A DNA stretch of 64,000 nucleotides from Candidatus Peregrinibacteria bacterium CG10_big_fil_rev_8_21_14_0_10_36_19 (lineage in GTDB: Bacteria; Patescibacteriota; Gracilibacteria; UBA1369; LOWO2-01-FULL-3): NCBI GenBank assembly GCA_002772535.1, contig PFDP01000015.1, positions 44,903 through 108,902 on the forward strand, read 5' to 3'. How positions within the stretch are numbered: position 1 is the stretch's first letter; each line of letters begins with the position of its first letter. The position numbers and the translations under genes were made by a program. Of this stretch, positions 1 to 64,000 are shown piece after piece. Below the pieces are notes generated by a model. It was not told where the DNA came from. It saw nothing but the letters and a program-made list of their open reading frames with translations, and made no database searches.

Positions 1-760
1 TTAGATTTTTTGAAACCTCATCTGCCGTTTTTCCACGACTATATGAAAGTAAATTTAAAATGTTTTGCTGCTCTGAAGTTAAACTTAGTGGGATAACCAA
101 CTGCTGACTATCTTTGGTTTTTGTGAGATTTAACTCTTCAATAATTTCTTTTGCAGATGAAATTGGGTATGCACCAGATTTTTGAATGAGTTTTAGATTG
201 CCAGAAAAATCTTTGCGATCTAGATCTGCTGGGATTGTAAAAATTTGTCTATTTTGTTCCAAAGCATAGCGGGCAGTGATGAGGGCGCCCGAGGATTCGG
301 GCGCCTGAATTACCAAAGTAGCAAGTGAGAGCCCTGAAACAATTCTGTTTCTTTGAGGAAAAGTAAATTTTGTAGGATGTTGATCTGGCTCAAACTCTGA
401 AATTAATAATCCTTTTTTAGAAATCTCTTCTGCTAAATTTAGGTTTGATCTCGGCCAAATTTTGTTTATTCCGCTACCGAGAACCGCAATGGTTTTTAGA
501 TTATTTTTTAACGCGGCAGCGTGAGCTACTGCATCCACTCCTTGGGCGAGTCCCGAAATAATTGCGATATTGTAATTTGATAATTCTTCAACAATTTTTT
601 CTGTTATGTGTTTTGCATAGTTGGAAATTTTGCGAGTTCCAACTATCGCCAAAGATGGAGTTTTAAGAATTTTAATGTCTCCACGACAGTAAAGTTTCTC
701 TGGTGGATTAGGAATTTCTTTGAGCTGGTTTGGAAAATGTTTTTTAAAAATAATCTGCAT
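1..760 (-). CDS. dprA: DNA processing protein DprA/Smf, truncated by window edge
   Basis: Reverse-strand reading from ATG at 760: MQIIFKKHFPNQLKEIPNPPEKLYCRGDIK...SLAIVGTRKISNYA...IISGLAQGVDAVAHAAAL...TIAVLGSGINKIWPRSN...LISEFEPDQHPTKFTFPQRNRIVSGLSLATLVIQAPESSGALITARYALEQNRQIFTIPADL; Rossmann-like DprA core. Still open at base 2, so absent from the ORF track. Confidence 0.93.
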   Translation of the reverse strand, partial: MQIIFKKHFPNQLKEIPNPPEKLYCRGDIKILKTPSLAIVGTRKISNYAKHITEKIVEELSNYNIAIISGLAQGVDAVAHAAALKNNLKTIAVLGSGINKIWPRSNLNLAEEISKKGLLISEFEPDQHPTKFTFPQRNRIVSGLSLATLVIQAPESSGALITARYALEQNRQIFTIPADLDRKDFSGNLKLIQKSGAYPISSAKEIIEELNLTKTKDSQQLVIPLSLTSEQQNILNLLSYSRGKTADEVSKNL

Positions 761-802
761 ACAATTTTTGTAGCAGCTAGATTTAAATTTTTTCTAAATT
801 AT

Positions 803-1834
803 TTAAGCAATATTTATAATCCCACTTTGAGTAACCTCACCTATAACTTGAGCTTCAATGTTGTGAGCTTTTGCAGTTGCAATAATTTGATCTACATCGT
901 TAGAAACGATGATCATACCTACTCCCATATTCCATGTACGATAAGCCTCTTCCTTTGAAACATTACCAAGTTCAATTAGTTTTTTCATTACTTCATGAGG
1001 TTCGAAAAGATTGTCTAGATTTGCACCAAAACCATGCTTCTTAAGCAAGCGAGGAAGGTTTCCTGGAATACCTCCACCTGTAACATGCACAATACCTTTT
1101 AAATCTACTTTTGGAGATTCTTCAAAGCGACCATGCAAATCCATAATTAAACTAGTGTAAATTTTTGAAGGTGTTAGTACTACTTCTCCCCATGTCATTT
1201 CATGATCATATTTTTCAAATTCCCAATCTTCACCGTAGGCTTCTTTTAAAATATAGCGAACTAGAGTAAATCCATTTGAACGAATACCTGCTGAACGAAG
1301 TCCTATAATTTTGTCTCCCTCTTTGATGTTTTGACCATTGATAATTTTGTTCTTTTTTACAATGCTCATGGCAGTAGCATTCCATAAATACCCGTTTGTC
1401 ATATCGCTTAACTCTGCAATTTCGCCACCTGGAACCACAATCTTATGTTCTAGGGCAGCTGCTTCGAGTCCCGCCATTAATTGAGTAACTTTTTCGGCAT
1501 CAACTTTATTTACATCTAAAGTGTTGGAAACAGAAATTGTTTCTGCTCCTAAACAAGCTGCATCATCTGCAACCATAGCAACTAGGTCATAACCTAATGT
1601 GTTTAATTTACCAATTTTTTCGGCAACTTTAATTTTTGTTCCAACTCCGTCGTCATTCTGGATCAAGAAAAAATCACCCATATCAAGAGCTCCAGCAAAT
1701 CCGCCTTCGTCTAAAACTGGCTCACCTATCATACCTCTTCTGCCAATAAATGTGTTTTTAGCAGCAGTGTAGGCAATTTGCGAACACTTGTCTCCTAGTT
1801 CAATATTTACACCTGATTCTTCGTATGTAGCCAT
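803..1834 (-). CDS. purM: phosphoribosylformylglycinamidine cyclo-ligase
   Basis: PurM/AIRS family sequence (MATYEESGVNIELGDKCSQIAYTAAKNT...GLRSAGIRSNGFTLVRYIL...HVTGGGIPGNLPRLL). Confidence 0.95.
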   Translation of the reverse strand: MATYEESGVNIELGDKCSQIAYTAAKNTFIGRRGMIGEPVLDEGGFAGALDMGDFFLIQNDDGVGTKIKVAEKIGKLNTLGYDLVAMVADDAACLGAETISVSNTLDVNKVDAEKVTQLMAGLEAAALEHKIVVPGGEIAELSDMTNGYLWNATAMSIVKKNKIINGQNIKEGDKIIGLRSAGIRSNGFTLVRYILKEAYGEDWEFEKYDHEMTWGEVVLTPSKIYTSLIMDLHGRFEESPKVDLKGIVHVTGGGIPGNLPRLLKKHGFGANLDNLFEPHEVMKKLIELGNVSKEEAYRTWNMGVGMIIVSNDVDQIIATAKAHNIEAQVIGEVTQSGIINIA

Positions 1835-1837
1835 AGT

Positions 1838-2512
1838 TTATTTGTAAGTTGCGTTCTTTTTATCGCTTATTAACTTGCCGCGGTCAAGAGTAATTACCCT
1901 CTTTTTAATACCATTAACAATTTCTTTGTTGTGTGTAGCAAGAATTACTGTAGTGCCGTAGCTATTTATTTTTAACAATAGTTTGGCTAGAGCTAGGGCA
2001 TTTTCTGGGTCTAGATTACCTGTTGGCTCATCTGCAATTAACAATTCTGGGTTGTGAACTAATGCCCTTGCTAAGGCTGTCCTTTGCCTTTCTCCTCCTG
2101 AAAGTTGACGAGGAAATTGATTACGCTTTGTTTCTAGTCCAACCAATTTTAAAACTTCTACAGTACGCTTTTGAATAAAATCGTCTGTCATGCCATTTAC
2201 TTCTAGAGCAAAAGCTACATTTTCAAATACAGTTTTTTGAGGTAATAATTTGTAATCTTGAAAAACAATACCAATCTTTCTGCGGTACGCTTGAATTTCT
2301 GAAGATTTAAGTTTTGGAATTTCTAAATTATCTACATTAAGCATTCCCGAATCAATTGTTTTGGCACCGATTAGTGCATGAATTAATGTTGTTTTACCTG
2401 CACCAGAAGAGCCAACAATAGAAACAAACTCACCTCCATCAATACGAAAAGAAACGTCGTCTAAGACTTTTTCTTTGCCATATTTTTTACTAACATTTTC
2501 TACTATTATCAT
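1838..2512 (-). CDS. ftsE: cell division ABC transporter ATP-binding protein FtsE
   Basis: Walker A GSSGAGKTT, LSGGERQRTALARALVHNPELLIADEPTGNLDPENA signature typical of FtsE. Confidence 0.88.
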   Translation of the reverse strand: MIIVENVSKKYGKEKVLDDVSFRIDGGEFVSIVGSSGAGKTTLIHALIGAKTIDSGMLNVDNLEIPKLKSSEIQAYRRKIGIVFQDYKLLPQKTVFENVAFALEVNGMTDDFIQKRTVEVLKLVGLETKRNQFPRQLSGGERQRTALARALVHNPELLIADEPTGNLDPENALALAKLLLKINSYGTTVILATHNKEIVNGIKKRVITLDRGKLISDKKNATYK

Positions 2513-2551
2513 GGTTGTAAGTGTACCTGTGGAGGGTGAGAAAGTAAAATA

Positions 2552-3460
2552 TTAGCGATGAAATTTGTCGTGGATTTCCCTTAATTTTTTATCGGTAATG
2601 TGAGTATAAATTTGGGTTGTAGTTATGGAGCTGTGTCCAAGCATTTCTTGCACCGAGCGAATGTCTGCTCCATTTATTAAAAGCTCGGTGGCATAACTAT
2701 GACGCAAAGTATGCGGTGTAACTTTCTTTATTATCCCTGCTTTGAGAGCGTATTTCCTAACAATATTTTCTATACTTACTGTGGAAAGGCGGCGGCTTTC
2801 ATCGTCTAGCACATCCTCTTTTTTTACATTGCGACCATCGTTTATTATTAGTGGTTTGTAGTTGTCGTCTCGGTGTCTTAAATAAGTTGAAATTGCGTCA
2901 GCGGCTTTTTTGGAAAGAAAAACAATTCTAGGCTTTCTTCCCTTACCTCTAACCATAAATTCCCGCCTTTTTAGATCTACCTGATCTCTATTTAAGTTGT
3001 GTAATTCGCTAACACGAAGGCCTGTGGAATAGAGTGTTTCTAAAATAACTGTGTCTCTCAATCCTGATTTGCTGGTTTTATCCACTGCCTGAAAAATGCG
3101 AGTTAGCTCTTCTCTGCTTATTACTTCCACTGTTCTTTCTGGCACTTTTGCGAGTTCAATTTTTTCTGGAGCCAAAGTTTTTATATCATTTCTAATTAGA
3201 TATTTTAGGAAAGCTCTTAACGCAATAATGTGATAATTCTGTGTTTTAAGACTGAGTTTTTCTTCGCGATCGTTAACCAGTCTGTTTAAGTAAAGTCTAT
3301 AATTTTGGACTTTTTGAAGTGTAACTTTTTTAGGATCAAAAGGTTCAGCCAAAAAATCCTCAAATCTTTTGAGGTAGTGTCTATAATTTTCAAGAGTCTT
3401 GGGAGATTTATTTTTTGTGATCTCCAGATATTCTAAAAAATTATCGACTTGTTTACTCAT
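2552..3460 (-). CDS. tyrosine recombinase XerC/XerD family
   Basis: N-terminal SAM-like core-binding domain; catalytic TGLRVSEL, TPHTLRHSYATELL, LGHSSITTTQIYTH. Confidence 0.93.
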   Translation of the reverse strand: MSKQVDNFLEYLEITKNKSPKTLENYRHYLKRFEDFLAEPFDPKKVTLQKVQNYRLYLNRLVNDREEKLSLKTQNYHIIALRAFLKYLIRNDIKTLAPEKIELAKVPERTVEVISREELTRIFQAVDKTSKSGLRDTVILETLYSTGLRVSELHNLNRDQVDLKRREFMVRGKGRKPRIVFLSKKAADAISTYLRHRDDNYKPLIINDGRNVKKEDVLDDESRRLSTVSIENIVRKYALKAGIIKKVTPHTLRHSYATELLINGADIRSVQEMLGHSSITTTQIYTHITDKKLREIHDKFHR

Positions 3461-3746
3461 TTATTAGATCTCTAAGTTTTGAAAAAAAGTTGTTGAGGAT
3501 AACCTCACTTTCATCGTCTGTAACCTCACTAAAAATATTTGATTCTATGTCGTTAAGTTTAATGTTGAACTCTGTTACTTCTTCTTCACAGTTTTCATTT
3601 TGAGCGCGTTTTTTAATAATTGTATTAGAAAGTTTCACAAGGCTTTCTAAGATGTCTTGCATCTCCTTTCTTAATTCTCCATATACAGGAGTTAAAACCT
3701 GAAATACCTGTTGAGCTGCTGGCGAAAGATTAGATTGATTGTCCAT
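3453..3746 (-). CDS. hypothetical protein (start probably at MDNQSN)
   Basis: ORF 3453..3827; internal ATG at 3746 avoids overlap with the divergent dgt start at 3801. Confidence 0.55.
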   Translation of the reverse strand: MDNQSNLSPAAQQVFQVLTPVYGELRKEMQDILESLVKLSNTIIKKRAQNENCEEEVTEFNIKLNDIESNIFSEVTDDESEVILNNFFSKLRDLINE

Positions 3747-3800
3747 ATTTTGTTTTAAATTCGATATTATTGTATCATTAAGATCTCCTAACTTCAAACT

Positions 3801-4931
3801 ATGGTAAGCAAAGAACAGTTGGAACAAAATGAGAGAAATAGTTTGGCAACTTATGCAGTAAAAAGTGCTGACAGTACTGGAAGAAAATATGAAGAAAAAT
3901 CTGGATCAACTCGTTTAAATTTTCAAAAAGATAAAGACAGAGTAATTCATTGTAAGGCTTTTAGAAGACTAGATGAGAAAACTCAAGTGTTTATAGCCGG
4001 TAGTGGAGATCATTATCGTACTAGGCTTACTCACACAATTGAAGTTTCACAAATTGCGCGTGATTTAGCTAGAAGGTTGGGGCTAAATGAGGATTTATGT
4101 GAAGTGATTGCATTGGCTCATGATCTTGGCCACCCACCTTTTGGTCATGGAGGGGAAGATGCATTGGATCAGATGATGAGAAAATATGGTGGAACATTTG
4201 AACACAATGAACAAAGTAGAAGAATTGTGGAAGTTTTGGAAAAAAGATATCCCAATTTTGATGGACTTAATTTAACTCATGAAGTTTTAGATGGATTAAT
4301 TAAGCATCAAACTGCATTTGATCAAGCTGGTAAAAAATTTGAAAAAGCTGCTCATTTAGAGGCACAGGTGGTAAATATTGCCGATGAAATTGCATACACA
4401 AATCATGATATGGATGATGGTTTGAGATCTGGACTTATTAGTGTTGATGGTTTAAAAGTTTTTAAAATATGGCAATTGGCTGAGGAAGTTGTGCGAAAAG
4501 AATATGATTTAATTTTGGATGCAGACGTTTTTATAGCAAGAGTAATTAGTACAATAATTTCCCTCATGATTGAGGATTTGTGCTTACAAACAACTAAAAA
4601 CTTGGAAGAGTTTAAGATTGAAAGTGTTGAAGATGTAAAAAACTTTGAAGGTGTTTTGGCGAGTTTTAGTAATGAAATGAAGGAAATGGTGGCAGAGCTA
4701 AGAAACTTTTTGTTTAACAATTTTTACATGAATCCTGAAATTAATAGTTTGGTTACTAAAGGACAGGTGATGATAAAAAAATTATTTGAATTCTATATGG
4801 CTCACCCAAACGCTTTTCCTATGGAGAAATTTTTAAGAGATGAGGAAGGCATTGAAGTAGCGGTGAAAGATTATATTGCTGGAATGACAGATGGCTTCTT
4901 GACTAGTGAATTTGAAAAACATATAGTGTAA
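3801..4931 (+). CDS. dgt: deoxyguanosinetriphosphate triphosphohydrolase-like HD protein
   Basis: RRLDEKTQVF...HYRTRLTHTIEVSQIARDLAR...ALAHDLGHPPFGHGGEDAL (HD domain dGTPase). Confidence 0.93.
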   Translation: MVSKEQLEQNERNSLATYAVKSADSTGRKYEEKSGSTRLNFQKDKDRVIHCKAFRRLDEKTQVFIAGSGDHYRTRLTHTIEVSQIARDLARRLGLNEDLCEVIALAHDLGHPPFGHGGEDALDQMMRKYGGTFEHNEQSRRIVEVLEKRYPNFDGLNLTHEVLDGLIKHQTAFDQAGKKFEKAAHLEAQVVNIADEIAYTNHDMDDGLRSGLISVDGLKVFKIWQLAEEVVRKEYDLILDADVFIARVISTIISLMIEDLCLQTTKNLEEFKIESVEDVKNFEGVLASFSNEMKEMVAELRNFLFNNFYMNPEINSLVTKGQVMIKKLFEFYMAHPNAFPMEKFLRDEEGIEVAVKDYIAGMTDGFLTSEFEKHIV

Positions 4932-4952
4932 TTCGTCTAACTAAAGCTATTT

Positions 4953-5402
4953 ATGCTGTGTCCAAAATGCAAAAACAGAGATACTAAGGTCCTTGATTCC
5001 CGTGAAACAGATGGCTACAAAGCCGTCCGTAGAAGGCGTGAGTGTGAAACTTGTGAATATAGATTCACCACTTTTGAGCGTATTGAAACTAATAAATTTT
5101 TGGTTGTGAAGCGTGATGGGGTTAGAGAAAATTATGATAGAGAAAAACTTGAAAAAGGAATTTGGATTGCGTGCCAAAAACGAAAAGTAACTGAACAGCA
5201 AATAAGTAGCATGCTTGATGAACTGGAAGAAGCTTGGTCTGCGCTTGGGAAAGAAGTTTCCAGTAAAGTAATTGGAGACAATGTAATGGATGCACTTAAA
5301 GATATAGACGAAGTTGCATACATAAGATTTGTTTCTGTTTGCAGACAATTTAAAGATTTGGAAAGTTTCAAAAAGGAATTGGATAGTTTAAAGGGGAAAT
5401 AG
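4953..5402 (+). CDS. nrdR: transcriptional repressor NrdR
   Basis: MLCPKCKNRDTKVLDSRETDGYKAVRRRRECETCEYRFTTFERIE zinc ribbon plus ATP-cone. Confidence 0.97.
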   Translation: MLCPKCKNRDTKVLDSRETDGYKAVRRRRECETCEYRFTTFERIETNKFLVVKRDGVRENYDREKLEKGIWIACQKRKVTEQQISSMLDELEEAWSALGKEVSSKVIGDNVMDALKDIDEVAYIRFVSVCRQFKDLESFKKELDSLKGK

Positions 5403-5452
5403 GATGTCATGAGAGTTTAAGAGTGCTAATTTTATGCGATAAGGAGGGGCTG

Positions 5453-6400
5453 CTATTTATTTTGCCGCGCCCTTCTATATTCGACATCAAATTTACAAAT
5501 CTTGCCACCCAAGTCTATCCGCCACTTTTTCGGCTCATTTTCAACCGCGACTACTCCATTATGCATAAATTCATGATGAATTTTGCAAAGTGGGATCAGG
5601 TTTTTGTGGTTTCTCGTATGCGCGAAATAATCTTGATGATGTAGATGCTCATATGATTTTGTGCAGTTTGGATAAGCACATTTTCCATTGGTTTTTGATA
5701 TGGCTTTTTTGCGGATTTTTGCTGGGATGTATCGTGAAACTGGAATGTGTTCTCCCGAAGGGGCTTTGATGGGGTGGCTTTTCGTTGGCTGTGCGTCTGC
5801 GGGATTTTCGGCTTCGGAAAGCTGTTTTTTGTTTTTAGATTTTTCATCCCCGGGGATATTCTGGACTTTTTTGATAGATTGTTTCATAGCATCCTTGTGC
5901 GCTAAGTGCGCTTTGAATATAGCTTTTAGGGCTTCTTCATCACCATCAATCCCTAATTTCTCCTTAATTTTCCCAAACAAAAATTGCATTTCCGCGTCCA
6001 ACTCCACGCTAACCTTCTTCACAGAATTCCCGCGAAGTTCCTTAGAAAGCTCCTGCAGTGCAGGCTTGCTCATATGTTTTACTTTGTCCGCTAGGGCTGC
6101 GTCATTTTGGGCATTCGCAATTGTCGCAAAAAGCGCGACCTTATGCACACCCGCTTCTTTTAGAGCTTCTTTTAACTTCGGTGCTTCTACCAATTTTTCC
6201 TCCACCCACAGCGCTTTTTGCACAACTGCATAGCTCAAGCCGGCATATTTACAAGCATACTCATAAACCGAAGCACAGCCATAATCCTTATATATTTTGA
6301 GGCGATCTATCTCAGGCAGCATAGCCACCAACTCATTTACAATCCTCCGATTCTCCTTTCCAAGCGCACAAAACCTCACATGAATCTCTCTATTTGTCAT
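5453..6400 (-). CDS. HNH endonuclease-domain protein with DUF222-like helical N-terminus (HNH1)
   Basis: C-terminal HNH motif GKCAYPNCTKSYEHLHHQDYFAHTRNHKNLIPLCKIHHEFMHNG; N-terminus paralogous to ORF 51237..52133 and to the gene starting at 63952. Confidence 0.85.
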   Translation of the reverse strand: MTNREIHVRFCALGKENRRIVNELVAMLPEIDRLKIYKDYGCASVYEYACKYAGLSYAVVQKALWVEEKLVEAPKLKEALKEAGVHKVALFATIANAQNDAALADKVKHMSKPALQELSKELRGNSVKKVSVELDAEMQFLFGKIKEKLGIDGDEEALKAIFKAHLAHKDAMKQSIKKVQNIPGDEKSKNKKQLSEAENPADAQPTKSHPIKAPSGEHIPVSRYIPAKIRKKAISKTNGKCAYPNCTKSYEHLHHQDYFAHTRNHKNLIPLCKIHHEFMHNGVVAVENEPKKWRIDLGGKICKFDVEYRRARQNK

Positions 6401-6621
6401 AAAATTTTAGGTTATGAAGTGCCCTAAACATTAGCAAAAATCTTCAGAAAAATCAAGCCAAAACCCGCAGCAGAAAGCCAAAAATCCATAGTTTTTAACG
6501 CTGAGAAATAGCCCCCTGAAACACCATAAAAGCCCTCTGACGCGTGCCCCCACATACTTCCATCACAAAACTCAAAAAATCTAACTTCGCCCCCGCTTCC
6601 CCACGAAAAAAATCACCAAAA

Positions 6622-6815
6622 TCCATCCCAGGGATATATTAGGCATTTCCGCCAAAATATTGCATAATCTACCCCCAAACCTGCCCGCCTCAGGAGGGGA
6701 TATATTAGGCGTTTCCACCAAAATGTTGCATAATCTACCCCCCAATAAATCCGCCAAAAATTCCATCCCCGGGGATATATTAGGCGTTTTTGCTGAATTA
6801 TTATGTAATCATACT
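6622..6815 (-). repeat. three degenerate tandem leader units upstream of HNH1
   Basis: GATATATTAGGC at 6633, 6699 and 6774; units share GATATATTAGGCrTTTCCrCCAAAATrTTGCATAATCTACCCCC (third is more divergent). A related unit lies at 63652-63711 on the + strand. Confidence 0.85.
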
Positions 6816-6944
6816 TGCGAAAATTAAGTCCAAATCTACATGGATCGCGGGACGAAGTGTCACCATTTCCTCTCCACATCTAAGCTCTTGACTCACACGG
6901 CTCGATATTGTATAATGTTATATTAAAAACTAAAACAAAAATAT

Positions 6945-8048
6945 ATGTCAGTAAAACGTTTATTATTTTCAATCTTGGGTTCTGCCCTCGTTAGCGCGTT
7001 TCTTATGAATGCGGCTTTTGCAGATAGTAAAGTTTTGCGTGTTTCCACAGTTAATCATGATGATTTTGAGGCTGTGAAAGTAAAAGTTGCTGGTCAGGAT
7101 TTTGTGCATACGGTAAATGAAAAATGTGATTTCGAATATCCGGATGAAAAACTTTATAAGAGCCAAGTGGTTTCAGTTAGGCGAAAATTGCAAGTAGATG
7201 AAGGGGAAACTTTTAGAATCAAAGCTTTCCTACTAAATACAGGAAATACGCCTTGGTTTTCTAAAAAAAGTAATTGTGATGGTCCTAAAATGTCACTTGG
7301 TACTGATTTAGAAAGAGATAGAGATAGTGAACTTTATAGCAAAGATTTAGAAGGCTGGGATGGTGCAAATAGAATTTTTATGGATCAGTTAAGAGTTGAT
7401 CCAGGAGAAGTAGCATCTTTCACTTTTTATGCCAAAGCTCCAAACAGAGATGATATTTTAAAGGAATATTTTACACCTGTACTCGAAGGTATCGAATGGA
7501 TAGATGATTCTAACTTCAGTGTAGAAGTAGTTAGTGGGGATGTTAATGATAGTCCACTGGATATACGCAGAAAACTTAATTACAAATCTTTGAGTGGTTA
7601 TGCCAGTGATATTAATTTAGCTGGAAATAGAGAAATTTATGTAGATTTGAGTAAACAACAATTATACGCTGTTTTGGACGATAAAATTGTTCGTCAATTT
7701 ACAATTAGTTCTGGTGCGTACGATACACCTACACCTATTGGAGATTTCAAAGTTACTCTAAAACAAGAAGTGAGAGTTGGCAGTAAACCTCCTCACTATA
7801 TAATGCCTAAGTTTATGTGGTTTAAGAGTGGAGGATACGGTTTCCATGCCTTACCGAGTTTAAGAACTGACGGTGGTGCATTTTGGACAGAAGCTGTTAA
7901 TCATATTGGTCGTCCTGTGAGTCATGGTTGTATAAGACTTTTACCAGAAGATGCTGATTTCTTATTTGAATTTACAACTTTAGAAGATACGAAAGTTTCT
8001 ATTAGAAGAAAACAGGATCAAAAGGTTTCTGAATTAGAGAAAGTGTAA
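6945..8048 (+). CDS. secreted L,D-transpeptidase (YkuD domain)
   Basis: Signal peptide; REIYVDLSKQQLYAVLDDKIV...HIGRPVSHGCIRLLPEDADFLF (HxxxxxxSHGCIR catalytic motif). Confidence 0.92.
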   Translation: MSVKRLLFSILGSALVSAFLMNAAFADSKVLRVSTVNHDDFEAVKVKVAGQDFVHTVNEKCDFEYPDEKLYKSQVVSVRRKLQVDEGETFRIKAFLLNTGNTPWFSKKSNCDGPKMSLGTDLERDRDSELYSKDLEGWDGANRIFMDQLRVDPGEVASFTFYAKAPNRDDILKEYFTPVLEGIEWIDDSNFSVEVVSGDVNDSPLDIRRKLNYKSLSGYASDINLAGNREIYVDLSKQQLYAVLDDKIVRQFTISSGAYDTPTPIGDFKVTLKQEVRVGSKPPHYIMPKFMWFKSGGYGFHALPSLRTDGGAFWTEAVNHIGRPVSHGCIRLLPEDADFLFEFTTLEDTKVSIRRKQDQKVSELEKV

Positions 8049-8067
8049 AGTAATTTTTTATTGGTGG

Positions 8068-8104
8068 GCGCGGATTTATTTTATGGAAAATCCGCGCTTT
8101 TTTG
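8068..8104 (+). terminator. Rho-independent terminator
   Basis: GCGCGGATTTattttatggAAATCCGCGC followed by a T tract. Confidence 0.85.
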
Positions 8105-8150
8105 TTGTTTTAAAAATTTGAATACGGGGATATAATGTTGCTCCAAAACT

Positions 8151-10388
8151 ATGAGCAAAATATTAGAAAATTTAAATCCAGCACAACTTGAGGCAGTAAC
8201 ACATTACACTGGTCCACTTTTGGTTATTGCTGGTGCCGGATCTGGAAAAACACGAGCATTAACACATAGAATAGCTTATCTAATTGAAGAAAGGGGGGTG
8301 AGCCCTTGGAACATTTTGGCAGTTACTTTTACAAATAAAGCTGCTGCGGAAATGAAACATCGTTTAACTAAACTTTTATCAAGACAAGATGAGCTGGCTG
8401 TTTTGGAAGGTTTTGGAGATATTTTGGCGATGGGTGAGGTTGAAAAAATTGTTGATCAAAACTTACCAACGGTTGGAACTTTCCACTCAATTTGTGTACG
8501 CATTTTAAGGAAGCATATTCAGTACCTTGATTACGAAACTTCTTTTGCAATTTATGACACTGCCGACCAGCAAATTTTGGTTAAAAGAATAATGACCGAA
8601 ATGTTAATTGACCCAAAAAAAATAAATCCAAAAGCCGTGTTGGCACATATTTCTAATGCTAAAAATCAACTAATTGCACCCGATGATTATGCCCAATTCG
8701 CCAGTGATTATTTTAACGATAAAGTAGCAGAAATTTACCCTAGATATCAGAGAGCTCTCAAAAAAAGTAATGCTCTGGATTTTGATGATATCATTATGAA
8801 AACTGTGGAACTTTTTCAAACTTTTCCAAATATTCTCGAACTTTACCAAGAGAAATTTAAATTTATTTGTGTAGACGAGTATCAAGATACAAACCATGCT
8901 CAATACACTCTTATAAAAATGTTGGCCGATAAATATAAAAATCTTTGTGTGATTGGAGATGCTGATCAGAGTATTTATAGCTGGCGTGGAGCTACAATAC
9001 AAAACATCTTGGATTTTGAAAAAGATTATCCGGATTGTAAGGTTGCACTCTTGGAAGAAAATTATCGATCCACACAGATAATCCTAGATGCAGCGAATGC
9101 TATCATTGAAAAAAATGATAATAGAAAGGAAAAGAAACTTTGGACTCAAAAAGGTGAAGGAGAAAAACTAGTACAGTGGATTTGTGATAACGAAAGGCAT
9201 GAAGGACAAATGGTTGCACAAGAAATCGAGAGACTTTTAATAGGGAGCGAATATCCTATCTATAATGACTTTGTTGTTTTGTATAGAACAAACGCCCAAT
9301 CTCGTGTTATGGAAGAAGTTTTTTTAAGACATGGAATTCCATATAAAATAGTTGGTGGTATTAAATTTTACGAGCGTAAAGAAGTAAAAGATATATTGGC
9401 TTATTTAAGACTTATTCAAAATCCTTCCGATATTGTAAGTTTGCTGAGAATAATAAATGTTCCAAGTAGAAAAGTTGGTGCTAAAACACTTGAGTCATTA
9501 CAAAATTTTGCAGTACGAAATAATATTTCACTTTTTAATGCCATGCTTTTAGTGAATGAAAATCCTGATTTTTCACCAGCAAAAGCAGAACAAATAAATA
9601 AATTCGTTCACTTAATAAGAGATCTTCAAAAATTAAATGGGGAATGCTCAGCATCTGCGATGATTAAACATGTGCTTTCTGATACTGGTTATAAAACCAT
9701 GTTAAATGATGGAAGTGTGGAAGGTGAGGCAAGATTGGAAAATATTAAAGAACTTATTTCTGTTTCTCAAAAATATGACAAACTCGAAGCTGGAATGTCT
9801 TTAAATATTTTCCTGGAAGAAGTGAGTTTGATTTCTGATCTCGATAGTATGGATCAAACAGATAATGCGGTAACTCTTATGACGATTCATTCAGCAAAAG
9901 GACTAGAATTTCCTTATGTATTTTTGGTTGGACTAGAAGAAGGTATTTTCCCACATAGCAGAAGCTTATTAAATAGAGAAGAATTGGAAGAAGAAAGGCG
10001 TTTAATGTATGTAGCTATGACGCGAGCAATGGAAAAACTATATCTTCTTCATACACGCAGTCGTACGCTTTATGGCGAATCTAAAAGCAATGCGCCGTCA
10101 CAATTTTTGGCAGATCTAACTGATGATCATGTTGAAAGAAACTTTGGCGGAAATTCAACTCGTAAACACATATCTGTTGCTGAAATGGATAAAACTCCTA
10201 TCCCAATTGAGTTAGATAAAGGTGTTGATACTGATTTGTCTTCCGGTGATAGAGTGATGCATAACGCCTTTGGAGCAGGAATAGTTGTAAATATTACTGG
10301 AGGGGTTATTACAATTGCATTTGAAGATTCACGAGTTGGTGTAAAAAAATTAGCCCTATCGGTTGCTCCTCTTAAAAGAATTTCTTAG
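8151..10388 (+). CDS. UvrD/PcrA-family DNA helicase
   Basis: LNPAQLEAV, AGAGSGKTRALTHRIAYLI, VDEYQDTNHAQ, GDADQSIYSWRGA, TIHSAKGLEFPYVFLVGLEEGIFPHSRS. Confidence 0.95.
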   Translation: MSKILENLNPAQLEAVTHYTGPLLVIAGAGSGKTRALTHRIAYLIEERGVSPWNILAVTFTNKAAAEMKHRLTKLLSRQDELAVLEGFGDILAMGEVEKIVDQNLPTVGTFHSICVRILRKHIQYLDYETSFAIYDTADQQILVKRIMTEMLIDPKKINPKAVLAHISNAKNQLIAPDDYAQFASDYFNDKVAEIYPRYQRALKKSNALDFDDIIMKTVELFQTFPNILELYQEKFKFICVDEYQDTNHAQYTLIKMLADKYKNLCVIGDADQSIYSWRGATIQNILDFEKDYPDCKVALLEENYRSTQIILDAANAIIEKNDNRKEKKLWTQKGEGEKLVQWICDNERHEGQMVAQEIERLLIGSEYPIYNDFVVLYRTNAQSRVMEEVFLRHGIPYKIVGGIKFYERKEVKDILAYLRLIQNPSDIVSLLRIINVPSRKVGAKTLESLQNFAVRNNISLFNAMLLVNENPDFSPAKAEQINKFVHLIRDLQKLNGECSASAMIKHVLSDTGYKTMLNDGSVEGEARLENIKELISVSQKYDKLEAGMSLNIFLEEVSLISDLDSMDQTDNAVTLMTIHSAKGLEFPYVFLVGLEEGIFPHSRSLLNREELEEERRLMYVAMTRAMEKLYLLHTRSRTLYGESKSNAPSQFLADLTDDHVERNFGGNSTRKHISVAEMDKTPIPIELDKGVDTDLSSGDRVMHNAFGAGIVVNITGGVITIAFEDSRVGVKKLALSVAPLKRIS

Positions 10389-10421
10389 ACTTTTCATTTC
10401 TTAATATATATACTCATCTCC

Positions 10422-11642
10422 ATGATAGAACAAAAACCTCATCCTTTTATTTTTGCTACTGTTATTGCTGCCGTAAGTTTTCTTTTTGGTTGGCAAGCAA
10501 CATCATTTGGCTATATTGAGCCAACTAAACTCTTTGCTTCTGATAGTGTTGTTGATACTCGTTTTCAGGAAAATATTGCAGATGCGGTAGATATGGATCT
10601 ATTTTGGCTTGTTTGGAAGGAGTTAGAGAAAAAGTATGTAAATTTAGAAGCAACAGATGAAAAAGGAAAAGTTTATGGTGCTGTTAAAGGATTGGTTGAT
10701 GCATATGGTGATCCATACACCGCATTTATGACACCAGATGAAAGTAAAAGCTTTAGTGAGAGTTTGGAGGGTACTCTTGAAGGAATTGGAGCTGAGCTTG
10801 TAGTAGAAGATCAAATGCTCACAATTGTTTCACCTTTGAGGGATAGTCCAGCTGAAAAAGCAGGACTACTTCCTGGTGATATCATTTACAAAATTGAAGA
10901 TGAAATTGCGAGTGATATGTCTTTGTTTGATGCCATTACAAAAATTAGAGGTGAAAAAGGCACAACTGTGAACCTTACAATAGTTCGTGAAGGAGTTGAA
11001 AAACCATTTGAGGTTTCAATTGTGCGTCAAAATATAAACATAGATAGTGTAACTTCTGAAAAACTTGATGGAGATATCGCATACCTTAGTGTTAACCAAT
11101 TTAATGACAAAACAAACGAGCAGTTCGGTGCCGCAATTTCTGAAATGTTATTGGATGAACCTAAAGGTTTGATAGTGGATTTAAGATACAACAGTGGCGG
11201 ATATCTTGATGTGGCTGTAGAAATTCTTTCTTACCTTTTAGATAAAGGTAAGGATGCTGTAATAATCAAAGAAAGAGGAAAAGAAGATACTATACTAAAA
11301 ACAAATGGTAACCCTAAGCTTTTAAATGTTCCTTTAGTAGTGCTTATAAATAAAGGCAGCGCATCTGCATCTGAGATTGTTGCTGGCGGAATCCAAGATT
11401 ATAAGCGTGGTGTTATTATGGGCACACAAAGTTTTGGAAAAGGAAGTGTACAGGAAGTGGAAAGTTTTTCTGATGGATCGAGTTTGCGTCTGACTATTGC
11501 CAAATGGTTTACGCCAAAAGGCCGCACTATTGATCATGTGGGTCTTGTGCCTGATATTATTGTTGAACAAAAAGAGTCTGATAAAAATAAAAAGGCTGAT
11601 ACTCAGAAAGAATATGCAGCCAATTATTTAAGAAAACTTTAA
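10422..11642 (+). CDS. S41 family C-terminal processing protease (CtpA-like, PDZ domain)
   Basis: PDZ region EGIGAELVVEDQMLTIVSPLRDSPAEKAGLLPGDII; KGSASASEIVAGGIQDYKRGVIMGTQSFGKGSVQ catalytic Ser/Lys region. Confidence 0.94.
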   Translation: MIEQKPHPFIFATVIAAVSFLFGWQATSFGYIEPTKLFASDSVVDTRFQENIADAVDMDLFWLVWKELEKKYVNLEATDEKGKVYGAVKGLVDAYGDPYTAFMTPDESKSFSESLEGTLEGIGAELVVEDQMLTIVSPLRDSPAEKAGLLPGDIIYKIEDEIASDMSLFDAITKIRGEKGTTVNLTIVREGVEKPFEVSIVRQNINIDSVTSEKLDGDIAYLSVNQFNDKTNEQFGAAISEMLLDEPKGLIVDLRYNSGGYLDVAVEILSYLLDKGKDAVIIKERGKEDTILKTNGNPKLLNVPLVVLINKGSASASEIVAGGIQDYKRGVIMGTQSFGKGSVQEVESFSDGSSLRLTIAKWFTPKGRTIDHVGLVPDIIVEQKESDKNKKADTQKEYAANYLRKL

Positions 11643-11882
11643 TTACATTTCAAGGGCTTTGAGAGCTTTAGAGCCTGTTTCTTGAGCTTGTTCTTTAAGC
11701 TCAGCAAGTAATTCTGGGCTACCCATATCCCAATCCATTGGATTGTGTGATGGATGATTAGATCCTCCGTTGAATTGCGCTAAATGAGCATCACGCTCAA
11801 ACCATGGACTAGGTGCGGCAGTTGAACCTTCATTATATCTTGGCTGTGTACCCATTTTTCCTGGTAAATATCTTCTTGTCAT
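11643..11882 (-). CDS. small hypothetical protein
   Basis: 79-aa ORF in a convergent position, no recognised domain. Confidence 0.5.
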   Translation of the reverse strand: MTRRYLPGKMGTQPRYNEGSTAAPSPWFERDAHLAQFNGGSNHPSHNPMDWDMGSPELLAELKEQAQETGSKALKALEM

Positions 11883-11977
11883 GTTTTTAGGTTAAATTTG
11901 CCTGCGCATTATAAGTATTTTTCTAAAATTGTCAAATTTAATTATTGCAAAAAAATCACAACATATTGTGATAATAC

Positions 11978-12069
11978 TGGCGGAGAGAGGGGGGTTCGAA
12001 CCCCCGCGCCGGCAAAACCGACCTACAGGATTAGCAATCCCGCCCCTTCAGCCACTTGGGTACCTCTCC
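11978..12069 (-). tRNA. tRNA-Ser(GCT)
   Basis: Reverse-complement cloverleaf GGAGAGGTACCCAAGTGGCTGAAGGGGCGGGATTGCTAATCC...GGGGGTTCGAACCCCC...CCGCCA; anticodon loop TTGCTAA; long variable arm. Confidence 0.95.
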
Positions 12070-12153
12070 GCGTTTAAATGCGTGAGTAAATATAGGGAAT
12101 TTTATTATTAAAGTCTAGTTTTGTTTTGATATTTTATTCGCTATAATTTGGAT

Positions 12154-12909
12154 ATGAAAAAAATAATTACTCTAATTTCAATTTTGGCATTGAGCGGCTG
12201 TATGTCTGCAGAAAATGAAGATTCTGTTTCTATAGATGTGCAACAAATTTTACTTTCAGGTGAAACGGTTTCCTTTGATTTTGCGTTGAGCAGAAATGAT
12301 TTGGGCTTGCAAACCCCTGTAAATGAAAGTGATGATGTTATTTACTCCGAAGATCTTCCTGAAGGCTTACAAGTTACAAATATGAGTTTAAATGGTGATT
12401 TTAGTGCTTGTAGCACAGGCTTTACTCCTTACAGATGCGATGCTGATGATTTAAGTGGAGAATATGAATTAGAAGCTATGTTTGCCGATGGTCATCAAAC
12501 TAGATTAAAAATAACACTAGATTTACCTGAAGGATTAGAGGCTCCAGCACTAGTGCAACCAGCTGAAAAACCAAAGAGTGGAGATAAATTGGCGATGGCA
12601 TTTACAGATGTTGGAGCGGATAAATATGAAGTTTCAATAAATCTTTGCGAGGAATATGGTAACGATGGAATTAACCCATGTTTAGAAGGAATTGAATATG
12701 TCCTAAAACGTGCTGATGATGGATCTTTAAGCATAGATGGCAACGCATATACTCCAACTGTTAGTATTACCGATGGAGTGGTTAATTTTAGCTCAGAATA
12801 CCCTCTAAATTACGCACTAGGTGTTGAATATAGAGTTAAGGCTGTTAGTACTGGAAAACGGGCTGGTGTAAAGAATTATATTGAGAATGAGGCTAGTTTG
12901 AGTTTTTAG
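12154..12909 (+). CDS. putative lipoprotein
   Basis: MKKIITLISILALSGCMS: lipobox-type signal peptide; no recognised domain. Confidence 0.75.
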   Translation: MKKIITLISILALSGCMSAENEDSVSIDVQQILLSGETVSFDFALSRNDLGLQTPVNESDDVIYSEDLPEGLQVTNMSLNGDFSACSTGFTPYRCDADDLSGEYELEAMFADGHQTRLKITLDLPEGLEAPALVQPAEKPKSGDKLAMAFTDVGADKYEVSINLCEEYGNDGINPCLEGIEYVLKRADDGSLSIDGNAYTPTVSITDGVVNFSSEYPLNYALGVEYRVKAVSTGKRAGVKNYIENEASLSF

Positions 12910-13010
12910 ACAGTTTTAAAACATAGGCATGGCAAAACGGTGGTATTTTTTGCAATTGAATTTTACATGTGATAAAATCACGTACATAAACTAGTACATA
13001 ATTTATTAAT

Positions 13011-13265
13011 ATGGTTACTATAACAACTACAGATGCCCGATCAAACCTCTTTAATATTGTAAAAAAGACAGCAAAAGGACATGTTCCAACAAAAATATCA
13101 TCCAAAGATGGAAATGTTGTAATGATTTCTGAAAATGATTATGAAAGCCTTCTTGAAACTGCGGAATTATTATCTATTTCAGGTTTGAAAGAATCTATTT
13201 CAAAATCTGATAAAGAGATAGAAAAAGGCGAAGTTTATAATTTTGAAGAAATTTTTAAAGATTAA
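13011..13265 (+). CDS. Phd/YefM-family antitoxin
   Basis: MVTITTTDARSNLFNIVKKTAKGHVPTKISSKDGNVVMISENDYESLLETAELLS; overlaps the downstream toxin start by one base. Confidence 0.85.
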   Translation: MVTITTTDARSNLFNIVKKTAKGHVPTKISSKDGNVVMISENDYESLLETAELLSISGLKESISKSDKEIEKGEVYNFEEIFKD

Positions 13266-13522
13266 TGAAAAGATATAAAATTTATTTCACAAAACAGGCT
13301 AAAAAGGATATAGAAGCCCTTTCTCCAAAGTTAAAAGCAAAGCTTAAGGATGTTTTATTGGAAGTTGTGTGTGTAGATCCGTTTTGCGGAAAAAAACTTT
13401 TAGGTGAATTAAAGGGTAATTATTCTTACCGTTTGGATTTAAAAAATCGTATTGTCTATAGTGTGAAAAACAAAGAAAAAGTTATTTATATCAAAAGAGC
13501 AAAAACCCATTATGGGGATTGA
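13265..13522 (+). CDS. RelE/YoeB-superfamily toxin
   Basis: MKRYKIYFTKQAKKDIEALSPKLKAKLKDVL...GNYSYRLDLKNRIVYSVKNKEKVIYIKRAKTHYGD. Confidence 0.85.
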   Translation: MKRYKIYFTKQAKKDIEALSPKLKAKLKDVLLEVVCVDPFCGKKLLGELKGNYSYRLDLKNRIVYSVKNKEKVIYIKRAKTHYGD

Positions 13523-13534
13523 TTGTAGGTGGCG

Positions 13535-13700
13535 GAGAATAGTGAACTAAGATTTTTGCATTTTTTCATTACCGTGTTTGGAGATTACGCCGTGGTAGCT
13601 CTTATGTACTTTCAGGCTTCTTCTTTCATGCAAAGCCTTGTTTGTAAAAGAACACTTTACGGTAGCCCGCCCTGAGGCGGGTTACTTTTCACCGCTTAAT
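13535..13700. ncRNA. candidate structured non-coding RNA, family and strand unknown
   Basis: Intergenic; nested complementary pairs TACCGT (about 13570)/ACGGTA (about 13660), AGGCTT...AAAGCCT, GTAGCCCGCC-CTGA-GGCGGGTTAC, and GCGG/CCGC at the ends. Confidence 0.3.
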
Positions 13701-13733
13701 TGATTACATCCAAAAAAAAATTTTGTAAAAAAA

Positions 13734-13755
13734 GACCCCGCCTTAAGGCGGGGTC
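13734..13755. terminator. GC-rich hairpin, probably an intrinsic terminator
   Basis: GACCCCGCC-TTAA-GGCGGGGTC perfect 9-bp stem with 4-nt loop; T-rich after it on the minus strand. Confidence 0.75.
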
Positions 13756-13803
13756 AAAGAGAAAATAAAAATTAAAGAAAGCTAAAGTTCAAAGACCAAG
13801 TCT

Positions 13804-14685
13804 TTAGCCCCTTAGCCAGAGCACCGCGCCACGAAAATCATCCCGAAAGTCCGCATCAGCGCTGTAGACGTTAGCGTTCCCACGATCAGGAGAGAAGTCC
13901 ACGACACGCACATCAGCGTCATCAGATACGTTGTCAGGGCATTCAAGCATTGCTTCTCGCCATGCGTTTCTATTTGGACTCGCTACATAATCCTCGCCAG
14001 TAACAGCCTCAGAAGCAGCTACAAGACCTCTTTTGTTGTAGTCTGGTGCATCCGCTGGAACATGATACCCAACAGCTTTTGCACATTGTTCTCCTTCTTC
14101 AAGTTGAGCCTCAGGATGAAATGCGAGCCTTAGTTCACCCTTTTTATTCACGATTGCATTCACAATTTCTGAACTCCTTTGACGGATAGCAAGTTCACCG
14201 TTTTCATATACTCCAACCAAACAAGCACCTTTGCCCTCTTGATCGCCTGTGAGCTTTGATAATTCTACAGCCTTTTTCAAGAGAGACGCTTCATTAGCCA
14301 GCAATCTTCCTTGAACGGCTTCCCATGATTGTCCAGCAGTTTTGTCTTGTTTTAATGCTGCTCGATATCCGTCTTTATCAGCATTTTCATCAATCTGTAC
14401 AATTCCACGAGCAAAATCTTCTCTCATTGCTTCAAGACAGGCTCTTTCTACGTCATTTAGTTTTTCTAAAGCCTCATTATTGGCTGGTGCTTGCGCAGTA
14501 TTCACGTCATTTGGAACTACCGATGCAGCCTCGCTATTGGCTTGAAATTGTGCTTGAAGTTCTGCTAAAACAGCGCGCAATACTTCTTCCCTTGGAGGGT
14601 CGCCATCTCTCACTTGAATGTTATTAATTTTTGCTCGGGCAATATCATCTACAGTAGCGCATTCTTGTTGTCGTCTATCTGACAT
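13804..14685 (-). CDS. hypothetical protein with diversity-generating-retroelement-target-like C-terminus
   Basis: Start taken at ATG 14685 (MSDRRQQECATV) because the longer ORF overlaps tRNA-Ser; C-terminus ASPNRNAWREAMLECPDNVSDDADVRVVDFSPDRGNANVYSADADFRDDFRGAVLWLRG. Confidence 0.65.
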   Translation of the reverse strand: MSDRRQQECATVDDIARAKINNIQVRDGDPPREEVLRAVLAELQAQFQANSEAASVVPNDVNTAQAPANNEALEKLNDVERACLEAMREDFARGIVQIDENADKDGYRAALKQDKTAGQSWEAVQGRLLANEASLLKKAVELSKLTGDQEGKGACLVGVYENGELAIRQRSSEIVNAIVNKKGELRLAFHPEAQLEEGEQCAKAVGYHVPADAPDYNKRGLVAASEAVTGEDYVASPNRNAWREAMLECPDNVSDDADVRVVDFSPDRGNANVYSADADFRDDFRGAVLWLRG

Positions 14686-14809
14686 GATTATGATGTTAAA
14701 TTCTAAGAGCTGATGATAGGTACATTTATGTGGATTGTCAACGTCATTACTTAATATTCGTTCTAACAAAAGAAAACTGCACCCATGTAACTTTTTGGGG
14801 TACAGATAA

Positions 14810-14897
14810 TGGCGGAGAGACAGGGATTCGAACCCTGGGTAGGTTGCCCTACAATAGTTTTCAAGACTATCGCCATCGACCACTCGGCCATCTCTCC
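14810..14897 (-). tRNA. tRNA-Ser(TGA)
   Basis: Reverse complement GGAGAGATGGCCGAGTGGTCGATGGCGATAGTCTTGAAAACTATT...GGGTTCGAATCCC...TCTCTCCGCCA; loop CTTGAAA. Confidence 0.95.
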
Positions 14898-14906
14898 TTA
14901 TTATAT

Positions 14907-15085
14907 TTTTGGCTCACTGCGCTCCAGAACACCTCTTGGTTGCAGAGGCGACTCTTCCGCTTGTTCGCACTCGCGCCGTGCGCTCGTAATTGCTTGCGAG
15001 CAGATTTGAACTTTTTGGCTCACTGCGCTCCAGAGCACCCCCTAAGTTCGGTGGCGACTCTTCCGCTTGTTCGCACTCGCGCCCG
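14907..15085. repeat. pair of ~72-bp direct repeats with a variable middle
   Basis: TTTTTGGCTCACTGCGCTCCAGA[A/G]CACC...GGCGACTCTTCCGCTTGTTCGCACTCGCGCC occurs twice, about 103 bp apart. Confidence 0.9.
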
Positions 15086-15094
15086 AGTAATATA

Positions 15095-16774
15095 TTACAT
15101 TTCTTCTACAACTTCAACACCAAGTAATGCAAGTCCGTTTTTTAGGATTTGACTAGTCGCTTCTACAATCTCTAAACGCTCCTTCTTTTTGGCTTCAGAA
15201 TCAGCTCTAACCACCTGTACACCGTTGTAAAAAGAGTTGAATCTTTGGGCTAATTCGTACAAATAATTTGATAAAATATTAGGCTTATATTCTTGCGCAG
15301 CCATCTCTAATTGCTCCTGGAATTTTGGCAAAAATGATTTAATTAGGCGAATTTTTTCGGCTGCTTCGGGCGGGTCTGGCAAAACATCTTTTGTTGTTTC
15401 CTGTTTTCTTAAAATGCTATGAGAACGAGCATAAGAATATTGAAGGTATGGAGCGCTATTGCCCTCTAGAGAGAGCATACGGTCCCAGTCGAAAGTTATA
15501 TCTGTTGTACGGTTTTGTGAAAGGATGTTGTATTTTACAGCGCCGATTCCGATAATTCTGGCAACTTCTGCAATATTTTGGAGAGATGGATTTTTTTCCT
15601 CAATTATTTTTTTGGCTCTTACTACGGCTTCATCTAAAACTTCGTCTAAAAGAATTACATTCCCCTTTCTGGTACTGGCTTTACCGTCTTTTAAATGCAT
15701 ACGACCAAACCAAACATGCACGCACTCAGTATTGAACCATGGAAACCTAGCTGCAACTTCAAATAGCTGTTTGAAATACAGTGTTTGGGCAATATCCACC
15801 ATGTAAAGTATCTTTTTTGGTTTGAAGGTATCAATACGGTACTTAATTGTTGCAAGATCACGGGTAGAATAAAGCGTTGCTCCATCTTTTTTCTGGATCA
15901 CTAGTGGTGACATGTTTTCATCCTCAAATTCCGCAATATAAGCACCTTCCTCCCCTTCTTTAAATATTTTTTTAGATTTACCTTCCTCAAGAATTGCGGA
16001 CATTTTATCTTCGTAGAAACTTTCTCCTTGGGTGTGGTCGAAATGGATTCCTCCAATTTTATCGTATGTGCTCTGGATTTCTTTAATACTTTCATCTACA
16101 AACCATTGCCAAAGTTCACGGTTTTCTTTATCGCCTTCTTCGAATTTTTTAAATTCTAGACGCCCTGCATCTTCTATTGCTGGATTTTTTTCTACTTCAT
16201 CGTGAAATTTTACATAGAGTTTTAGTAACTCTGATATTGGATCTTTTTCTATTGTGGCTTTTTTGCCCCAAGTTTTGTAGGCATATATAAGTTTTCCAAA
16301 TTGAGTACCCCAATCACCAATATGGTTAATACTTTCGGTGTCGTATCCGAGCTGAGTGTAAATATTGTAAAGTGATTGCCCAATAATAGTAGATAACAAA
16401 TGGTGTACCCCAAGCGGTTTTGCAATGTTTGGAGAACTGTATTCCAAAATTATTTTTTCTTTATTACTTGAAACTTTTGGATACTGATTTTTCTCTTTTA
16501 AAATTCTTTCCAGTTCGCGTTTTTGTGATTCTTCGGAAATGAAAATGTTGATAAAACCTGGTCCGGCGATTTCAATTTTTCCGATAATATTATTGGCAGG
16601 AACTTTATCTATAATTTCTTGAGCAATTATTTGTGGGGCTTTGCCAAGCTCTTTAGAGAGAGTTAATGCTACATTACAAGCATAATCACCATGACTAGGG
16701 TCTGCTGGATATTCAATTTTCACCTCTTTTCCTGAAGCGGCGCTTAATAATTTTTGTAACTCTAATTTAATCAT
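15095..16774 (-). CDS. argS: arginyl-tRNA synthetase
   Basis: EYSSPNIAKPLGVHHLLSTIIGQSLYNIYTQLGYDTESINHIGDWGTQFGKLI; DGKASTRKGNVILLDEVLDEA; DALR domain C-terminus. Confidence 0.96.
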   Translation of the reverse strand: MIKLELQKLLSAASGKEVKIEYPADPSHGDYACNVALTLSKELGKAPQIIAQEIIDKVPANNIIGKIEIAGPGFINIFISEESQKRELERILKEKNQYPKVSSNKEKIILEYSSPNIAKPLGVHHLLSTIIGQSLYNIYTQLGYDTESINHIGDWGTQFGKLIYAYKTWGKKATIEKDPISELLKLYVKFHDEVEKNPAIEDAGRLEFKKFEEGDKENRELWQWFVDESIKEIQSTYDKIGGIHFDHTQGESFYEDKMSAILEEGKSKKIFKEGEEGAYIAEFEDENMSPLVIQKKDGATLYSTRDLATIKYRIDTFKPKKILYMVDIAQTLYFKQLFEVAARFPWFNTECVHVWFGRMHLKDGKASTRKGNVILLDEVLDEAVVRAKKIIEEKNPSLQNIAEVARIIGIGAVKYNILSQNRTTDITFDWDRMLSLEGNSAPYLQYSYARSHSILRKQETTKDVLPDPPEAAEKIRLIKSFLPKFQEQLEMAAQEYKPNILSNYLYELAQRFNSFYNGVQVVRADSEAKKKERLEIVEATSQILKNGLALLGVEVVEEM

Positions 16775-17550
16775 TTGTGGTTTTCTAAAAAGTAGGCAAT
16801 TTCTTGTTGGGGAATTTTTGAATCATCAGCCGATCTACGCCCTTCAATGCCCATTTCAATAGCTGGACTGCCTTTACTAATAATGTAGGGCTCAATCTGC
16901 CCTCCAATATACTTAATAACTGAATTTTGCATTTCTCTTAATATTTCTCCGAATTTATCCATATGCATATCTGAAAGATCTTCCACTATCATAACCGCAT
17001 TAACAGTCTTGTTTGTTATTTTGGTTCTTTCACATTCCATGTGGTTCCAATATCTGTTTGTTATACCTCCGTCGTCCATATAAGCTATTTCCCCTTCTTT
17101 AGCATCTTTCACTTCGATAGTATTGATGGCTCTAAATGCTTCAACACCTTTTGCATAAGTTAATCTTAAGTCACCACAAAGCCAATCTAGATCATGTGCG
17201 TGAACAGGTATAAGATTTTTAATTGCAAAATAATTACTAATATCTAGCAGAGTATTTATGTGTTCAACTTCTTTTCGTTGAATAATTTTTCTAGCAAGGG
17301 CTTTTATTTGTGGCGTATATTTTTTTGGATTTACCCCAAAATGCACATAAGCCTCATTCCAATATTTAATTTCATCTATAGAATCTAACTCTTGATTTGC
17401 AAATATTTTAGCCTTTTGAGCGCAAGTGCCGCGTAATAAACTTTCCACTGAAGAGTTGCGACGCATGTTGTCGAAATTCTTGATTAAGATAATTCCAACT
17501 TTTAATTGTGGATGCTGTTCAAAGACTTTTTCGTCAATATAAAATTTCAT
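16771..17550 (-). CDS. stand-alone B3/B4 (PheT-like) tRNA-binding/editing domain protein
   Basis: Layout typical of B3/4 proteins (EAYVHFGVNPKKYTPQIKALARKI...LLDISNYFAIKNLIPVHAHDLD); overlaps the argS start by 4 bp. Confidence 0.7.
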   Translation of the reverse strand: MKFYIDEKVFEQHPQLKVGIILIKNFDNMRRNSSVESLLRGTCAQKAKIFANQELDSIDEIKYWNEAYVHFGVNPKKYTPQIKALARKIIQRKEVEHINTLLDISNYFAIKNLIPVHAHDLDWLCGDLRLTYAKGVEAFRAINTIEVKDAKEGEIAYMDDGGITNRYWNHMECERTKITNKTVNAVMIVEDLSDMHMDKFGEILREMQNSVIKYIGGQIEPYIISKGSPAIEMGIEGRRSADDSKIPQQEIAYFLENHK

Positions 17551-17604
17551 AGCTGTATTCTACTGAAAAAATATGTTAGACTCAAGGAAGGTTTAATATA
17601 CTAA

Positions 17605-18858
17605 ATGTATCCGCAAATTATCATTTTGATTGGTCTCGTAGTGCTTTCTGGTGTTTTCTCAGGAAGTGAGACGGCTCTGGTATCCATTTCTAACTCAAAA
17701 GTGGATGATTTAGTGGCTCAAAAGGTGCGCAATAGTGCTATTTTGAAAAAGCTAAAAAATGATCCACATAAGCTGCTTATTACTATTTTGATTGGTAATA
17801 ACATAGTAAATATTGGATCCAGTGCTTATGCAGCTGTGTTTTTTGCTAATATTTTTGGCTCTAGTGCTGTTGGTATTGCAACTGGAGTAATGACATTTTT
17901 AATTTTGGTTTTTGGAGAAATTACTCCTAAAGCATTTGCTCATCAACATGCGGTTGGAGTTTCATTATTGATGGCGAGGCCTATTTATATTCTACAATTA
18001 CTTCTTTTCCCGATAGTTTGGTTTTTTGATAAAATTGTTGATCTAGTGAACTTTATGTTTGGCTCTAAAACTCGTAGCACTGTTACTGAAGGTGAAATTG
18101 TGGCGATGCTTAAAATTGGAGCGCAGGAAGGTGCAATTGAAAAAAATGAGCGAGAATTAATTGAGAATGTGTTGGAATTTAACGATATTGAGGTAGAAGA
18201 GGTAATGACACCGCGTGTAACTATTGAAGGTCTAGATCAGAACACGACAATTGCTGAAGCTGTTAGATTTTTTATTACCCACTCTCACTCAAGGCTGCCT
18301 GTATATAATGGTGATTTGGATAATATAGTAGGGATACTTTCTTTGAAGGAAATTTTGAGATTTTACGAAGAAAAATCCCCTAGAACTAAATTGAAAAATT
18401 TAGATTTAGCTACCCCTATTGAAGTTCCATTTTCTAAGAAAATTAATAAGCTATTTAGAGATTTTCAAAGAAAACATCAGCATATGGCAATAGTAATAGA
18501 TGAATATGGCGGAACTGCTGGACTTGTAACTATGGAAGATCTACTTGAAGAAATCGTAGGTGATATTTCTGATGAATTTGATCACCATGATAATCCAATG
18601 GAAATTATAAATAAGAGAACCATTATTGTTGGAGGTCAAACACTAGTTGAAGATGTGAATGACTATTTTAAGACACAGGTTGGTGATGAAGAAAGAGATA
18701 CTATAAATACAATGATATTAGATTTTTTACATAGATTCCCTAGGGAAGGTGAAATTATTAAAATGCCTAGAGCTGTTCTTACAGTGCTTGAAATGAATAA
18801 GAACACTGTTGAACGAGTTAAAATAACAAAGAGGAGTGTTTCTAAGAGACGTAGATAA
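17605..18858 (+). CDS. hemolysin/CorC-family transporter (CNNM + CBS + CorC_HlyC)
   Basis: [63 protein letters not shown]. Confidence 0.93.
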
Positions 18859-18938
18859 TTATTAATTGCTGCCTATTGCATTCTTTAGGCTTTTTTGATA
18901 TAATGATATGAAAAATTTAAAAATAAACAAAAACAAAA

Positions 18939-20378
18939 ATGAAAAAAATAGTATCATTTTTGACAGCGATAACAGTAATGGTATCAATGTCTACAACTGC
19001 TTTTGCGGCAGATAATAAACTCCCTAGTGATGTAGAAAATCTACAAGGTAAAGCCTTAAACGCTTCTGCTTCACTTACATGGAATGCTGCCACTGATGAT
19101 GTGGGAGTGGCTGGATATCAAGTTCATTATGGACTTAAATCTGTGTCACAACCTGGTCAAAGTTATGACTTTAAACTGGATGTTGGAAATGTACTGAAAT
19201 ATACAGTAAATGATTTGGTAAATAGTAAAACTTACTATTTCTCTGTAGTAGCATATGATGCTGCGGGTAATGAAAGTGGTAAATGGGCTAAAGAATTATC
19301 TTTAACTCCTACTGCTTCTGCTGGTAGTGATACTGAAGCTCCTAAAGTTGCTAAAGCCGAAGCTATTAATATAGAAGAGGTGAAAGTAGTATTTTCTGAA
19401 GCTATTGTGCTCCCAACTGAGAACCCTGAAGATGCTTTTACTATTGAGCATCAAGATACATTTGCACTTTTAAGTGTGCTTGATGCAAAAATGGATGAAA
19501 CTGATAAAACTGGGAAAACTGTTATCTTAACAACAAAAAGACAAGCTGTTGGATCTGTTTATACTTTAACAGCTGGAATTGATATTAAAGATAAGGCAGG
19601 TAACCCTATAGTAAGTGGAACTTCTGATGAGGCTTCATTTGATTCTAGTAGCGTTGAAAAGGCTTCTGATCAAGATGGTCCACAAATGCTGGAAGTTACT
19701 TCTATTGATGAGAGTCACATTGTTGTTAACTTTAATGAAGCTGTGGTTCTAGATATTGATCCTGCTGCAAACTTTAGTGTTTTTGAAAAGGATGATAATA
19801 CAAAAACAAAAGAAGTAGTGGAAGTTGCTATGGGTAAAAACAAAGCAGGTTTGGATAACGCTGCCACGGTTCTAAAAATTGATGGTCTTGAATCTGGAAA
19901 AACTTATGTGGTAACTGCAGTAGACTTAAAAGATGAAGCTGGAAATGTGGTTGCTGCTTCAAAAAGTAGTATTGAATTTTCTTTAGAAAGTAATGAAGAA
20001 GATACAACTCCACCTAAAGATGTAACTAGTTTTGTCGCTAAAGCTGTTGCTAAAGCACAAAAATACATCGTTACACTTACATGGAAAAATCCACCTGAAA
20101 ATAAAGATGATACAAAGAATCAAATTGTATATGTAAGTGAGGATCAAGGTAAAACTTATACAAAGAAAACTGATTTAGATTCACTTTCTAACAAATATGA
20201 AGTTGGTGAATATGAACCTGGTGAATATTGGTTTAAACTATCACAAACTGATGCAGCTAATAATGAAAGTGAGGGTGCAATTGCAAAATTAACGCTTTCT
20301 GAAACTGGTCCTGGAATGATTGGACTAGCTCTAGCTTCACTTGGAATGAGTACTAGATTTAGAAAAAAGAAAAAATAA
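18939..20378 (+). CDS. secreted fibronectin type III/Ig-like surface protein with C-terminal anchor
   Basis: Signal peptide; ASLTWNAATDDVGVAGYQVHYG...YYFSVVAYDAAGNES FN3; SbsA-like Ig repeats; C-terminal GPGMIGLALASLGMSTRFRKKKK. Confidence 0.85.
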   Translation: MKKIVSFLTAITVMVSMSTTAFAADNKLPSDVENLQGKALNASASLTWNAATDDVGVAGYQVHYGLKSVSQPGQSYDFKLDVGNVLKYTVNDLVNSKTYYFSVVAYDAAGNESGKWAKELSLTPTASAGSDTEAPKVAKAEAINIEEVKVVFSEAIVLPTENPEDAFTIEHQDTFALLSVLDAKMDETDKTGKTVILTTKRQAVGSVYTLTAGIDIKDKAGNPIVSGTSDEASFDSSSVEKASDQDGPQMLEVTSIDESHIVVNFNEAVVLDIDPAANFSVFEKDDNTKTKEVVEVAMGKNKAGLDNAATVLKIDGLESGKTYVVTAVDLKDEAGNVVAASKSSIEFSLESNEEDTTPPKDVTSFVAKAVAKAQKYIVTLTWKNPPENKDDTKNQIVYVSEDQGKTYTKKTDLDSLSNKYEVGEYEPGEYWFKLSQTDAANNESEGAIAKLTLSETGPGMIGLALASLGMSTRFRKKKK

Positions 20379-20427
20379 TTTAGAAAAATTTTATAGAAAT
20401 TTAAACATGCTCTGCTAAATGTAGGGC

Positions 20428-21249
20428 ATGTTTTTAAATTATAAAAAGTGGCTTTTTTGTTTAGGCGTGATGTTTTTTGTTATTGTTTTATATAGTGGTT
20501 TGCATTGGCCTGATAAAAAACTTCATGTCTATTTTTTGGATGTGGGACAAGGTGATAGCATTTTTATAAATACGCCAAATGGCAAACAAATGTTAATTGA
20601 TGGTGGGGCAGGAAATAAAATTATTTATGAACTTGCCGAAATTATGCCTTTTTTTGATAGAAAAATTGATGTGGTAGTTTTAACACATCCTGATAAAGAC
20701 CATGTTGGTGGACTTGTTGAAGTTTTGGGAAGATATGATGTAGAAAAAGTTGTTATTAGTGGAGTGGAATCTGAGAGTAGTGACTATTTAGAATTTTTGA
20801 GAAGGGCTAAAAATTCTGAAGTTATATACCAAAATGATAAAATAGACTTTGATTTTGATGGGGTTTTTGTTGATTTTTTGTTTCCATTTGATTCACTTTT
20901 TGGAGAACATATTTTTGCGATGAACGATTCTTCTATTGTTATTAAATTAGTTTACAAAGATGTGAAAATTTTACTCACTGGGGATTTAGAAACTGATGGT
21001 GAAAAAGAATTATTAGAAGCTAATGTGGATTTGAAGGCAGATATCTTGAAGGTTGGTCATCATGGAAGTAAAACCTCTTCTAGTATGGATTTTTTAGAGG
21101 CTATTTTTCCTGAAATCGCAGTAATACAATGTGGTAAAAATAATAAATTTGGACATCCATATCCTGGTGTTTTGGAAAATCTACAGAATGCTGGAATTGA
21201 AAAAATATATCGAAACGATATAGATGGAAGATTGGAATTTATTTTTTAG
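20428..21249 (+). CDS. ComEC-type metallo-beta-lactamase-fold hydrolase
   Basis: HVYFLDVGQGDSIFINTPNGKQMLIDGG; VVLTHPDKDHVGGL; LLTGDLE; LKVGHHGSKTSSS. Confidence 0.9.
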   Translation: MFLNYKKWLFCLGVMFFVIVLYSGLHWPDKKLHVYFLDVGQGDSIFINTPNGKQMLIDGGAGNKIIYELAEIMPFFDRKIDVVVLTHPDKDHVGGLVEVLGRYDVEKVVISGVESESSDYLEFLRRAKNSEVIYQNDKIDFDFDGVFVDFLFPFDSLFGEHIFAMNDSSIVIKLVYKDVKILLTGDLETDGEKELLEANVDLKADILKVGHHGSKTSSSMDFLEAIFPEIAVIQCGKNNKFGHPYPGVLENLQNAGIEKIYRNDIDGRLEFIF

Positions 21250-22514
21250 TCCTTTGGTTGGATTCTTTTTATGCTAGCTCCAAGAGCATTAAATTTATCT
21301 TCAAGCTTTTCATATCCTCGATCAATGTATCTGATGTTTGAAATTTCTGTTTCACCTTCAGCAATTAGTGCCGCAACAACCATGGCTGCTCCAGCTCTAA
21401 TATCACAACTAGAAATTAAAGACCCCTTTAATTTGGATTTGCCAATAATTAAAGCTTGGTGAGCATTAAGGAACTCAATATGTGCACCCATTTTTTCTAA
21501 TTCAAATAGGTAACTTAAACGGCCCTCAAAAAGAGTTTCAAAAACTTTGCTTACCCCTTTCGCTTGCGTTAGTAGAACTGTAAAAGGTGCTTGTAGATCT
21601 GTAGCAAAACTTGGATATACTGCAGTTTTTAATGACGTTACTGGTTGTAAATTTCCAGAGTACGGATGAATGTGAGCATAGTCCTTCCCAAGGGTAAATT
21701 TAACTCCCATTTCTTCCAGTTTTTGCCAAAAACTGTCTAGATGCCCTGGATCAATTCCTGTTATTTTTACATCTCCTTTTGTTCCAACAGCAGCAATTGC
21801 AAATGTACCAGCCTCTAAATAATCTCCAGTTATCGAATGCTTTGCTCCTTTAAGCTTCTTTACTCCTTTGATTTTAATATTATTAGTTCCGATTCCTTCT
21901 ATTTTTGCTCCCATTTTTTGAAGGAAAATACAGAGATCTTGAACATGTGGTTCGGCGGCCGCGAGGCGAATTTCTGTTTCACCTTCGGCTAAAACGGCCG
22001 CCATGATGGCGTTTTCCGTAGCCGTAACACTAAGTTCTGGAAGAATAATTTTTGTTCCTTTAAGTTTTTTTGAAGTGATGTGAATATATTTTTTTTCTTC
22101 GATAATTTTGCAACCTAACTTTTTGAATGCGTACGTATGAGTATCTACTGAACGCTTTCCAAGGACACAGCCTCCTGGAAATGGCATTTTAACTTCTCCA
22201 AGTAGTGGAATCAATGGCCCTATTATTAATATAGATGCCCTCATTCTATTAATAAGTTCATCCGGAATAGCGTTTTTTTTGAGCTTTCCTGGAATAATTT
22301 CAACAGTATCATTTTCAAAGTTTACTTTTGCTCCTAGACTTTCAACTATTTTAAGCATTGAATGAACGTCTGCAATATCAGGGACATTTGTAAGAGTTGT
22401 CTTATCTTCAGCAAGTAAGGAGGCACAAATTATTGGCAAAACTGCGTTCTTTGAACCGCTTATTTTTACTGTTCCCTGTAATTTTCTTCCTCCTTGTACG
22501 ATAAATTTTGGCAT
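21246..22514 (-). CDS. murA: UDP-N-acetylglucosamine 1-carboxyvinyltransferase
   Basis: GGRKLQGTVKISGSKNAVLPIICASLLA; PFPGGCVLGKRSVDTH; TDLQAPFTVLLTQAKGVS. Confidence 0.96.
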   Translation of the reverse strand: MPKFIVQGGRKLQGTVKISGSKNAVLPIICASLLAEDKTTLTNVPDIADVHSMLKIVESLGAKVNFENDTVEIIPGKLKKNAIPDELINRMRASILIIGPLIPLLGEVKMPFPGGCVLGKRSVDTHTYAFKKLGCKIIEEKKYIHITSKKLKGTKIILPELSVTATENAIMAAVLAEGETEIRLAAAEPHVQDLCIFLQKMGAKIEGIGTNNIKIKGVKKLKGAKHSITGDYLEAGTFAIAAVGTKGDVKITGIDPGHLDSFWQKLEEMGVKFTLGKDYAHIHPYSGNLQPVTSLKTAVYPSFATDLQAPFTVLLTQAKGVSKVFETLFEGRLSYLFELEKMGAHIEFLNAHQALIIGKSKLKGSLISSCDIRAGAAMVVAALIAEGETEISNIRYIDRGYEKLEDKFNALGASIKRIQPKD

Positions 22515-22555
22515 GCTGATGAATTATAGTAATTTTTCATGTAAAATGAAAGGGT

Positions 22556-24421
22556 ATGAAAAGTAATTTTTTTAATAAGGCATTCGATTACATAGTTTAT
22601 ATATGCCTTTTTTTTATGCCTATTCTGTTTTCTTCTTCTTTGAATTTGGCATTTGAATTACCAAAGGTGGTTTTTTTTCGTATTTGCTTGATGCTGATGT
22701 TGGCAATTTTTGTTTTAAAAATAGTAAAAACTCCAAAGTTGGAAATTTTTTCTGTGTTTTTAAGAAAAGATGTCAAAATATTAATTACGGGGTTTTTAAT
22801 TTTTGTTGGGCTTGGAATAATAGCTTCCAGCGCTCCTGTACTGAGCTTTTGGGGTAGCTATTATAGAATGATGGGTGGATTTATGTACTTTAATATTTTT
22901 TTATTCTTCCTTTTGTTAGTTCTTAATTTTCATAGCAAAGAACAATGGGAAAAAGCAATTAAAGTCTTTATTCTCAGTGTTTTTGTGGTTTCTTTGTATG
23001 GGACTTTACAACTTTTGGGGTTGGACTTGTCTGGACTTGGAGTTCTTCAAACTTCCCTTGGCAGGGTTTCTTCGACTTTTGGCCATCCAAGCTATTTGGC
23101 TGGATATATTGATTTGGTGATTTTTTTACTATTGAGTTATGCAATTATCAAACGAAAATGGTGGATATGGCTGGCTTTCTTAATGGGAATAGTTAGTTTG
23201 GTATTTTCTGGCACGAGGGGAGCATTTGTGGGCCTATTTTGTGGTTTGGGTGTGTTTGGACTTTTATATGGTTTGGCATTTGATAAAAAACGCATTCTTG
23301 CTTGGACAATTGCAATTCCTGTCACTCTTTTGATACTTGTTTTTAGCGCAAATTACTTTGGAGTAAGTAGATTTGATTTAAAGGAAAATTTTGGAACTGT
23401 TGAAATTAGAATGATGCTTTGGAAAGGAGCATTAAATCTTGCTTCTGAAAGACCATTGCTAGGACATGGATTTGAGACCTTTGGTATAGAATTTCAACGA
23501 TATTTTGATCCTAAGCTACTTCATTTAGAAAGCGTAACTTCTATTCCAGACCGAGCACATAACATTGTGATAGATACAATGGTTACAAATGGTCTTTTGG
23601 GCCTTTGTGTTCTTTTCTATGGTTTATTTGTGATTTTTACTGTTGGCTGGAGTGCATTAAAAAACTGTAATCAAGATGATAAATACTATGTAATTGGAAT
23701 TTTGAGTGGAATTTCAGCTGTTTTTGTTGCGAGTATGTTTGGGTTTATGGTTCCGGAACTTGCTATGGTGTTGGCTTTTATGCTGGCTTTCTTAGCTTTT
23801 TTAAGCTCTCAAAAAACAATTAAAAGGAATTTGGAATTTATGCAAAACATTATTATTAGAAGAATTTTTGCGGTAGTTCTTTTGTTGTTTGTGGCTTTTT
23901 CTATATTTTTTCAAAATATTTTGGTAATTGCAGCAGATTATAAGTTGGCTAACTCAAACACAATAAGTGATACCTTTGATGCTGTACTCTACAACCCATA
24001 CCAGAGTTATTATTTATATGTATTATCTGCAGAGCTGCGAGATGCAGGAGAATTGGAACTAGCAGATTTTTATTCTGATAAAGCTAATTATATAAATGGC
24101 GGAAGAGATGGTTTATATTATATGATGAAAGGAAAAATTGAGATTGAGAAATGTAGGAATAGAGATAAAAAAGCTTGCAAAGAAGGTGATGTTTTTTTTG
24201 GTAAGGCGTTTGAAAAAATGCCTTACTATCCACCTGTAAGCTTGAATTGGGGCATTTTATCGCTAGAAAGAGGAGATTGTGTGACTGCAATGGAAAAATT
24301 TAATTATTACTTAGATATTATGCCTGGGTTTTGGAAAAATTATGGAACTGTTGAATATGAGCGTTTTTATTTACATAACCCAAACTTTGATAGAGTGTTT
24401 GATTATATGGATCAATGTTGA
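22556..24421 (+). CDS. O-antigen ligase/polymerase-like membrane protein
   Basis: Multiple TM segments; RVSSTFGHPSYLAGYIDL, ERPLLGHGFETFGIEF, PDRAHNIVIDTMVTNGLLGL (Wzy_C/WaaL-like); soluble C-terminal region. Confidence 0.85.
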   Translation: MKSNFFNKAFDYIVYICLFFMPILFSSSLNLAFELPKVVFFRICLMLMLAIFVLKIVKTPKLEIFSVFLRKDVKILITGFLIFVGLGIIASSAPVLSFWGSYYRMMGGFMYFNIFLFFLLLVLNFHSKEQWEKAIKVFILSVFVVSLYGTLQLLGLDLSGLGVLQTSLGRVSSTFGHPSYLAGYIDLVIFLLLSYAIIKRKWWIWLAFLMGIVSLVFSGTRGAFVGLFCGLGVFGLLYGLAFDKKRILAWTIAIPVTLLILVFSANYFGVSRFDLKENFGTVEIRMMLWKGALNLASERPLLGHGFETFGIEFQRYFDPKLLHLESVTSIPDRAHNIVIDTMVTNGLLGLCVLFYGLFVIFTVGWSALKNCNQDDKYYVIGILSGISAVFVASMFGFMVPELAMVLAFMLAFLAFLSSQKTIKRNLEFMQNIIIRRIFAVVLLLFVAFSIFFQNILVIAADYKLANSNTISDTFDAVLYNPYQSYYLYVLSAELRDAGELELADFYSDKANYINGGRDGLYYMMKGKIEIEKCRNRDKKACKEGDVFFGKAFEKMPYYPPVSLNWGILSLERGDCVTAMEKFNYYLDIMPGFWKNYGTVEYERFYLHNPNFDRVFDYMDQC

Positions 24422-24471
24422 TTTTTTGTCTCTAATATGGTAAAATTGGGAGAAACAAAAATAAAAACAAA

Positions 24472-25716
24472 ATGCCATATAAAAAGAAAAAAGTATTATT
24501 TTACTTACTTGTAACTGTAGTTGCCTTTGCCTTTTCTAGTAACATTATTTTTAGAACGAGCAGTGTAACTTTTGTACAAACTTCCATACTTTCTTTAATC
24601 CAAAATTACGCTCCTAAGCCTGCTGATTTGGCTATAGAGAAAGCTGTATTTGTGAAAAAATCTAATCCTACTGAGTCTTTTAATTACTTTAGATACAAAG
24701 CTACTGTTGTTTTGAAAAACAATGGTGGCGATATTAAAAACGCCCGTGTTGTAATGAAAATGAATGATGGGTCTGCTAGTGTTATTAAAACTGATGAGCA
24801 AGGTTTTTCTTTGGCTTCTGGAGCAACTTTTATTGCAAAGGATGAAGCGTTGTTTGATGGCAACTACAATGGAGGAAATATTAAAGTTGATGTTAATTTA
24901 ACGGACGAATTTGATTTTGATGAATCAAATAATGTTTTTGAAACCAGTGTATTTGATAGTAAAGCGAAAGTGGAAAACTTGCACATTAGTGGACTTTTAC
25001 CAACTGGTGGTTTTGAAATTCAATATGATGCGGCAAAGTTTAGACTTAGAGAACATCAGTTTGAACTTTTTGTTAGTAAAGAGATGAAAACAGAGAGGGA
25101 AGGTAAATATGCAAATTATAATGATGTTAGCTATGAGTTATTTGAGAATAGTAATGAGAATTTGGCTGATATCATGCCTGAGGATAAAATAGATTTTGTT
25201 CCTTTTGATGGAAACAAAGTTTATTTCTTTGTAAAAATTACAGATCCAGTTACAGGTAATTATGCAATCAGTGATGTTGCAAAAGTTGAAAAGGAAGAAA
25301 CAATGACAAGAGCGGAATTTGCCAAGGATTTTATAAATTTGGCAAAAATACCTGTTTCTTATGAAGGAATAAAGAACTTTGATGATGTAGATGAAAATGA
25401 ATGGTATGCACCATATATTCAAACGCTTTATAATCTTGGTTTGATAAAAATGGGGGCTGAAAAATTTGGCCCAATGGAAAATATGAGCCGTGGAGATGCT
25501 TTGTATGTTGTGATGGATTACTTTGATGCAGACTTAGCAATATCAGATGGGGCTCCACATTTTGAAGATGTAAGTGCTTCCAGTAGAGCTTATGCATATG
25601 CCGAAAGCTACTTTAATAAAGGGCTTTTTACAGACGGTAAAAAGTTTGAACCAAATAAACCTTTAACTAAATCGTTTTTAAAACATTTGATAAATGAGTA
25701 TTCAAAAAATAATTAA
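24472..25716 (+). CDS. secreted protein with CARDB-like and SLH-like domains
   Basis: N-terminal TM; LAIEKAVFVKKSNPTESFNYFRYKATVVLKNNGGDI; MTRAEFAKDFINLAK...FDDVDENEWYAPYIQTLYNLGLIK...F-DVSASSRAYAYAESYFNKGLF. Confidence 0.8.
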   Translation: MPYKKKKVLFYLLVTVVAFAFSSNIIFRTSSVTFVQTSILSLIQNYAPKPADLAIEKAVFVKKSNPTESFNYFRYKATVVLKNNGGDIKNARVVMKMNDGSASVIKTDEQGFSLASGATFIAKDEALFDGNYNGGNIKVDVNLTDEFDFDESNNVFETSVFDSKAKVENLHISGLLPTGGFEIQYDAAKFRLREHQFELFVSKEMKTEREGKYANYNDVSYELFENSNENLADIMPEDKIDFVPFDGNKVYFFVKITDPVTGNYAISDVAKVEKEETMTRAEFAKDFINLAKIPVSYEGIKNFDDVDENEWYAPYIQTLYNLGLIKMGAEKFGPMENMSRGDALYVVMDYFDADLAISDGAPHFEDVSASSRAYAYAESYFNKGLFTDGKKFEPNKPLTKSFLKHLINEYSKNN

Positions 25717-26344
25717 AGCATATTTTTTCTTTGTAATGACAATGGTGGCTTTTTCCACCGTTCTTTCACAAGAAGATGTTTCAAATTACTTAGTTAGCAC
25801 ATTTCATTTACCAAAATTAGAGTCTAAGCATGTAAAAATTGAACAAATTCCTTTTGAAATTAAAAAGGCTGTTGGGGGATTTGTAGCAAAAAATCAGAAT
25901 CCTGGAATAGTTAATTTTGAAATTAATTATGATGTTGAAAATGCTTTTATCAAGCCTCAAGACTATAAACAAATTATGGAATTTAACTTTGTTAATCCTA
26001 GTGAAAAATTTGAGTTACAAGATTTGAGATTAAAAATTGTAGGAATTAATCCAGAGCTAATTCAAGAAGTAAAATTAGCACTAGAAGATGGAAGTTTATA
26101 TGACGCTAAAATAAAAGATGGTTACTTGGAATTTGAGAATGTTGATTTCGCAGTAGAAAAAAACATGACTGGCAAAATAAGTATTGAAGTAAGCGTGAGT
26201 GATTTTACAGTTGTAGGAACTAGACTTCGATTTGATATTGAAAAACCTGCTGATATCAAAATGACTCTAGGAAATTCAGATTATAGTATTAACAAATTCT
26301 ATCCCGTTCACGGCCCTTACTTAACTGTTGTTAGATCTAAATAA
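25694..26344 (+). CDS. hypothetical secreted protein
   Basis: N-terminal signal/TM; starts within the end of the SLH gene. Confidence 0.65.
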   Translation: MSIQKIIKAYFFFVMTMVAFSTVLSQEDVSNYLVSTFHLPKLESKHVKIEQIPFEIKKAVGGFVAKNQNPGIVNFEINYDVENAFIKPQDYKQIMEFNFVNPSEKFELQDLRLKIVGINPELIQEVKLALEDGSLYDAKIKDGYLEFENVDFAVEKNMTGKISIEVSVSDFTVVGTRLRFDIEKPADIKMTLGNSDYSINKFYPVHGPYLTVVRSK

Positions 26345-27051
26345 ACTAAGTACTCTTGATTGCCTTTCTTTCCTGTAATAGGTGATTTGATTGTACCTAT
26401 TGTTCTTATATTATGTTCTTTTTTGGACCACTCAGAAAATTCCCGAAGAGCAGATTCTGCTTTTTCTGAATCTTTAAGTACTCCATCTTTACCAAGAAAC
26501 TGAGATCCAACTTCAAATTGAGGTTTAAATAAAGCTATTATTTTGCCTTCATTTTTAAGATAATTTTTGGCGTTTGGAATGGCGTGCCTGATTGAAATAA
26601 ATGAAAGATCTATAACAACTAAATCGACTTTTTCTGGTAACTCTTTAAGATCTTTAATGTTAGTTTTTTCGAGGTTAACCACATGAGGATTATGAACTAA
26701 ATGGCTTGCTAACTGTGAATGTCCAACATCTATAGCATAAACTTTTTTAGCACCATTTTGTAATAAATAATCAGTAAAACCTCCTGTTGATGCTCCAATG
26801 TCCGCAGCAGTAATTTCATTTATATTCACTTCAAATTCCTCAATGGCAGCTTTTAATTTATAGGCTCCCCTACCTACATATTGCTCCTGTGTGGTTACAA
26901 CAATTTTTGCAGAATCGTCTAAGAGTTGAGCAGGTTTTGAAATAATTATTCCCTGATGCTTTACAACACCTTGTTGAATGAGCTGCTTTGCCTGAGAACG
27001 AGTACCGGCTAATTTTTTAAGAACCAAAAGTTCATCTATGCGAATTTTCAT
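26317..27051 (-). CDS. tlyA: TlyA family rRNA methyltransferase/putative hemolysin (S4 + FtsJ-like)
   Basis: MKIRIDELLVLKKLAGTRSQAKQLIQQGVV S4 domain; AADIGASTGGFTDYLLQNGAKKVYAIDVGHSQL. Confidence 0.94.
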   Translation of the reverse strand: MKIRIDELLVLKKLAGTRSQAKQLIQQGVVKHQGIIISKPAQLLDDSAKIVVTTQEQYVGRGAYKLKAAIEEFEVNINEITAADIGASTGGFTDYLLQNGAKKVYAIDVGHSQLASHLVHNPHVVNLEKTNIKDLKELPEKVDLVVIDLSFISIRHAIPNAKNYLKNEGKIIALFKPQFEVGSQFLGKDGVLKDSEKAESALREFSEWSKKEHNIRTIGTIKSPITGKKGNQEYLVYLDLTTVK

Positions 27052-27092
27052 TGAAATGTTTAGTATCTAGATAAGACAGTAGAAAATATTGA

Positions 27093-28595
27093 TTAGACTG
27101 TCAAACTAGTACTTTTATATTGGAGAGCCTCGGCTAAATGTAACTGGTTAATACACTCTGAAGATTCTAAATCTGCAATTGTGCGAGCTACCTTTAGTAC
27201 TTTTAAATAGCCCCTGTTTGATAGCTTTAGTTTTTCTGCAGCTTGATTTAAGAAGTCTGTATTTTCTGGTGAAAGCTGGCAATGTAACTTTATTTCGTTA
27301 ATATTCATGTCTGCATTGTTATGATTGAAACGCGATTTTTGAGTGAGGCTAGCATTATATATACGATCGGTTAAATTCTGTGGATTCGAAGATTCTTGAA
27401 ATAAATCACCCATACTGCTTTTTTGAATATGCAGGCAAATGTCGAACCTATCCAATAGTGGTCCTGAAATTTTTTTCTGATAATTTTTAATTTGAGAATC
27501 AGTGCATTTGCAATTCTGATCCTTAGATCCAAGATAGCCGCAAGGACAAGGATTCATTGTCGCTAGAAAAATAAAGTTGCTTGGATATGTAATGGTTTGC
27601 CCTTTGCGGCTTATATTGATTTTTTTGTCTTCAAGTGGCTGCCTTAGTGTTTCAAGAATTTTTTTAGGAAATTCGGCTATTTCATCAAAAAATAATACAC
27701 CATTATGAGCTAAAGAAATTTCTCCTGGTTTGGGGTTTTGGCCGCCGCCGATTAAGGCGGCGGCTGTTGCAGTGTGATGAACTTCTCTAAAGGGACGATT
27801 GCTTATAATTGGAGTTTGCTCATTTAATAAGCCACACACAGAATAAATTTTTGTAGATTCCAATACTTCTTTTGTGTTTGGGGGCGGAAGCAGGTATTTA
27901 AAGGCACGACAAAGAATTGTTTTTCCGCACCCTGGGGCGCCAAAAAGTAGTGTGTTATGGCCGCCTGCTGCGGCAATTTGGAGCCCTCTTTTGGCGCCCG
28001 CCATTCCAATGATTTTTTCAAACTTAATGCCTCTGTGAATACGCTGTGTAACTATTTTTTTGTGCTTGATTGGCTGAATGTTAATTTGATCAGTAATATG
28101 TTCAATTAACTGTGAAAGAGTTTTTATAGGATAAATTTTTATTCCCCCACAAAAGCTGGCTTCCATTGAATTTTCATAAGGAATAAATATTTCTTTGAAC
28201 CCAGCTTTTTTAGAGTGTTCAACAATGGCAATAATTCCCGTGATAGGTTTTACATTTCCAGTTAGAGATAACTCCCCTATGATGATGGACTTCTCAAGGT
28301 TTTTGACTGATATTTGACGACTAGCCAGAAGTAAAGAAATGGCTATAGGTAGATCAAACGCTGGGCCTTCTTTGCGAATTTGTGCAGGTGCTAGATTAAT
28401 CACTTTTTTTGTTGGTGGAAATTTAAAACCTGTGTTTTTAATACTAGCTCTTACTCTCTCTTTTGATTCTTGTACTGATACATCACCAAGTCCAACTATT
28501 GAAAATGATGGCAATCCGTTTGAAATATCTGCCTGAACTTCAACAGTAGAGCAACTCAGACCACTAGATGAGCAAGAAAAAATTTTACTAAACAT
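27093..28595 (-). CDS. comM: YifB/ComM family Mg-chelatase-like AAA ATPase
   Basis: GLPSFSIVGLGDVSVQESKERVRASIKNTGF; LLFGAPGCGKTILCR; HNGVLFFDEIAEFPKKILETLRQPLED; MNPCPCGYLG. Confidence 0.95.
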   Translation of the reverse strand: MFSKIFSCSSSGLSCSTVEVQADISNGLPSFSIVGLGDVSVQESKERVRASIKNTGFKFPPTKKVINLAPAQIRKEGPAFDLPIAISLLLASRQISVKNLEKSIIIGELSLTGNVKPITGIIAIVEHSKKAGFKEIFIPYENSMEASFCGGIKIYPIKTLSQLIEHITDQINIQPIKHKKIVTQRIHRGIKFEKIIGMAGAKRGLQIAAAGGHNTLLFGAPGCGKTILCRAFKYLLPPPNTKEVLESTKIYSVCGLLNEQTPIISNRPFREVHHTATAAALIGGGQNPKPGEISLAHNGVLFFDEIAEFPKKILETLRQPLEDKKINISRKGQTITYPSNFIFLATMNPCPCGYLGSKDQNCKCTDSQIKNYQKKISGPLLDRFDICLHIQKSSMGDLFQESSNPQNLTDRIYNASLTQKSRFNHNNADMNINEIKLHCQLSPENTDFLNQAAEKLKLSNRGYLKVLKVARTIADLESSECINQLHLAEALQYKSTSLTV

Positions 28596-28644
28596 GTCTA
28601 TAACATGCAGTAACTATGTTAAATATTTTTAAATTATTTCTAAA

Positions 28645-29529
28645 TTATTTTAATTGGATTTCGTAGTATTTTTCACCAGAAGTAAAATAGGCAAATTTTT
28701 CATTTGCGCTGATAAGGAAAGTATCTGGACTAATATTTGCAAAGGTTTTGATTTCTAAATATTGATTAGTTTTTGGATCATAACTTCCTAAAATATAATC
28801 TTCTCCAACTAGCTTGAAATAGTAGAGTTTGTCTAATGCTGACCAAGAAAAAAGATTGTCTCCTGAACTTAAATTTAATTTCAATGCTTCATTATTATTT
28901 AACATCCAGATTTCTGGAAAAGTTGGACTTGTGAAAGCAAAATAATCTCCGAAATGTGAAAATTTTCCGAAGGTTATACTTGGTAAATCTGCTAAGAGAA
29001 CGCTTTCATTTGTTGAAAGGTTTACCTTGTAACTTCCTTTTGGAGAATTAATCAAAGCTGCACTTTTATTACCGAAAATGGTTGCCTCTAAAATTTCTTT
29101 TGGGAAATAGGCTAAAGTTTTTTTACTTAAGTCGCTTGAATTGATTAAACTTTGCCCTGTTCCATCTTTTACGAGAGAGTATGCTTGAAAATCTTCTTCA
29201 AAGGGTATGTTGGAAATTTCTTTAATACTTGGTGCAAACTTAAAAGTGGAAGATATATTAGTTGTTCTAAAAGCTTTGATTTCTGCCGTTTCAACTAGAT
29301 CAAAAAAACCTGTTTTTCTGATAACTAAACTTTTTGAGCCACTATGAAGTTTTATTTCGCATGGAGAATCATTACATTCTGTAGTGCCTTCCCCCACTAC
29401 CTCTATTGAAAACGGAGCTTCTGCATCAATAGAAAGATATCCCTTGTTAATTAATCCCCATATAAAGTAGAGGATAAAGAAAGCGGTGAAAACTATGAAG
29501 GCAATTACTCTTTTTTTGGAATTATCCAT
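28645..29529 (-). CDS. membrane-anchored protein with PEGA-like domain
   Basis: TM segment then APFSIEVVGEGTTECNDSPCEIKLHSGSKSLVIRKTGF; start chosen at MDNSKK. Confidence 0.65.
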   Translation of the reverse strand: MDNSKKRVIAFIVFTAFFILYFIWGLINKGYLSIDAEAPFSIEVVGEGTTECNDSPCEIKLHSGSKSLVIRKTGFFDLVETAEIKAFRTTNISSTFKFAPSIKEISNIPFEEDFQAYSLVKDGTGQSLINSSDLSKKTLAYFPKEILEATIFGNKSAALINSPKGSYKVNLSTNESVLLADLPSITFGKFSHFGDYFAFTSPTFPEIWMLNNNEALKLNLSSGDNLFSWSALDKLYYFKLVGEDYILGSYDPKTNQYLEIKTFANISPDTFLISANEKFAYFTSGEKYYEIQLK

Positions 29530-29881
29530 TGAGAATGTTTTTAAAGTGCTCAAAATGATTACTTTTTAATTGTATGGAAATAAGGTCAAGTCGCCAACTG
29601 AAAGGGACTTTTCGACTTGTGTGATTGAAAAAATGAGTTGCTGCTTTTTTTAGCTTATAAAGTTTTTTACTTGTAATTGATTCTTCTGGCAGTCCAAATT
29701 TTTGATTACTTCTAGTTTTTACTTCAACAAAAACTGTTGTTTTATTTTCTGGACATATAGCTATTAAATCTATTTCCCCTACTCTGGCAAAATATTTTCT
29801 CTCTATTACCTTATAGCCTAAGGTTAAGAGATAATTTTCTGCCATGTTTTCGCCTAAATCGCCCGTAGTTTTTTTGTTCAT
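29522..29881 (-). CDS. UPF0102/YraN-family putative endonuclease
   Basis: GDLGENMAENYLLTLGYKVIERKYFARVGEIDLIAICPENKTTVFVEVKTRSN. Confidence 0.93.
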   Translation of the reverse strand: MNKKTTGDLGENMAENYLLTLGYKVIERKYFARVGEIDLIAICPENKTTVFVEVKTRSNQKFGLPEESITSKKLYKLKKAATHFFNHTSRKVPFSWRLDLISIQLKSNHFEHFKNILNG

Positions 29882-29977
29882 AAATTTCTATTACTTTAAA
29901 GTTGTTAAAATTTTGTAAATTTTAGATGTTGTAAGTAATGGTAAATTTGATTATATTTATCTACCCAAGGGCAATAT

Positions 29978-31345
29978 ATGAAAGATCAAAATAACTACGT
30001 ACCACCACACAGTTTGGAGGCTGAAAAGTCGACTCTTGGTGCTATTTTGATTGATAAAGATTCGATTTTAAAAATATCTGATTTTTTACAAACAGAGGAT
30101 TTTTATCATGATGCTCACAAAATGGTGTATCAAGCCATTTTGGATTTATATGATAAGAGATCGCCAGTAGATTTGGTTACCCTTTCAAATATATTGGAGG
30201 AAAGAAAGCAATTGGCTTTGGTTGGTGGTGCATCTTATCTTGCGCTTTTAGCATCTGAGGTACCAACCGCTACTCATATTTTCCAGTATGCGACAATCAT
30301 TAAAGAAAAAAGTGTATTAAGAAAAATCATCCGTGCTGGAGATACTGTAAGAGGATTGGGATATAGAGAAGGAGATAATATTGATGAACTGATTGATAGT
30401 GCAGAAAAGGCAATTTTTGAAGTTTCACAAACTCATGTAGGAGATAGATTTGTACATATTAAAGATGTTTTAAATAAAACTTACGAAAAAATTTCTGATT
30501 TGCATGATCCTGAGGCAAAAGAAAAATATAGAGGAACTTCTACAGGTTTCAGATCACTTGACCATATTCTTTCTGGGTTTCAACCTTCGGATTTAGTGAT
30601 TTTGGCGGCAAGGCCATCTATGGGTAAAACTGCTTTAGCTTTAAATATTGCTCAAAATGTAGCAAAGCGTGGAGCTGCTGTTGGAATTATTTCACTGGAA
30701 ATGTCGAAAGAACAATTGGTAGAGCGTATGTTTTGTAGCTTACTTGCAGTAGATTCTTGGAAAATGAGAACCGGACAACTTACTGATGATGATTTTAGTA
30801 AAATTGGCTCTGTGATGGACGACATGAACTCAATGAAAATATACATTGATGATTCAATTGGTAATTCAATTTCTGAGTTAAAGGCAAAGGCAAGACGTTT
30901 AAAAATGGAAAGTGGTTTAGACTTCTTGGTGATAGACTATTTACAACTGATGACTGCAAATACAAAAGGTGGTCAGGTGAACAGAGTACAAGAAATTTCG
31001 GATATTTCTAGGAGTTTAAAAGCATTAGCTCGTGATCTTTCAATTCCAATTTTAGCACTCTCACAATTATCTCGTGCGGTTGAAATGCGTCCAAATAAGG
31101 CGCCTCAACTTTCTGATCTGCGTGAATCCGGAGCTATTGAGCAAGATGCTGATGTTGTAATGATGATGTATCGTGAAGATTACTATGAGGAAGATAGTGA
31201 TAGAAAAGGCGTAACTGACGTTTTTATTAGAAAACACCGTAACGGTCCGATAGGTCACGTTGAACTTGGATTTAGAAAAGAACAATTGAAATTTGTGGAT
31301 CTTGATCTACAAAGAAAACCAGGAGATTATGTAATCCCTGATTAG
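29978..31345 (+). CDS. dnaB: replicative DNA helicase DnaB
   Basis: PPHSLEAEKSTLGAILID; ILAARPSMGKTALALNIAQN; DYLQLMTANTKGGQVNRVQEISDISRSLKALAR; no intein visible. Confidence 0.97.
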   Translation: MKDQNNYVPPHSLEAEKSTLGAILIDKDSILKISDFLQTEDFYHDAHKMVYQAILDLYDKRSPVDLVTLSNILEERKQLALVGGASYLALLASEVPTATHIFQYATIIKEKSVLRKIIRAGDTVRGLGYREGDNIDELIDSAEKAIFEVSQTHVGDRFVHIKDVLNKTYEKISDLHDPEAKEKYRGTSTGFRSLDHILSGFQPSDLVILAARPSMGKTALALNIAQNVAKRGAAVGIISLEMSKEQLVERMFCSLLAVDSWKMRTGQLTDDDFSKIGSVMDDMNSMKIYIDDSIGNSISELKAKARRLKMESGLDFLVIDYLQLMTANTKGGQVNRVQEISDISRSLKALARDLSIPILALSQLSRAVEMRPNKAPQLSDLRESGAIEQDADVVMMMYREDYYEEDSDRKGVTDVFIRKHRNGPIGHVELGFRKEQLKFVDLDLQRKPGDYVIPD

Positions 31346-31400
31346 GAATTGTAATTTGGCAATTGTGCCTTTATGATGTGCGTATACTAATTCAATAACT

Positions 31401-32987
31401 ATGTTTTGGGCAGACAGTATAGTAGATGACTTCCTAGCAGCTTATGAAGAAGAAGCTGGTAAAAGAAAACTTATTTTAAGAGATGAGAAAACTTTATCTG
31501 GGCGTCCTCATGTGGGATCGCTGAGATCTTTTGTAATGCACGCTGTATTATCTGATGTTTTACATAGTCGTGGAGTTGATAATGTTTTTTATTACGAAAT
31601 AAATGATACGGATGCTTTTGATTCAGTACCTTCTTATGTTGATTCATCATGGTCTGAACATTTAGGAAAAAGACTTAAAGATGTACCATCTCCCGATGGA
31701 AAAGCAGAAAATTATGCAATTTATTTTGCAAATGAGTATACTGAAGTATTAAAAGATGCGAAGTTTAATGTTGAGTTTTATGTTAGTAGTGAAAGATATG
31801 AAGCTGGAGAATATGACAAATATATTGCTTTAGCACTAGATAATAAGGACAAAATTAGAGAGATTTATAAAGAAGTTAGCGGTTCTCAAAAAGATGAAAG
31901 TTGGTATCCATGCCAAGTTATTTGTGATGGTTGTGGAAAAATTGCCACTACTAGAGTAACTGGTTGGGATGGAGAAAAAGTACAATATTCATGTGATGCT
32001 AAACTAAAATATACTCAAGGATGTTCTCATAGTGGTGAAAAATCTCCATTTGGAGGAAATGCAACTATGCCTTGGAAAGTTGAATGGGCTGCTAAATTTT
32101 GTGTGGTAAAAGTGGATTTGGAGGGAGCTGGTAAAGATCATTATGCTGCTGGTGGATCAAGGCATGTATCAAATAGAATTTGTGAAGAAGTGTTTGATCA
32201 TAAACACCCTTTTGATGTGCGTCATGAATTTATTTTAATGGAGGGGTCTAAGATGTCTTCATCTTCTGGAGTTGGCGCTACAGCTGTAGACCTGTACCAA
32301 CTACTTCCTCGTTATCTTTTCAGATTCATGATGATTCAGAAGGATGTAATGAAGACTATTAATTTTAGCCCTGATGGAGATACTATACCGGTTTTGTTTG
32401 ATCAGTATGACGAAGCTTGTAATGATTATTTCAATGGAGGTGAAGATGTAATTGAACATAAAAATCGTATTTTTGAATTCACTCACTACTACGAAGATGA
32501 TATTAAAAAGCGTAATAGGTTTCTTCCAAGATTTAGTCAGATATCTTTTTATTCTCAAATGCCCCATGTAGATATGGAAAAAAGAGTTGAAGAAATGAAA
32601 GGAGCTGAACTAAATGATTTAGATAAAGAGGAATTGGAATTGAGAGTGAAATATTCTGAGAAGTGGCTAGAAACATGTAGTCCTGAAAAATATATTTACA
32701 AACTAAGAGAAGATTTACCGGAAGAATGTGCAAATTTAGATGAAGAGCAAAAGGGATTCCTTAAACTGTTAGCTGAATATTTGGAAGAAAATCCTGCGGC
32801 CACAGGACATGATGTTCAAACATTTATTCATGATAAGAAAAAGGAACTAGGCTTTCAACCGGCTGTAATTTTTAGAGCCATTTATGCTTCACTACTTGGA
32901 AAAGATAGTGGGCCTAAAGCTGGTTGGCTAATAGAGGCATTAGATAATCAATTTTTAATTAACCGCTTCAAGGAAGCTGCAAAATAA
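31401..32987 (+). CDS. lysS: class I (archaeal-type) lysyl-tRNA synthetase
   Basis: SGRPHVGSLRSFVMHAVLSDVLHSRGVDNVFYYEINDTDAFD; GGSRHVSNRICEEVFDHKHPFDVRHEFILMEGSKMSSSSGVGA (HIGH/KMSKS-like). Confidence 0.92.
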   Translation: MFWADSIVDDFLAAYEEEAGKRKLILRDEKTLSGRPHVGSLRSFVMHAVLSDVLHSRGVDNVFYYEINDTDAFDSVPSYVDSSWSEHLGKRLKDVPSPDGKAENYAIYFANEYTEVLKDAKFNVEFYVSSERYEAGEYDKYIALALDNKDKIREIYKEVSGSQKDESWYPCQVICDGCGKIATTRVTGWDGEKVQYSCDAKLKYTQGCSHSGEKSPFGGNATMPWKVEWAAKFCVVKVDLEGAGKDHYAAGGSRHVSNRICEEVFDHKHPFDVRHEFILMEGSKMSSSSGVGATAVDLYQLLPRYLFRFMMIQKDVMKTINFSPDGDTIPVLFDQYDEACNDYFNGGEDVIEHKNRIFEFTHYYEDDIKKRNRFLPRFSQISFYSQMPHVDMEKRVEEMKGAELNDLDKEELELRVKYSEKWLETCSPEKYIYKLREDLPEECANLDEEQKGFLKLLAEYLEENPAATGHDVQTFIHDKKKELGFQPAVIFRAIYASLLGKDSGPKAGWLIEALDNQFLINRFKEAAK

Positions 32988-32988
32988 T

Positions 32989-34791
32989 ATGGATAAAATT
33001 GTTGTTTTAGATTTTGGAGGTCAATATGCGCATCTTATTGCTAATAGAGTAAGAGGTTTTGGTGTTTATACAGAGATTAAGGAGCCTGAAGTTAGCGCAG
33101 AAGAGTTAAAGGAATACAAAGGTATTATTATGTCTGGTGGCCCTTCCAGTGTTAATTCTGATGAAGGTTTAAGCTGTGATCCTGCAATTTTTGACTTAGG
33201 CATACCTGTTTTAGGCATTTGCTATGGTCATCAAGTAATTGCTAAACAGCTTGGAGGTATAATTGAAAAAGGTAAGATAAGGGAGTACGGAAGAGCATTT
33301 GTGGATTTTAAAAAAAGTGAAGGTTTACTCAAAGGGCTTAAAGAAAAAGAAGAAGTTTGGATGAATCATTTTGATCAAGTGGTTAAACTACCTGAAGGTT
33401 TTGAATTAATTGGAGAAACAGAGGACTGCCCTATTACAGCAATGGCAGATGAAAATAGAAAATTCTATGGAGTACAGTTTCATCCGGAAGTAACTCATAC
33501 GCCATGCGGATCTCAACTATTAGAAAATTTTGTAAATATTACGGGAGCAAAACGCGAATGGAATATTGATGACTATATTGAGAGCGCTATTAAAGATATT
33601 CAAACTCAAGTTGGTGATAAGAAAGTGTTCTTAATGATTAGCGGAGGCGTGGATAGTACAGTGGCATTCTTACTTTTAGATAAAGCTTTGGGGCAAGATA
33701 GAGTTTTTGGCCTATTTGTTGATACCGGCTTCATGCGTTTAAACGAAAGAAACGAAGTGGAGCAAGCACTAAAGGAATTAGGTGTTGTAAATTTACATGT
33801 CTATGATGCCTCAAATGAATATTTTGATGCACTTAAAGGTGTTTATGAACCAGAAGCAAAGAGAAAAATTATTGGAGATTTATTTTTAGATATACAGGCA
33901 AAAGTGTCAGATGATCTTAGTCTTAATCCTGATGAATGGATACTTGGCCAAGGTACTATCTATCCAGACACGATTGAAACCGGAGGAACAAAACATGCGG
34001 ATAAAATTAAAACTCACCACAACAGGGTTGAGAGAGTTCAAAAATTGATGGAAGAAGGAAAAGTAATTGAACCACTATCTCAATTGTATAAAGACGAAGT
34101 AAGAATGGTTGGGAAAAAGTTGGGACTAAATGACAAAATGACATTCAGACATCCTTTCCCAGGGCCTGGACTTGCTGTGAGATGTTTGTGTGTTGAAGGT
34201 GAAGATACATTTGATGGAATTGAAAATGTAGAAAATGAGATTAATAAAATAGTAGCTGCAGATGGACTCAAGGCAAAAGTTTTGCCACTGAAAAGTGTAG
34301 GTGTTCAGGGTGATGAGCGTACATACCGACATCCAGTTTGCCTCTATGGCAACAAGGTTTCTTGGGATCGCCTAGACAGCTTGGCTACCCGTCTGACTAA
34401 TCAGTTTGATGAGGTGAACAGGGTGATTTACTGCTTAAACACTAATGAAATTAATGATTTGTGCATAGTGAAAGGTGACCTAAACAAAGAGAGAACTTTG
34501 ACTATTCAAGAGGCAGACAAGATTGTGATGGATTATTTAACTGAAGCCAATATTCATAGAGAAATATGGCAGTTCCCTACCGTGCTTATTCCGGTAAATT
34601 TGAATAGTCGAAATGGAGAGTCTGTAGTTTTAAGACCGGTGTGTAGTTCGGAGGCAATGACTGCAAATTTCTATAGAATGAAGGAGGAACTTCTTACCCC
34701 CCTCGTAGAGCGACTCGTTAGTACAAATAAACTTTCTGGGATCTTTTACGATATTACCAACAAGCCGCCAGGGACAATTGAATGGGAGTAG
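32989..34791 (+). CDS. guaA: GMP synthase (glutamine-hydrolysing)
   Basis: VLDFGGQYAHLIANRVR; GICYGHQVIAKQLGG; SGGVDSTVAFLLLDKALG; NRNGESVVLRPVCSSEAMTANFYRM; KPPGTIEWE terminus. Confidence 0.97.
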   Translation: MDKIVVLDFGGQYAHLIANRVRGFGVYTEIKEPEVSAEELKEYKGIIMSGGPSSVNSDEGLSCDPAIFDLGIPVLGICYGHQVIAKQLGGIIEKGKIREYGRAFVDFKKSEGLLKGLKEKEEVWMNHFDQVVKLPEGFELIGETEDCPITAMADENRKFYGVQFHPEVTHTPCGSQLLENFVNITGAKREWNIDDYIESAIKDIQTQVGDKKVFLMISGGVDSTVAFLLLDKALGQDRVFGLFVDTGFMRLNERNEVEQALKELGVVNLHVYDASNEYFDALKGVYEPEAKRKIIGDLFLDIQAKVSDDLSLNPDEWILGQGTIYPDTIETGGTKHADKIKTHHNRVERVQKLMEEGKVIEPLSQLYKDEVRMVGKKLGLNDKMTFRHPFPGPGLAVRCLCVEGEDTFDGIENVENEINKIVAADGLKAKVLPLKSVGVQGDERTYRHPVCLYGNKVSWDRLDSLATRLTNQFDEVNRVIYCLNTNEINDLCIVKGDLNKERTLTIQEADKIVMDYLTEANIHREIWQFPTVLIPVNLNSRNGESVVLRPVCSSEAMTANFYRMKEELLTPLVERLVSTNKLSGIFYDITNKPPGTIEWE

Positions 34792-34792
34792 A

Positions 34793-35005
34793 TTACTTAT
34801 TTGAGTGCTCTACGACTGATGCAACAGCATCACGTGTTTCTTTAGCTGCTACAGGTCTTTCACTTGAAGAACCTGCAATAATACCAGCTAGGACTAATCC
34901 TTTCATTGCTGCAACTAAAAGTGCAACATTCTTACGATCAGTACTATCAAATCCTAAAGCATCAATGTCGTGCTCTGGACCCTTATTTGGACCTTTTGGT
35001 GCCAT
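34793..35005 (-). CDS. small hypothetical protein
   Basis: 70-aa ORF (MAPKGPNKGPEHDIDALGFDSTDRKNVALLVAAMKGLV). Confidence 0.45.
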   Translation of the reverse strand: MAPKGPNKGPEHDIDALGFDSTDRKNVALLVAAMKGLVLAGIIAGSSSERPVAAKETRDAVASVVEHSNK

Positions 35006-35074
35006 AAAAAATTGGGTTAAATAATAAGGCGATTATTTTATGGCTAGATTAGAAAAAAAACAATGGTGAAATTT

Positions 35075-35854
35075 TTATAAATTTATTTTTGTTGGAGTTT
35101 TTATTTTCATACCAAGATTGTTTTCTGTGAACCTTTTAAACTCTTCTGGATTGTCTGTAGTGAAGTAAGTGCGAGTTTTATTTTTACCTAAAGATTTCTC
35201 TAACTCTGGATTTGCTTTTAAAAATTCCTCTAAATACTTAGCCGTGATCTCACCTGAAGTTACTATTTTAACTTTTCTACCCATAATTTTTTTAAAAGAT
35301 TTCAACATTATTGGGTAATGGGTGCAACCAAGAATCAGAGTATCTATATTGGCATTTTTTAAAGGCATAAGATATTTTTTGAGAATTGAGATTGCTTCTG
35401 GTTTTGTGTGCCACCCCTCTTCAATGAACGGAACAAGCAAAGGACAAGCTTGGGTGTAAATTTGCAAGCTTTTATTTTGCCTTTTAAGGGCTTTTTCGTA
35501 GGCGGCCGAGTTTATGGTTGTTTTGGTGGCCACCACCCCTATGCGGCCGTTTTTTGTAACTTTTGATGCCTCAAGTGCTGATGGTTCTATAACTCCAATA
35601 ATTTTATCGTCTTTAATTTTTGAAAGTGCAGTTGCAGAAGCTGTATTGCAGGCAAAGATAATCAGCTTAGCTCCCCTACCCTTCATATAATCTACTGCTT
35701 TTTGTGAAAACTCCGTAACAGTTTCTGGACTATGAATACCATATGGAGCCTTGGCATTATCCCCAAGATAAAGATAATCATATTGAGGCAGTAGCTCTAA
35801 AATGGGCTTTAGAACTGTGAGACCACCATAACCGGAATCAAAAATTGCAATCAT
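35075..35854 (-). CDS. murI: glutamate racemase
   Basis: MIAIFDSGYGGLTVLKPI...LGDNAKAPYG...FACNTASATAL...LILGCTHYPIM. Confidence 0.96.
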   Translation of the reverse strand: MIAIFDSGYGGLTVLKPILELLPQYDYLYLGDNAKAPYGIHSPETVTEFSQKAVDYMKGRGAKLIIFACNTASATALSKIKDDKIIGVIEPSALEASKVTKNGRIGVVATKTTINSAAYEKALKRQNKSLQIYTQACPLLVPFIEEGWHTKPEAISILKKYLMPLKNANIDTLILGCTHYPIMLKSFKKIMGRKVKIVTSGEITAKYLEEFLKANPELEKSLGKNKTRTYFTTDNPEEFKRFTENNLGMKIKTPTKINL

Positions 35855-35904
35855 GGCCGAAGTTTACCTTTACCCACAAAGATGATCAAGATACTATTAG
35901 GCTG

Positions 35905-36621
35905 ATGAACAAGCAGATTTCAGTAGTTTTGGTGGCAGCAGGTATATGCTTTGGAGTACTAATGAGCTGGCAATTTGCTAGTGATGCACCATCTGATAGC
36001 AACTTTTTAGCAGATGAAATTAGTGCGAGAGAAAACTTAATAAAAGGCTTTCTTGATGAACAAACATATCTTCAGAGTAGAATAGTTTTTTTGCGTAAAG
36101 AAATTGAAAGAGAACAAGACCTAATAAAATCACAAGGGACTGAATCCAGTTTGACCGAACTAGAAAAATTAAAAAGGATACTTGGCCTAAGCGAAATAAC
36201 TGGTAAAGGCTTAGAGGTAACGTTAAATGACAGTCCAATTGCCGTAAGACAAGGCGAAGATATTAGTAGTAAAGGTTTAATACAGGCGGCCGATATTCGT
36301 GATGTAGTTAATCTTATGAACGCAGCTTCTGCGGATGCAATTTCAGTAAATGGTCAAAGAATAATCGCAAGCTCTCCAATATCCTCAGTTGGCACCACTA
36401 TATTGGTTAATAACTCCTATATATCCCCTCCTTTTGTTGTAAGTGCTATAGGAGATCCGGAAATAATGATACAAAGATTAAGTAATAGAGCTGCTTTGCC
36501 GGAGCTATACAAGAGAGTTCAAGAGAGCAAAGTGAGTATGAAAGTAAGTTTAAGAGAATGGGTAAGAATTCCTATTTATAATGGCGATCTTAAATATAAT
36601 TACATAAATTTGGTAGAATAA
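35905..36621 (+). CDS. DUF881 family membrane protein (copy 1)
   Basis: N-terminal TM, coiled coil, GLEVTLNDSPIA...IQAADIRDVVNLMNAASADAISVNGQRI. Confidence 0.85.
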   Translation: MNKQISVVLVAAGICFGVLMSWQFASDAPSDSNFLADEISARENLIKGFLDEQTYLQSRIVFLRKEIEREQDLIKSQGTESSLTELEKLKRILGLSEITGKGLEVTLNDSPIAVRQGEDISSKGLIQAADIRDVVNLMNAASADAISVNGQRIIASSPISSVGTTILVNNSYISPPFVVSAIGDPEIMIQRLSNRAALPELYKRVQESKVSMKVSLREWVRIPIYNGDLKYNYINLVE

Positions 36622-37238
36622 TGGATCCAAGAAAAATATACATATTAGTGGTTGCAATATTACTTGGAATTTTTGTTGTTGCTCAAAATAAGTCTTTTAA
36701 CAAGCTAGATGTGTTGAGCCGTGATGGTAAGAGTAATGTGTTTCAAGAAATTCAAATCCTGAAAGAAAAGAATCTTTCTTTGAAGAGCGAAATGGATGAC
36801 CTGGAAGCCAATTTAAAACTTTTGACTAGTCAGGGTGATGCTCTAAAAGCAATTGATGATGAGATCAAAAGGTACACAAAAATAAGTGGGCAATCCCCTA
36901 TTTTTGGACCTGGTTTCTATATTAAATTTGAGGGAAAAATTACCACTCCTTGGTTGGTGGATTTTATCAATGAATTATGGAGTACCGGAGCCCAAGCTGT
37001 AGCTGTAAATGGCATTAGAATTACTAATGAAACTGTTGGATTTGATAGCCTACCACAAGGACAAGTTTTGCTTAATGGAAGCATATTGTCATCCCCTTTT
37101 GTAATTGAAGTTATTGGTGAGTCTTCAACCATTTTAGGAAATATAGAAGTTGGTGGAGGAATTTTACAAAGAATGAAAGCCGCATTACCAGGAATGAAGG
37201 TTTCATATGAAAGAAAAGATATTATCCAAATGCAATAA
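36621..37238 (+). CDS. DUF881 family membrane protein (copy 2)
   Basis: Same architecture (GPGFYIKFEGKITTPWLVDFINELWSTGAQAVAVNGIRIT). Confidence 0.82.
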   Translation: MDPRKIYILVVAILLGIFVVAQNKSFNKLDVLSRDGKSNVFQEIQILKEKNLSLKSEMDDLEANLKLLTSQGDALKAIDDEIKRYTKISGQSPIFGPGFYIKFEGKITTPWLVDFINELWSTGAQAVAVNGIRITNETVGFDSLPQGQVLLNGSILSSPFVIEVIGESSTILGNIEVGGGILQRMKAALPGMKVSYERKDIIQMQ

Positions 37239-37242
37239 ATCT

Positions 37243-37881
37243 TTATCTATAGACTAAAAGTAACCAAAGTGGTTGGAGAGCTAAGATTATAAGCAAGATA
37301 ATTACAAAAATTCTTTTGTTTAACTTTTCATAATGAAGCTGTTTTGCAATTTTTTTTGCCGTTTCAGTGCTGTGAACAAGCTCTTTTTTAAGCTCATCTT
37401 CCTTTTGAGTGCGCTTAAAACTTTCATTGTGATATTCGAGCATTGGTATACTATTTCTAACTTGCGATTCTAGCTGCCCAACTCTATAATTTGCGATTTC
37501 TAACCTCTCTTGCTTCTCTCTCAACTCCTGCTTCAACTCTTCGAATAGTTTTTTATATGTACCGCTTGGTTTGTTTATTTTTTTAACGCGAGTGGACACA
37601 AAGTCGACATTTTCTTGATTAATCACATCAACATTGTCCACATTGTCCATAGTGTCTACCCTACTGTCTATAGACATTTTAGGTGTAGACACCTGAACAG
37701 TAGACACGTTGTTAAAATTAGCTATTTCTTCTTTATTAAGCCAAATTCTGCCATCTATTAACATAGTAGACAATTTTTTTGCCTTAATATACCTGTCTAG
37801 TGTCCTTATTGACACTTTTAACAGCTTACTAGCTACTTTTCTGTCTATGTTGTATGTGGACAAAGGGTTGTCTACTGTCAT
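37243..37881 (-). CDS. HTH (MerR/excisionase-like) DNA-binding, coiled-coil, C-terminal membrane-anchored protein
   Basis: NIDRKVASKLLKVSIRTLDRYIKAKKLSTMLIDGRIWLNKEEIANF HTH; long charged helical region; C-terminal RIFVIILLIILALQPLWLLLVYR TM helix. Confidence 0.78.
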   Translation of the reverse strand: MTVDNPLSTYNIDRKVASKLLKVSIRTLDRYIKAKKLSTMLIDGRIWLNKEEIANFNNVSTVQVSTPKMSIDSRVDTMDNVDNVDVINQENVDFVSTRVKKINKPSGTYKKLFEELKQELREKQERLEIANYRVGQLESQVRNSIPMLEYHNESFKRTQKEDELKKELVHSTETAKKIAKQLHYEKLNKRIFVIILLIILALQPLWLLLVYR

Positions 37882-37971
37882 TTTATTGTCTAGTTAGTGT
37901 CTATAGACTAGGTATAGACAAAATGTGGACATATTTGCCGCAATTCTAGTGCATTTGTCTACCGATGTCTA
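37653..37971. promoter_or_regulatory. dense TGTCTA/TAGACA motif array
   Basis: Exact hexamers at 37653, 37665, 37671, 37686, 37701, 37767, 37794, 37842, 37869, 37887, 37898, 37915, 37956 and 37966, including the perfect palindrome TGTCTATAGACA at 37665-37676. Confidence 0.85.
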
Positions 37972-38031
37972 CTTTTGATCTTTACATATTTCGTTCGTCC
38001 CTCATAATAGAAACACTCTCATTCCCACATT

Positions 38032-40113
38032 ATGCGAAATCTAATTATTACTGCCATTTTGGCGGTATTAACTTCACAGATAGCCTCTGCCGAGGTTGTA
38101 TATGAAATGTTTATGGCTCTTGAGCCAGATACAACAGTATTTAAAGGATCATTTACTGGCGGACAAAAAGGCGCATCTTTAGCTAAAGGAGATTTTGATG
38201 GTGATGGAATTGAAGATATCGCGATGGGCTCCCCTTTTGCCTCTACGGACGATAAGAAATGGAATGGTGTTGTGGACATGTATCTAGAAAAAGGAAATAA
38301 AAAGCTATCATTTTCTGGGAAAAACTCTGGAGATCAATTAGGATCAAAATTAGTTTTTGGAGACTTTAATAATGATGGTAATGATGACATTGCGATAGGC
38401 GCCTATAATGCTTATAAATCAAACGATAGGCCTGGCGAGGTATACATTTACTATGGACACGGAGATTGGAATAGTCAGGCGGATAATCTACTGGATACTC
38501 AAACCTTAAATATCACCTACGTTAAGCCAGATTTGACGTTATCAGGATATGAAACAAATGATTCTTTTGGGCTTGATGTCTACTCAGCAGATATTAATAA
38601 TGACGACATTGATGATCTAATAATAGGCATTCCCTTTGCTTCAACCCCCTCATATAGCAACTCTGGGAAAGTAAATGTCTACTATGGACACAAAAGGGGA
38701 TTAAAGAAGGAAATCAGCTTAACTATAAGAGGAAATGAAAGTGGCGAAAGATTTGGCAGCAGTATTGCAAGCGGCGATATAGATGGTGATGGACAAGAAA
38801 ACTTAATTGTAGGTGCCTACTATGGTGGAGTAGACAACACTAGACAAATAGGTAAGGTTTATATCTATGATGACTTCTCTCCTAATGACTATGTGATAAG
38901 GAATTATCAGCATGTACTAAAGGGAAAGAATGAAAAAGAGTGGTTTGGTTTTGATGTAGACACTGGCAAATTTAATGATGACGACATTGACGATATTGCA
39001 ATAAGTAGTTTCCCATATAGTGGAAATTCTGAAGATTCCAAAGTTTCGTTATTTTTTGGGACTGAGGAAGAAATGAAAGGCAGTCCCGATGAAATTTTCA
39101 CAAACTTTGAAAGTGAAAGCATGCAAGGAGCTAGTGTGATGATGGAAGATTTTGATATGGATGGGAAAGACGATGTTGTAGTTGGCGCTCCTGGAGTGGG
39201 GGATAAAACTCAAAGCACACCTGGTAATATAAATATTTACTACGCTAATGGTAAAAAATCTTTAATTGTTGGTAAGGATACTGATGACTGGTTTGGTAGT
39301 AGTATTTTGACTATTGATTTTGACCAAGACGGCTACAAGGATTTAGTTATTGGTGCAAGATATGCAGATGGTGAAAAGTCTATGAATAATGGAGAAGTGT
39401 ATGTAATTAGAGGTAATGGCATAGGATTTGGGACTGGCAGAATAGTCTCAACAGAAAACTATGTAAGACGCGATGAATTTATCTCTACAGTACTACAAAG
39501 GCTATCACTTAAAACACAACACGAAAAAGATTTAGAAGAGTGTGCAAAATTTATAGATTTTTGCTTGTTCAACTTTTCGGCTATGTCTGATTATGACGAA
39601 ATGAAATTAGATGGCGAAATACAATTATATCCAGATGTTGGTCCAAATGATCGCCTATATAATGATATTAATATTGCCACGATGCTTGGAATGATAAACG
39701 GATATCTAAATGAAAAAAATAGCCCGTTTCACCCTGAAAGACCAATATCTCGAATACAATCATTAAAAGTGGTACTAGGTGCACTAAAATTAGTTGATAA
39801 TAAATTTAGATTTGAATTGGTTGATGAACTGGGGTCTGTGGAGAATCTCAAAAACCAAAAAAGCTACTTTAAGGATGTTAATCCAAAAATAGCTGATATG
39901 TGGTGGTATCCAAGATATACAAATTTTGCTGTTGAGAATGGCATAATTAACAATGGGGACTTGTTTAGACCTGATGATAATATTACTATGGCAGAGCTTG
40001 ATGATCTTATTGATGAAGCACTCGCATATATTAAAAGAATAAATGAGGAAGCTAACTTACGAAGAAATACAGAAGATGAAACCTTCGGAATCGGAAGTAA
40101 AAACGAAGGATAG
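38032..40113 (+). CDS. secreted FG-GAP/integrin-alpha-like beta-propeller protein with C-terminal SLH-like region
   Basis: Repeated GDFDGDGIEDIAMGSP, GDFNNDGNDDIAIGAYN, EDFDMDGKDDVVVGAPG, IDFDQDGYKDLVIGARYADG Ca-binding blades; C-terminal SLH-like segment. Confidence 0.92.
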   Translation: MRNLIITAILAVLTSQIASAEVVYEMFMALEPDTTVFKGSFTGGQKGASLAKGDFDGDGIEDIAMGSPFASTDDKKWNGVVDMYLEKGNKKLSFSGKNSGDQLGSKLVFGDFNNDGNDDIAIGAYNAYKSNDRPGEVYIYYGHGDWNSQADNLLDTQTLNITYVKPDLTLSGYETNDSFGLDVYSADINNDDIDDLIIGIPFASTPSYSNSGKVNVYYGHKRGLKKEISLTIRGNESGERFGSSIASGDIDGDGQENLIVGAYYGGVDNTRQIGKVYIYDDFSPNDYVIRNYQHVLKGKNEKEWFGFDVDTGKFNDDDIDDIAISSFPYSGNSEDSKVSLFFGTEEEMKGSPDEIFTNFESESMQGASVMMEDFDMDGKDDVVVGAPGVGDKTQSTPGNINIYYANGKKSLIVGKDTDDWFGSSILTIDFDQDGYKDLVIGARYADGEKSMNNGEVYVIRGNGIGFGTGRIVSTENYVRRDEFISTVLQRLSLKTQHEKDLEECAKFIDFCLFNFSAMSDYDEMKLDGEIQLYPDVGPNDRLYNDINIATMLGMINGYLNEKNSPFHPERPISRIQSLKVVLGALKLVDNKFRFELVDELGSVENLKNQKSYFKDVNPKIADMWWYPRYTNFAVENGIINNGDLFRPDDNITMAELDDLIDEALAYIKRINEEANLRRNTEDETFGIGSKNEG

Positions 40114-40576
40114 GACACCAATATTTGCAATTTTAGATAATGTAAGAAGCCTGTTTAATGTAGGAGCTATTTTTAGGACTTCTGACGCTGTTTTGCTTGA
40201 AAAGATATATCTGTGTGGTATTACAGGTTTTCCACCGCGTAAGGAGATTTCTAAGACAGCTCTGGGGGCAGAAAATTTAGTCCCTTGGGAATATAAAGAA
40301 GAAACGATTGAAGCAATAAAAGAAATGAAAAAAATGGGAGTAAAAATTATTGCAGTAGAGCTTGCAGAAAATGCAGTAAACTATTCTGAAGCAAAATATG
40401 AAGGTCCTGTATGTTTTGTTTTTGGCCATGAGGTATATGGAATTTCTGATGAAATTATGGAAGAAGTTGATATGGCTGTGAGTTTACCTATGCTTGGTCG
40501 CGCAAATTCTTTGAATGTTGCAACATGTTATGGGATTATAGTATTTGATGCCTTAAAAAAATTAAGAAATGTTTAA
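40043..40576 (+). CDS. SpoU/TrmH-family RNA 2'-O-methyltransferase
   Basis: FAILDNVRSLFNVGAIFRTSDAVLLEKIYLCGITGFPP...VCFVFGHEVYGISDEIM...SLPMLGRANSLNVATCYGIIVFDAL. Confidence 0.92.
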   Translation: MRKLTYEEIQKMKPSESEVKTKDRTPIFAILDNVRSLFNVGAIFRTSDAVLLEKIYLCGITGFPPRKEISKTALGAENLVPWEYKEETIEAIKEMKKMGVKIIAVELAENAVNYSEAKYEGPVCFVFGHEVYGISDEIMEEVDMAVSLPMLGRANSLNVATCYGIIVFDALKKLRNV

Positions 40577-41546
40577 AATCTGGAAAATAACGACCTTAGC
40601 TGTAACATTTCTTTTTTTAATATTTGTGTGGCTATATTTTTTGGGATTTTCAGCGGATCAGCCCGGAAGCTTCTATAATAAGGGAAATAATGCTGTTTGG
40701 CTTGGTCATGAATGGGTGGGAGTTTATAAAACTGATAGCCAAATACAGAAATTGGTAGAAACATTTAGAAAACATGATATAAAAACTGTTTTTGTTCACA
40801 GTGGCCCATTCGAAAAAGATGGGGGAGTTGAGGAAAATGGATATGCCTTTGCCACTAATTTCATTGAAAAGGCTAAAAAATTTGATAAAGAAATTCAGTA
40901 TCAGGCTTGGCTTGGACAAATTAGGGGTAAGATTGATTTAAACGATAGGGAAGTGCGTCATAATATGGCAAAACAAGCTTTTATTTTTACACAGCTAGTT
41001 GGTTTTGATGGAGTGCATTTTGATATTGAACCAGTGTGGGATGGAGATACTAATTTTATAGAACTTTTGAAAGAAACTAAAAATATGATTCCGAAGAATA
41101 AAAAAATGTCTGTTGCGTTAGCAGAGTTTATTCCGAAAAATTTTTTATGGATAGCTAATCACTTTAAACCTTTGGAAAATTATAATACTGAAGTTATTTA
41201 TAAAAATGTGGCTAGATATGCTGATCAAATTATCACAATGACTTATGACACAAGCCTAGACAAAGAGTGGAAATATATTTGGCTTGTGATGGAACAAACA
41301 ATACGGGTTACAAGTTTACTTGACGGTAAAGAAGTGTTTATAGGGCTTCCTGCCTATCAGTATGACGAAAAGAAAGATTGGTTTGATCCAGAAGTTGAAA
41401 ACATCAGAACTGGGCTTTTGGGCGTAACTAGAGGTCTTAATCACTTTCGAAGTGAGACAGATAATTTCCAAGGAGTAGCAATATATCCATTCTGGGAAAT
41501 TGATGAAAATGAGTGGCAAATTTATGATGATATTTGGTTAAAATAA
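40569..41546 (+). CDS. membrane-anchored TIM-barrel protein, GH18-like
   Basis: N-terminal TM; GFDGVHFDIEPVWDGD resembles the DxxDxE-type strand of GH18 folds. Confidence 0.5.
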   Translation: MFKIWKITTLAVTFLFLIFVWLYFLGFSADQPGSFYNKGNNAVWLGHEWVGVYKTDSQIQKLVETFRKHDIKTVFVHSGPFEKDGGVEENGYAFATNFIEKAKKFDKEIQYQAWLGQIRGKIDLNDREVRHNMAKQAFIFTQLVGFDGVHFDIEPVWDGDTNFIELLKETKNMIPKNKKMSVALAEFIPKNFLWIANHFKPLENYNTEVIYKNVARYADQIITMTYDTSLDKEWKYIWLVMEQTIRVTSLLDGKEVFIGLPAYQYDEKKDWFDPEVENIRTGLLGVTRGLNHFRSETDNFQGVAIYPFWEIDENEWQIYDDIWLK

Positions 41547-41550
41547 AAAC

Positions 41551-42003
41551 ATGCTTTATTTCAATTTTATAAATGAGACAAATAGGAAAGTTCAAAAATC
41601 TAATTTAATGCAGCTTGTTGATAAAACTTATGTGGTAATGAAGTCTTATGTGGATAAAAAATTAAAAGGCCTAGATGGCCAATTTGATTGCATAATTGTA
41701 GATGATAAAACAATTCATAAAATTAATAAGGAGCACCGCCATAAAGATAAACCTACGGATGTAATAACTTTTGCTTACCTAGAGGTTACTGACTGGGAAA
41801 CTGTAGAAGAAGGCCTTGTAGTGGGCGATATCTTTATTTCTATTGATACTGCAGAGAGGCAAGCCAAAGAAAAAGGCCACTCTCTCAAAAGAGAAATTGA
41901 AATTTTGTTCGTGCATGGTGTTCTACATGCTTTGGGTTTCGACCACAATAACGACGAAGAAGAGGCTGAAATGGAAGGATGGGCTAAGAAAATCTTAGAC
42001 TAA
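41551..42003 (+). CDS. ybeY: endoribonuclease YbeY
   Basis: INKEHRHKDKPTDVITFAYLE; LFVHGVLHALGFDHNNDEEEAEM (HGxLHxxGxDH). Confidence 0.96.
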   Translation: MLYFNFINETNRKVQKSNLMQLVDKTYVVMKSYVDKKLKGLDGQFDCIIVDDKTIHKINKEHRHKDKPTDVITFAYLEVTDWETVEEGLVVGDIFISIDTAERQAKEKGHSLKREIEILFVHGVLHALGFDHNNDEEEAEMEGWAKKILD

Positions 42004-42375
42004 TTAAAACATATCTTCTAAATCTACTACTTGCCAATCTTGTGAGAACTGAGCCTTTTTGCGTAACACAATATTTATTCTTGGAGTTTTAAGCGCCTCA
42101 ACATGCTTTTTGTGACCAGCTCCTTGAAGAGTAAATTCCTCAGATTTACGAGTAAGTTCAAAATCAAAACCGTTAAGACTAAAATTAACCACGCGTTTTT
42201 CACCAACCTCAAATTCGTCTTCATCGATCTCTACAAATAGGGGAGTTGATACATCCTCTACATCAGCGCCTGTACCCTTAATACGCTCTACAATTAATTC
42301 AAATGCATCTTCACGCCCAGCAGCACGCGTGTCATCGATCTCTCTCATTGCTGGTTTTTCTCCTCCGATTCCCAT
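42004..42375 (-). CDS. hypothetical protein
   Basis: 123-aa ORF, convergent with ybeY, no recognised domain. Confidence 0.55.
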   Translation of the reverse strand: MGIGGEKPAMREIDDTRAAGREDAFELIVERIKGTGADVEDVSTPLFVEIDEDEFEVGEKRVVNFSLNGFDFELTRKSEEFTLQGAGHKKHVEALKTPRINIVLRKKAQFSQDWQVVDLEDMF

Positions 42376-42417
42376 TGTGTTGAGTTATTGATATGATTTA
42401 AGTATAACAGTTATTGT

Positions 42418-43047
42418 ATGAGTTTTAAAGGAAGCCTAAAAAAATCGCATGTGGTTAGCTCTGAAGAGGGTTATAATAAGTATGCTACAGCCTATGATGA
42501 TAGTCTGGGGTATTTGAATAGTTTTGAAAATGATGTGCTTTTGAAATTTTTTGGAGATCTTAGAGGTAAAAAAGTTTTGGATGTTGGTTGTGGGACTGGC
42601 CGGATAATTCATGATCTACATATGGCTGGTGCGGAAGTTTGCGCTGTGGATCTTTCTGATGCCATGCTAAAAATTACCAAAAAGAAATTTCCAATGATAG
42701 AAACTGCCCAAGCAGATATTAGAAAATTACCATTTGAAAATGAAAGCTTTGATATGGTGGTGGCTACTTTTTTGCTAGTACACTTAGATAAACTGGAAGA
42801 AGCTTTTGATGAAGTAAATAGAGTACTTAAGGTTGGAGGAGAATTTATTGTGACAAATATAAATCAAAAGAAAGCACCAAAATTAAAAACAAAAGATGGT
42901 GAGACTGTGGTAATAGAATCCTTTTATCATAGACCTGAAAATGTTTTAAATAGCTTAGATAGATCTTTTTTTAAGATAGATAAGGAAGAGTTTGTGTACG
43001 ATGACAAAGTGTGGGTGAATCAGATTGTTAAAGCAGTAAAATTTTAG
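42418..43047 (+). CDS. class I SAM-dependent methyltransferase
   Basis: KKVLDVGCGTGRIIHDLHMAGAEVCAVDLSDAML. Confidence 0.9.
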   Translation: MSFKGSLKKSHVVSSEEGYNKYATAYDDSLGYLNSFENDVLLKFFGDLRGKKVLDVGCGTGRIIHDLHMAGAEVCAVDLSDAMLKITKKKFPMIETAQADIRKLPFENESFDMVVATFLLVHLDKLEEAFDEVNRVLKVGGEFIVTNINQKKAPKLKTKDGETVVIESFYHRPENVLNSLDRSFFKIDKEEFVYDDKVWVNQIVKAVKF

Positions 43048-43060
43048 TATTATTGGCTAG

Positions 43061-43687
43061 ATGATACGACAAATACCAATACAAGGCTTTGATAATAATT
43101 TTTCTTATTTTATAGAGAATGGTAAGGATATTGCAGTTGTGGATCCTGGAGATACGGATCATTTGATTTCGGAGATCAGGCTAGATGGTTTAAATGTAAA
43201 AATGATACTTCTTACACATAGCCATTTCGACCATGTTTCTGGAGTGCAAAAATTGGTAGAAAGATTTGGGGTACCGGTTTATGTTCATAAGCATGCAGCT
43301 AAGAGATTAAATCTAAAGGAAAATATGACAGTTTTTATTGATGAAGGCGATATTCTGAGATTAGATGGACTAAAAATAAAAGTTTTATATACACCTGGGC
43401 ATATTGATGATGCGGTTTGCTTTTATATTGAAGAACATGGTCATTTAATAACTGGAGATACGCTTTTTGTTGAAGGTTGTGGCAGAGCGGATCTTGAAGG
43501 CAGTAATGTAGAAGATTTGTGGGAAAGTTTACAAAGAATAATGAAACTCCCACAATCTACTAAAGTGTATCCAGGTCACCATTATGGTTCAATTCCTATT
43601 TCAACTATTGGCTTTGAGAAAGCAAACAATAGGTTCTTCAAGTGCAAAGACTTTGAAGAGTTTAGGAAGGAAAGAATGGGGTACTGA
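43061..43687 (+). CDS. metallo-beta-lactamase-fold hydrolase (glyoxalase II-like)
   Basis: LLTHSHFDHVSGV; YTPGHIDDAVCFYI; ITGDTLFVEGCGRADLEG; VYPGHHYG. Confidence 0.92.
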   Translation: MIRQIPIQGFDNNFSYFIENGKDIAVVDPGDTDHLISEIRLDGLNVKMILLTHSHFDHVSGVQKLVERFGVPVYVHKHAAKRLNLKENMTVFIDEGDILRLDGLKIKVLYTPGHIDDAVCFYIEEHGHLITGDTLFVEGCGRADLEGSNVEDLWESLQRIMKLPQSTKVYPGHHYGSIPISTIGFEKANNRFFKCKDFEEFRKERMGY

Positions 43688-43691
43688 TTGT

Positions 43692-44471
43692 CTATTTCAA
43701 CTTGTATGTTAGGCTTACATTCAATGTAACTTCTTGCTGCCCTGGTTGGATTGATGGAGCTGCTTCTGCAGATCCTCCACCTCCAAAACCACCTTTTTCT
43801 AGGCTAGCTGTATCGGCATAAACTTGTGGCCCGTTGTAGTAATCATTGCCAGAATATTCATAATAATTTGAAACCTCACTAAGTTTTAGTCCAGCTTCAG
43901 AAGCAATTGCCAAGGCTTTAATTTTTGCTTTCTTGATAGCTTCATTTCTTGCTTCGTCTTTTGCGGCATCTGGATTGTCTACAATAAAGCTAACATTTCC
44001 AATAGTTGTAGCACCGTTTGAGCTCGCAAGATCGATAATTGAGCCAATTTTTTCAATATCACGAACTTTAACAAGAATGCTTTGGTCTAACACATAACCG
44101 TCTGGTTTTGAACCTTCATTTGGTAGCCATTTGTAGTTTTCGTAAAGGTTGTATTGAACTGTTTGAATGTCTTTTGAATCGATACCTTTATCTGTAAGTG
44201 CTTTAATTATAGCGTTTACTTTTTTAGTATTTTCTTCAACAATTTTTACAGTTTCTGGCCCCTTAGTGTTTACACCTAGATTTACTTGGGCAACATCCGG
44301 AACAACATAGGCCTTGCCTTGAGCTTCAACTACGATTTCACGAGGTTGAGATCCTGTAGTGTTTTGGTAAATTTCTGCGATGCGGAAACCCCAAAATATA
44401 AATAAGGCTGCAGTAAAAGCAGAAAGCAGAATGAATAATCTATTTGAAAGTTCAAAGCGTTGGTTTGACAT
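43692..44471 (-). CDS. SIMPL-domain (DUF541) protein
   Basis: EIVVEAQGKAYVVPDVAQVNLGVNTKG...NEAIKKAKIKALAIASEAGLKLSEV. Confidence 0.88.
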   Translation of the reverse strand: MSNQRFELSNRLFILLSAFTAALFIFWGFRIAEIYQNTTGSQPREIVVEAQGKAYVVPDVAQVNLGVNTKGPETVKIVEENTKKVNAIIKALTDKGIDSKDIQTVQYNLYENYKWLPNEGSKPDGYVLDQSILVKVRDIEKIGSIIDLASSNGATTIGNVSFIVDNPDAAKDEARNEAIKKAKIKALAIASEAGLKLSEVSNYYEYSGNDYYNGPQVYADTASLEKGGFGGGGSAEAAPSIQPGQQEVTLNVSLTYKLK

Positions 44472-44474
44472 TTT

Positions 44475-44732
44475 TTATTGGGTTAAGGCGCGGTTTCTTG
44501 GTTGAATAGACCCGCGTTCTAAATTATTATTTTGAATTGTTGGGCTTTCGATATTGATCATTTGCCCTTCTGGAACTTCTTCATTAACAAGGTCAAAACC
44601 AGCTTTTTCTGTGTTTATAGACTTGTTTGGGCTGAAGAAAAGGAAACCTTTAAATAACTCTGAGCTAGTAGCAAAATAACCGATTGCTAGTCCAATAATT
44701 AAGGCGAGTACAATATAAACTTTTGAATTCAT
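44475..44732 (-). CDS. small membrane protein, hypothetical
   Basis: N-terminal TM helix; directly upstream of the SIMPL gene. Confidence 0.55.
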   Translation of the reverse strand: MNSKVYIVLALIIGLAIGYFATSSELFKGFLFFSPNKSINTEKAGFDLVNEEVPEGQMINIESPTIQNNNLERGSIQPRNRALTQ

Positions 44733-44786
44733 AAGTATGAGATTAAGTGCCTTTATTCTAGATGGGAAGGGGGGAGTTTGTAAACA

Positions 44787-44824
44787 AAAAAAGGTGTTAG
44801 ATATAAAAATCTAGCATCTTTTTT
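44787..44824 (-). terminator. hairpin terminator after tRNA-Pro
   Basis: AAAAAAGGTGTTAGATataaaAATCTAGCATCTTTTTT inverted repeat. Confidence 0.7.
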
Positions 44825-44827
44825 AAA

Positions 44828-44904
44828 TGGTCGGGGTGAAAGGACTCGAACCTTCGACCCCCTGGTCCCAAACCAGGTACTCTAGCCAACTGAGCTACAC
44901 CCCG
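44828..44904 (-). tRNA. tRNA-Pro(TGG)
   Basis: Reverse complement CGGGGTGTAGCTCAGTTGGCTAGAGTACCTGGTTTGGGACCAGG...GGTTCGAGTCC...CACCCCGACCA; loop TTTGGGA. Confidence 0.96.
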
Positions 44905-44972
44905 ACATTGCTTTGTGATTCTATATAATAAAATGCCTAATGTTAAGTCAATTTTTGCATTATAATGAAGTT

Positions 44973-45488
44973 ATGGAAAAAATGTTTAGCAATATTGTTG
45001 GTACAGCCGTGTATTTGAGCGATGGAAGAAAGCCCATTGCAATGGTTGGAGACATCATTATAGATACCGATAAAGGTAAACTTTTGGCTTTTGTGGTGGA
45101 TAAATCGAACCAGATGGTGATTATGGATAGAGATGTTATAAGCTGGGGTGATGTTGTGCAGATCAATCATTTTGACGATATTATTGAGGCAAATGATATT
45201 ATTAGGCTTTCGGAAATTAGAGAAAAAAACATTGTTTTGTTTGGCAATAAAGTTGTAACTCGTGATGGCAAAGCACTTGGAAAAGTGGTGGATTTTTCTT
45301 TGGATACCAATAGCTTTGAATTGAAAAATATTTTCGTGGCAAAATATATTTTAGGAATTTTACAGTATGATCAAAGAATTATACCTGCAAATAAGATTGT
45401 GGAAATTTTAAAAGATAAAGTTGTGGTGGAGGATGATTTGGAGACTGTGAAAGAGGGAGGAGTGGAAAGAGAAGCACTAGCAGCTTAG
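44973..45488 (+). CDS. PRC-barrel domain protein
   Basis: NIVGTAVYLSDGRKPIAMVGDIIIDTDKGKLLAFVVD; second repeat FGNKVVTRDGKALGKVVDFSLDTNSFELKNIFV. Confidence 0.78.
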   Translation: MEKMFSNIVGTAVYLSDGRKPIAMVGDIIIDTDKGKLLAFVVDKSNQMVIMDRDVISWGDVVQINHFDDIIEANDIIRLSEIREKNIVLFGNKVVTRDGKALGKVVDFSLDTNSFELKNIFVAKYILGILQYDQRIIPANKIVEILKDKVVVEDDLETVKEGGVEREALAA

Positions 45489-45494
45489 ATTTAA

Positions 45495-45532
45495 AAAAAG
45501 CCCCACACTTTTTAAGGCATGGAGCTTTTTAG
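45495..45532. terminator. bidirectional hairpin terminator
   Basis: AAAAAGCCCCA...TGGAGCTTTTT between convergent genes. Confidence 0.65.
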
Positions 45533-45550
45533 GTAAGCTAACGTAAGCGT

Positions 45551-45943
45551 TTATTGCGTCACACCAGTACCAGCTTGTAGTACAGTGTTGATGATTGCGA
45601 ATGAAAGTAGAATGATAATAATACCAACTACTGCGTAAAGAATGATTTTCTTTGCGTTACCAATTTGCTCATCTGCTCCGGCTGCTGTTACATAAGTAAC
45701 ACCTCCGTAGATAACCATGATAACCGCCACTATTCCAAGGAAACCAAGTGCAAAGTTGATGATTCTTAGAACTAGAGCTCTGATAGAACCTTCTCCACCT
45801 GTTGCCTCAACAATAGATGAAGGTGAATCACTTGGACTGATTAGTGCAGCTGATGCTACCGGGAAAGCTGAAACCAATGTAAGTGCTCCAAGTGTAAGAC
45901 CGAAAACAATTAAGGCCTGTTTTAGCGTTTGTTTATTAAACAT
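45551..45943 (-). CDS. small two-TM protein resembling TrbC/VirB2-type pilins
   Basis: Signal peptide, then LRIINFALGFLGIVAVIMVIYGGVTYVTAAGADEQIGNAKKIILYAVVGIIIILLSFAIINTVL. Confidence 0.65.
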   Translation of the reverse strand: MFNKQTLKQALIVFGLTLGALTLVSAFPVASAALISPSDSPSSIVEATGGEGSIRALVLRIINFALGFLGIVAVIMVIYGGVTYVTAAGADEQIGNAKKIILYAVVGIIIILLSFAIINTVLQAGTGVTQ

Positions 45944-46026
45944 AGGAATTTTGTTATTAACTGCTGCTATTGTAGCAAAAAGAATGATTTTGTGTAATAA
46001 AGTAGTTGCGGAGATTTGGTAATGTT

Positions 46027-46935
46027 TTATAGCTTAGATTTGCCCGTCTCTGTAAGAATTTGAACTTCTGGTTCGAGGTTGATTTGGAATTTTTCGTAAA
46101 CTTCTTTTTGGGCTTTTTGGGCTAGTTGAGAAATGTCTGAGGCAGTGGCTTTTCCGAGGTTTAAGAAAAAGTTTCCATGCTTTTCTGAAATTTGGGCGTC
46201 TCCTATTTTTGTTCCTTTGAGGCCTGCTTGATCTATTAGGAGGCCCGCTGGTTTGTCTGGAGAAGGATTTTTAAAGAATGACCCGGATGATGGTCCGTGG
46301 GGCTGTTTGGTTAGTCTAAATTGCTGTATTTCAGACATAATAGCCCTTTGTTGCTCGGCGGTTAGAACATCTTTTTGTAGAGAAAATGTCGCATCTACTA
46401 AAATTTCGCCTGTTTCTTTGAGTTTACTGTGACGATATGTGAATTCGAAATAAGTGTTTTTTACTGTACGAGTTTCAGCCGTTAGGGGATCTAGGATTGT
46501 AGCTTCTGTGAGTATTTCTTTGGTTTCAAGCCCGTTACAACCAGCATTACCATAAACTGCACCACCGATTGTTCCAGGTAGTCCAACCCATTTTTCAAGT
46601 CCACTGTAGCCGTTTTTTATACATTCATTTATCAGAACTGCTGTAATAACGCCAGATTGGGCTGTTACTGAAGATTCGTGAAAAGTAATATCTTTGAGTT
46701 CAAGCTGAATTATAAGCCCACGAAAACCCCTATCTGAGAAAAGTACATTGGATCCCTTGCCGATAATAAAGTAGGGGATTTGATGCTCTTTGGCGTATTT
46801 TAGGATATTCTGCAATGAATTGAGAGTATTTGCCTTAAAAAAATAATCGGCCTTACCTCCTACGCGAAAAGTGCAGTAATTGGCTAAGGATTCATCTTGC
46901 AGAACTTCCGGGAATTGTGATTTTAGATCTAACAT
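46027..46935 (-). CDS. murB: UDP-N-acetylenolpyruvoylglucosamine reductase
   Basis: NYCTFRVGGKADYFF; IGKGSNVLFSDRGFRGLII; GLPGTIGGAVYGNAGCNG; GPSSGSFFKNP. Confidence 0.96.
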   Translation of the reverse strand: MLDLKSQFPEVLQDESLANYCTFRVGGKADYFFKANTLNSLQNILKYAKEHQIPYFIIGKGSNVLFSDRGFRGLIIQLELKDITFHESSVTAQSGVITAVLINECIKNGYSGLEKWVGLPGTIGGAVYGNAGCNGLETKEILTEATILDPLTAETRTVKNTYFEFTYRHSKLKETGEILVDATFSLQKDVLTAEQQRAIMSEIQQFRLTKQPHGPSSGSFFKNPSPDKPAGLLIDQAGLKGTKIGDAQISEKHGNFFLNLGKATASDISQLAQKAQKEVYEKFQINLEPEVQILTETGKSKL

Positions 46936-47025
46936 AACGCATATGAGTGTACCATTTTTAAAAAAAATTGACAGTTAGATTGATTTAAAATAAAATTCCG
47001 CTTGTCTGCTTCTTGTAGACAAGGT

Positions 47026-47101
47026 GCCACCTTAGCTCAGCTGGTAGAGCAACGGTTTTGTAAACCGTGGGTCATCGGTTCGAATCCGATAGGTGGCTCC
47101 A
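47026..47101 (+). tRNA. tRNA-Thr(TGT)
   Basis: GCCACCTTAGCTCAGCTGGTAGAGCAACGGTTTTGTAAACCGTGGGTCATCGGTTCGAATCCGATAGGTGGCTCCA; loop TTTGTAA; CCA encoded. Confidence 0.97.
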
Positions 47102-47103
47102 TT

Positions 47104-47128
47104 TAAGAAAACTTTAAAAAAGTTTTCT
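47104..47128 (+). terminator. hairpin terminator after tRNA-Thr
   Basis: AAGAAAACTTTAAAAAAGTTTTCTT near-perfect inverted repeat. Confidence 0.7.
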
Positions 47129-47130
47129 TT

Positions 47131-47262
47131 GCTTTCAAAATAGCGGTTGTTTGCAAAAACATTTCCTCCCTAGCTTCGTATTTTTTGATGTAGGAAACCA
47201 CGAGACCTACTACAAAAAATTTACTACGCTTGGTCGGAAAGTTTTTGCTCACTCTTTGTTAT
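47131..47262. repeat. dispersed hairpin repeat, copy 1
   Basis: TAGCTTCGTATTTTTTGATGTAGGAAACCACGAGACCTACTACAAAAAATTTACTACGCTTGGTCGGAAAGTTTTTG; homologous to 52258-52390. Confidence 0.88.
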
Positions 47263-47280
47263 AGGTGGCTCCATTTAAGA
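47261..47280 (+). repeat. direct repeat of tRNA-Thr 3' end, copy 2
   Basis: ATAGGTGGCTCCATTTAAGA identical to 47089-47108. Confidence 0.95.
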
Positions 47281-47298
47281 TTTTTAACTTAATGTTTT

Positions 47299-47568
47299 TT
47301 ACTCTAAATAGGCTTCTTTCCTGTGTTTTATAGAAAGTATCATTAGAATTTTTAAGCTTCCATCCTCGTTTAAATCAAAAATCACCCTGTAATCACCAAT
47401 TCTGAAGCGGTATTCCCCTAAGCTGAAATCTTTTAGTTTTTTGGCAAATTTCAGGGGATTTTCATGCTTTGAGAAAGAATCCATTTTCTTTAAAATACGC
47501 TTTGCAATGTGTTGATCGATTTGTCGAAGATCTCTTGCAGCATTTTTTGTGTATTCAAATCGAAACAT
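47299..47568 (-). CDS. RelE/ParE-superfamily toxin
   Basis: MFRFEYTKNAARDLRQIDQHIAKRILKKMDSFSKHENPLKFAKKLKDFSLGEYRFRIGDYRVIFDLNEDGSLKILMILSIKHRKEAY. Confidence 0.9.
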   Translation of the reverse strand: MFRFEYTKNAARDLRQIDQHIAKRILKKMDSFSKHENPLKFAKKLKDFSLGEYRFRIGDYRVIFDLNEDGSLKILMILSIKHRKEAYLE

Positions 47569-47573
47569 AGGTT

Positions 47574-47825
47574 TTACTTTATACCAAACTCTGCCATAAG
47601 ATCCTCATGAGAAGTAGTTTCTCCATTCTTAGCTTGTGCCCGAGCCTCCTTAATATCTTTCTTTAAGAGCTCAATAAGCTCATCTTCATCTTGTAATGGG
47701 CTAACCTCAAAAACAGGCTTGGAGTGGTACATAACAATATATTTAATGTTCTTTTCACGTGCCTCTTTCCAGAGAGTAGTGATGTTTTGGCGGTATTCTT
47801 TTATACCGATTATCTTCGTAGTCAT
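47574..47825 (-). CDS. Phd/RelB-type antitoxin
   Basis: MTTKIIGIKEYRQNITTLWKEAREKNIKYIVMYHSKPVFEVSPL; immediately upstream of the toxin. Confidence 0.85.
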   Translation of the reverse strand: MTTKIIGIKEYRQNITTLWKEAREKNIKYIVMYHSKPVFEVSPLQDEDELIELLKKDIKEARAQAKNGETTSHEDLMAEFGIK

Positions 47826-47843
47826 ATTGCTGGATTATTACAA

Positions 47844-47861
47844 CTAAAGTGTACACTTTAG
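47844..47861. promoter_or_regulatory. palindromic operator candidate of the TA operon
   Basis: CTAAAGTGTACACTTTAG, perfect 18-bp palindrome 18 bp upstream of the antitoxin start. Confidence 0.65.
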
Positions 47862-47968
47862 GGCTTTATTGGTCAAGTTGAAGTATGTTTGTGGGCTTGA
47901 ATGAAGGAATTTTGTTTTTTACTGCTATAAAACCCGAACACAAACATAAAATAAGTTGGATGCTTTGT

Positions 47969-48028
47969 GGCTCCATTTAAGAAAACTTTAAAAAAGTTTT
48001 CTTTGCTTTCAAAATAGCGGTTGTTTAC
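47969..48028 (+). repeat. 60-bp direct repeat of tRNA-Thr 3' end plus terminator, copy 3
   Basis: GTGGCTCCATTTAAGAAAACTTTAAAAAAGTTTTCTTTGCTTTCAAAATAGCGGTTGTTT identical to 47093-47152. Confidence 0.96.
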
Positions 48029-48096
48029 AAATTTGCACTATACATTTGACTAAATGTTAATTTAATAGTAGATTTCGCTACCTTTTAAATTTTTAT

Positions 48097-49161
48097 ATGT
48101 TGGAATTAGATGGAGTTCGCAGATTTGGTGCTAATGAAAGTGTAGAGGGTTTTGATGGCATGAGTCTTGAGAGAGCAAAGGAAATTGTTGAAGACCTATA
48201 TAATAATCGTGATCCTTTTAGGAATGATGATGATAGGGAAACTGCTATATACCTGATGGATGTGGCTTTAACTATGTGTAGAATAAATGATAGGATCAAT
48301 ATCAACCCACTTCATTCTGATGACTTTGATGAACATTGGACTTCAAAATCATATGTTTGTTATCAGAACTTGTTAGCTAATTTTAGATACAAAGAGGATG
48401 TAGAGGATGATACAGAGGTGGATTTGAGCATTTCTAGGGCTAGAGAGATTGTTAAGATGGTTTTAGATAGTAATGATGAAACTGTTTGGGCGGATTTGGT
48501 CATGAGAAATGATGACACAATTAACCATGCTTTTAGGCTAATAAATAGAGCTTCTGAAATTGTAACAATTGTAACAAATGATCTAGAAACTCAATGGAAA
48601 GACATTGCTACGGATTTGGTTACAAAATTTGGCAGAATACTAGAATTAAGCGATGAAGAATCTTTGGCATTTACTAAAAATGATCTTAATTTAAAAGTAA
48701 GAATTCCACCTTTTATGGAATTAAGAGCCTTGATCAACCCAAAAAATAATCAAACTCGTACGCGTTTAACTTTTTTTTATGATGGAAAATCTTATTCAAT
48801 GGGTGATGGGCGTGTAATTCAACATGTTAGAGATCAAATGGAGCTCCATAAAACTGCTTTAATGAGAATGAGTTGTATGCCTAGAGAGCTTAAAAAAATA
48901 TCTTTTAATACTCTGCAAAGTAATCAAAAATGCGAAATAGAAGACGAAATTAACCATTTAGGAGGTATAAATAGAACTTATTTTGTTACTGAACTTAGAG
49001 GTGAAAGAATAGTAGAAATTTTTAAATTCGTGGTTACAATTTCTAGAGAAGGCGTTTTATCAATACCAAAATTGGCTGACTGGATAGAGCTTGGAAATGG
49101 TCAAGGCCTTAGAACTAAAAATGTTGTGAGTGGGGATGGTGGAGAAATAATTGAGGCTTAA
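48097..49161 (+). CDS. hypothetical protein
   Basis: Long 354-aa ORF, no recognised family. Confidence 0.7.
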   Translation: MLELDGVRRFGANESVEGFDGMSLERAKEIVEDLYNNRDPFRNDDDRETAIYLMDVALTMCRINDRININPLHSDDFDEHWTSKSYVCYQNLLANFRYKEDVEDDTEVDLSISRAREIVKMVLDSNDETVWADLVMRNDDTINHAFRLINRASEIVTIVTNDLETQWKDIATDLVTKFGRILELSDEESLAFTKNDLNLKVRIPPFMELRALINPKNNQTRTRLTFFYDGKSYSMGDGRVIQHVRDQMELHKTALMRMSCMPRELKKISFNTLQSNQKCEIEDEINHLGGINRTYFVTELRGERIVEIFKFVVTISREGVLSIPKLADWIELGNGQGLRTKNVVSGDGGEIIEA

Positions 49162-50072
49162 TACACCGGAGTTAACCAGTGAGAATACTGGGGTAGCTTG
49201 TTGCGGAAGGTGTTATCTAAAAGTGATTGGAGTTTTTGTGCTGTTGGTGTGTCTGAAGATTTCAGTGGGGCTTTGTTGATGGAAGCGATAGAGGTTATTT
49301 TGGCTGCTGTTCCAGTAAAAAACAGTTCTTCAAATTCTGTGAGTTCATTTGGTAAGATTGTGCGCTCTTGGGTTTCGATATTGAGTTCGTTTTTGAGAAG
49401 AGTAATTACAGTGTCTCTAGTGATGCCGTTTAAGATATTGTCTGAGAGTGGGGGAGTTGTGGAGGTGTTGTTTTTAATGGCAAAGAGGTTGGCACCTGAT
49501 GCTTCGCAAACATGGCCTTCGCGATTGAGGAAAAGGCATTCATCATAACCTTCTGAGAGTGCCTGTGTTTTTGCGAGAGCGGAGTTAATATAACTGCCGG
49601 TAGATTTTGCCTCTATTGGGATCATGTCGTTGTCTATGCGGATGTAGTCGCTTATACGCACATTGAGAGCTTGGCTTGAATTGAAATAGTCTTTGAGGGA
49701 GATTAGGTAGATGGCGAGGTCGTCGTCGGGGTTGTTGAAGCGGGGTGTCATTTGGGTTGAGGCACAATAAAGGTTTATTCTTAGGTAGGCGTCTTCCTTA
49801 ACTTCGTTTTTTTTGATGAAGTTTTTGAGGGTTTCGCTGAATTTTGGGAAGTCGTACGGAAAATAGATGTTTAATTTTTCGGCGGCGTTTTTGAGACGTT
49901 TGTAATGATCTTCTAGTCGGAAAAGTTGGAGATTTTCACCGTCCCAATGGGCGCGCATTCCTGTGTAGCAACCTAATCCATACTGAAAAGCTTTGCACTG
50001 AATAGGTACGGTTGCGTTTTCGATTGGAGTTATTTCACCTCTAATAAAGGCATAAGGAAAAGTTTGAGACAT
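49158..50072 (-). CDS. class IV aminotransferase (branched-chain aminotransferase/ADCL-like)
   Basis: GLGCYTGMRAHWDGENLQLFRLEDHYKRLKNAAEKL; EAKSTGSYINSALAKTQALSEGYDECLFLNREGHVCEASGANLFAIKN. Confidence 0.92.
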   Translation of the reverse strand: MSQTFPYAFIRGEITPIENATVPIQCKAFQYGLGCYTGMRAHWDGENLQLFRLEDHYKRLKNAAEKLNIYFPYDFPKFSETLKNFIKKNEVKEDAYLRINLYCASTQMTPRFNNPDDDLAIYLISLKDYFNSSQALNVRISDYIRIDNDMIPIEAKSTGSYINSALAKTQALSEGYDECLFLNREGHVCEASGANLFAIKNNTSTTPPLSDNILNGITRDTVITLLKNELNIETQERTILPNELTEFEELFFTGTAAKITSIASINKAPLKSSDTPTAQKLQSLLDNTFRNKLPQYSHWLTPVY

Positions 50073-50081
50073 GAAAATCTA

Positions 50082-51038
50082 TTACATCTTTACAGGATAA
50101 TAGCATACACCTTGTCTATATTGGGAATCGAAATCAGCTTCATTAAGATAAAATGTTTCCCTAATTAAAGTAGCTTTAGCGAAGTTTGCAGATGTGATTT
50201 TTGATTGAATGGCTGCCAGTTTTTGAGGATCTGTTTCGGAATCATATGCAATACTTAACTTTGTTAAATAATTTTTTGCACTATCCATAATGCTATCTGT
50301 ATTAAAATTCGTAACATTAAGTACTTCATTATCGGAATTAATGCCTAATGATTCTAGTTTGTCTGGATCCAAACCAATATCACTTATTGGTGAATTTAAA
50401 AATTCTTGTGTGAATCTATTAGCCTCTTGTAAGAGAATATGTTTCTCGAATGGAGACAATTCTTTATCGTCCATCATTTCATTAAGACCAATTCTTAAGC
50501 TATCAACAATTTTTCCAGCATAATCATCTCCGCCACATAAAGATTCTAGAACTTTGCTAAAACTATCTCTGCTGTTTGGAGATTTTGCAATTTCACGCAA
50601 TAAAGTTTTTAGTGAAAAGCTAAGGCGTTCTAGTGGAGATAGTGCTGTTAATTTGTAGCCTGTAAGCGGACCTTTACCAATAAAATCTTCGCAATCTCTT
50701 TTTACTGCTAACAAATTTATATCTCCTTTAAAGCTTAAATCTCTAACGGTATCTTTGTATCCTTCCGGAGTGTCTTCTATTATTTCTTGAAGTGCCGGTT
50801 TGCCAAGATCTAATTTTAGAACTTCAAAGGCCTTGGTGTTCGTTTTTGCTGATAAATCTTCTGGGAGTAACTCTGGGGTATCGTTTGAATTTGAGGAGTC
50901 GGCTTGAAGCAGTGGTTTGTGATTTCTGGTTGGATTTGGTTTTGATTCACTACATAAATTTACTGCTGCAGATATGCCAGCGATTATTAATAAAGCTGTT
51001 GTTTTAGGCCTTTCTTTGACGAATGATGATAAACGCAT
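50082..51038 (-). CDS. hypothetical membrane-anchored/secreted protein
   Basis: N-terminal hydrophobic segment, no recognised domain. Confidence 0.65.
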   Translation of the reverse strand: MRLSSFVKERPKTTALLIIAGISAAVNLCSESKPNPTRNHKPLLQADSSNSNDTPELLPEDLSAKTNTKAFEVLKLDLGKPALQEIIEDTPEGYKDTVRDLSFKGDINLLAVKRDCEDFIGKGPLTGYKLTALSPLERLSFSLKTLLREIAKSPNSRDSFSKVLESLCGGDDYAGKIVDSLRIGLNEMMDDKELSPFEKHILLQEANRFTQEFLNSPISDIGLDPDKLESLGINSDNEVLNVTNFNTDSIMDSAKNYLTKLSIAYDSETDPQKLAAIQSKITSANFAKATLIRETFYLNEADFDSQYRQGVCYYPVKM

Positions 51039-51141
51039 AGGGAAGGATTTTGCCTTTTGGAGGGTGGAAAGTCAATAGCGGAGGTTTTTGGTTTGCAAGA
51101 TGAGCTTATTTCGATATAATCCTGTTTGCAAATTGAAATAT

Positions 51142-51226
51142 GGGTCGATACTAAAGCGGTCAAATAGGGCAGACTGTAAATCTGCTGGCTTCGCCTTCGA
51201 AGGTTCGAATCCTTCTCGGCCCACCA
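51142..51226 (+). tRNA. tRNA-Tyr(GTA)
   Basis: GGGTCGATACTAAAGCGGTCAAATAGGGCAGACTGTAAATCTGC...AAGGTTCGAATCCTT...CGGCCCACCA; loop CTGTAAA; long variable arm; CCA encoded. Confidence 0.96.
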
Positions 51227-51236
51227 TTTTTTTCTT

Positions 51237-52133
51237 TTAACTTGGCGCAAAATTTAGTTGCTTGTGGGCTATGACCCGGCTGTTGATTTGAGTGTATTTG
51301 TTTGGTGTATGCTCTTGTTTGAGAGTTTGCCAAGATTCTGGAGAAAATTCCTGGTTGGATATTAGGCCATGATGGGCGATGGAGTGGTGGTCTTTGCAGA
51401 TGTGGCGGATCAGGTCTGGGTCGTGGACTTTGTGGAGTGAGAATGGGATAGTGTGGTGTAATTCTGCGGCTTCTTTGTTGCAGTGGGGATGCTCGCAGAG
51501 GCCAGAAGCGCGGTGTTTAACATATTTACTAATTGAGGTGGGAATGTGTCTTGAGTTTGTGCGTATTGGCTCGGGTTTTTGAGGTTGGCACTCTTTGTAC
51601 TTTATAAACTCTTTAAAAATTTCTTCCCAGGTTTGCTGACCTTTGAGTTGTTCCAATTTTTCAACTATCTCTGCCGGGAGAGAAAATTGAACCTGTTTTG
51701 GCTTATCAATGGGCTTTTTTTGAATTGATTCTGTACTAGTACAGAATTCCTGGCGTATATCTCTGACCCAAGTTTCCAGGGTATTTTTGCTCATGGAATT
51801 GGCTTTTTCGGCTAATAATTCCTGATTTTCGGTTGTGGCAATGGCGGCGATGGGTCTGATAGCATTCAATCCTTTTGTTTGAGCGACTTTTAAGATGGCC
51901 GGTTTGTTCTCTATGTGGTGCATAATTCGAAGTGCGTCTTGTACTTGGAATCTGCTCATTCCAGCAATTTTGGCAGCGTATTCGTAAATAGAACTGAAAC
52001 CCTTCTTTTCCCAAATTCTGTGCCTGTTGATTTTGGGAAGCATGAGGGCGCACTTTCTTAGCCATTCTTTGGCATTTTTGCCGTATTCGGAGAATTGATT
52101 GTGTAGTATTAGTTCGTTTTCTGTTAGTTTCAT
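51237..52133 (-). CDS. HNH endonuclease-domain protein (HNH2)
   Basis: GLCEHPHCNKEAAELHHTIPFSLHKVHDPDLIRHICKDHHSIAHHG; N-terminal helical region paralogous to HNH1 (LPKINRHRIWEKKGFSSIYEYAAKIAGMS). Confidence 0.85.
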   Translation of the reverse strand: MKLTENELILHNQFSEYGKNAKEWLRKCALMLPKINRHRIWEKKGFSSIYEYAAKIAGMSRFQVQDALRIMHHIENKPAILKVAQTKGLNAIRPIAAIATTENQELLAEKANSMSKNTLETWVRDIRQEFCTSTESIQKKPIDKPKQVQFSLPAEIVEKLEQLKGQQTWEEIFKEFIKYKECQPQKPEPIRTNSRHIPTSISKYVKHRASGLCEHPHCNKEAAELHHTIPFSLHKVHDPDLIRHICKDHHSIAHHGLISNQEFSPESWQTLKQEHTPNKYTQINSRVIAHKQLNFAPS

Positions 52134-52220
52134 TTTTTTGATTATTGTTTATTTTTAATCTACCCCAATCAGAAAAATGATCAAGATTTTTGGCTTGAAA
52201 TAAGGGTTAAATTGTGTTTT

Positions 52221-52238
52221 GGTGAGTATATACTCACC
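52221..52238. promoter_or_regulatory. perfect palindrome upstream of HNH2
   Basis: GGTGAGTATATACTCACC followed by TTTTTTT. Confidence 0.55.
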
Positions 52239-52257
52239 TTTTTTTAAAGGTTTAAAC

Positions 52258-52390
52258 GCTTCCAAAATAATGGATATTCAAAAAAGGCTTTTTTGACGAT
52301 AGCTTCGTATTGTTTGTATGCAGGAAACCACGAGACCTGCCACAAAAAATTTACTACGCTTGGTCGAAAAAGTTTTGTTCATTCTTTTTG
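52258..52390. repeat. dispersed hairpin repeat, copy 2
   Basis: TAGCTTCGTATTGTTTGTATGCAGGAAACCACGAGACCTGCCACAAAAAATTTACTACGCTTGGTCGAAAAAGTTTTG; homologous to 47131-47262. Confidence 0.88.
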
Positions 52391-52570
52391 ATATAGAAAT
52401 GCATATAAGCCCATACTCCGCTAAAAAGTCCAGAATATCCCCGGAGATGAAGGACTTTTCCCATGTTTAATGTAGGTTTGGCGGTTTTTTGTTTTGTGTT
52501 GTTTCTGCGTCTAACTGGGAAAATAGCTTAAAGTCGGATATAATTAATTTGTAGAAAATGACATATACTT

Positions 52571-53239
52571 ATGCTTAAACAACAATCAAAATATCTCCAA
52601 ATAGCCTTCAATAGCTCTCTTGAAGAAGTAAGAGGGATGATTGCAATGCTTCCTGCTTCGGAAAAAATCATAATTGAAGCGGGAACTCCTTTAATAAAAA
52701 GGTATGGAATGAATGGAATAACAGCACTAAAAAATTGGTGGGAGGAGAAACTAAAAAAACCAGGATACATTGTCGCTGATTTAAAATGCATGGATAGAGG
52801 CTCAAGAGAAGTGGAGGCAGCTGCAGAAGCTGGCGCTTCGGCGGCTACCTGCTTAGGTTTAGCACCAATTGAGACTATAAACGAATTTATTAAGGAGTGT
52901 GAAAAAGCTGGTATTGATTCAATGATTGATATGATGAATGTAAAATTTCCATTTGAAATTTTACAGAAATTAAAAAAACTTCCTACTGTGATTGTTTTAC
53001 ATCGTGGTGTAGATGAAAATGAGAAAAATAGAGAAAAACAAATTCCACTAGATCAAATCCACCGAATAAAGGGAACTTATGGCAAAGTTTTAATATCTAC
53101 TGCTGGTGGAGAGACAACGCGTGATGTTGTAAAAACTTTTTTTAATGATTCAGATATCGTAGTTATCTGGCGCTCTTTTTATGAAGCACCTGGAAATACT
53201 GCTAAATTAGCACAAGATTTTTTAAAACTGCTTAAATAA
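52571..53239 (+). CDS. hexulose-6-phosphate synthase-like HUMPS/OMPDC-superfamily protein
   Basis: IIEAGTPLIKRYG; VADLKCMDRGSREVEAAAEAGASAATCLG (DxKxxD motif). Confidence 0.8.
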   Translation: MLKQQSKYLQIAFNSSLEEVRGMIAMLPASEKIIIEAGTPLIKRYGMNGITALKNWWEEKLKKPGYIVADLKCMDRGSREVEAAAEAGASAATCLGLAPIETINEFIKECEKAGIDSMIDMMNVKFPFEILQKLKKLPTVIVLHRGVDENEKNREKQIPLDQIHRIKGTYGKVLISTAGGETTRDVVKTFFNDSDIVVIWRSFYEAPGNTAKLAQDFLKLLK

Positions 53240-53244
53240 AGTTT

Positions 53245-54147
53245 ATGAAAATTAGAAACAATAAAAATCAATTTAAATCTTTCAACTTCATAATTATTTT
53301 TGTATTTATTGCTTTTAGTATAAATGAGACCCTAGGTGTAATTTTTATAATAGGAGCTTACATATTCTTTGTGGTGAATCAAGAAACTTTTAATAAATTA
53401 TACCTTTCCAATTATTTAAAAATGACATCTAAATTAGAGGATGATATTCCAAAAGATGATTTGGATATTCTCAAAATTTTATCTAAAAAAGTAAGGTTAC
53501 AAAAACGAAAAAAATATCTCCACATAGCTCTAAATAGCACTCTTGAAGAAGCGGGAGAGATTATTTCACAACTTCCAGTTTCTGATAGAATTTTGATTGA
53601 GGCGGGAACACCTTTAATAAAAATATATGGAACAGAAGCTATTTCTAGAATCAAAGCATTGGCACCAATTGGTAGTTATATTGTGGCTGATAATAAATGT
53701 ACTGATTTAGCGGCGCGCGAAGTTGAGATGATGGCAAGTGCTGGTGCTAACGCTTCAACCTGTCTTGGAGTTGCACCGATTGAAACCATTGATAGTTTTA
53801 TAGATGAATGTAGAAAATTCAACATCGACTCAATTATTGACATGATAAATGTTGAAAATGCTCTTTTGGTTTTGAAAAAATTAAAAAAACTTCCTGATGT
53901 AGTAATGCTACATAGGGGTGTTGATGAAACTGAACTATCAACGGAAAAACAGATCCCCTTGTATCAAATAAAACAGATAAAAGGAAGTTATGATGTTTTG
54001 GTTGCTGTGGCTGGTGGAGATACAATTAAAGAAGCACAGCGAGCAATTTTTAATGATGCAGATATAGTTGTGGTATGGAAAAATTTCTATCAATCAAGCA
54101 CTGAAACCGCTGAATTAGCAAAATCCTTTTTGAAGGAAATAAAGTAG
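53245..54147 (+). CDS. hexulose-6-phosphate synthase-like protein with N-terminal membrane segment (tandem paralog)
   Basis: Hydrophobic FIIIFVFIAFSINETLGVIFIIGAYIFFVV, then a domain paralogous to 52571..53239 (VADNKCTDLAAREV). Confidence 0.8.
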   Translation: MKIRNNKNQFKSFNFIIIFVFIAFSINETLGVIFIIGAYIFFVVNQETFNKLYLSNYLKMTSKLEDDIPKDDLDILKILSKKVRLQKRKKYLHIALNSTLEEAGEIISQLPVSDRILIEAGTPLIKIYGTEAISRIKALAPIGSYIVADNKCTDLAAREVEMMASAGANASTCLGVAPIETIDSFIDECRKFNIDSIIDMINVENALLVLKKLKKLPDVVMLHRGVDETELSTEKQIPLYQIKQIKGSYDVLVAVAGGDTIKEAQRAIFNDADIVVVWKNFYQSSTETAELAKSFLKEIK

Positions 54148-54158
54148 AGAACCCTACT

Positions 54159-54920
54159 TTATTTTGAATTTACTGTTTTTGATATTGCCTTAATTCCTTC
54201 AAGTACTTCTACTGGCAAAGCAAATATAACTGTTTTTGATGGATCAGGATTTATTTTTTCTATTGTCTGCAAGGTTCTCATTGAAAGACCTCCAGGAGTA
54301 GAACTTAGAACTGAAGCAGCCTGTGCTAAACGTTCTGAAGCCTGAAATTCTCCTTCTGCTCTAATTATAATTGCGCGACGCTCTCGTTCCGATTCGGCTT
54401 GCTTTGCCATAACCCTTTTCATGTCAGCTGGTAATTCAATGTCCTGTATTTTTATGTCCGTAACTAATATTCCCCACGACTGAGTAGCCTCTACAACAAT
54501 TTTCTGAATCTCTTCTGCTATATGCTCTCTTTCTGAAAGTAATGAGTCAAGCTCGATGCCTCCAATAACATCACGAAGGGCTGCTTGGGCATATTGAGAA
54601 ACGGCAAGTGTGTAATCTTTAATATTCAAAATTGCGTTTTCTGCTGATTTTACTTGAAAGTAAACAACTGCATTGATACCAACAGGTACGTTGTCTTTGG
54701 TTATTACTTCCTGTTGTGGAATATCAGTAGTAGTAATACGCATATCAATCTTTATCATTCGTTGAAGTCCTATAAAAACCCATGTCAATCCTGGCTGTCT
54801 TGTAGTTGTATATTTTCCAAGAGTCAATACAACAGCACGCTCATATTGGTTAATCACTCTCAATCCAAAAAGAATAAATAAAACTACAATTCCGAGTGCC
54901 CAAATTAAAAGTATTTCCAT
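54159..54920 (-). CDS. SPFH/band 7 (slipin/stomatin-like) protein
   Basis: RVINQYERAVVLTLGKYTTTRQPGLTWVFIGLQRMIKIDMRITTTDIPQQEVITKDNVPVGINAVVYFQV. Confidence 0.95.
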   Translation of the reverse strand: MEILLIWALGIVVLFILFGLRVINQYERAVVLTLGKYTTTRQPGLTWVFIGLQRMIKIDMRITTTDIPQQEVITKDNVPVGINAVVYFQVKSAENAILNIKDYTLAVSQYAQAALRDVIGGIELDSLLSEREHIAEEIQKIVVEATQSWGILVTDIKIQDIELPADMKRVMAKQAESERERRAIIIRAEGEFQASERLAQAASVLSSTPGGLSMRTLQTIEKINPDPSKTVIFALPVEVLEGIKAISKTVNSK

Positions 54921-55012
54921 ATATTTTATTTATATTACAATTGTTGACTAATTTTAGTGTATAATATCCAGTTAAAATTAACAATACCCTCTGCCAAAGG
55001 TAAGAAAGCCTT

Positions 55013-55780
55013 TTAATTCTTCAACTTCCAACCACTTCGGATTATTACATATGAGGCTATTCCTAGAGCCAAAGTAATTCCGCTTATTAGAGCGAAAGAT
55101 AGTGTGATGGAGTATTCGGCGTAGCCGGTGAAGCCGTAGCGGAGAGTGTTTACCATGTAAACTATAGGGTTGAAGTTTGAGATGTAGCTGAATGGTGATG
55201 GGAGACTTGAAGTGCTGTAGAATACGCCGCCGAGGAAGGTTAGTGGCATGAGGATGAAGTTTTGGAGGAAGGCGGTTTTGTCGAATTCGTCGGCCCAAAC
55301 ACCAACTACGAATCCAAGGAAGGAGAAGCAGAGGTTGAGGAGCAGGGCGGAGAGGAGAGTGATTGGGAGTGAGAATGGGGTAACATCTACGAAAAAGGCT
55401 GCTGGGATTAAGGTGGCAATACCTACGATGAAGCCGCGGAGAGTGGCTGAGGCAATGAAGCCTGTGAGGATTTCGCCTGGGGTTAGGGGGATTGTCATTA
55501 GTTCGTCGATGCGGCCTTGGTATTTTGTGATGATGATTGAGGAGGATGGGTTTTGGTAGGCATTGTTTGTCATACCCATCATTACGAGTCCTGGGACGAT
55601 GAATTGGAGGTAGCTTAGGCCGTGGATCATTTCACTACCGCGGCTTAGGGAAAGGCCGAAGACTGTGAGGAAAAGTAGATTAGAAATAACCGGCGCGATG
55701 ATTGTTTGCATGTAAACCTTCATGAAACGGTTGGTTTCGCGCTTGAAAAGTGTCCAAGTTCCGATTGGGTTATTAAACAT
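55013..55780 (-). CDS. ABC-2 type transporter permease
   Basis: Six-TM ABC-2 layout; overlaps the ATPase gene by 8 bp. Confidence 0.9.
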   Translation of the reverse strand: MFNNPIGTWTLFKRETNRFMKVYMQTIIAPVISNLLFLTVFGLSLSRGSEMIHGLSYLQFIVPGLVMMGMTNNAYQNPSSSIIITKYQGRIDELMTIPLTPGEILTGFIASATLRGFIVGIATLIPAAFFVDVTPFSLPITLLSALLLNLCFSFLGFVVGVWADEFDKTAFLQNFILMPLTFLGGVFYSTSSLPSPFSYISNFNPIVYMVNTLRYGFTGYAEYSITLSFALISGITLALGIASYVIIRSGWKLKN

Positions 55781-56498
55781 TGCTATTGTAGGTTAGATCG
55801 ATAAAGACATCTTCGAGTTTGTTGTTGGCTGTGAGATTTGCGGTGGTGTCGAGGGCGGCCAGTTTGCCTTTGTTGATGATGGCGATGCGTTCGCAAAGGT
55901 TTTCGGCTTCTTCGAGGTAGTGAGTTGTGAGGAGAACTGTGAGGCCGCCCTCATTGAGCTCTTTCATGTATTTCCAGAGGTTGTGTCGAAGTTCTACGTC
56001 TACGCCGGCGGTGGGCTCGTCTAGGATGAGAAGTTTTGGTTTGTGAACAAGTGCTTGGGCAACGAGGAGTCGACGCTTCATACCGCCTGAAAGGGCGCGA
56101 GTATTGGCGTGCTTTTTTTCGTGGAGGTTGAGCTTTTCGAGGATCTCGTCGATGTGTTCTTGGTTATTGCGAATGCCATAATAGCCTGAGCGGATTTTCA
56201 TGGTTTCGTTTACGGTGAAAAAAGAGTCGAAACTTATTTCCTGTGGCACAACTCCAATAAGGCGTTTTGTTTCTTCACGGTGTTCTGCGATATCTAGTCC
56301 AAAAATTTTTACTGACCCTTCTGTGATTTTTGTTGGGCCGGCGATGATATTGATAAGAGTTGTTTTACCAGAGCCGTTTGGGCCAAGTAGGGCGAAGAAT
56401 TCTCCGCGTCTTACTTCGAAATCTAAACCTTGAAGGGCTTTTGTTCCGCTTTTGTATTCCTTTTGAACGTGACTAATTTTTAGCGCTACATCAGACAT
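55773..56498 (-). CDS. ABC transporter ATP-binding protein (DrrA/CcmA-like)
   Basis: LGPNGSGKTTLINIIAG; LSGGMKRRLLVAQALVHKPKLLILDEPTAGVD. Confidence 0.94.
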   Translation of the reverse strand: MSDVALKISHVQKEYKSGTKALQGLDFEVRRGEFFALLGPNGSGKTTLINIIAGPTKITEGSVKIFGLDIAEHREETKRLIGVVPQEISFDSFFTVNETMKIRSGYYGIRNNQEHIDEILEKLNLHEKKHANTRALSGGMKRRLLVAQALVHKPKLLILDEPTAGVDVELRHNLWKYMKELNEGGLTVLLTTHYLEEAENLCERIAIINKGKLAALDTTANLTANNKLEDVFIDLTYNSNV

Positions 56499-56503
56499 AA
56501 TTT

Positions 56504-57724
56504 TTAATCGTTTTCTGTGAAGATCTTAGTGCCGTGAGCCCATTTACGCAACCCTTTCCAGAATGGAAGGATGGCGAGGGAGTATTTGAGGAAGATGAGG
56601 CGGCGGAGGTACCAGATGAGGCGGCCGCTGATGAGATGTTTTTGAGTTTTGAGCAATGCAAAGCGGCCGCCTAGTGGCAAAATGTATATTAAAGAGGCGT
56701 GCTTGTAGTTTTTTAGTTTTTTTCCTTTGATATTGCGAATGATATTTTCGGCGATAAGTGAGCCTTGGTCGAAAGCTGTACGCGCCAGCATAGGCAACCT
56801 TTGTTTTGGATTTTGTGGATCTGGATAAAAGGCATTATCTCCGGCTGCGAAAATAGAAGGTGCGTCTTTTGACTGCAGAGTTGGCCTTACTTCAATGGGT
56901 TTTGAGCCAACTACAGGATTGGATTTTACTCCACCTGTCCAGATGAGGATGTCGTAGGGAAGTTTTTCTGGAGCGTCTTTGATGGTGATTTCTTTAGCTG
57001 TAACTTTTGTAATGAAACTTTTGAAATGAACTTTTACATTTAGTTCTTTTAGTCGAGCTTTGATGATTTTTGTTCCTTTAGCGTCCATACCTCCAAGCAT
57101 TTTTTGCCCCTCAATTATGTGAATGTGGATTTTTTTGTAAGGATAGTCGTATTTTTTGCAAAGTTTTTTGTAGGCAGAAGTAAGTTCGGTAGCGGTTTCA
57201 ACTCCTGTTGCGCCACCTCCACCAATAACAATGTTTACCTCTTTTTGAGATTTCTTTTCCCATAGTGATTGTAAATGTTGATCTAGATGACAATTTATTG
57301 CGATGCCGTCTTGGATGTCTTTTAGTGGGAGTGAATATTTTTCTAAACCTGGAATTTTGAAATAATTGGTAATGCTTCCAAGGGCAACTACCAAATAATC
57401 ATACTTAACAGGTTTGCCTTTTTTTAAAAGGATTTCGCGGGATTTAATTTTTACAACTTCGTCTTTAATTAGCTTAACCCTGTTTGTATCTACAAGTTCT
57501 GTGATTGGAGTTGCGATAGTGTTTCTTAATTTTGTAAGACACTCCTTGGTGATTTTTTGATTAAAAGCTGTAGCAACTTCATAAAGATCTGCGCGATATA
57601 AATGAACATCACTTTTTTCGATAAGAGTGATGTTGTAGTTTGGATCTTTGAGTTTTTTGGTAAGATCCTGAGTAACTTTGAGGCCGGCAAAGCCGGCCCC
57701 AAGAATGACAATATTTTTTACCAT
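56504..57724 (-). CDS. type II NADH dehydrogenase-like FAD oxidoreductase
   Basis: NIVILGAGFAGLKVTQDL; VIGGGGATGVETATEL; IFAAGDNAFYPDPQNPKQRLPMLARTAFDQG. Confidence 0.9.
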   Translation of the reverse strand: MVKNIVILGAGFAGLKVTQDLTKKLKDPNYNITLIEKSDVHLYRADLYEVATAFNQKITKECLTKLRNTIATPITELVDTNRVKLIKDEVVKIKSREILLKKGKPVKYDYLVVALGSITNYFKIPGLEKYSLPLKDIQDGIAINCHLDQHLQSLWEKKSQKEVNIVIGGGGATGVETATELTSAYKKLCKKYDYPYKKIHIHIIEGQKMLGGMDAKGTKIIKARLKELNVKVHFKSFITKVTAKEITIKDAPEKLPYDILIWTGGVKSNPVVGSKPIEVRPTLQSKDAPSIFAAGDNAFYPDPQNPKQRLPMLARTAFDQGSLIAENIIRNIKGKKLKNYKHASLIYILPLGGRFALLKTQKHLISGRLIWYLRRLIFLKYSLAILPFWKGLRKWAHGTKIFTEND

Positions 57725-60078
57725 TTCATATTTTTAACTTCTTCAGGGTCATCACCAAACTCTCTAATATATTCTTGATGGTGAACAATTCTGGCGTTAA
57801 TTTCTGCAATAATTTTATCCTTTTTTCGTCTTACCTTAGCATTTGATTTAGAACCTTGTTCAATAAGAGCAATTGCAAAATGGTAACAACTCACACCATT
57901 ACGCATCTTGATATCGAAAGGAGTAGTAGTAGAACCTTCCTCGTTATAACCTCTCAATGTGAAGCGGTCTGAATCTGCGTGTGGCCAAAGTACTTGCTCA
58001 AGATCATTTACATAACCGTGGTATCCAAACACAACCGGCTTTTTGTCTGTAAAGAACTGGTTGAATCCAACTTTGGTTAGACAACTATTTCCTTGGCAAT
58101 AGTCACCAAGCCCCAGTGATGTAAGCTCTGAAACATTTACATATCTGATGTTTAATTCTGGCACTAAATCTCTACACATTTTTACTGCAAAAACCGCTTC
58201 CTGAGTAATATAATCTCCAGCTGATGCCATAACAACATCAGGATTTTTACTACCTTTTCCTCCAACCCAATCCCATACACGCAATCCTGTTTTGGCTTGT
58301 TCGCGAGCTTCATCTATAGTTTGCCATTGAGGTAGATCTCGTTTTCCTGCAACTATTACAGAAATTGAATCAGGTTTTTTGAAAGTTTCTTCAAAGGCTA
58401 CAAGCAAACTATTAGCATCTGAAGGGAAATATATCTGAGAAAATTTGCCATGCTTTTGTAAAACTCCAGAAATAAAACTTGGATTTTGGTGAGAATACCC
58501 ATTGTGATCTTGCCTCCATCCTAAACTTGAAAGCACATAAATAGCACTGGCAACAGGCTTTCGCCATTTAACATTGAATGACTGCTTGAGGAATTTGGCG
58601 TGTTGATCAACCATGCTCGCAATAATTGGCGCAAAGGCCTCATAGGTTACAAACATTGCGTGTCTTCCTGTGAGAATATATCCTTGCAGCCAACCTTGAA
58701 GTGTGTGCTCTGAAAGCATTTCCATGGCTCTACCTTCTGTAGAAAGATCTTCATCTGTGTTTTTTAGTGGCCACATATAAGCACGCTTTGTTGCTTGAAA
58801 AATGGCACCAAGTTTATTGGACTCAATTTCGTCTGGGCACATTAGACGGAAAGTTTTTTCGTTCATTTTGAAAATATCTCGTAACATAAGTGCACCTTGT
58901 CCCATAGAGCTTGCCAATGTTGCTCCTCTCTTTTTAAATTTAATTCCGTGCTTACTTAAAGAAGGTAGCTTTAATTTCTTATAAAAATTACCTCCAATAG
59001 CGTGTTTATTCATTCCAATTCTATATTTTCCACTCGGCACAAACTGTAAAACCTCATTTTTTGGAGTTCCTTTTTGATCTATAAGCTCATGCACTTTATA
59101 GCTTTCAAGCCAACCTTTAATGGCTTTTAAGGCTTCTGGATCGTCTTTTGGATGATCTACCGGTATTCCATGAGAGTGGAAAGATCCTTCCACTTTATGA
59201 CCATGAAATTTATCTAAACCTTTCCATCCTTTTGGAGTTTGTAACAAAATTACAGGCCACTTTGGCTGAAAATTTAGAGTTTTTTGGGAGCGAGCTTTTT
59301 TCTGTATTTCTCTAATTTCTTGATAGGACTTTTCCATTACTGCAATTGTTTTTTCTTCAACATTTGGGCCTTTTATAATGTGAGGGTTGTATCCATAACC
59401 TTTAAAAAGACTTGTTAATTCGGCATCACTCATTGTTCCGTAAATTGTTGGATTGCTTATTTTGTAGCCATTTATATGAACAATTGGTAAAACTGCTCCA
59501 GAGGTTTTTGGATTAATAAATTTGTTGCTATGCCAAGCTGTAGCTGTTGGGCCTGTTTCTGCTTCACCATCACCAACTACTACTGCTGTTATTAAATCCG
59601 GATTATCTAAAACTGATCCAAAGGCTGTTGCTAAACTATACCCAAGCTCTCCTCCTTCAAGGATAGATCCAGGGACAGTTGGCGTAACATGACTTGGAAA
59701 AGGGGAGTAGGGCCAACTAAAATCACTAACTATTTGACCAAACCCTTTACGATTAAGTGGGTAGTTTTTGTAAAATGCGTCGAGTGTTTTTTCTGCATAT
59801 AAATTAGCTAAAATTGCAGGTGCTCCATGACCCGGACCAGTAACTAAAAGCATATTAATTTTATGCTTATAAACCAGATAATTAAGGTTTGCATAAACCA
59901 AATTTAGCCCCGGCACTGTACCCCAATGACCAAGTATACGGGACTTACAATGTTCCGGCCTTAATTCCTCTTCGAGGAAAAAGTTATCTCTCAAATAAAG
60001 TTGGGCGGCGCCAAGATAATCGGTGAAGCGGAGGTATTGCTTCATCCAAGAAAGCGCCTGAGCGTCTTGTTTCTGCAT
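57718..60078 (-). CDS. phosphoketolase (Xfp/Xpk family)
   Basis: RILGHWGTVPGLNLVYANLNYLV; VTGPGHGAPAILANLYAE; VVVGDGEAETGPTATAWHSNKFI; LGWRQDHNGYSHQNPSFISGVL; RGYNEEGSTTTPFDIKMRNG. Confidence 0.96.
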   Translation of the reverse strand: MQKQDAQALSWMKQYLRFTDYLGAAQLYLRDNFFLEEELRPEHCKSRILGHWGTVPGLNLVYANLNYLVYKHKINMLLVTGPGHGAPAILANLYAEKTLDAFYKNYPLNRKGFGQIVSDFSWPYSPFPSHVTPTVPGSILEGGELGYSLATAFGSVLDNPDLITAVVVGDGEAETGPTATAWHSNKFINPKTSGAVLPIVHINGYKISNPTIYGTMSDAELTSLFKGYGYNPHIIKGPNVEEKTIAVMEKSYQEIREIQKKARSQKTLNFQPKWPVILLQTPKGWKGLDKFHGHKVEGSFHSHGIPVDHPKDDPEALKAIKGWLESYKVHELIDQKGTPKNEVLQFVPSGKYRIGMNKHAIGGNFYKKLKLPSLSKHGIKFKKRGATLASSMGQGALMLRDIFKMNEKTFRLMCPDEIESNKLGAIFQATKRAYMWPLKNTDEDLSTEGRAMEMLSEHTLQGWLQGYILTGRHAMFVTYEAFAPIIASMVDQHAKFLKQSFNVKWRKPVASAIYVLSSLGWRQDHNGYSHQNPSFISGVLQKHGKFSQIYFPSDANSLLVAFEETFKKPDSISVIVAGKRDLPQWQTIDEAREQAKTGLRVWDWVGGKGSKNPDVVMASAGDYITQEAVFAVKMCRDLVPELNIRYVNVSELTSLGLGDYCQGNSCLTKVGFNQFFTDKKPVVFGYHGYVNDLEQVLWPHADSDRFTLRGYNEEGSTTTPFDIKMRNGVSCYHFAIALIEQGSKSNAKVRRKKDKIIAEINARIVHHQEYIREFGDDPEEVKNMKW

Positions 60079-60187
60079 GAGGAAAGAGGGTTTAAATCTA
60101 AAGTTAAAATAACATATTTATGATTTTCATTCTATCTTAAACTTGCAAGGCTTGTGTTTAATTGCTTTTTTTGACATATTGTTGCCT

Positions 60188-61231
60188 ATGAATAGAGGAT
60201 TTTGGGACAACTTGGAACTTCCGATAATCGGACTCGCGCCAATGGACGGAGTAACAGACGCAGCCTTTCGCTATATGGTTTGCAAATATGGTAAACCTTC
60301 TTTAGTAATGACAGAGTTTACAAATGTGGAAGGGTTGGCGCGGGGCGCGACCAAGATGCTTAGGGCTTTTGAGTACCATGATATGGAGCGCCCTGTTGTA
60401 GCTCAAATTTATGGAGTAGAAGTTGATAGTTTTTATAAGTGCAGTGTGATGCTTTGCGAGATGGGCTTTGATGGAATAGATATAAATATGGGCTGTCCGG
60501 CAAATGCAGTTGCTAGGCATGGCTCTGGAGCGGGATTAATTAGAACTCCGGAACTAGCGAGAGAAATTATTAAAGCTTGTAAAAAGGGGGTTCAAGATTG
60601 GTCTGAAGGAATAACTATGGAAGAAGCAGGTGTTCATAAAAATATAATCTTGGAGGCTAGAAAAATGACAGAAGGAAGAAATGTTGAAAGAAAGATGATT
60701 CCTGTATCTGTAAAAACTAGAATTGGGTATGACAAAATTGTTACAGAAGAATGGATTCAAAATCTTTTAGAGGAAAATCCTGCGAACATAACTTTGCATG
60801 GGAGAACATTGAAACAAATGTATATGGGTCAATCAAACTGGGATGAGATTGCGAAAGCGGCAGCAATTTGTAAGGGAACTGGGGTTTCTTTGATTGGCAA
60901 TGGTGATGTTTCTAGCATGGAAGATGCTAAAAACAAATGCGAACAATATGGAGTAGATGGGGTTTTGGTTGGTAGGGCTACTTTTGGAACACCGTGGTTT
61001 TTTAGCGATAAAGAGCCAGATTTAAAGGAAAGGCTTGAGATAATGATAGAGCATGCCAAGTATTTTGAAAGTTTGGGTGATCTATATTTTCCACATATAC
61101 GAAAACATCTTGGCTGGTACTGCAAAGGATTTGACGGTGCAAAAGAGCTAAGAAAGCAGCTTGTTATCGCAAATGATAGTTCGGAGGTTTGTTCCGCTGT
61201 GCAGGATTTCCAAAATTCACATCCTTTTTAG
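60188..61231 (+). CDS. tRNA-dihydrouridine synthase
   Basis: IIGLAPMDGVTDAAFRYMV; FDGIDINMGCPANAVARHGSGAGLI; VKTRIGY; LHGRTLKQMYMG; IGNGDVSSMEDA. Confidence 0.93.
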   Translation: MNRGFWDNLELPIIGLAPMDGVTDAAFRYMVCKYGKPSLVMTEFTNVEGLARGATKMLRAFEYHDMERPVVAQIYGVEVDSFYKCSVMLCEMGFDGIDINMGCPANAVARHGSGAGLIRTPELAREIIKACKKGVQDWSEGITMEEAGVHKNIILEARKMTEGRNVERKMIPVSVKTRIGYDKIVTEEWIQNLLEENPANITLHGRTLKQMYMGQSNWDEIAKAAAICKGTGVSLIGNGDVSSMEDAKNKCEQYGVDGVLVGRATFGTPWFFSDKEPDLKERLEIMIEHAKYFESLGDLYFPHIRKHLGWYCKGFDGAKELRKQLVIANDSSEVCSAVQDFQNSHPF

Positions 61232-61841
61232 GTTTTGAAAAACCCAATTTTACTAGAGCGTTTTCTATAATAAGAATTGCACATTGGTTATCTTCTGTAT
61301 GACTACTTCCTATTCTAATGTGGTTTAATTTCATAGCAGCCGCTACAGCAACAAATCTGGCAGAATGAAAATTATCATGCTTTCGAAAAGGGTTTTTCTC
61401 ATTTTCAACGTCTCCAGAGAGTAAAATGTTCCAAATATGGGCCGCTCTATTTTGATCCATAATTTCCGCCAATGCTCTTGCTTTGATATAGCGCGCAGTA
61501 AGATTTAACGCTAACCTAGAGTTTTCATCTATATCTAAATGACGCACTTTATCTCCATCTTCTATCTCCCATGGAGTGTTTTCTCTTCTTTCTTTTGGCA
61601 TAGAATGAAATAATTTTGCTGGAATTTCACCATTTGGAAACTTACTATTAGTAGTAGTTACATCAACACTGTTATCAAAAAGCAGAGCGCCCTTTAACCA
61701 TGAGCGTAAACTATCAAGTTTAACCGTATCACCAGGATTAAGATCTGGGTGTTTAAGATGCTTTGGCATATATCTTTTGTCACCACCTTCTAAATGTCCT
61801 GTTTTCTCTAAAACCTGTAATGCTAGATTCCTTAGTTTCAT
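61164..61841 (-). CDS. hypothetical protein
   Basis: 225-aa ORF, 68-bp tail-to-tail overlap with the dus gene. Confidence 0.6.
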   Translation of the reverse strand: MKLRNLALQVLEKTGHLEGGDKRYMPKHLKHPDLNPGDTVKLDSLRSWLKGALLFDNSVDVTTTNSKFPNGEIPAKLFHSMPKERRENTPWEIEDGDKVRHLDIDENSRLALNLTARYIKARALAEIMDQNRAAHIWNILLSGDVENEKNPFRKHDNFHSARFVAVAAAMKLNHIRIGSSHTEDNQCAILIIENALVKLGFSKPKKDVNFGNPAQRNKPPNYHLR

Positions 61842-61910
61842 ATAAATTTTTAAAGGAGGTGATTCTAGGTAATTATTGATTTTTGGTCAAGCATTGGTTA
61901 AGTTCATGTC

Positions 61911-62537
61911 ATGCCGAGAAACAAGCAAAAACAAATAGATGAAGTGTGCAGCTTTGAAAATGTTTTTTGTGAGCCTTGTGTTGATGGAAAATATTTTGAG
62001 AATGATGCGCCTTTGATTTTGGAAATTGGATGTGGGTATGGTCATTACACAATTGCCATGGCTGAAAGATTCCCAGAAAAAAACTTTCTTGGTGTAGATA
62101 AAAAGGGAGATAGGATTTGGAATGCCTCTAAAAACGCCTCTAAACTTTCTCTGAAAAATGCCGGATTTGTAAGAATTTTAATTGAAGAAATAGGAGATTT
62201 TTTTCCAGAAGGTAGTGTGGACGAAATTTGGATCACTTTTCCAGACCCATTTAGCAAACCATGCAAACATAAAAAACGACTAACATCTGCCCGATTTTTA
62301 GCTATCTATAAAAGACTTTTAAAACCTGATGGAATTTTACATTTTAAAACCGACAATTTAAAACTATTTGATTACTCGGTAGAAGTTGTCCGTGAACATG
62401 GTGAAATTTTGGAAGAAGTGAGAGATGTACATGGAGGAAGTGATGGTCCGCAAATTTTGCGCGAAGTTCTCACTCATTATGAAGGCAAATTTATGGATAA
62501 AGGCCCAATTTATTATTTGCGTTTTAGGATTTCCTAA
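61911..62537 (+). CDS. trmB: tRNA (guanine-N7-)-methyltransferase
   Basis: LILEIGCGYGHYTIAMAERFPEKNFLGVDKKGDRIW; DEIWITFPDPFSKPCKHKKRLTSARFLAIYKRLLKPDG. Confidence 0.95.
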   Translation: MPRNKQKQIDEVCSFENVFCEPCVDGKYFENDAPLILEIGCGYGHYTIAMAERFPEKNFLGVDKKGDRIWNASKNASKLSLKNAGFVRILIEEIGDFFPEGSVDEIWITFPDPFSKPCKHKKRLTSARFLAIYKRLLKPDGILHFKTDNLKLFDYSVEVVREHGEILEEVRDVHGGSDGPQILREVLTHYEGKFMDKGPIYYLRFRIS

Positions 62538-62935
62538 ACATTCTCAACAGCAGTAGCAGTAGTGCTTACAATTTCTAATGCTGGATTTTGAATTATAAAG
62601 TATGTTATTTGTGCCTCTGTCTCATCAAAAAGACTGATTTTCATGGTAGACGTTTGTCTAACAATTTTACCATCTCTCCCTTTATAAATAGTCTCGTGGT
62701 ATCGGTCCCAAACGGAATTTCCAGTGTCACAAAAGGCTTCGTCAATACATTGTGGTGGTAATTTCTCGATACTATTTACTACTCTAATGTCTACCCCCTG
62801 AGGTATTAATGTTTTTGCTAAGTCAATACTAGCAGGCAAATTACCATCACTATCTGTAATTAAATCAAATGCCTCATAATTGCCCTTAAGCATGTCTGCC
62901 GTAGAAGTAACTGGTTGTTGATCAATACTATCCAT
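62534..62935 (-). CDS. hypothetical protein
   Basis: 133-aa ORF convergent with trmB. Confidence 0.55.
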   Translation of the reverse strand: MDSIDQQPVTSTADMLKGNYEAFDLITDSDGNLPASIDLAKTLIPQGVDIRVVNSIEKLPPQCIDEAFCDTGNSVWDRYHETIYKGRDGKIVRQTSTMKISLFDETEAQITYFIIQNPALEIVSTTATAVENV

Positions 62936-62944
62936 ATTTCTCCA

Positions 62945-63448
62945 TTAATTTAATTGGAGAATAAGGTATGTTAGATAGCTCGCAAATGCAACCCAAATTG
63001 TGTAAGGAAGAAGTAGAAGGGAAGCAATGCGGGAGATTTTCCAAGTAAAAAAGTGGAGGGCAATAAGAGTAAGCTCAAGTACAAGCATTTCGATAAATGC
63101 GGCTTGAGGATCCTGTAGATAAAAGAAAAGGAAGCTCCAGAAAACATTTAGAACAGCATTTGCTGCAAAAAAAGTGAGTGCAATAATATGCACTGGCTTT
63201 GGTTCTTTGTGGAATTTGAAGAAAAAGAAGTTAATTTCGTCGTTAGCTTTGTCGTAGGTAATGAGGGCTGAGGCTGTTGCAAGTACGAAAATAGTATTCC
63301 AAGCCAATGGAAAAACCCAACTTGGTGGTGTAAGGGCAGGTTTGATGAGTTCTGCATTATACCAAGGCATTCCAGCCGAAGTTAAAAGGCTGCCAAGAAC
63401 GGCAACGGTGATCGTAATAAGCGGAATGATGAGGTAGCGCTTTTGCAT
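62945..63448 (-). CDS. TspO/MBR family protein
   Basis: SAGMPWYNAELIKPALTPPSWVFPLAWNTIFVLATASALITY...ANAVLNVFWSFLFF. Confidence 0.92.
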   Translation of the reverse strand: MQKRYLIIPLITITVAVLGSLLTSAGMPWYNAELIKPALTPPSWVFPLAWNTIFVLATASALITYDKANDEINFFFFKFHKEPKPVHIIALTFFAANAVLNVFWSFLFFYLQDPQAAFIEMLVLELTLIALHFFTWKISRIASLLLLPYTIWVAFASYLTYLILQLN

Positions 63449-63568
63449 AGTTTTATTTTAAAGATTTTTAGGGGAGTTGGGAAGGGGTGATGGATTTTTA
63501 GTTTTTGTCGATGGCTGGTGGAACTTTACAATCTGACTTTCAGAAAATTGACCGACTTTTTCGACAGA

Positions 63569-63603
63569 TTAACAATCTCAAAATATTATTAAGAGATTGT
63601 TAA
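63569..63603. terminator. hairpin, possible terminator
   Basis: TTAACAATCTCaaaatattattaaGAGATTGTTAA, perfect 11-bp arms. Confidence 0.45.
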
Positions 63604-63651
63604 ACATTTTTAAAATTTGAGAGTGGGGACGGGTTTGGGATTTGAATGCGC

Positions 63652-63951
63652 AATGATTATGCAATAGTTTGGCGGAAATGGCGAGGATATCCCCGGGGAT
63701 GGGATTTTGGCGGTGAGATCTTTTGGCAATTTTTTTTGAGTTTTTTTCGTGGGGAAATGTGGGCGAAGTTGAATTTTTTGAGTTTTTTGATGGAAGTATA
63801 TGGTGGTGCGCGTCAGAGGGCTTTTGTGGCGTTTTAAGGTTGAATTCTCAGCGTTAAAAACTGTTGGTTTTTGGCTTTCTGCTGCGATTTTGGCTTGATT
63901 TTTTTTGATGAATTTTGCTAATGTTTAGGGCACTTCATAACCTAAAATTTT
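63652..63951 (+). repeat. HNH leader, inverted copy of the HNH1 leader
   Basis: Alignable with the reverse complement of about 6401-6676, ending in the shared TGCTAATGTTTAGGGCACTTCATAACCTAAAATTTT. Confidence 0.9.
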
Positions 63952-64000
63952 ATGACAAATAGAGAGATTCATGTGAGGTTTTGTGAGCTTGGGGAGGAGA
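63952..64000 (+). CDS. N-terminus of a third HNH-family protein (HNH3), truncated by window edge
   Basis: ATGACAAATAGAGAGATTCATGTGAGGTTTTGTGAGCTTGGGGAGGAG = MTNREIHVRFCELGEE, near-identical to the HNH1 N-terminus MTNREIHVRFCALGKE. Confidence 0.88.
   Translation, partial: MTNREIHVRFCELGEE

Follow-up and report, generated by a model that had tools for sequence, protein, structure and literature searches.

A tail-anchored winged-helix protein of Peregrinibacteria with a conserved site array at its own gene, a candidate self-repressing chromosome-to-membrane tether

Why should the gene of a small membrane protein carry a dense array of hexamers across its own promoter and codons? The locus that raises this question lies in a 64,000-nt stretch of DNA (the window) from Candidatus Peregrinibacteria bacterium CG10_big_fil_rev_8_21_14_0_10_36_19 (GCA_002772535.1, contig PFDP01000015.1, positions 44,903–108,902 of the forward strand). 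Peregrinibacteria are tiny bacteria, mostly uncultured. The minus-strand ORF at 37243–37881 of the window encodes a 212-amino-acid, tail-anchored winged helix-turn-helix (HTH) protein, for which a first-pass annotation had proposed either a membrane tether analogous to RacA or Noc or an autoregulated membrane regulator. The explanation we favour, with about an even chance of being right (probability roughly 0.5), is a self-repressing chromosome-to-membrane tether akin to RacA, RocS and pSK1 Par.

A recount of the window returned the 14 exact TGTCTA or TAGACA sites previously noted at 37653–37971, as well as the palindromic double site TGTCTATAGACA (37665–37676) inside the coding sequence. Five exact sites lie upstream of the start codon and nine within the first 36% of the coding sequence, in keeping with the annotated distribution over the promoter and 5′ third. 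With TNGACA allowed, the array comprises 20 sites, in both orientations, over 37604–37971. Over the 1,074,598 bp of the window's genome, exact sites number 471 (195 + 276), compared with 622 (302 + 320) for the reversed control, so that 0.14 are expected in 319 bp, where a hand estimate had given about 0.2. On the same count, a genome-wide uptake-like or regulon motif was rejected. Scanning the whole genome for closely spaced sites revealed one dense cluster, at the gene of the tether candidate. Five more TGTCTA/TAGACA sites were seen inside the divergent FG-GAP/SLH gene beside the array (38577–38962), and such sites are few in the flanks of most relatives. The nadK coding region of the same genome (L252; G000 C8:33407–33723) contains six exact sites in 320 bp, including TGTCTATAGACA; it was rejected as a conserved second array, being absent in nadK of nine relatives.

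Protein and array are conserved together. Of 99 related CPR genomes (Peregrinibacteria/Gracilibacteria), 88 carried an orthologue, in one copy each except for split matches, and named family members are Candidatus Peregrinibacteria, Peribacteria and Gracilibacteria, with a few records bearing other titles. When 380 genomes of the phylum were scanned, full-length members of the family turned up in the one class alone, three families of which lacked the protein, and matches outside the class were weak and mostly to the HTH end of the family model. A single-sequence scan of genome contigs for close relatives gave no match and an alignment-based scan gave 74 relatives; a search of plasmid sequences gave none, and a search of viral contigs gave one, to the HTH only. 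NCBIfam and PHROGs searches returned an excisionase-like HTH and nothing else informative. On these searches, the tether candidate is near-universal in, and specific to, the Peregrinibacteria-type lineage. Across 81 orthologous loci (−150 to +330), 596 TAGACA sites were found where flanking DNA predicted 22, and TCGACA, TGGACA (a near-variant already noticed in the window) and TTGACA were enriched 9-, 7.5- and 5-fold; related genomes, which are not independent events, inflate these counts, yet many families of the class show the pattern. Where exact sites were scarce, most lineages nonetheless had an excess of TNGACA. Phased direct pairs (TAGACA-N3–6-TAGACA), counted in 29 genomes, fell mostly at this gene in array-bearing genomes; elsewhere their number was close to that of the control. 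Family f4 (G032 is one example) has only three to five TNGACA sites, mainly in the promoter, and no pair cluster there, indicating that a large array is not indispensable.

Site density over the 81 loci had two peaks, one at −100 to 0 and the other, over the linker codons, at +200 to +300. Synonymous shuffling with protein sequence and codon usage held fixed yielded a mean of 118 coding-region sites and a maximum of 141 in 300 trials, compared with 371 observed. This roughly threefold excess over synonymous expectation indicates that the DNA itself is under selection, and some coding sites occupy the identical codon in up to 32 of the 81 genomes. Upstream sites were phased at about 11 bp (R 0.72; the highest value among 500 random placements was 0.26). 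Little phasing was seen among the coding sites, which are tied to the reading frame. From the co-conservation of protein and array and the position of the sites, we infer that the protein binds them.

The proposed domain order, an HTH, a long helical region and one C-terminal transmembrane (TM) helix, was borne out by an AlphaFold2 model built with 64 orthologues, by Pfam and by hydropathy. The MerR/RacA-type winged HTH (residues 5–62; 37696–37869, minus strand, as are the segments that follow) was predicted with a pLDDT of about 95 and matched Pfam HTH_17 in 57 of the 64 orthologues; R26, T27, D29 and R30 are invariant. It is followed by a linker with VST/VDT/VDN repeats (residues 63–105; 37567–37695), predicted to be disordered (pLDDT below 50 for 63–96) and encoded by codons that hold much of the coding-region portion of the array, and by a long helix (residues 106–190; 37312–37566) with the family motif RLExANYRVGQLEAQ, in which A130, Y132, G135, Q136, L137 and E138 are invariant (A130-x-Y132-xx-G135-Q136-L137-E138) and heptad periodicity is weak. 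In the model, residues 106–211 form a single uninterrupted helix that includes the TM segment at its end. Hydropathy places the TM helix, IFVIILLIILALQPLWLLL, at residues 191–209 (37255–37311), followed by three residues, and it is kept in 79 of 81 orthologues. The positive charge before the TM helix (net about +2 on its N side) and the short tail behind it (about three residues across the orthologue set) fit tail anchoring with a cytoplasmic HTH. The closest Foldseek matches of the DNA-binding domain include GlnR and, with probabilities near 1, BldC, Xis, RacA and pSK1 Par, at E-values of at least 0.018, which are modest because the domain is small; the likeness to BldC, Xis, RacA and pSK1 Par is a fold assignment from a predicted structure, not proof of homology.

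The predicted promoter (37943–37971, minus strand) comprises TAGACA as −35, a 17-bp spacer containing a second TAGACA, and TAGAAT as −10. The layout TNGAC[AT]-16–18 bp-TANNNT was found near the start in 50 of 81 loci, compared with 2.6 expected in shuffles, a generous contrast because shuffling breaks up the array, and 34 loci carry a further TNGACA inside the spacer. Given this overlap of sites with the conserved predicted −35/−10, bound protein would block RNA polymerase, making autorepression of the gene very likely; this is the safest functional inference that the locus permits. Tether and autoregulator had been offered as alternatives: the autoregulator very likely stands, but the choice between the two does not, because the sites overlap a conserved promoter and the protein, if it sits on its own gene while anchored in the membrane, must also keep that locus there.

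In the tether that we propose, the winged HTH would recognise WV-TNGACA, best as TAGACA, and copies of the protein would bind side by side on one helix face over the promoter, 5′ UTR and first third of the gene, shutting off its transcription. The flexible linker and the long, probably oligomerising helix would join the bound domains to the C-terminal TM helix, so that the array would be docked at the membrane in one centromere-like patch. The likeliest role would be to anchor or segregate the chromosome in cells that have no SMC and usually no ParB. Consistent with a tether, the clustered target of the DNA-binding domain appears to be single. That docking may be the purpose is suggested by an array larger than the five repeats of the autorepressor RA3 KfrA and by the absence of SMC, and mostly of ParB, from the genomes tested. 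A role in segregation is more speculative and draws on RocS, a protein of like layout and the main segregation factor of pneumococcus. The few sites of f4, the lack of a link to the origin, the weak heptads and the three families without the protein all speak against a tether.

SMC searches of 14 Peregrinibacteria-type genomes gave no match above the cut-off, only coiled-coil and short N-terminal matches. ParB had no match in the window's genome and was above the cut-off in one of 34 genomes. Judged by these searches, which covered SMC and ParB, the segregation machinery of the class looks unusual. The locus was rejected as an origin or terminus: there was no GC-skew switch at it in the window, G018 or G045, and skew was weak or uneven in G020 and G090. 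In the one-contig genome G005, about 42% of the circle separates the locus from dnaA. All sampled stretches of G005 (998,424 bp; L091–L110) had a strongly negative GC skew of −0.15 to −0.45 with no switch; a one-sign skew despite ORFs on both strands is unusual for bidirectional replication, and skew provided no usable origin. Half of the loci share a neighbourhood of an FG-GAP gene, a DUF881 pair, murI, guaA, trmH and ybeY; the remaining loci differ, so an obligatory operon partner was rejected. The two tandem DUF881 proteins (35845–37238 in the window), kept at about half of loci, lie tail to tail with the array gene. Assemblies G042, G053, G011, G002 and G062 break off within some tens to hundreds of bases beyond this gene.

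The leading competitor is autoregulation alone, in which a structural or scaffold protein of the membrane would bind its gene cooperatively and act as a roadblock there, keeping itself very scarce, with docking as a functionless side effect. The coverage of the −35, spacer, 5′ UTR and early coding sequence by sites accords with this explanation, as do the lack of another conserved cluster in the genomes examined and the retention of mainly promoter sites in f4, and strong KfrA-like repeat autorepression is a precedent (PMC7783346). We take it seriously but on balance doubt it, because 10 to 18 sites over 400 bp, selected inside codons, exceed the five of RA3 KfrA, and because it leaves unexplained why a conserved membrane protein should have a DNA-binding domain whose sole target is its own gene. 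A CadC/ToxR-type one-component regulator, tethered to the membrane and controlling a regulon, is improbable: an N-terminal HTH, a TM helix and scattered single TGTCTA sites are present, but the protein, unlike such regulators, ends about three residues past the TM helix and so has no extracytoplasmic sensor, the motif is unenriched genome-wide and, outside the locus, phased pairs are about as frequent as in the control. Least probable of all is an array unrelated to the protein, for although its two-orientation repeats resemble replication iterons and its coding sites encode VDT/VST, a by-product of that repetitive segment is at odds with the excess under synonymous shuffling (371 versus 118) and the large share of non-coding sites, a DNA-uptake sequence with the lack of genome-wide enrichment, origin iterons with the lack of a skew switch in the window, and mobile-element ends with one locus per genome that diverges with the host lineage and is found in no plasmids.

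Taking the tether reading a step further, we tentatively suggest that, in a CPR class that has no SMC and usually no ParB, the chromosome is anchored or segregated by one tail-anchored protein acting on a single centromere in its own gene, partly in its own codons, such that centromere, binder and feedback would form one 1-kb unit. Chromosome placement and segregation in CPR bacteria with genomes of about 1 Mb seem little explored, and a limited literature search on Patescibacteria found no paper on the subject. If true, the tether would clearly exemplify a binding-site array kept inside the codons of its own binding protein's gene, with the disordered linker also providing space for DNA sites. 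It would likewise be a TM-anchored natural counterpart to RocS, bearing on how an NTPase-free tether segregates DNA. The candidate has a defined DNA target and could be tested in E. coli or in vitro, with no need to culture the host.

Among known systems, RocS, pSK1 Par and KfrA are closer comparators than the RacA and Noc named in the first-pass annotation. RacA of Bacillus subtilis (5I44) shares the winged HTH fold, the long helix and the tethering of DNA to a cell-envelope site; it was among the top Foldseek matches (E 0.03, probability 1.00), and its profile match to the protein was weak (E 0.42). RacA is brought to the pole by DivIVA, and its binding sites are many, GC-rich and dispersed near the origin. 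The Peregrinibacteria protein instead has a TM helix, which makes a DivIVA link unnecessary, and one cluster, at its own gene, which in G005 is about 42% of the circle away from dnaA. Of the first-pass proposal, the RacA-like fold, the conserved anchor and, in nearly all relatives, the cluster at its own gene are supported; a RacA-like set of dispersed origin-proximal sites is not. The Noc analogy was not supported: no ParB-type domain (Noc/ParB) was among the Pfam or NCBIfam matches of the protein.

RocS of Streptococcus pneumoniae, as described in excerpts of two papers (PMC11500499, PMC13042908), likewise has an N-terminal MerR-type winged HTH, a long helical middle and a C-terminal membrane anchor, and is chromosomally encoded. 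The first of these excerpts, which gives the layout as winged HTH, coiled coil and membrane anchor, presents RocS as the main segregation factor of pneumococcus, working without ParA (PMC11500499). RocS differs in carrying DUF536 and a MinD-like amphipathic helix, the latter replaced in the Peregrinibacteria protein by a 19-residue TM helix, and the excerpts make no mention of a site array at rocS itself (PMC11500499, PMC13042908). DUF536 (PF04394, with three conserved glutamines) was found in none of 12 genomes at E 0.01, with a positive Lactococcus lactis control, and was absent from the families listed for 64 family members. Because DUF536 was not found and a TM helix replaces the amphipathic helix, the protein falls outside the RocS/Par family. 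pSK1 Par (8CSH), a single-protein plasmid partition system, has a winged HTH of the same fold (TM-score 0.70–0.72 by target length, E 0.25–0.29) and no NTPase. It has repeats upstream of its own gene and is autoregulated. Par is plasmid-borne, with DUF536 and an amphipathic C-terminus according to the excerpted source (PMC11500499), whereas the Peregrinibacteria protein is chromosomal and TM-anchored, with an array that extends into the coding sequence.

RA3 KfrA, also an HTH protein with a long helix, has a unique operator of five 9-bp repeats in both orientations around its own −35/−10, exerts strong autorepression and has a role in plasmid maintenance (PMC7783346). The operator position is matched here at a predicted promoter; KfrA is, however, a plasmid protein with five promoter repeats and none reported in its coding sequence (PMC7783346), as opposed to 14–20 running into the coding sequence. 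KfrA models were not among the Pfam/NCBIfam matches of the protein, nor was there a plasmid match, in a comparison made via family models. KfrA is not known to have a TM anchor. The closest solved folds of the DNA-binding domain are BldC and phage/ICE Xis (6AMA, 4J2N), at the level of fold and with modest E-values; BldC forms cooperative head-to-tail multimers on direct repeats (PMC5859096). These proteins differ in having no long helix and no membrane anchor, and BldC regulates many genes. Judged by sequence and predicted structure, the protein is not a member of the RocS/Par, Noc or RacA groups, and combines a RocS/pSK1-Par layout with KfrA operator logic and a BldC/RacA/Xis DNA-binding fold.
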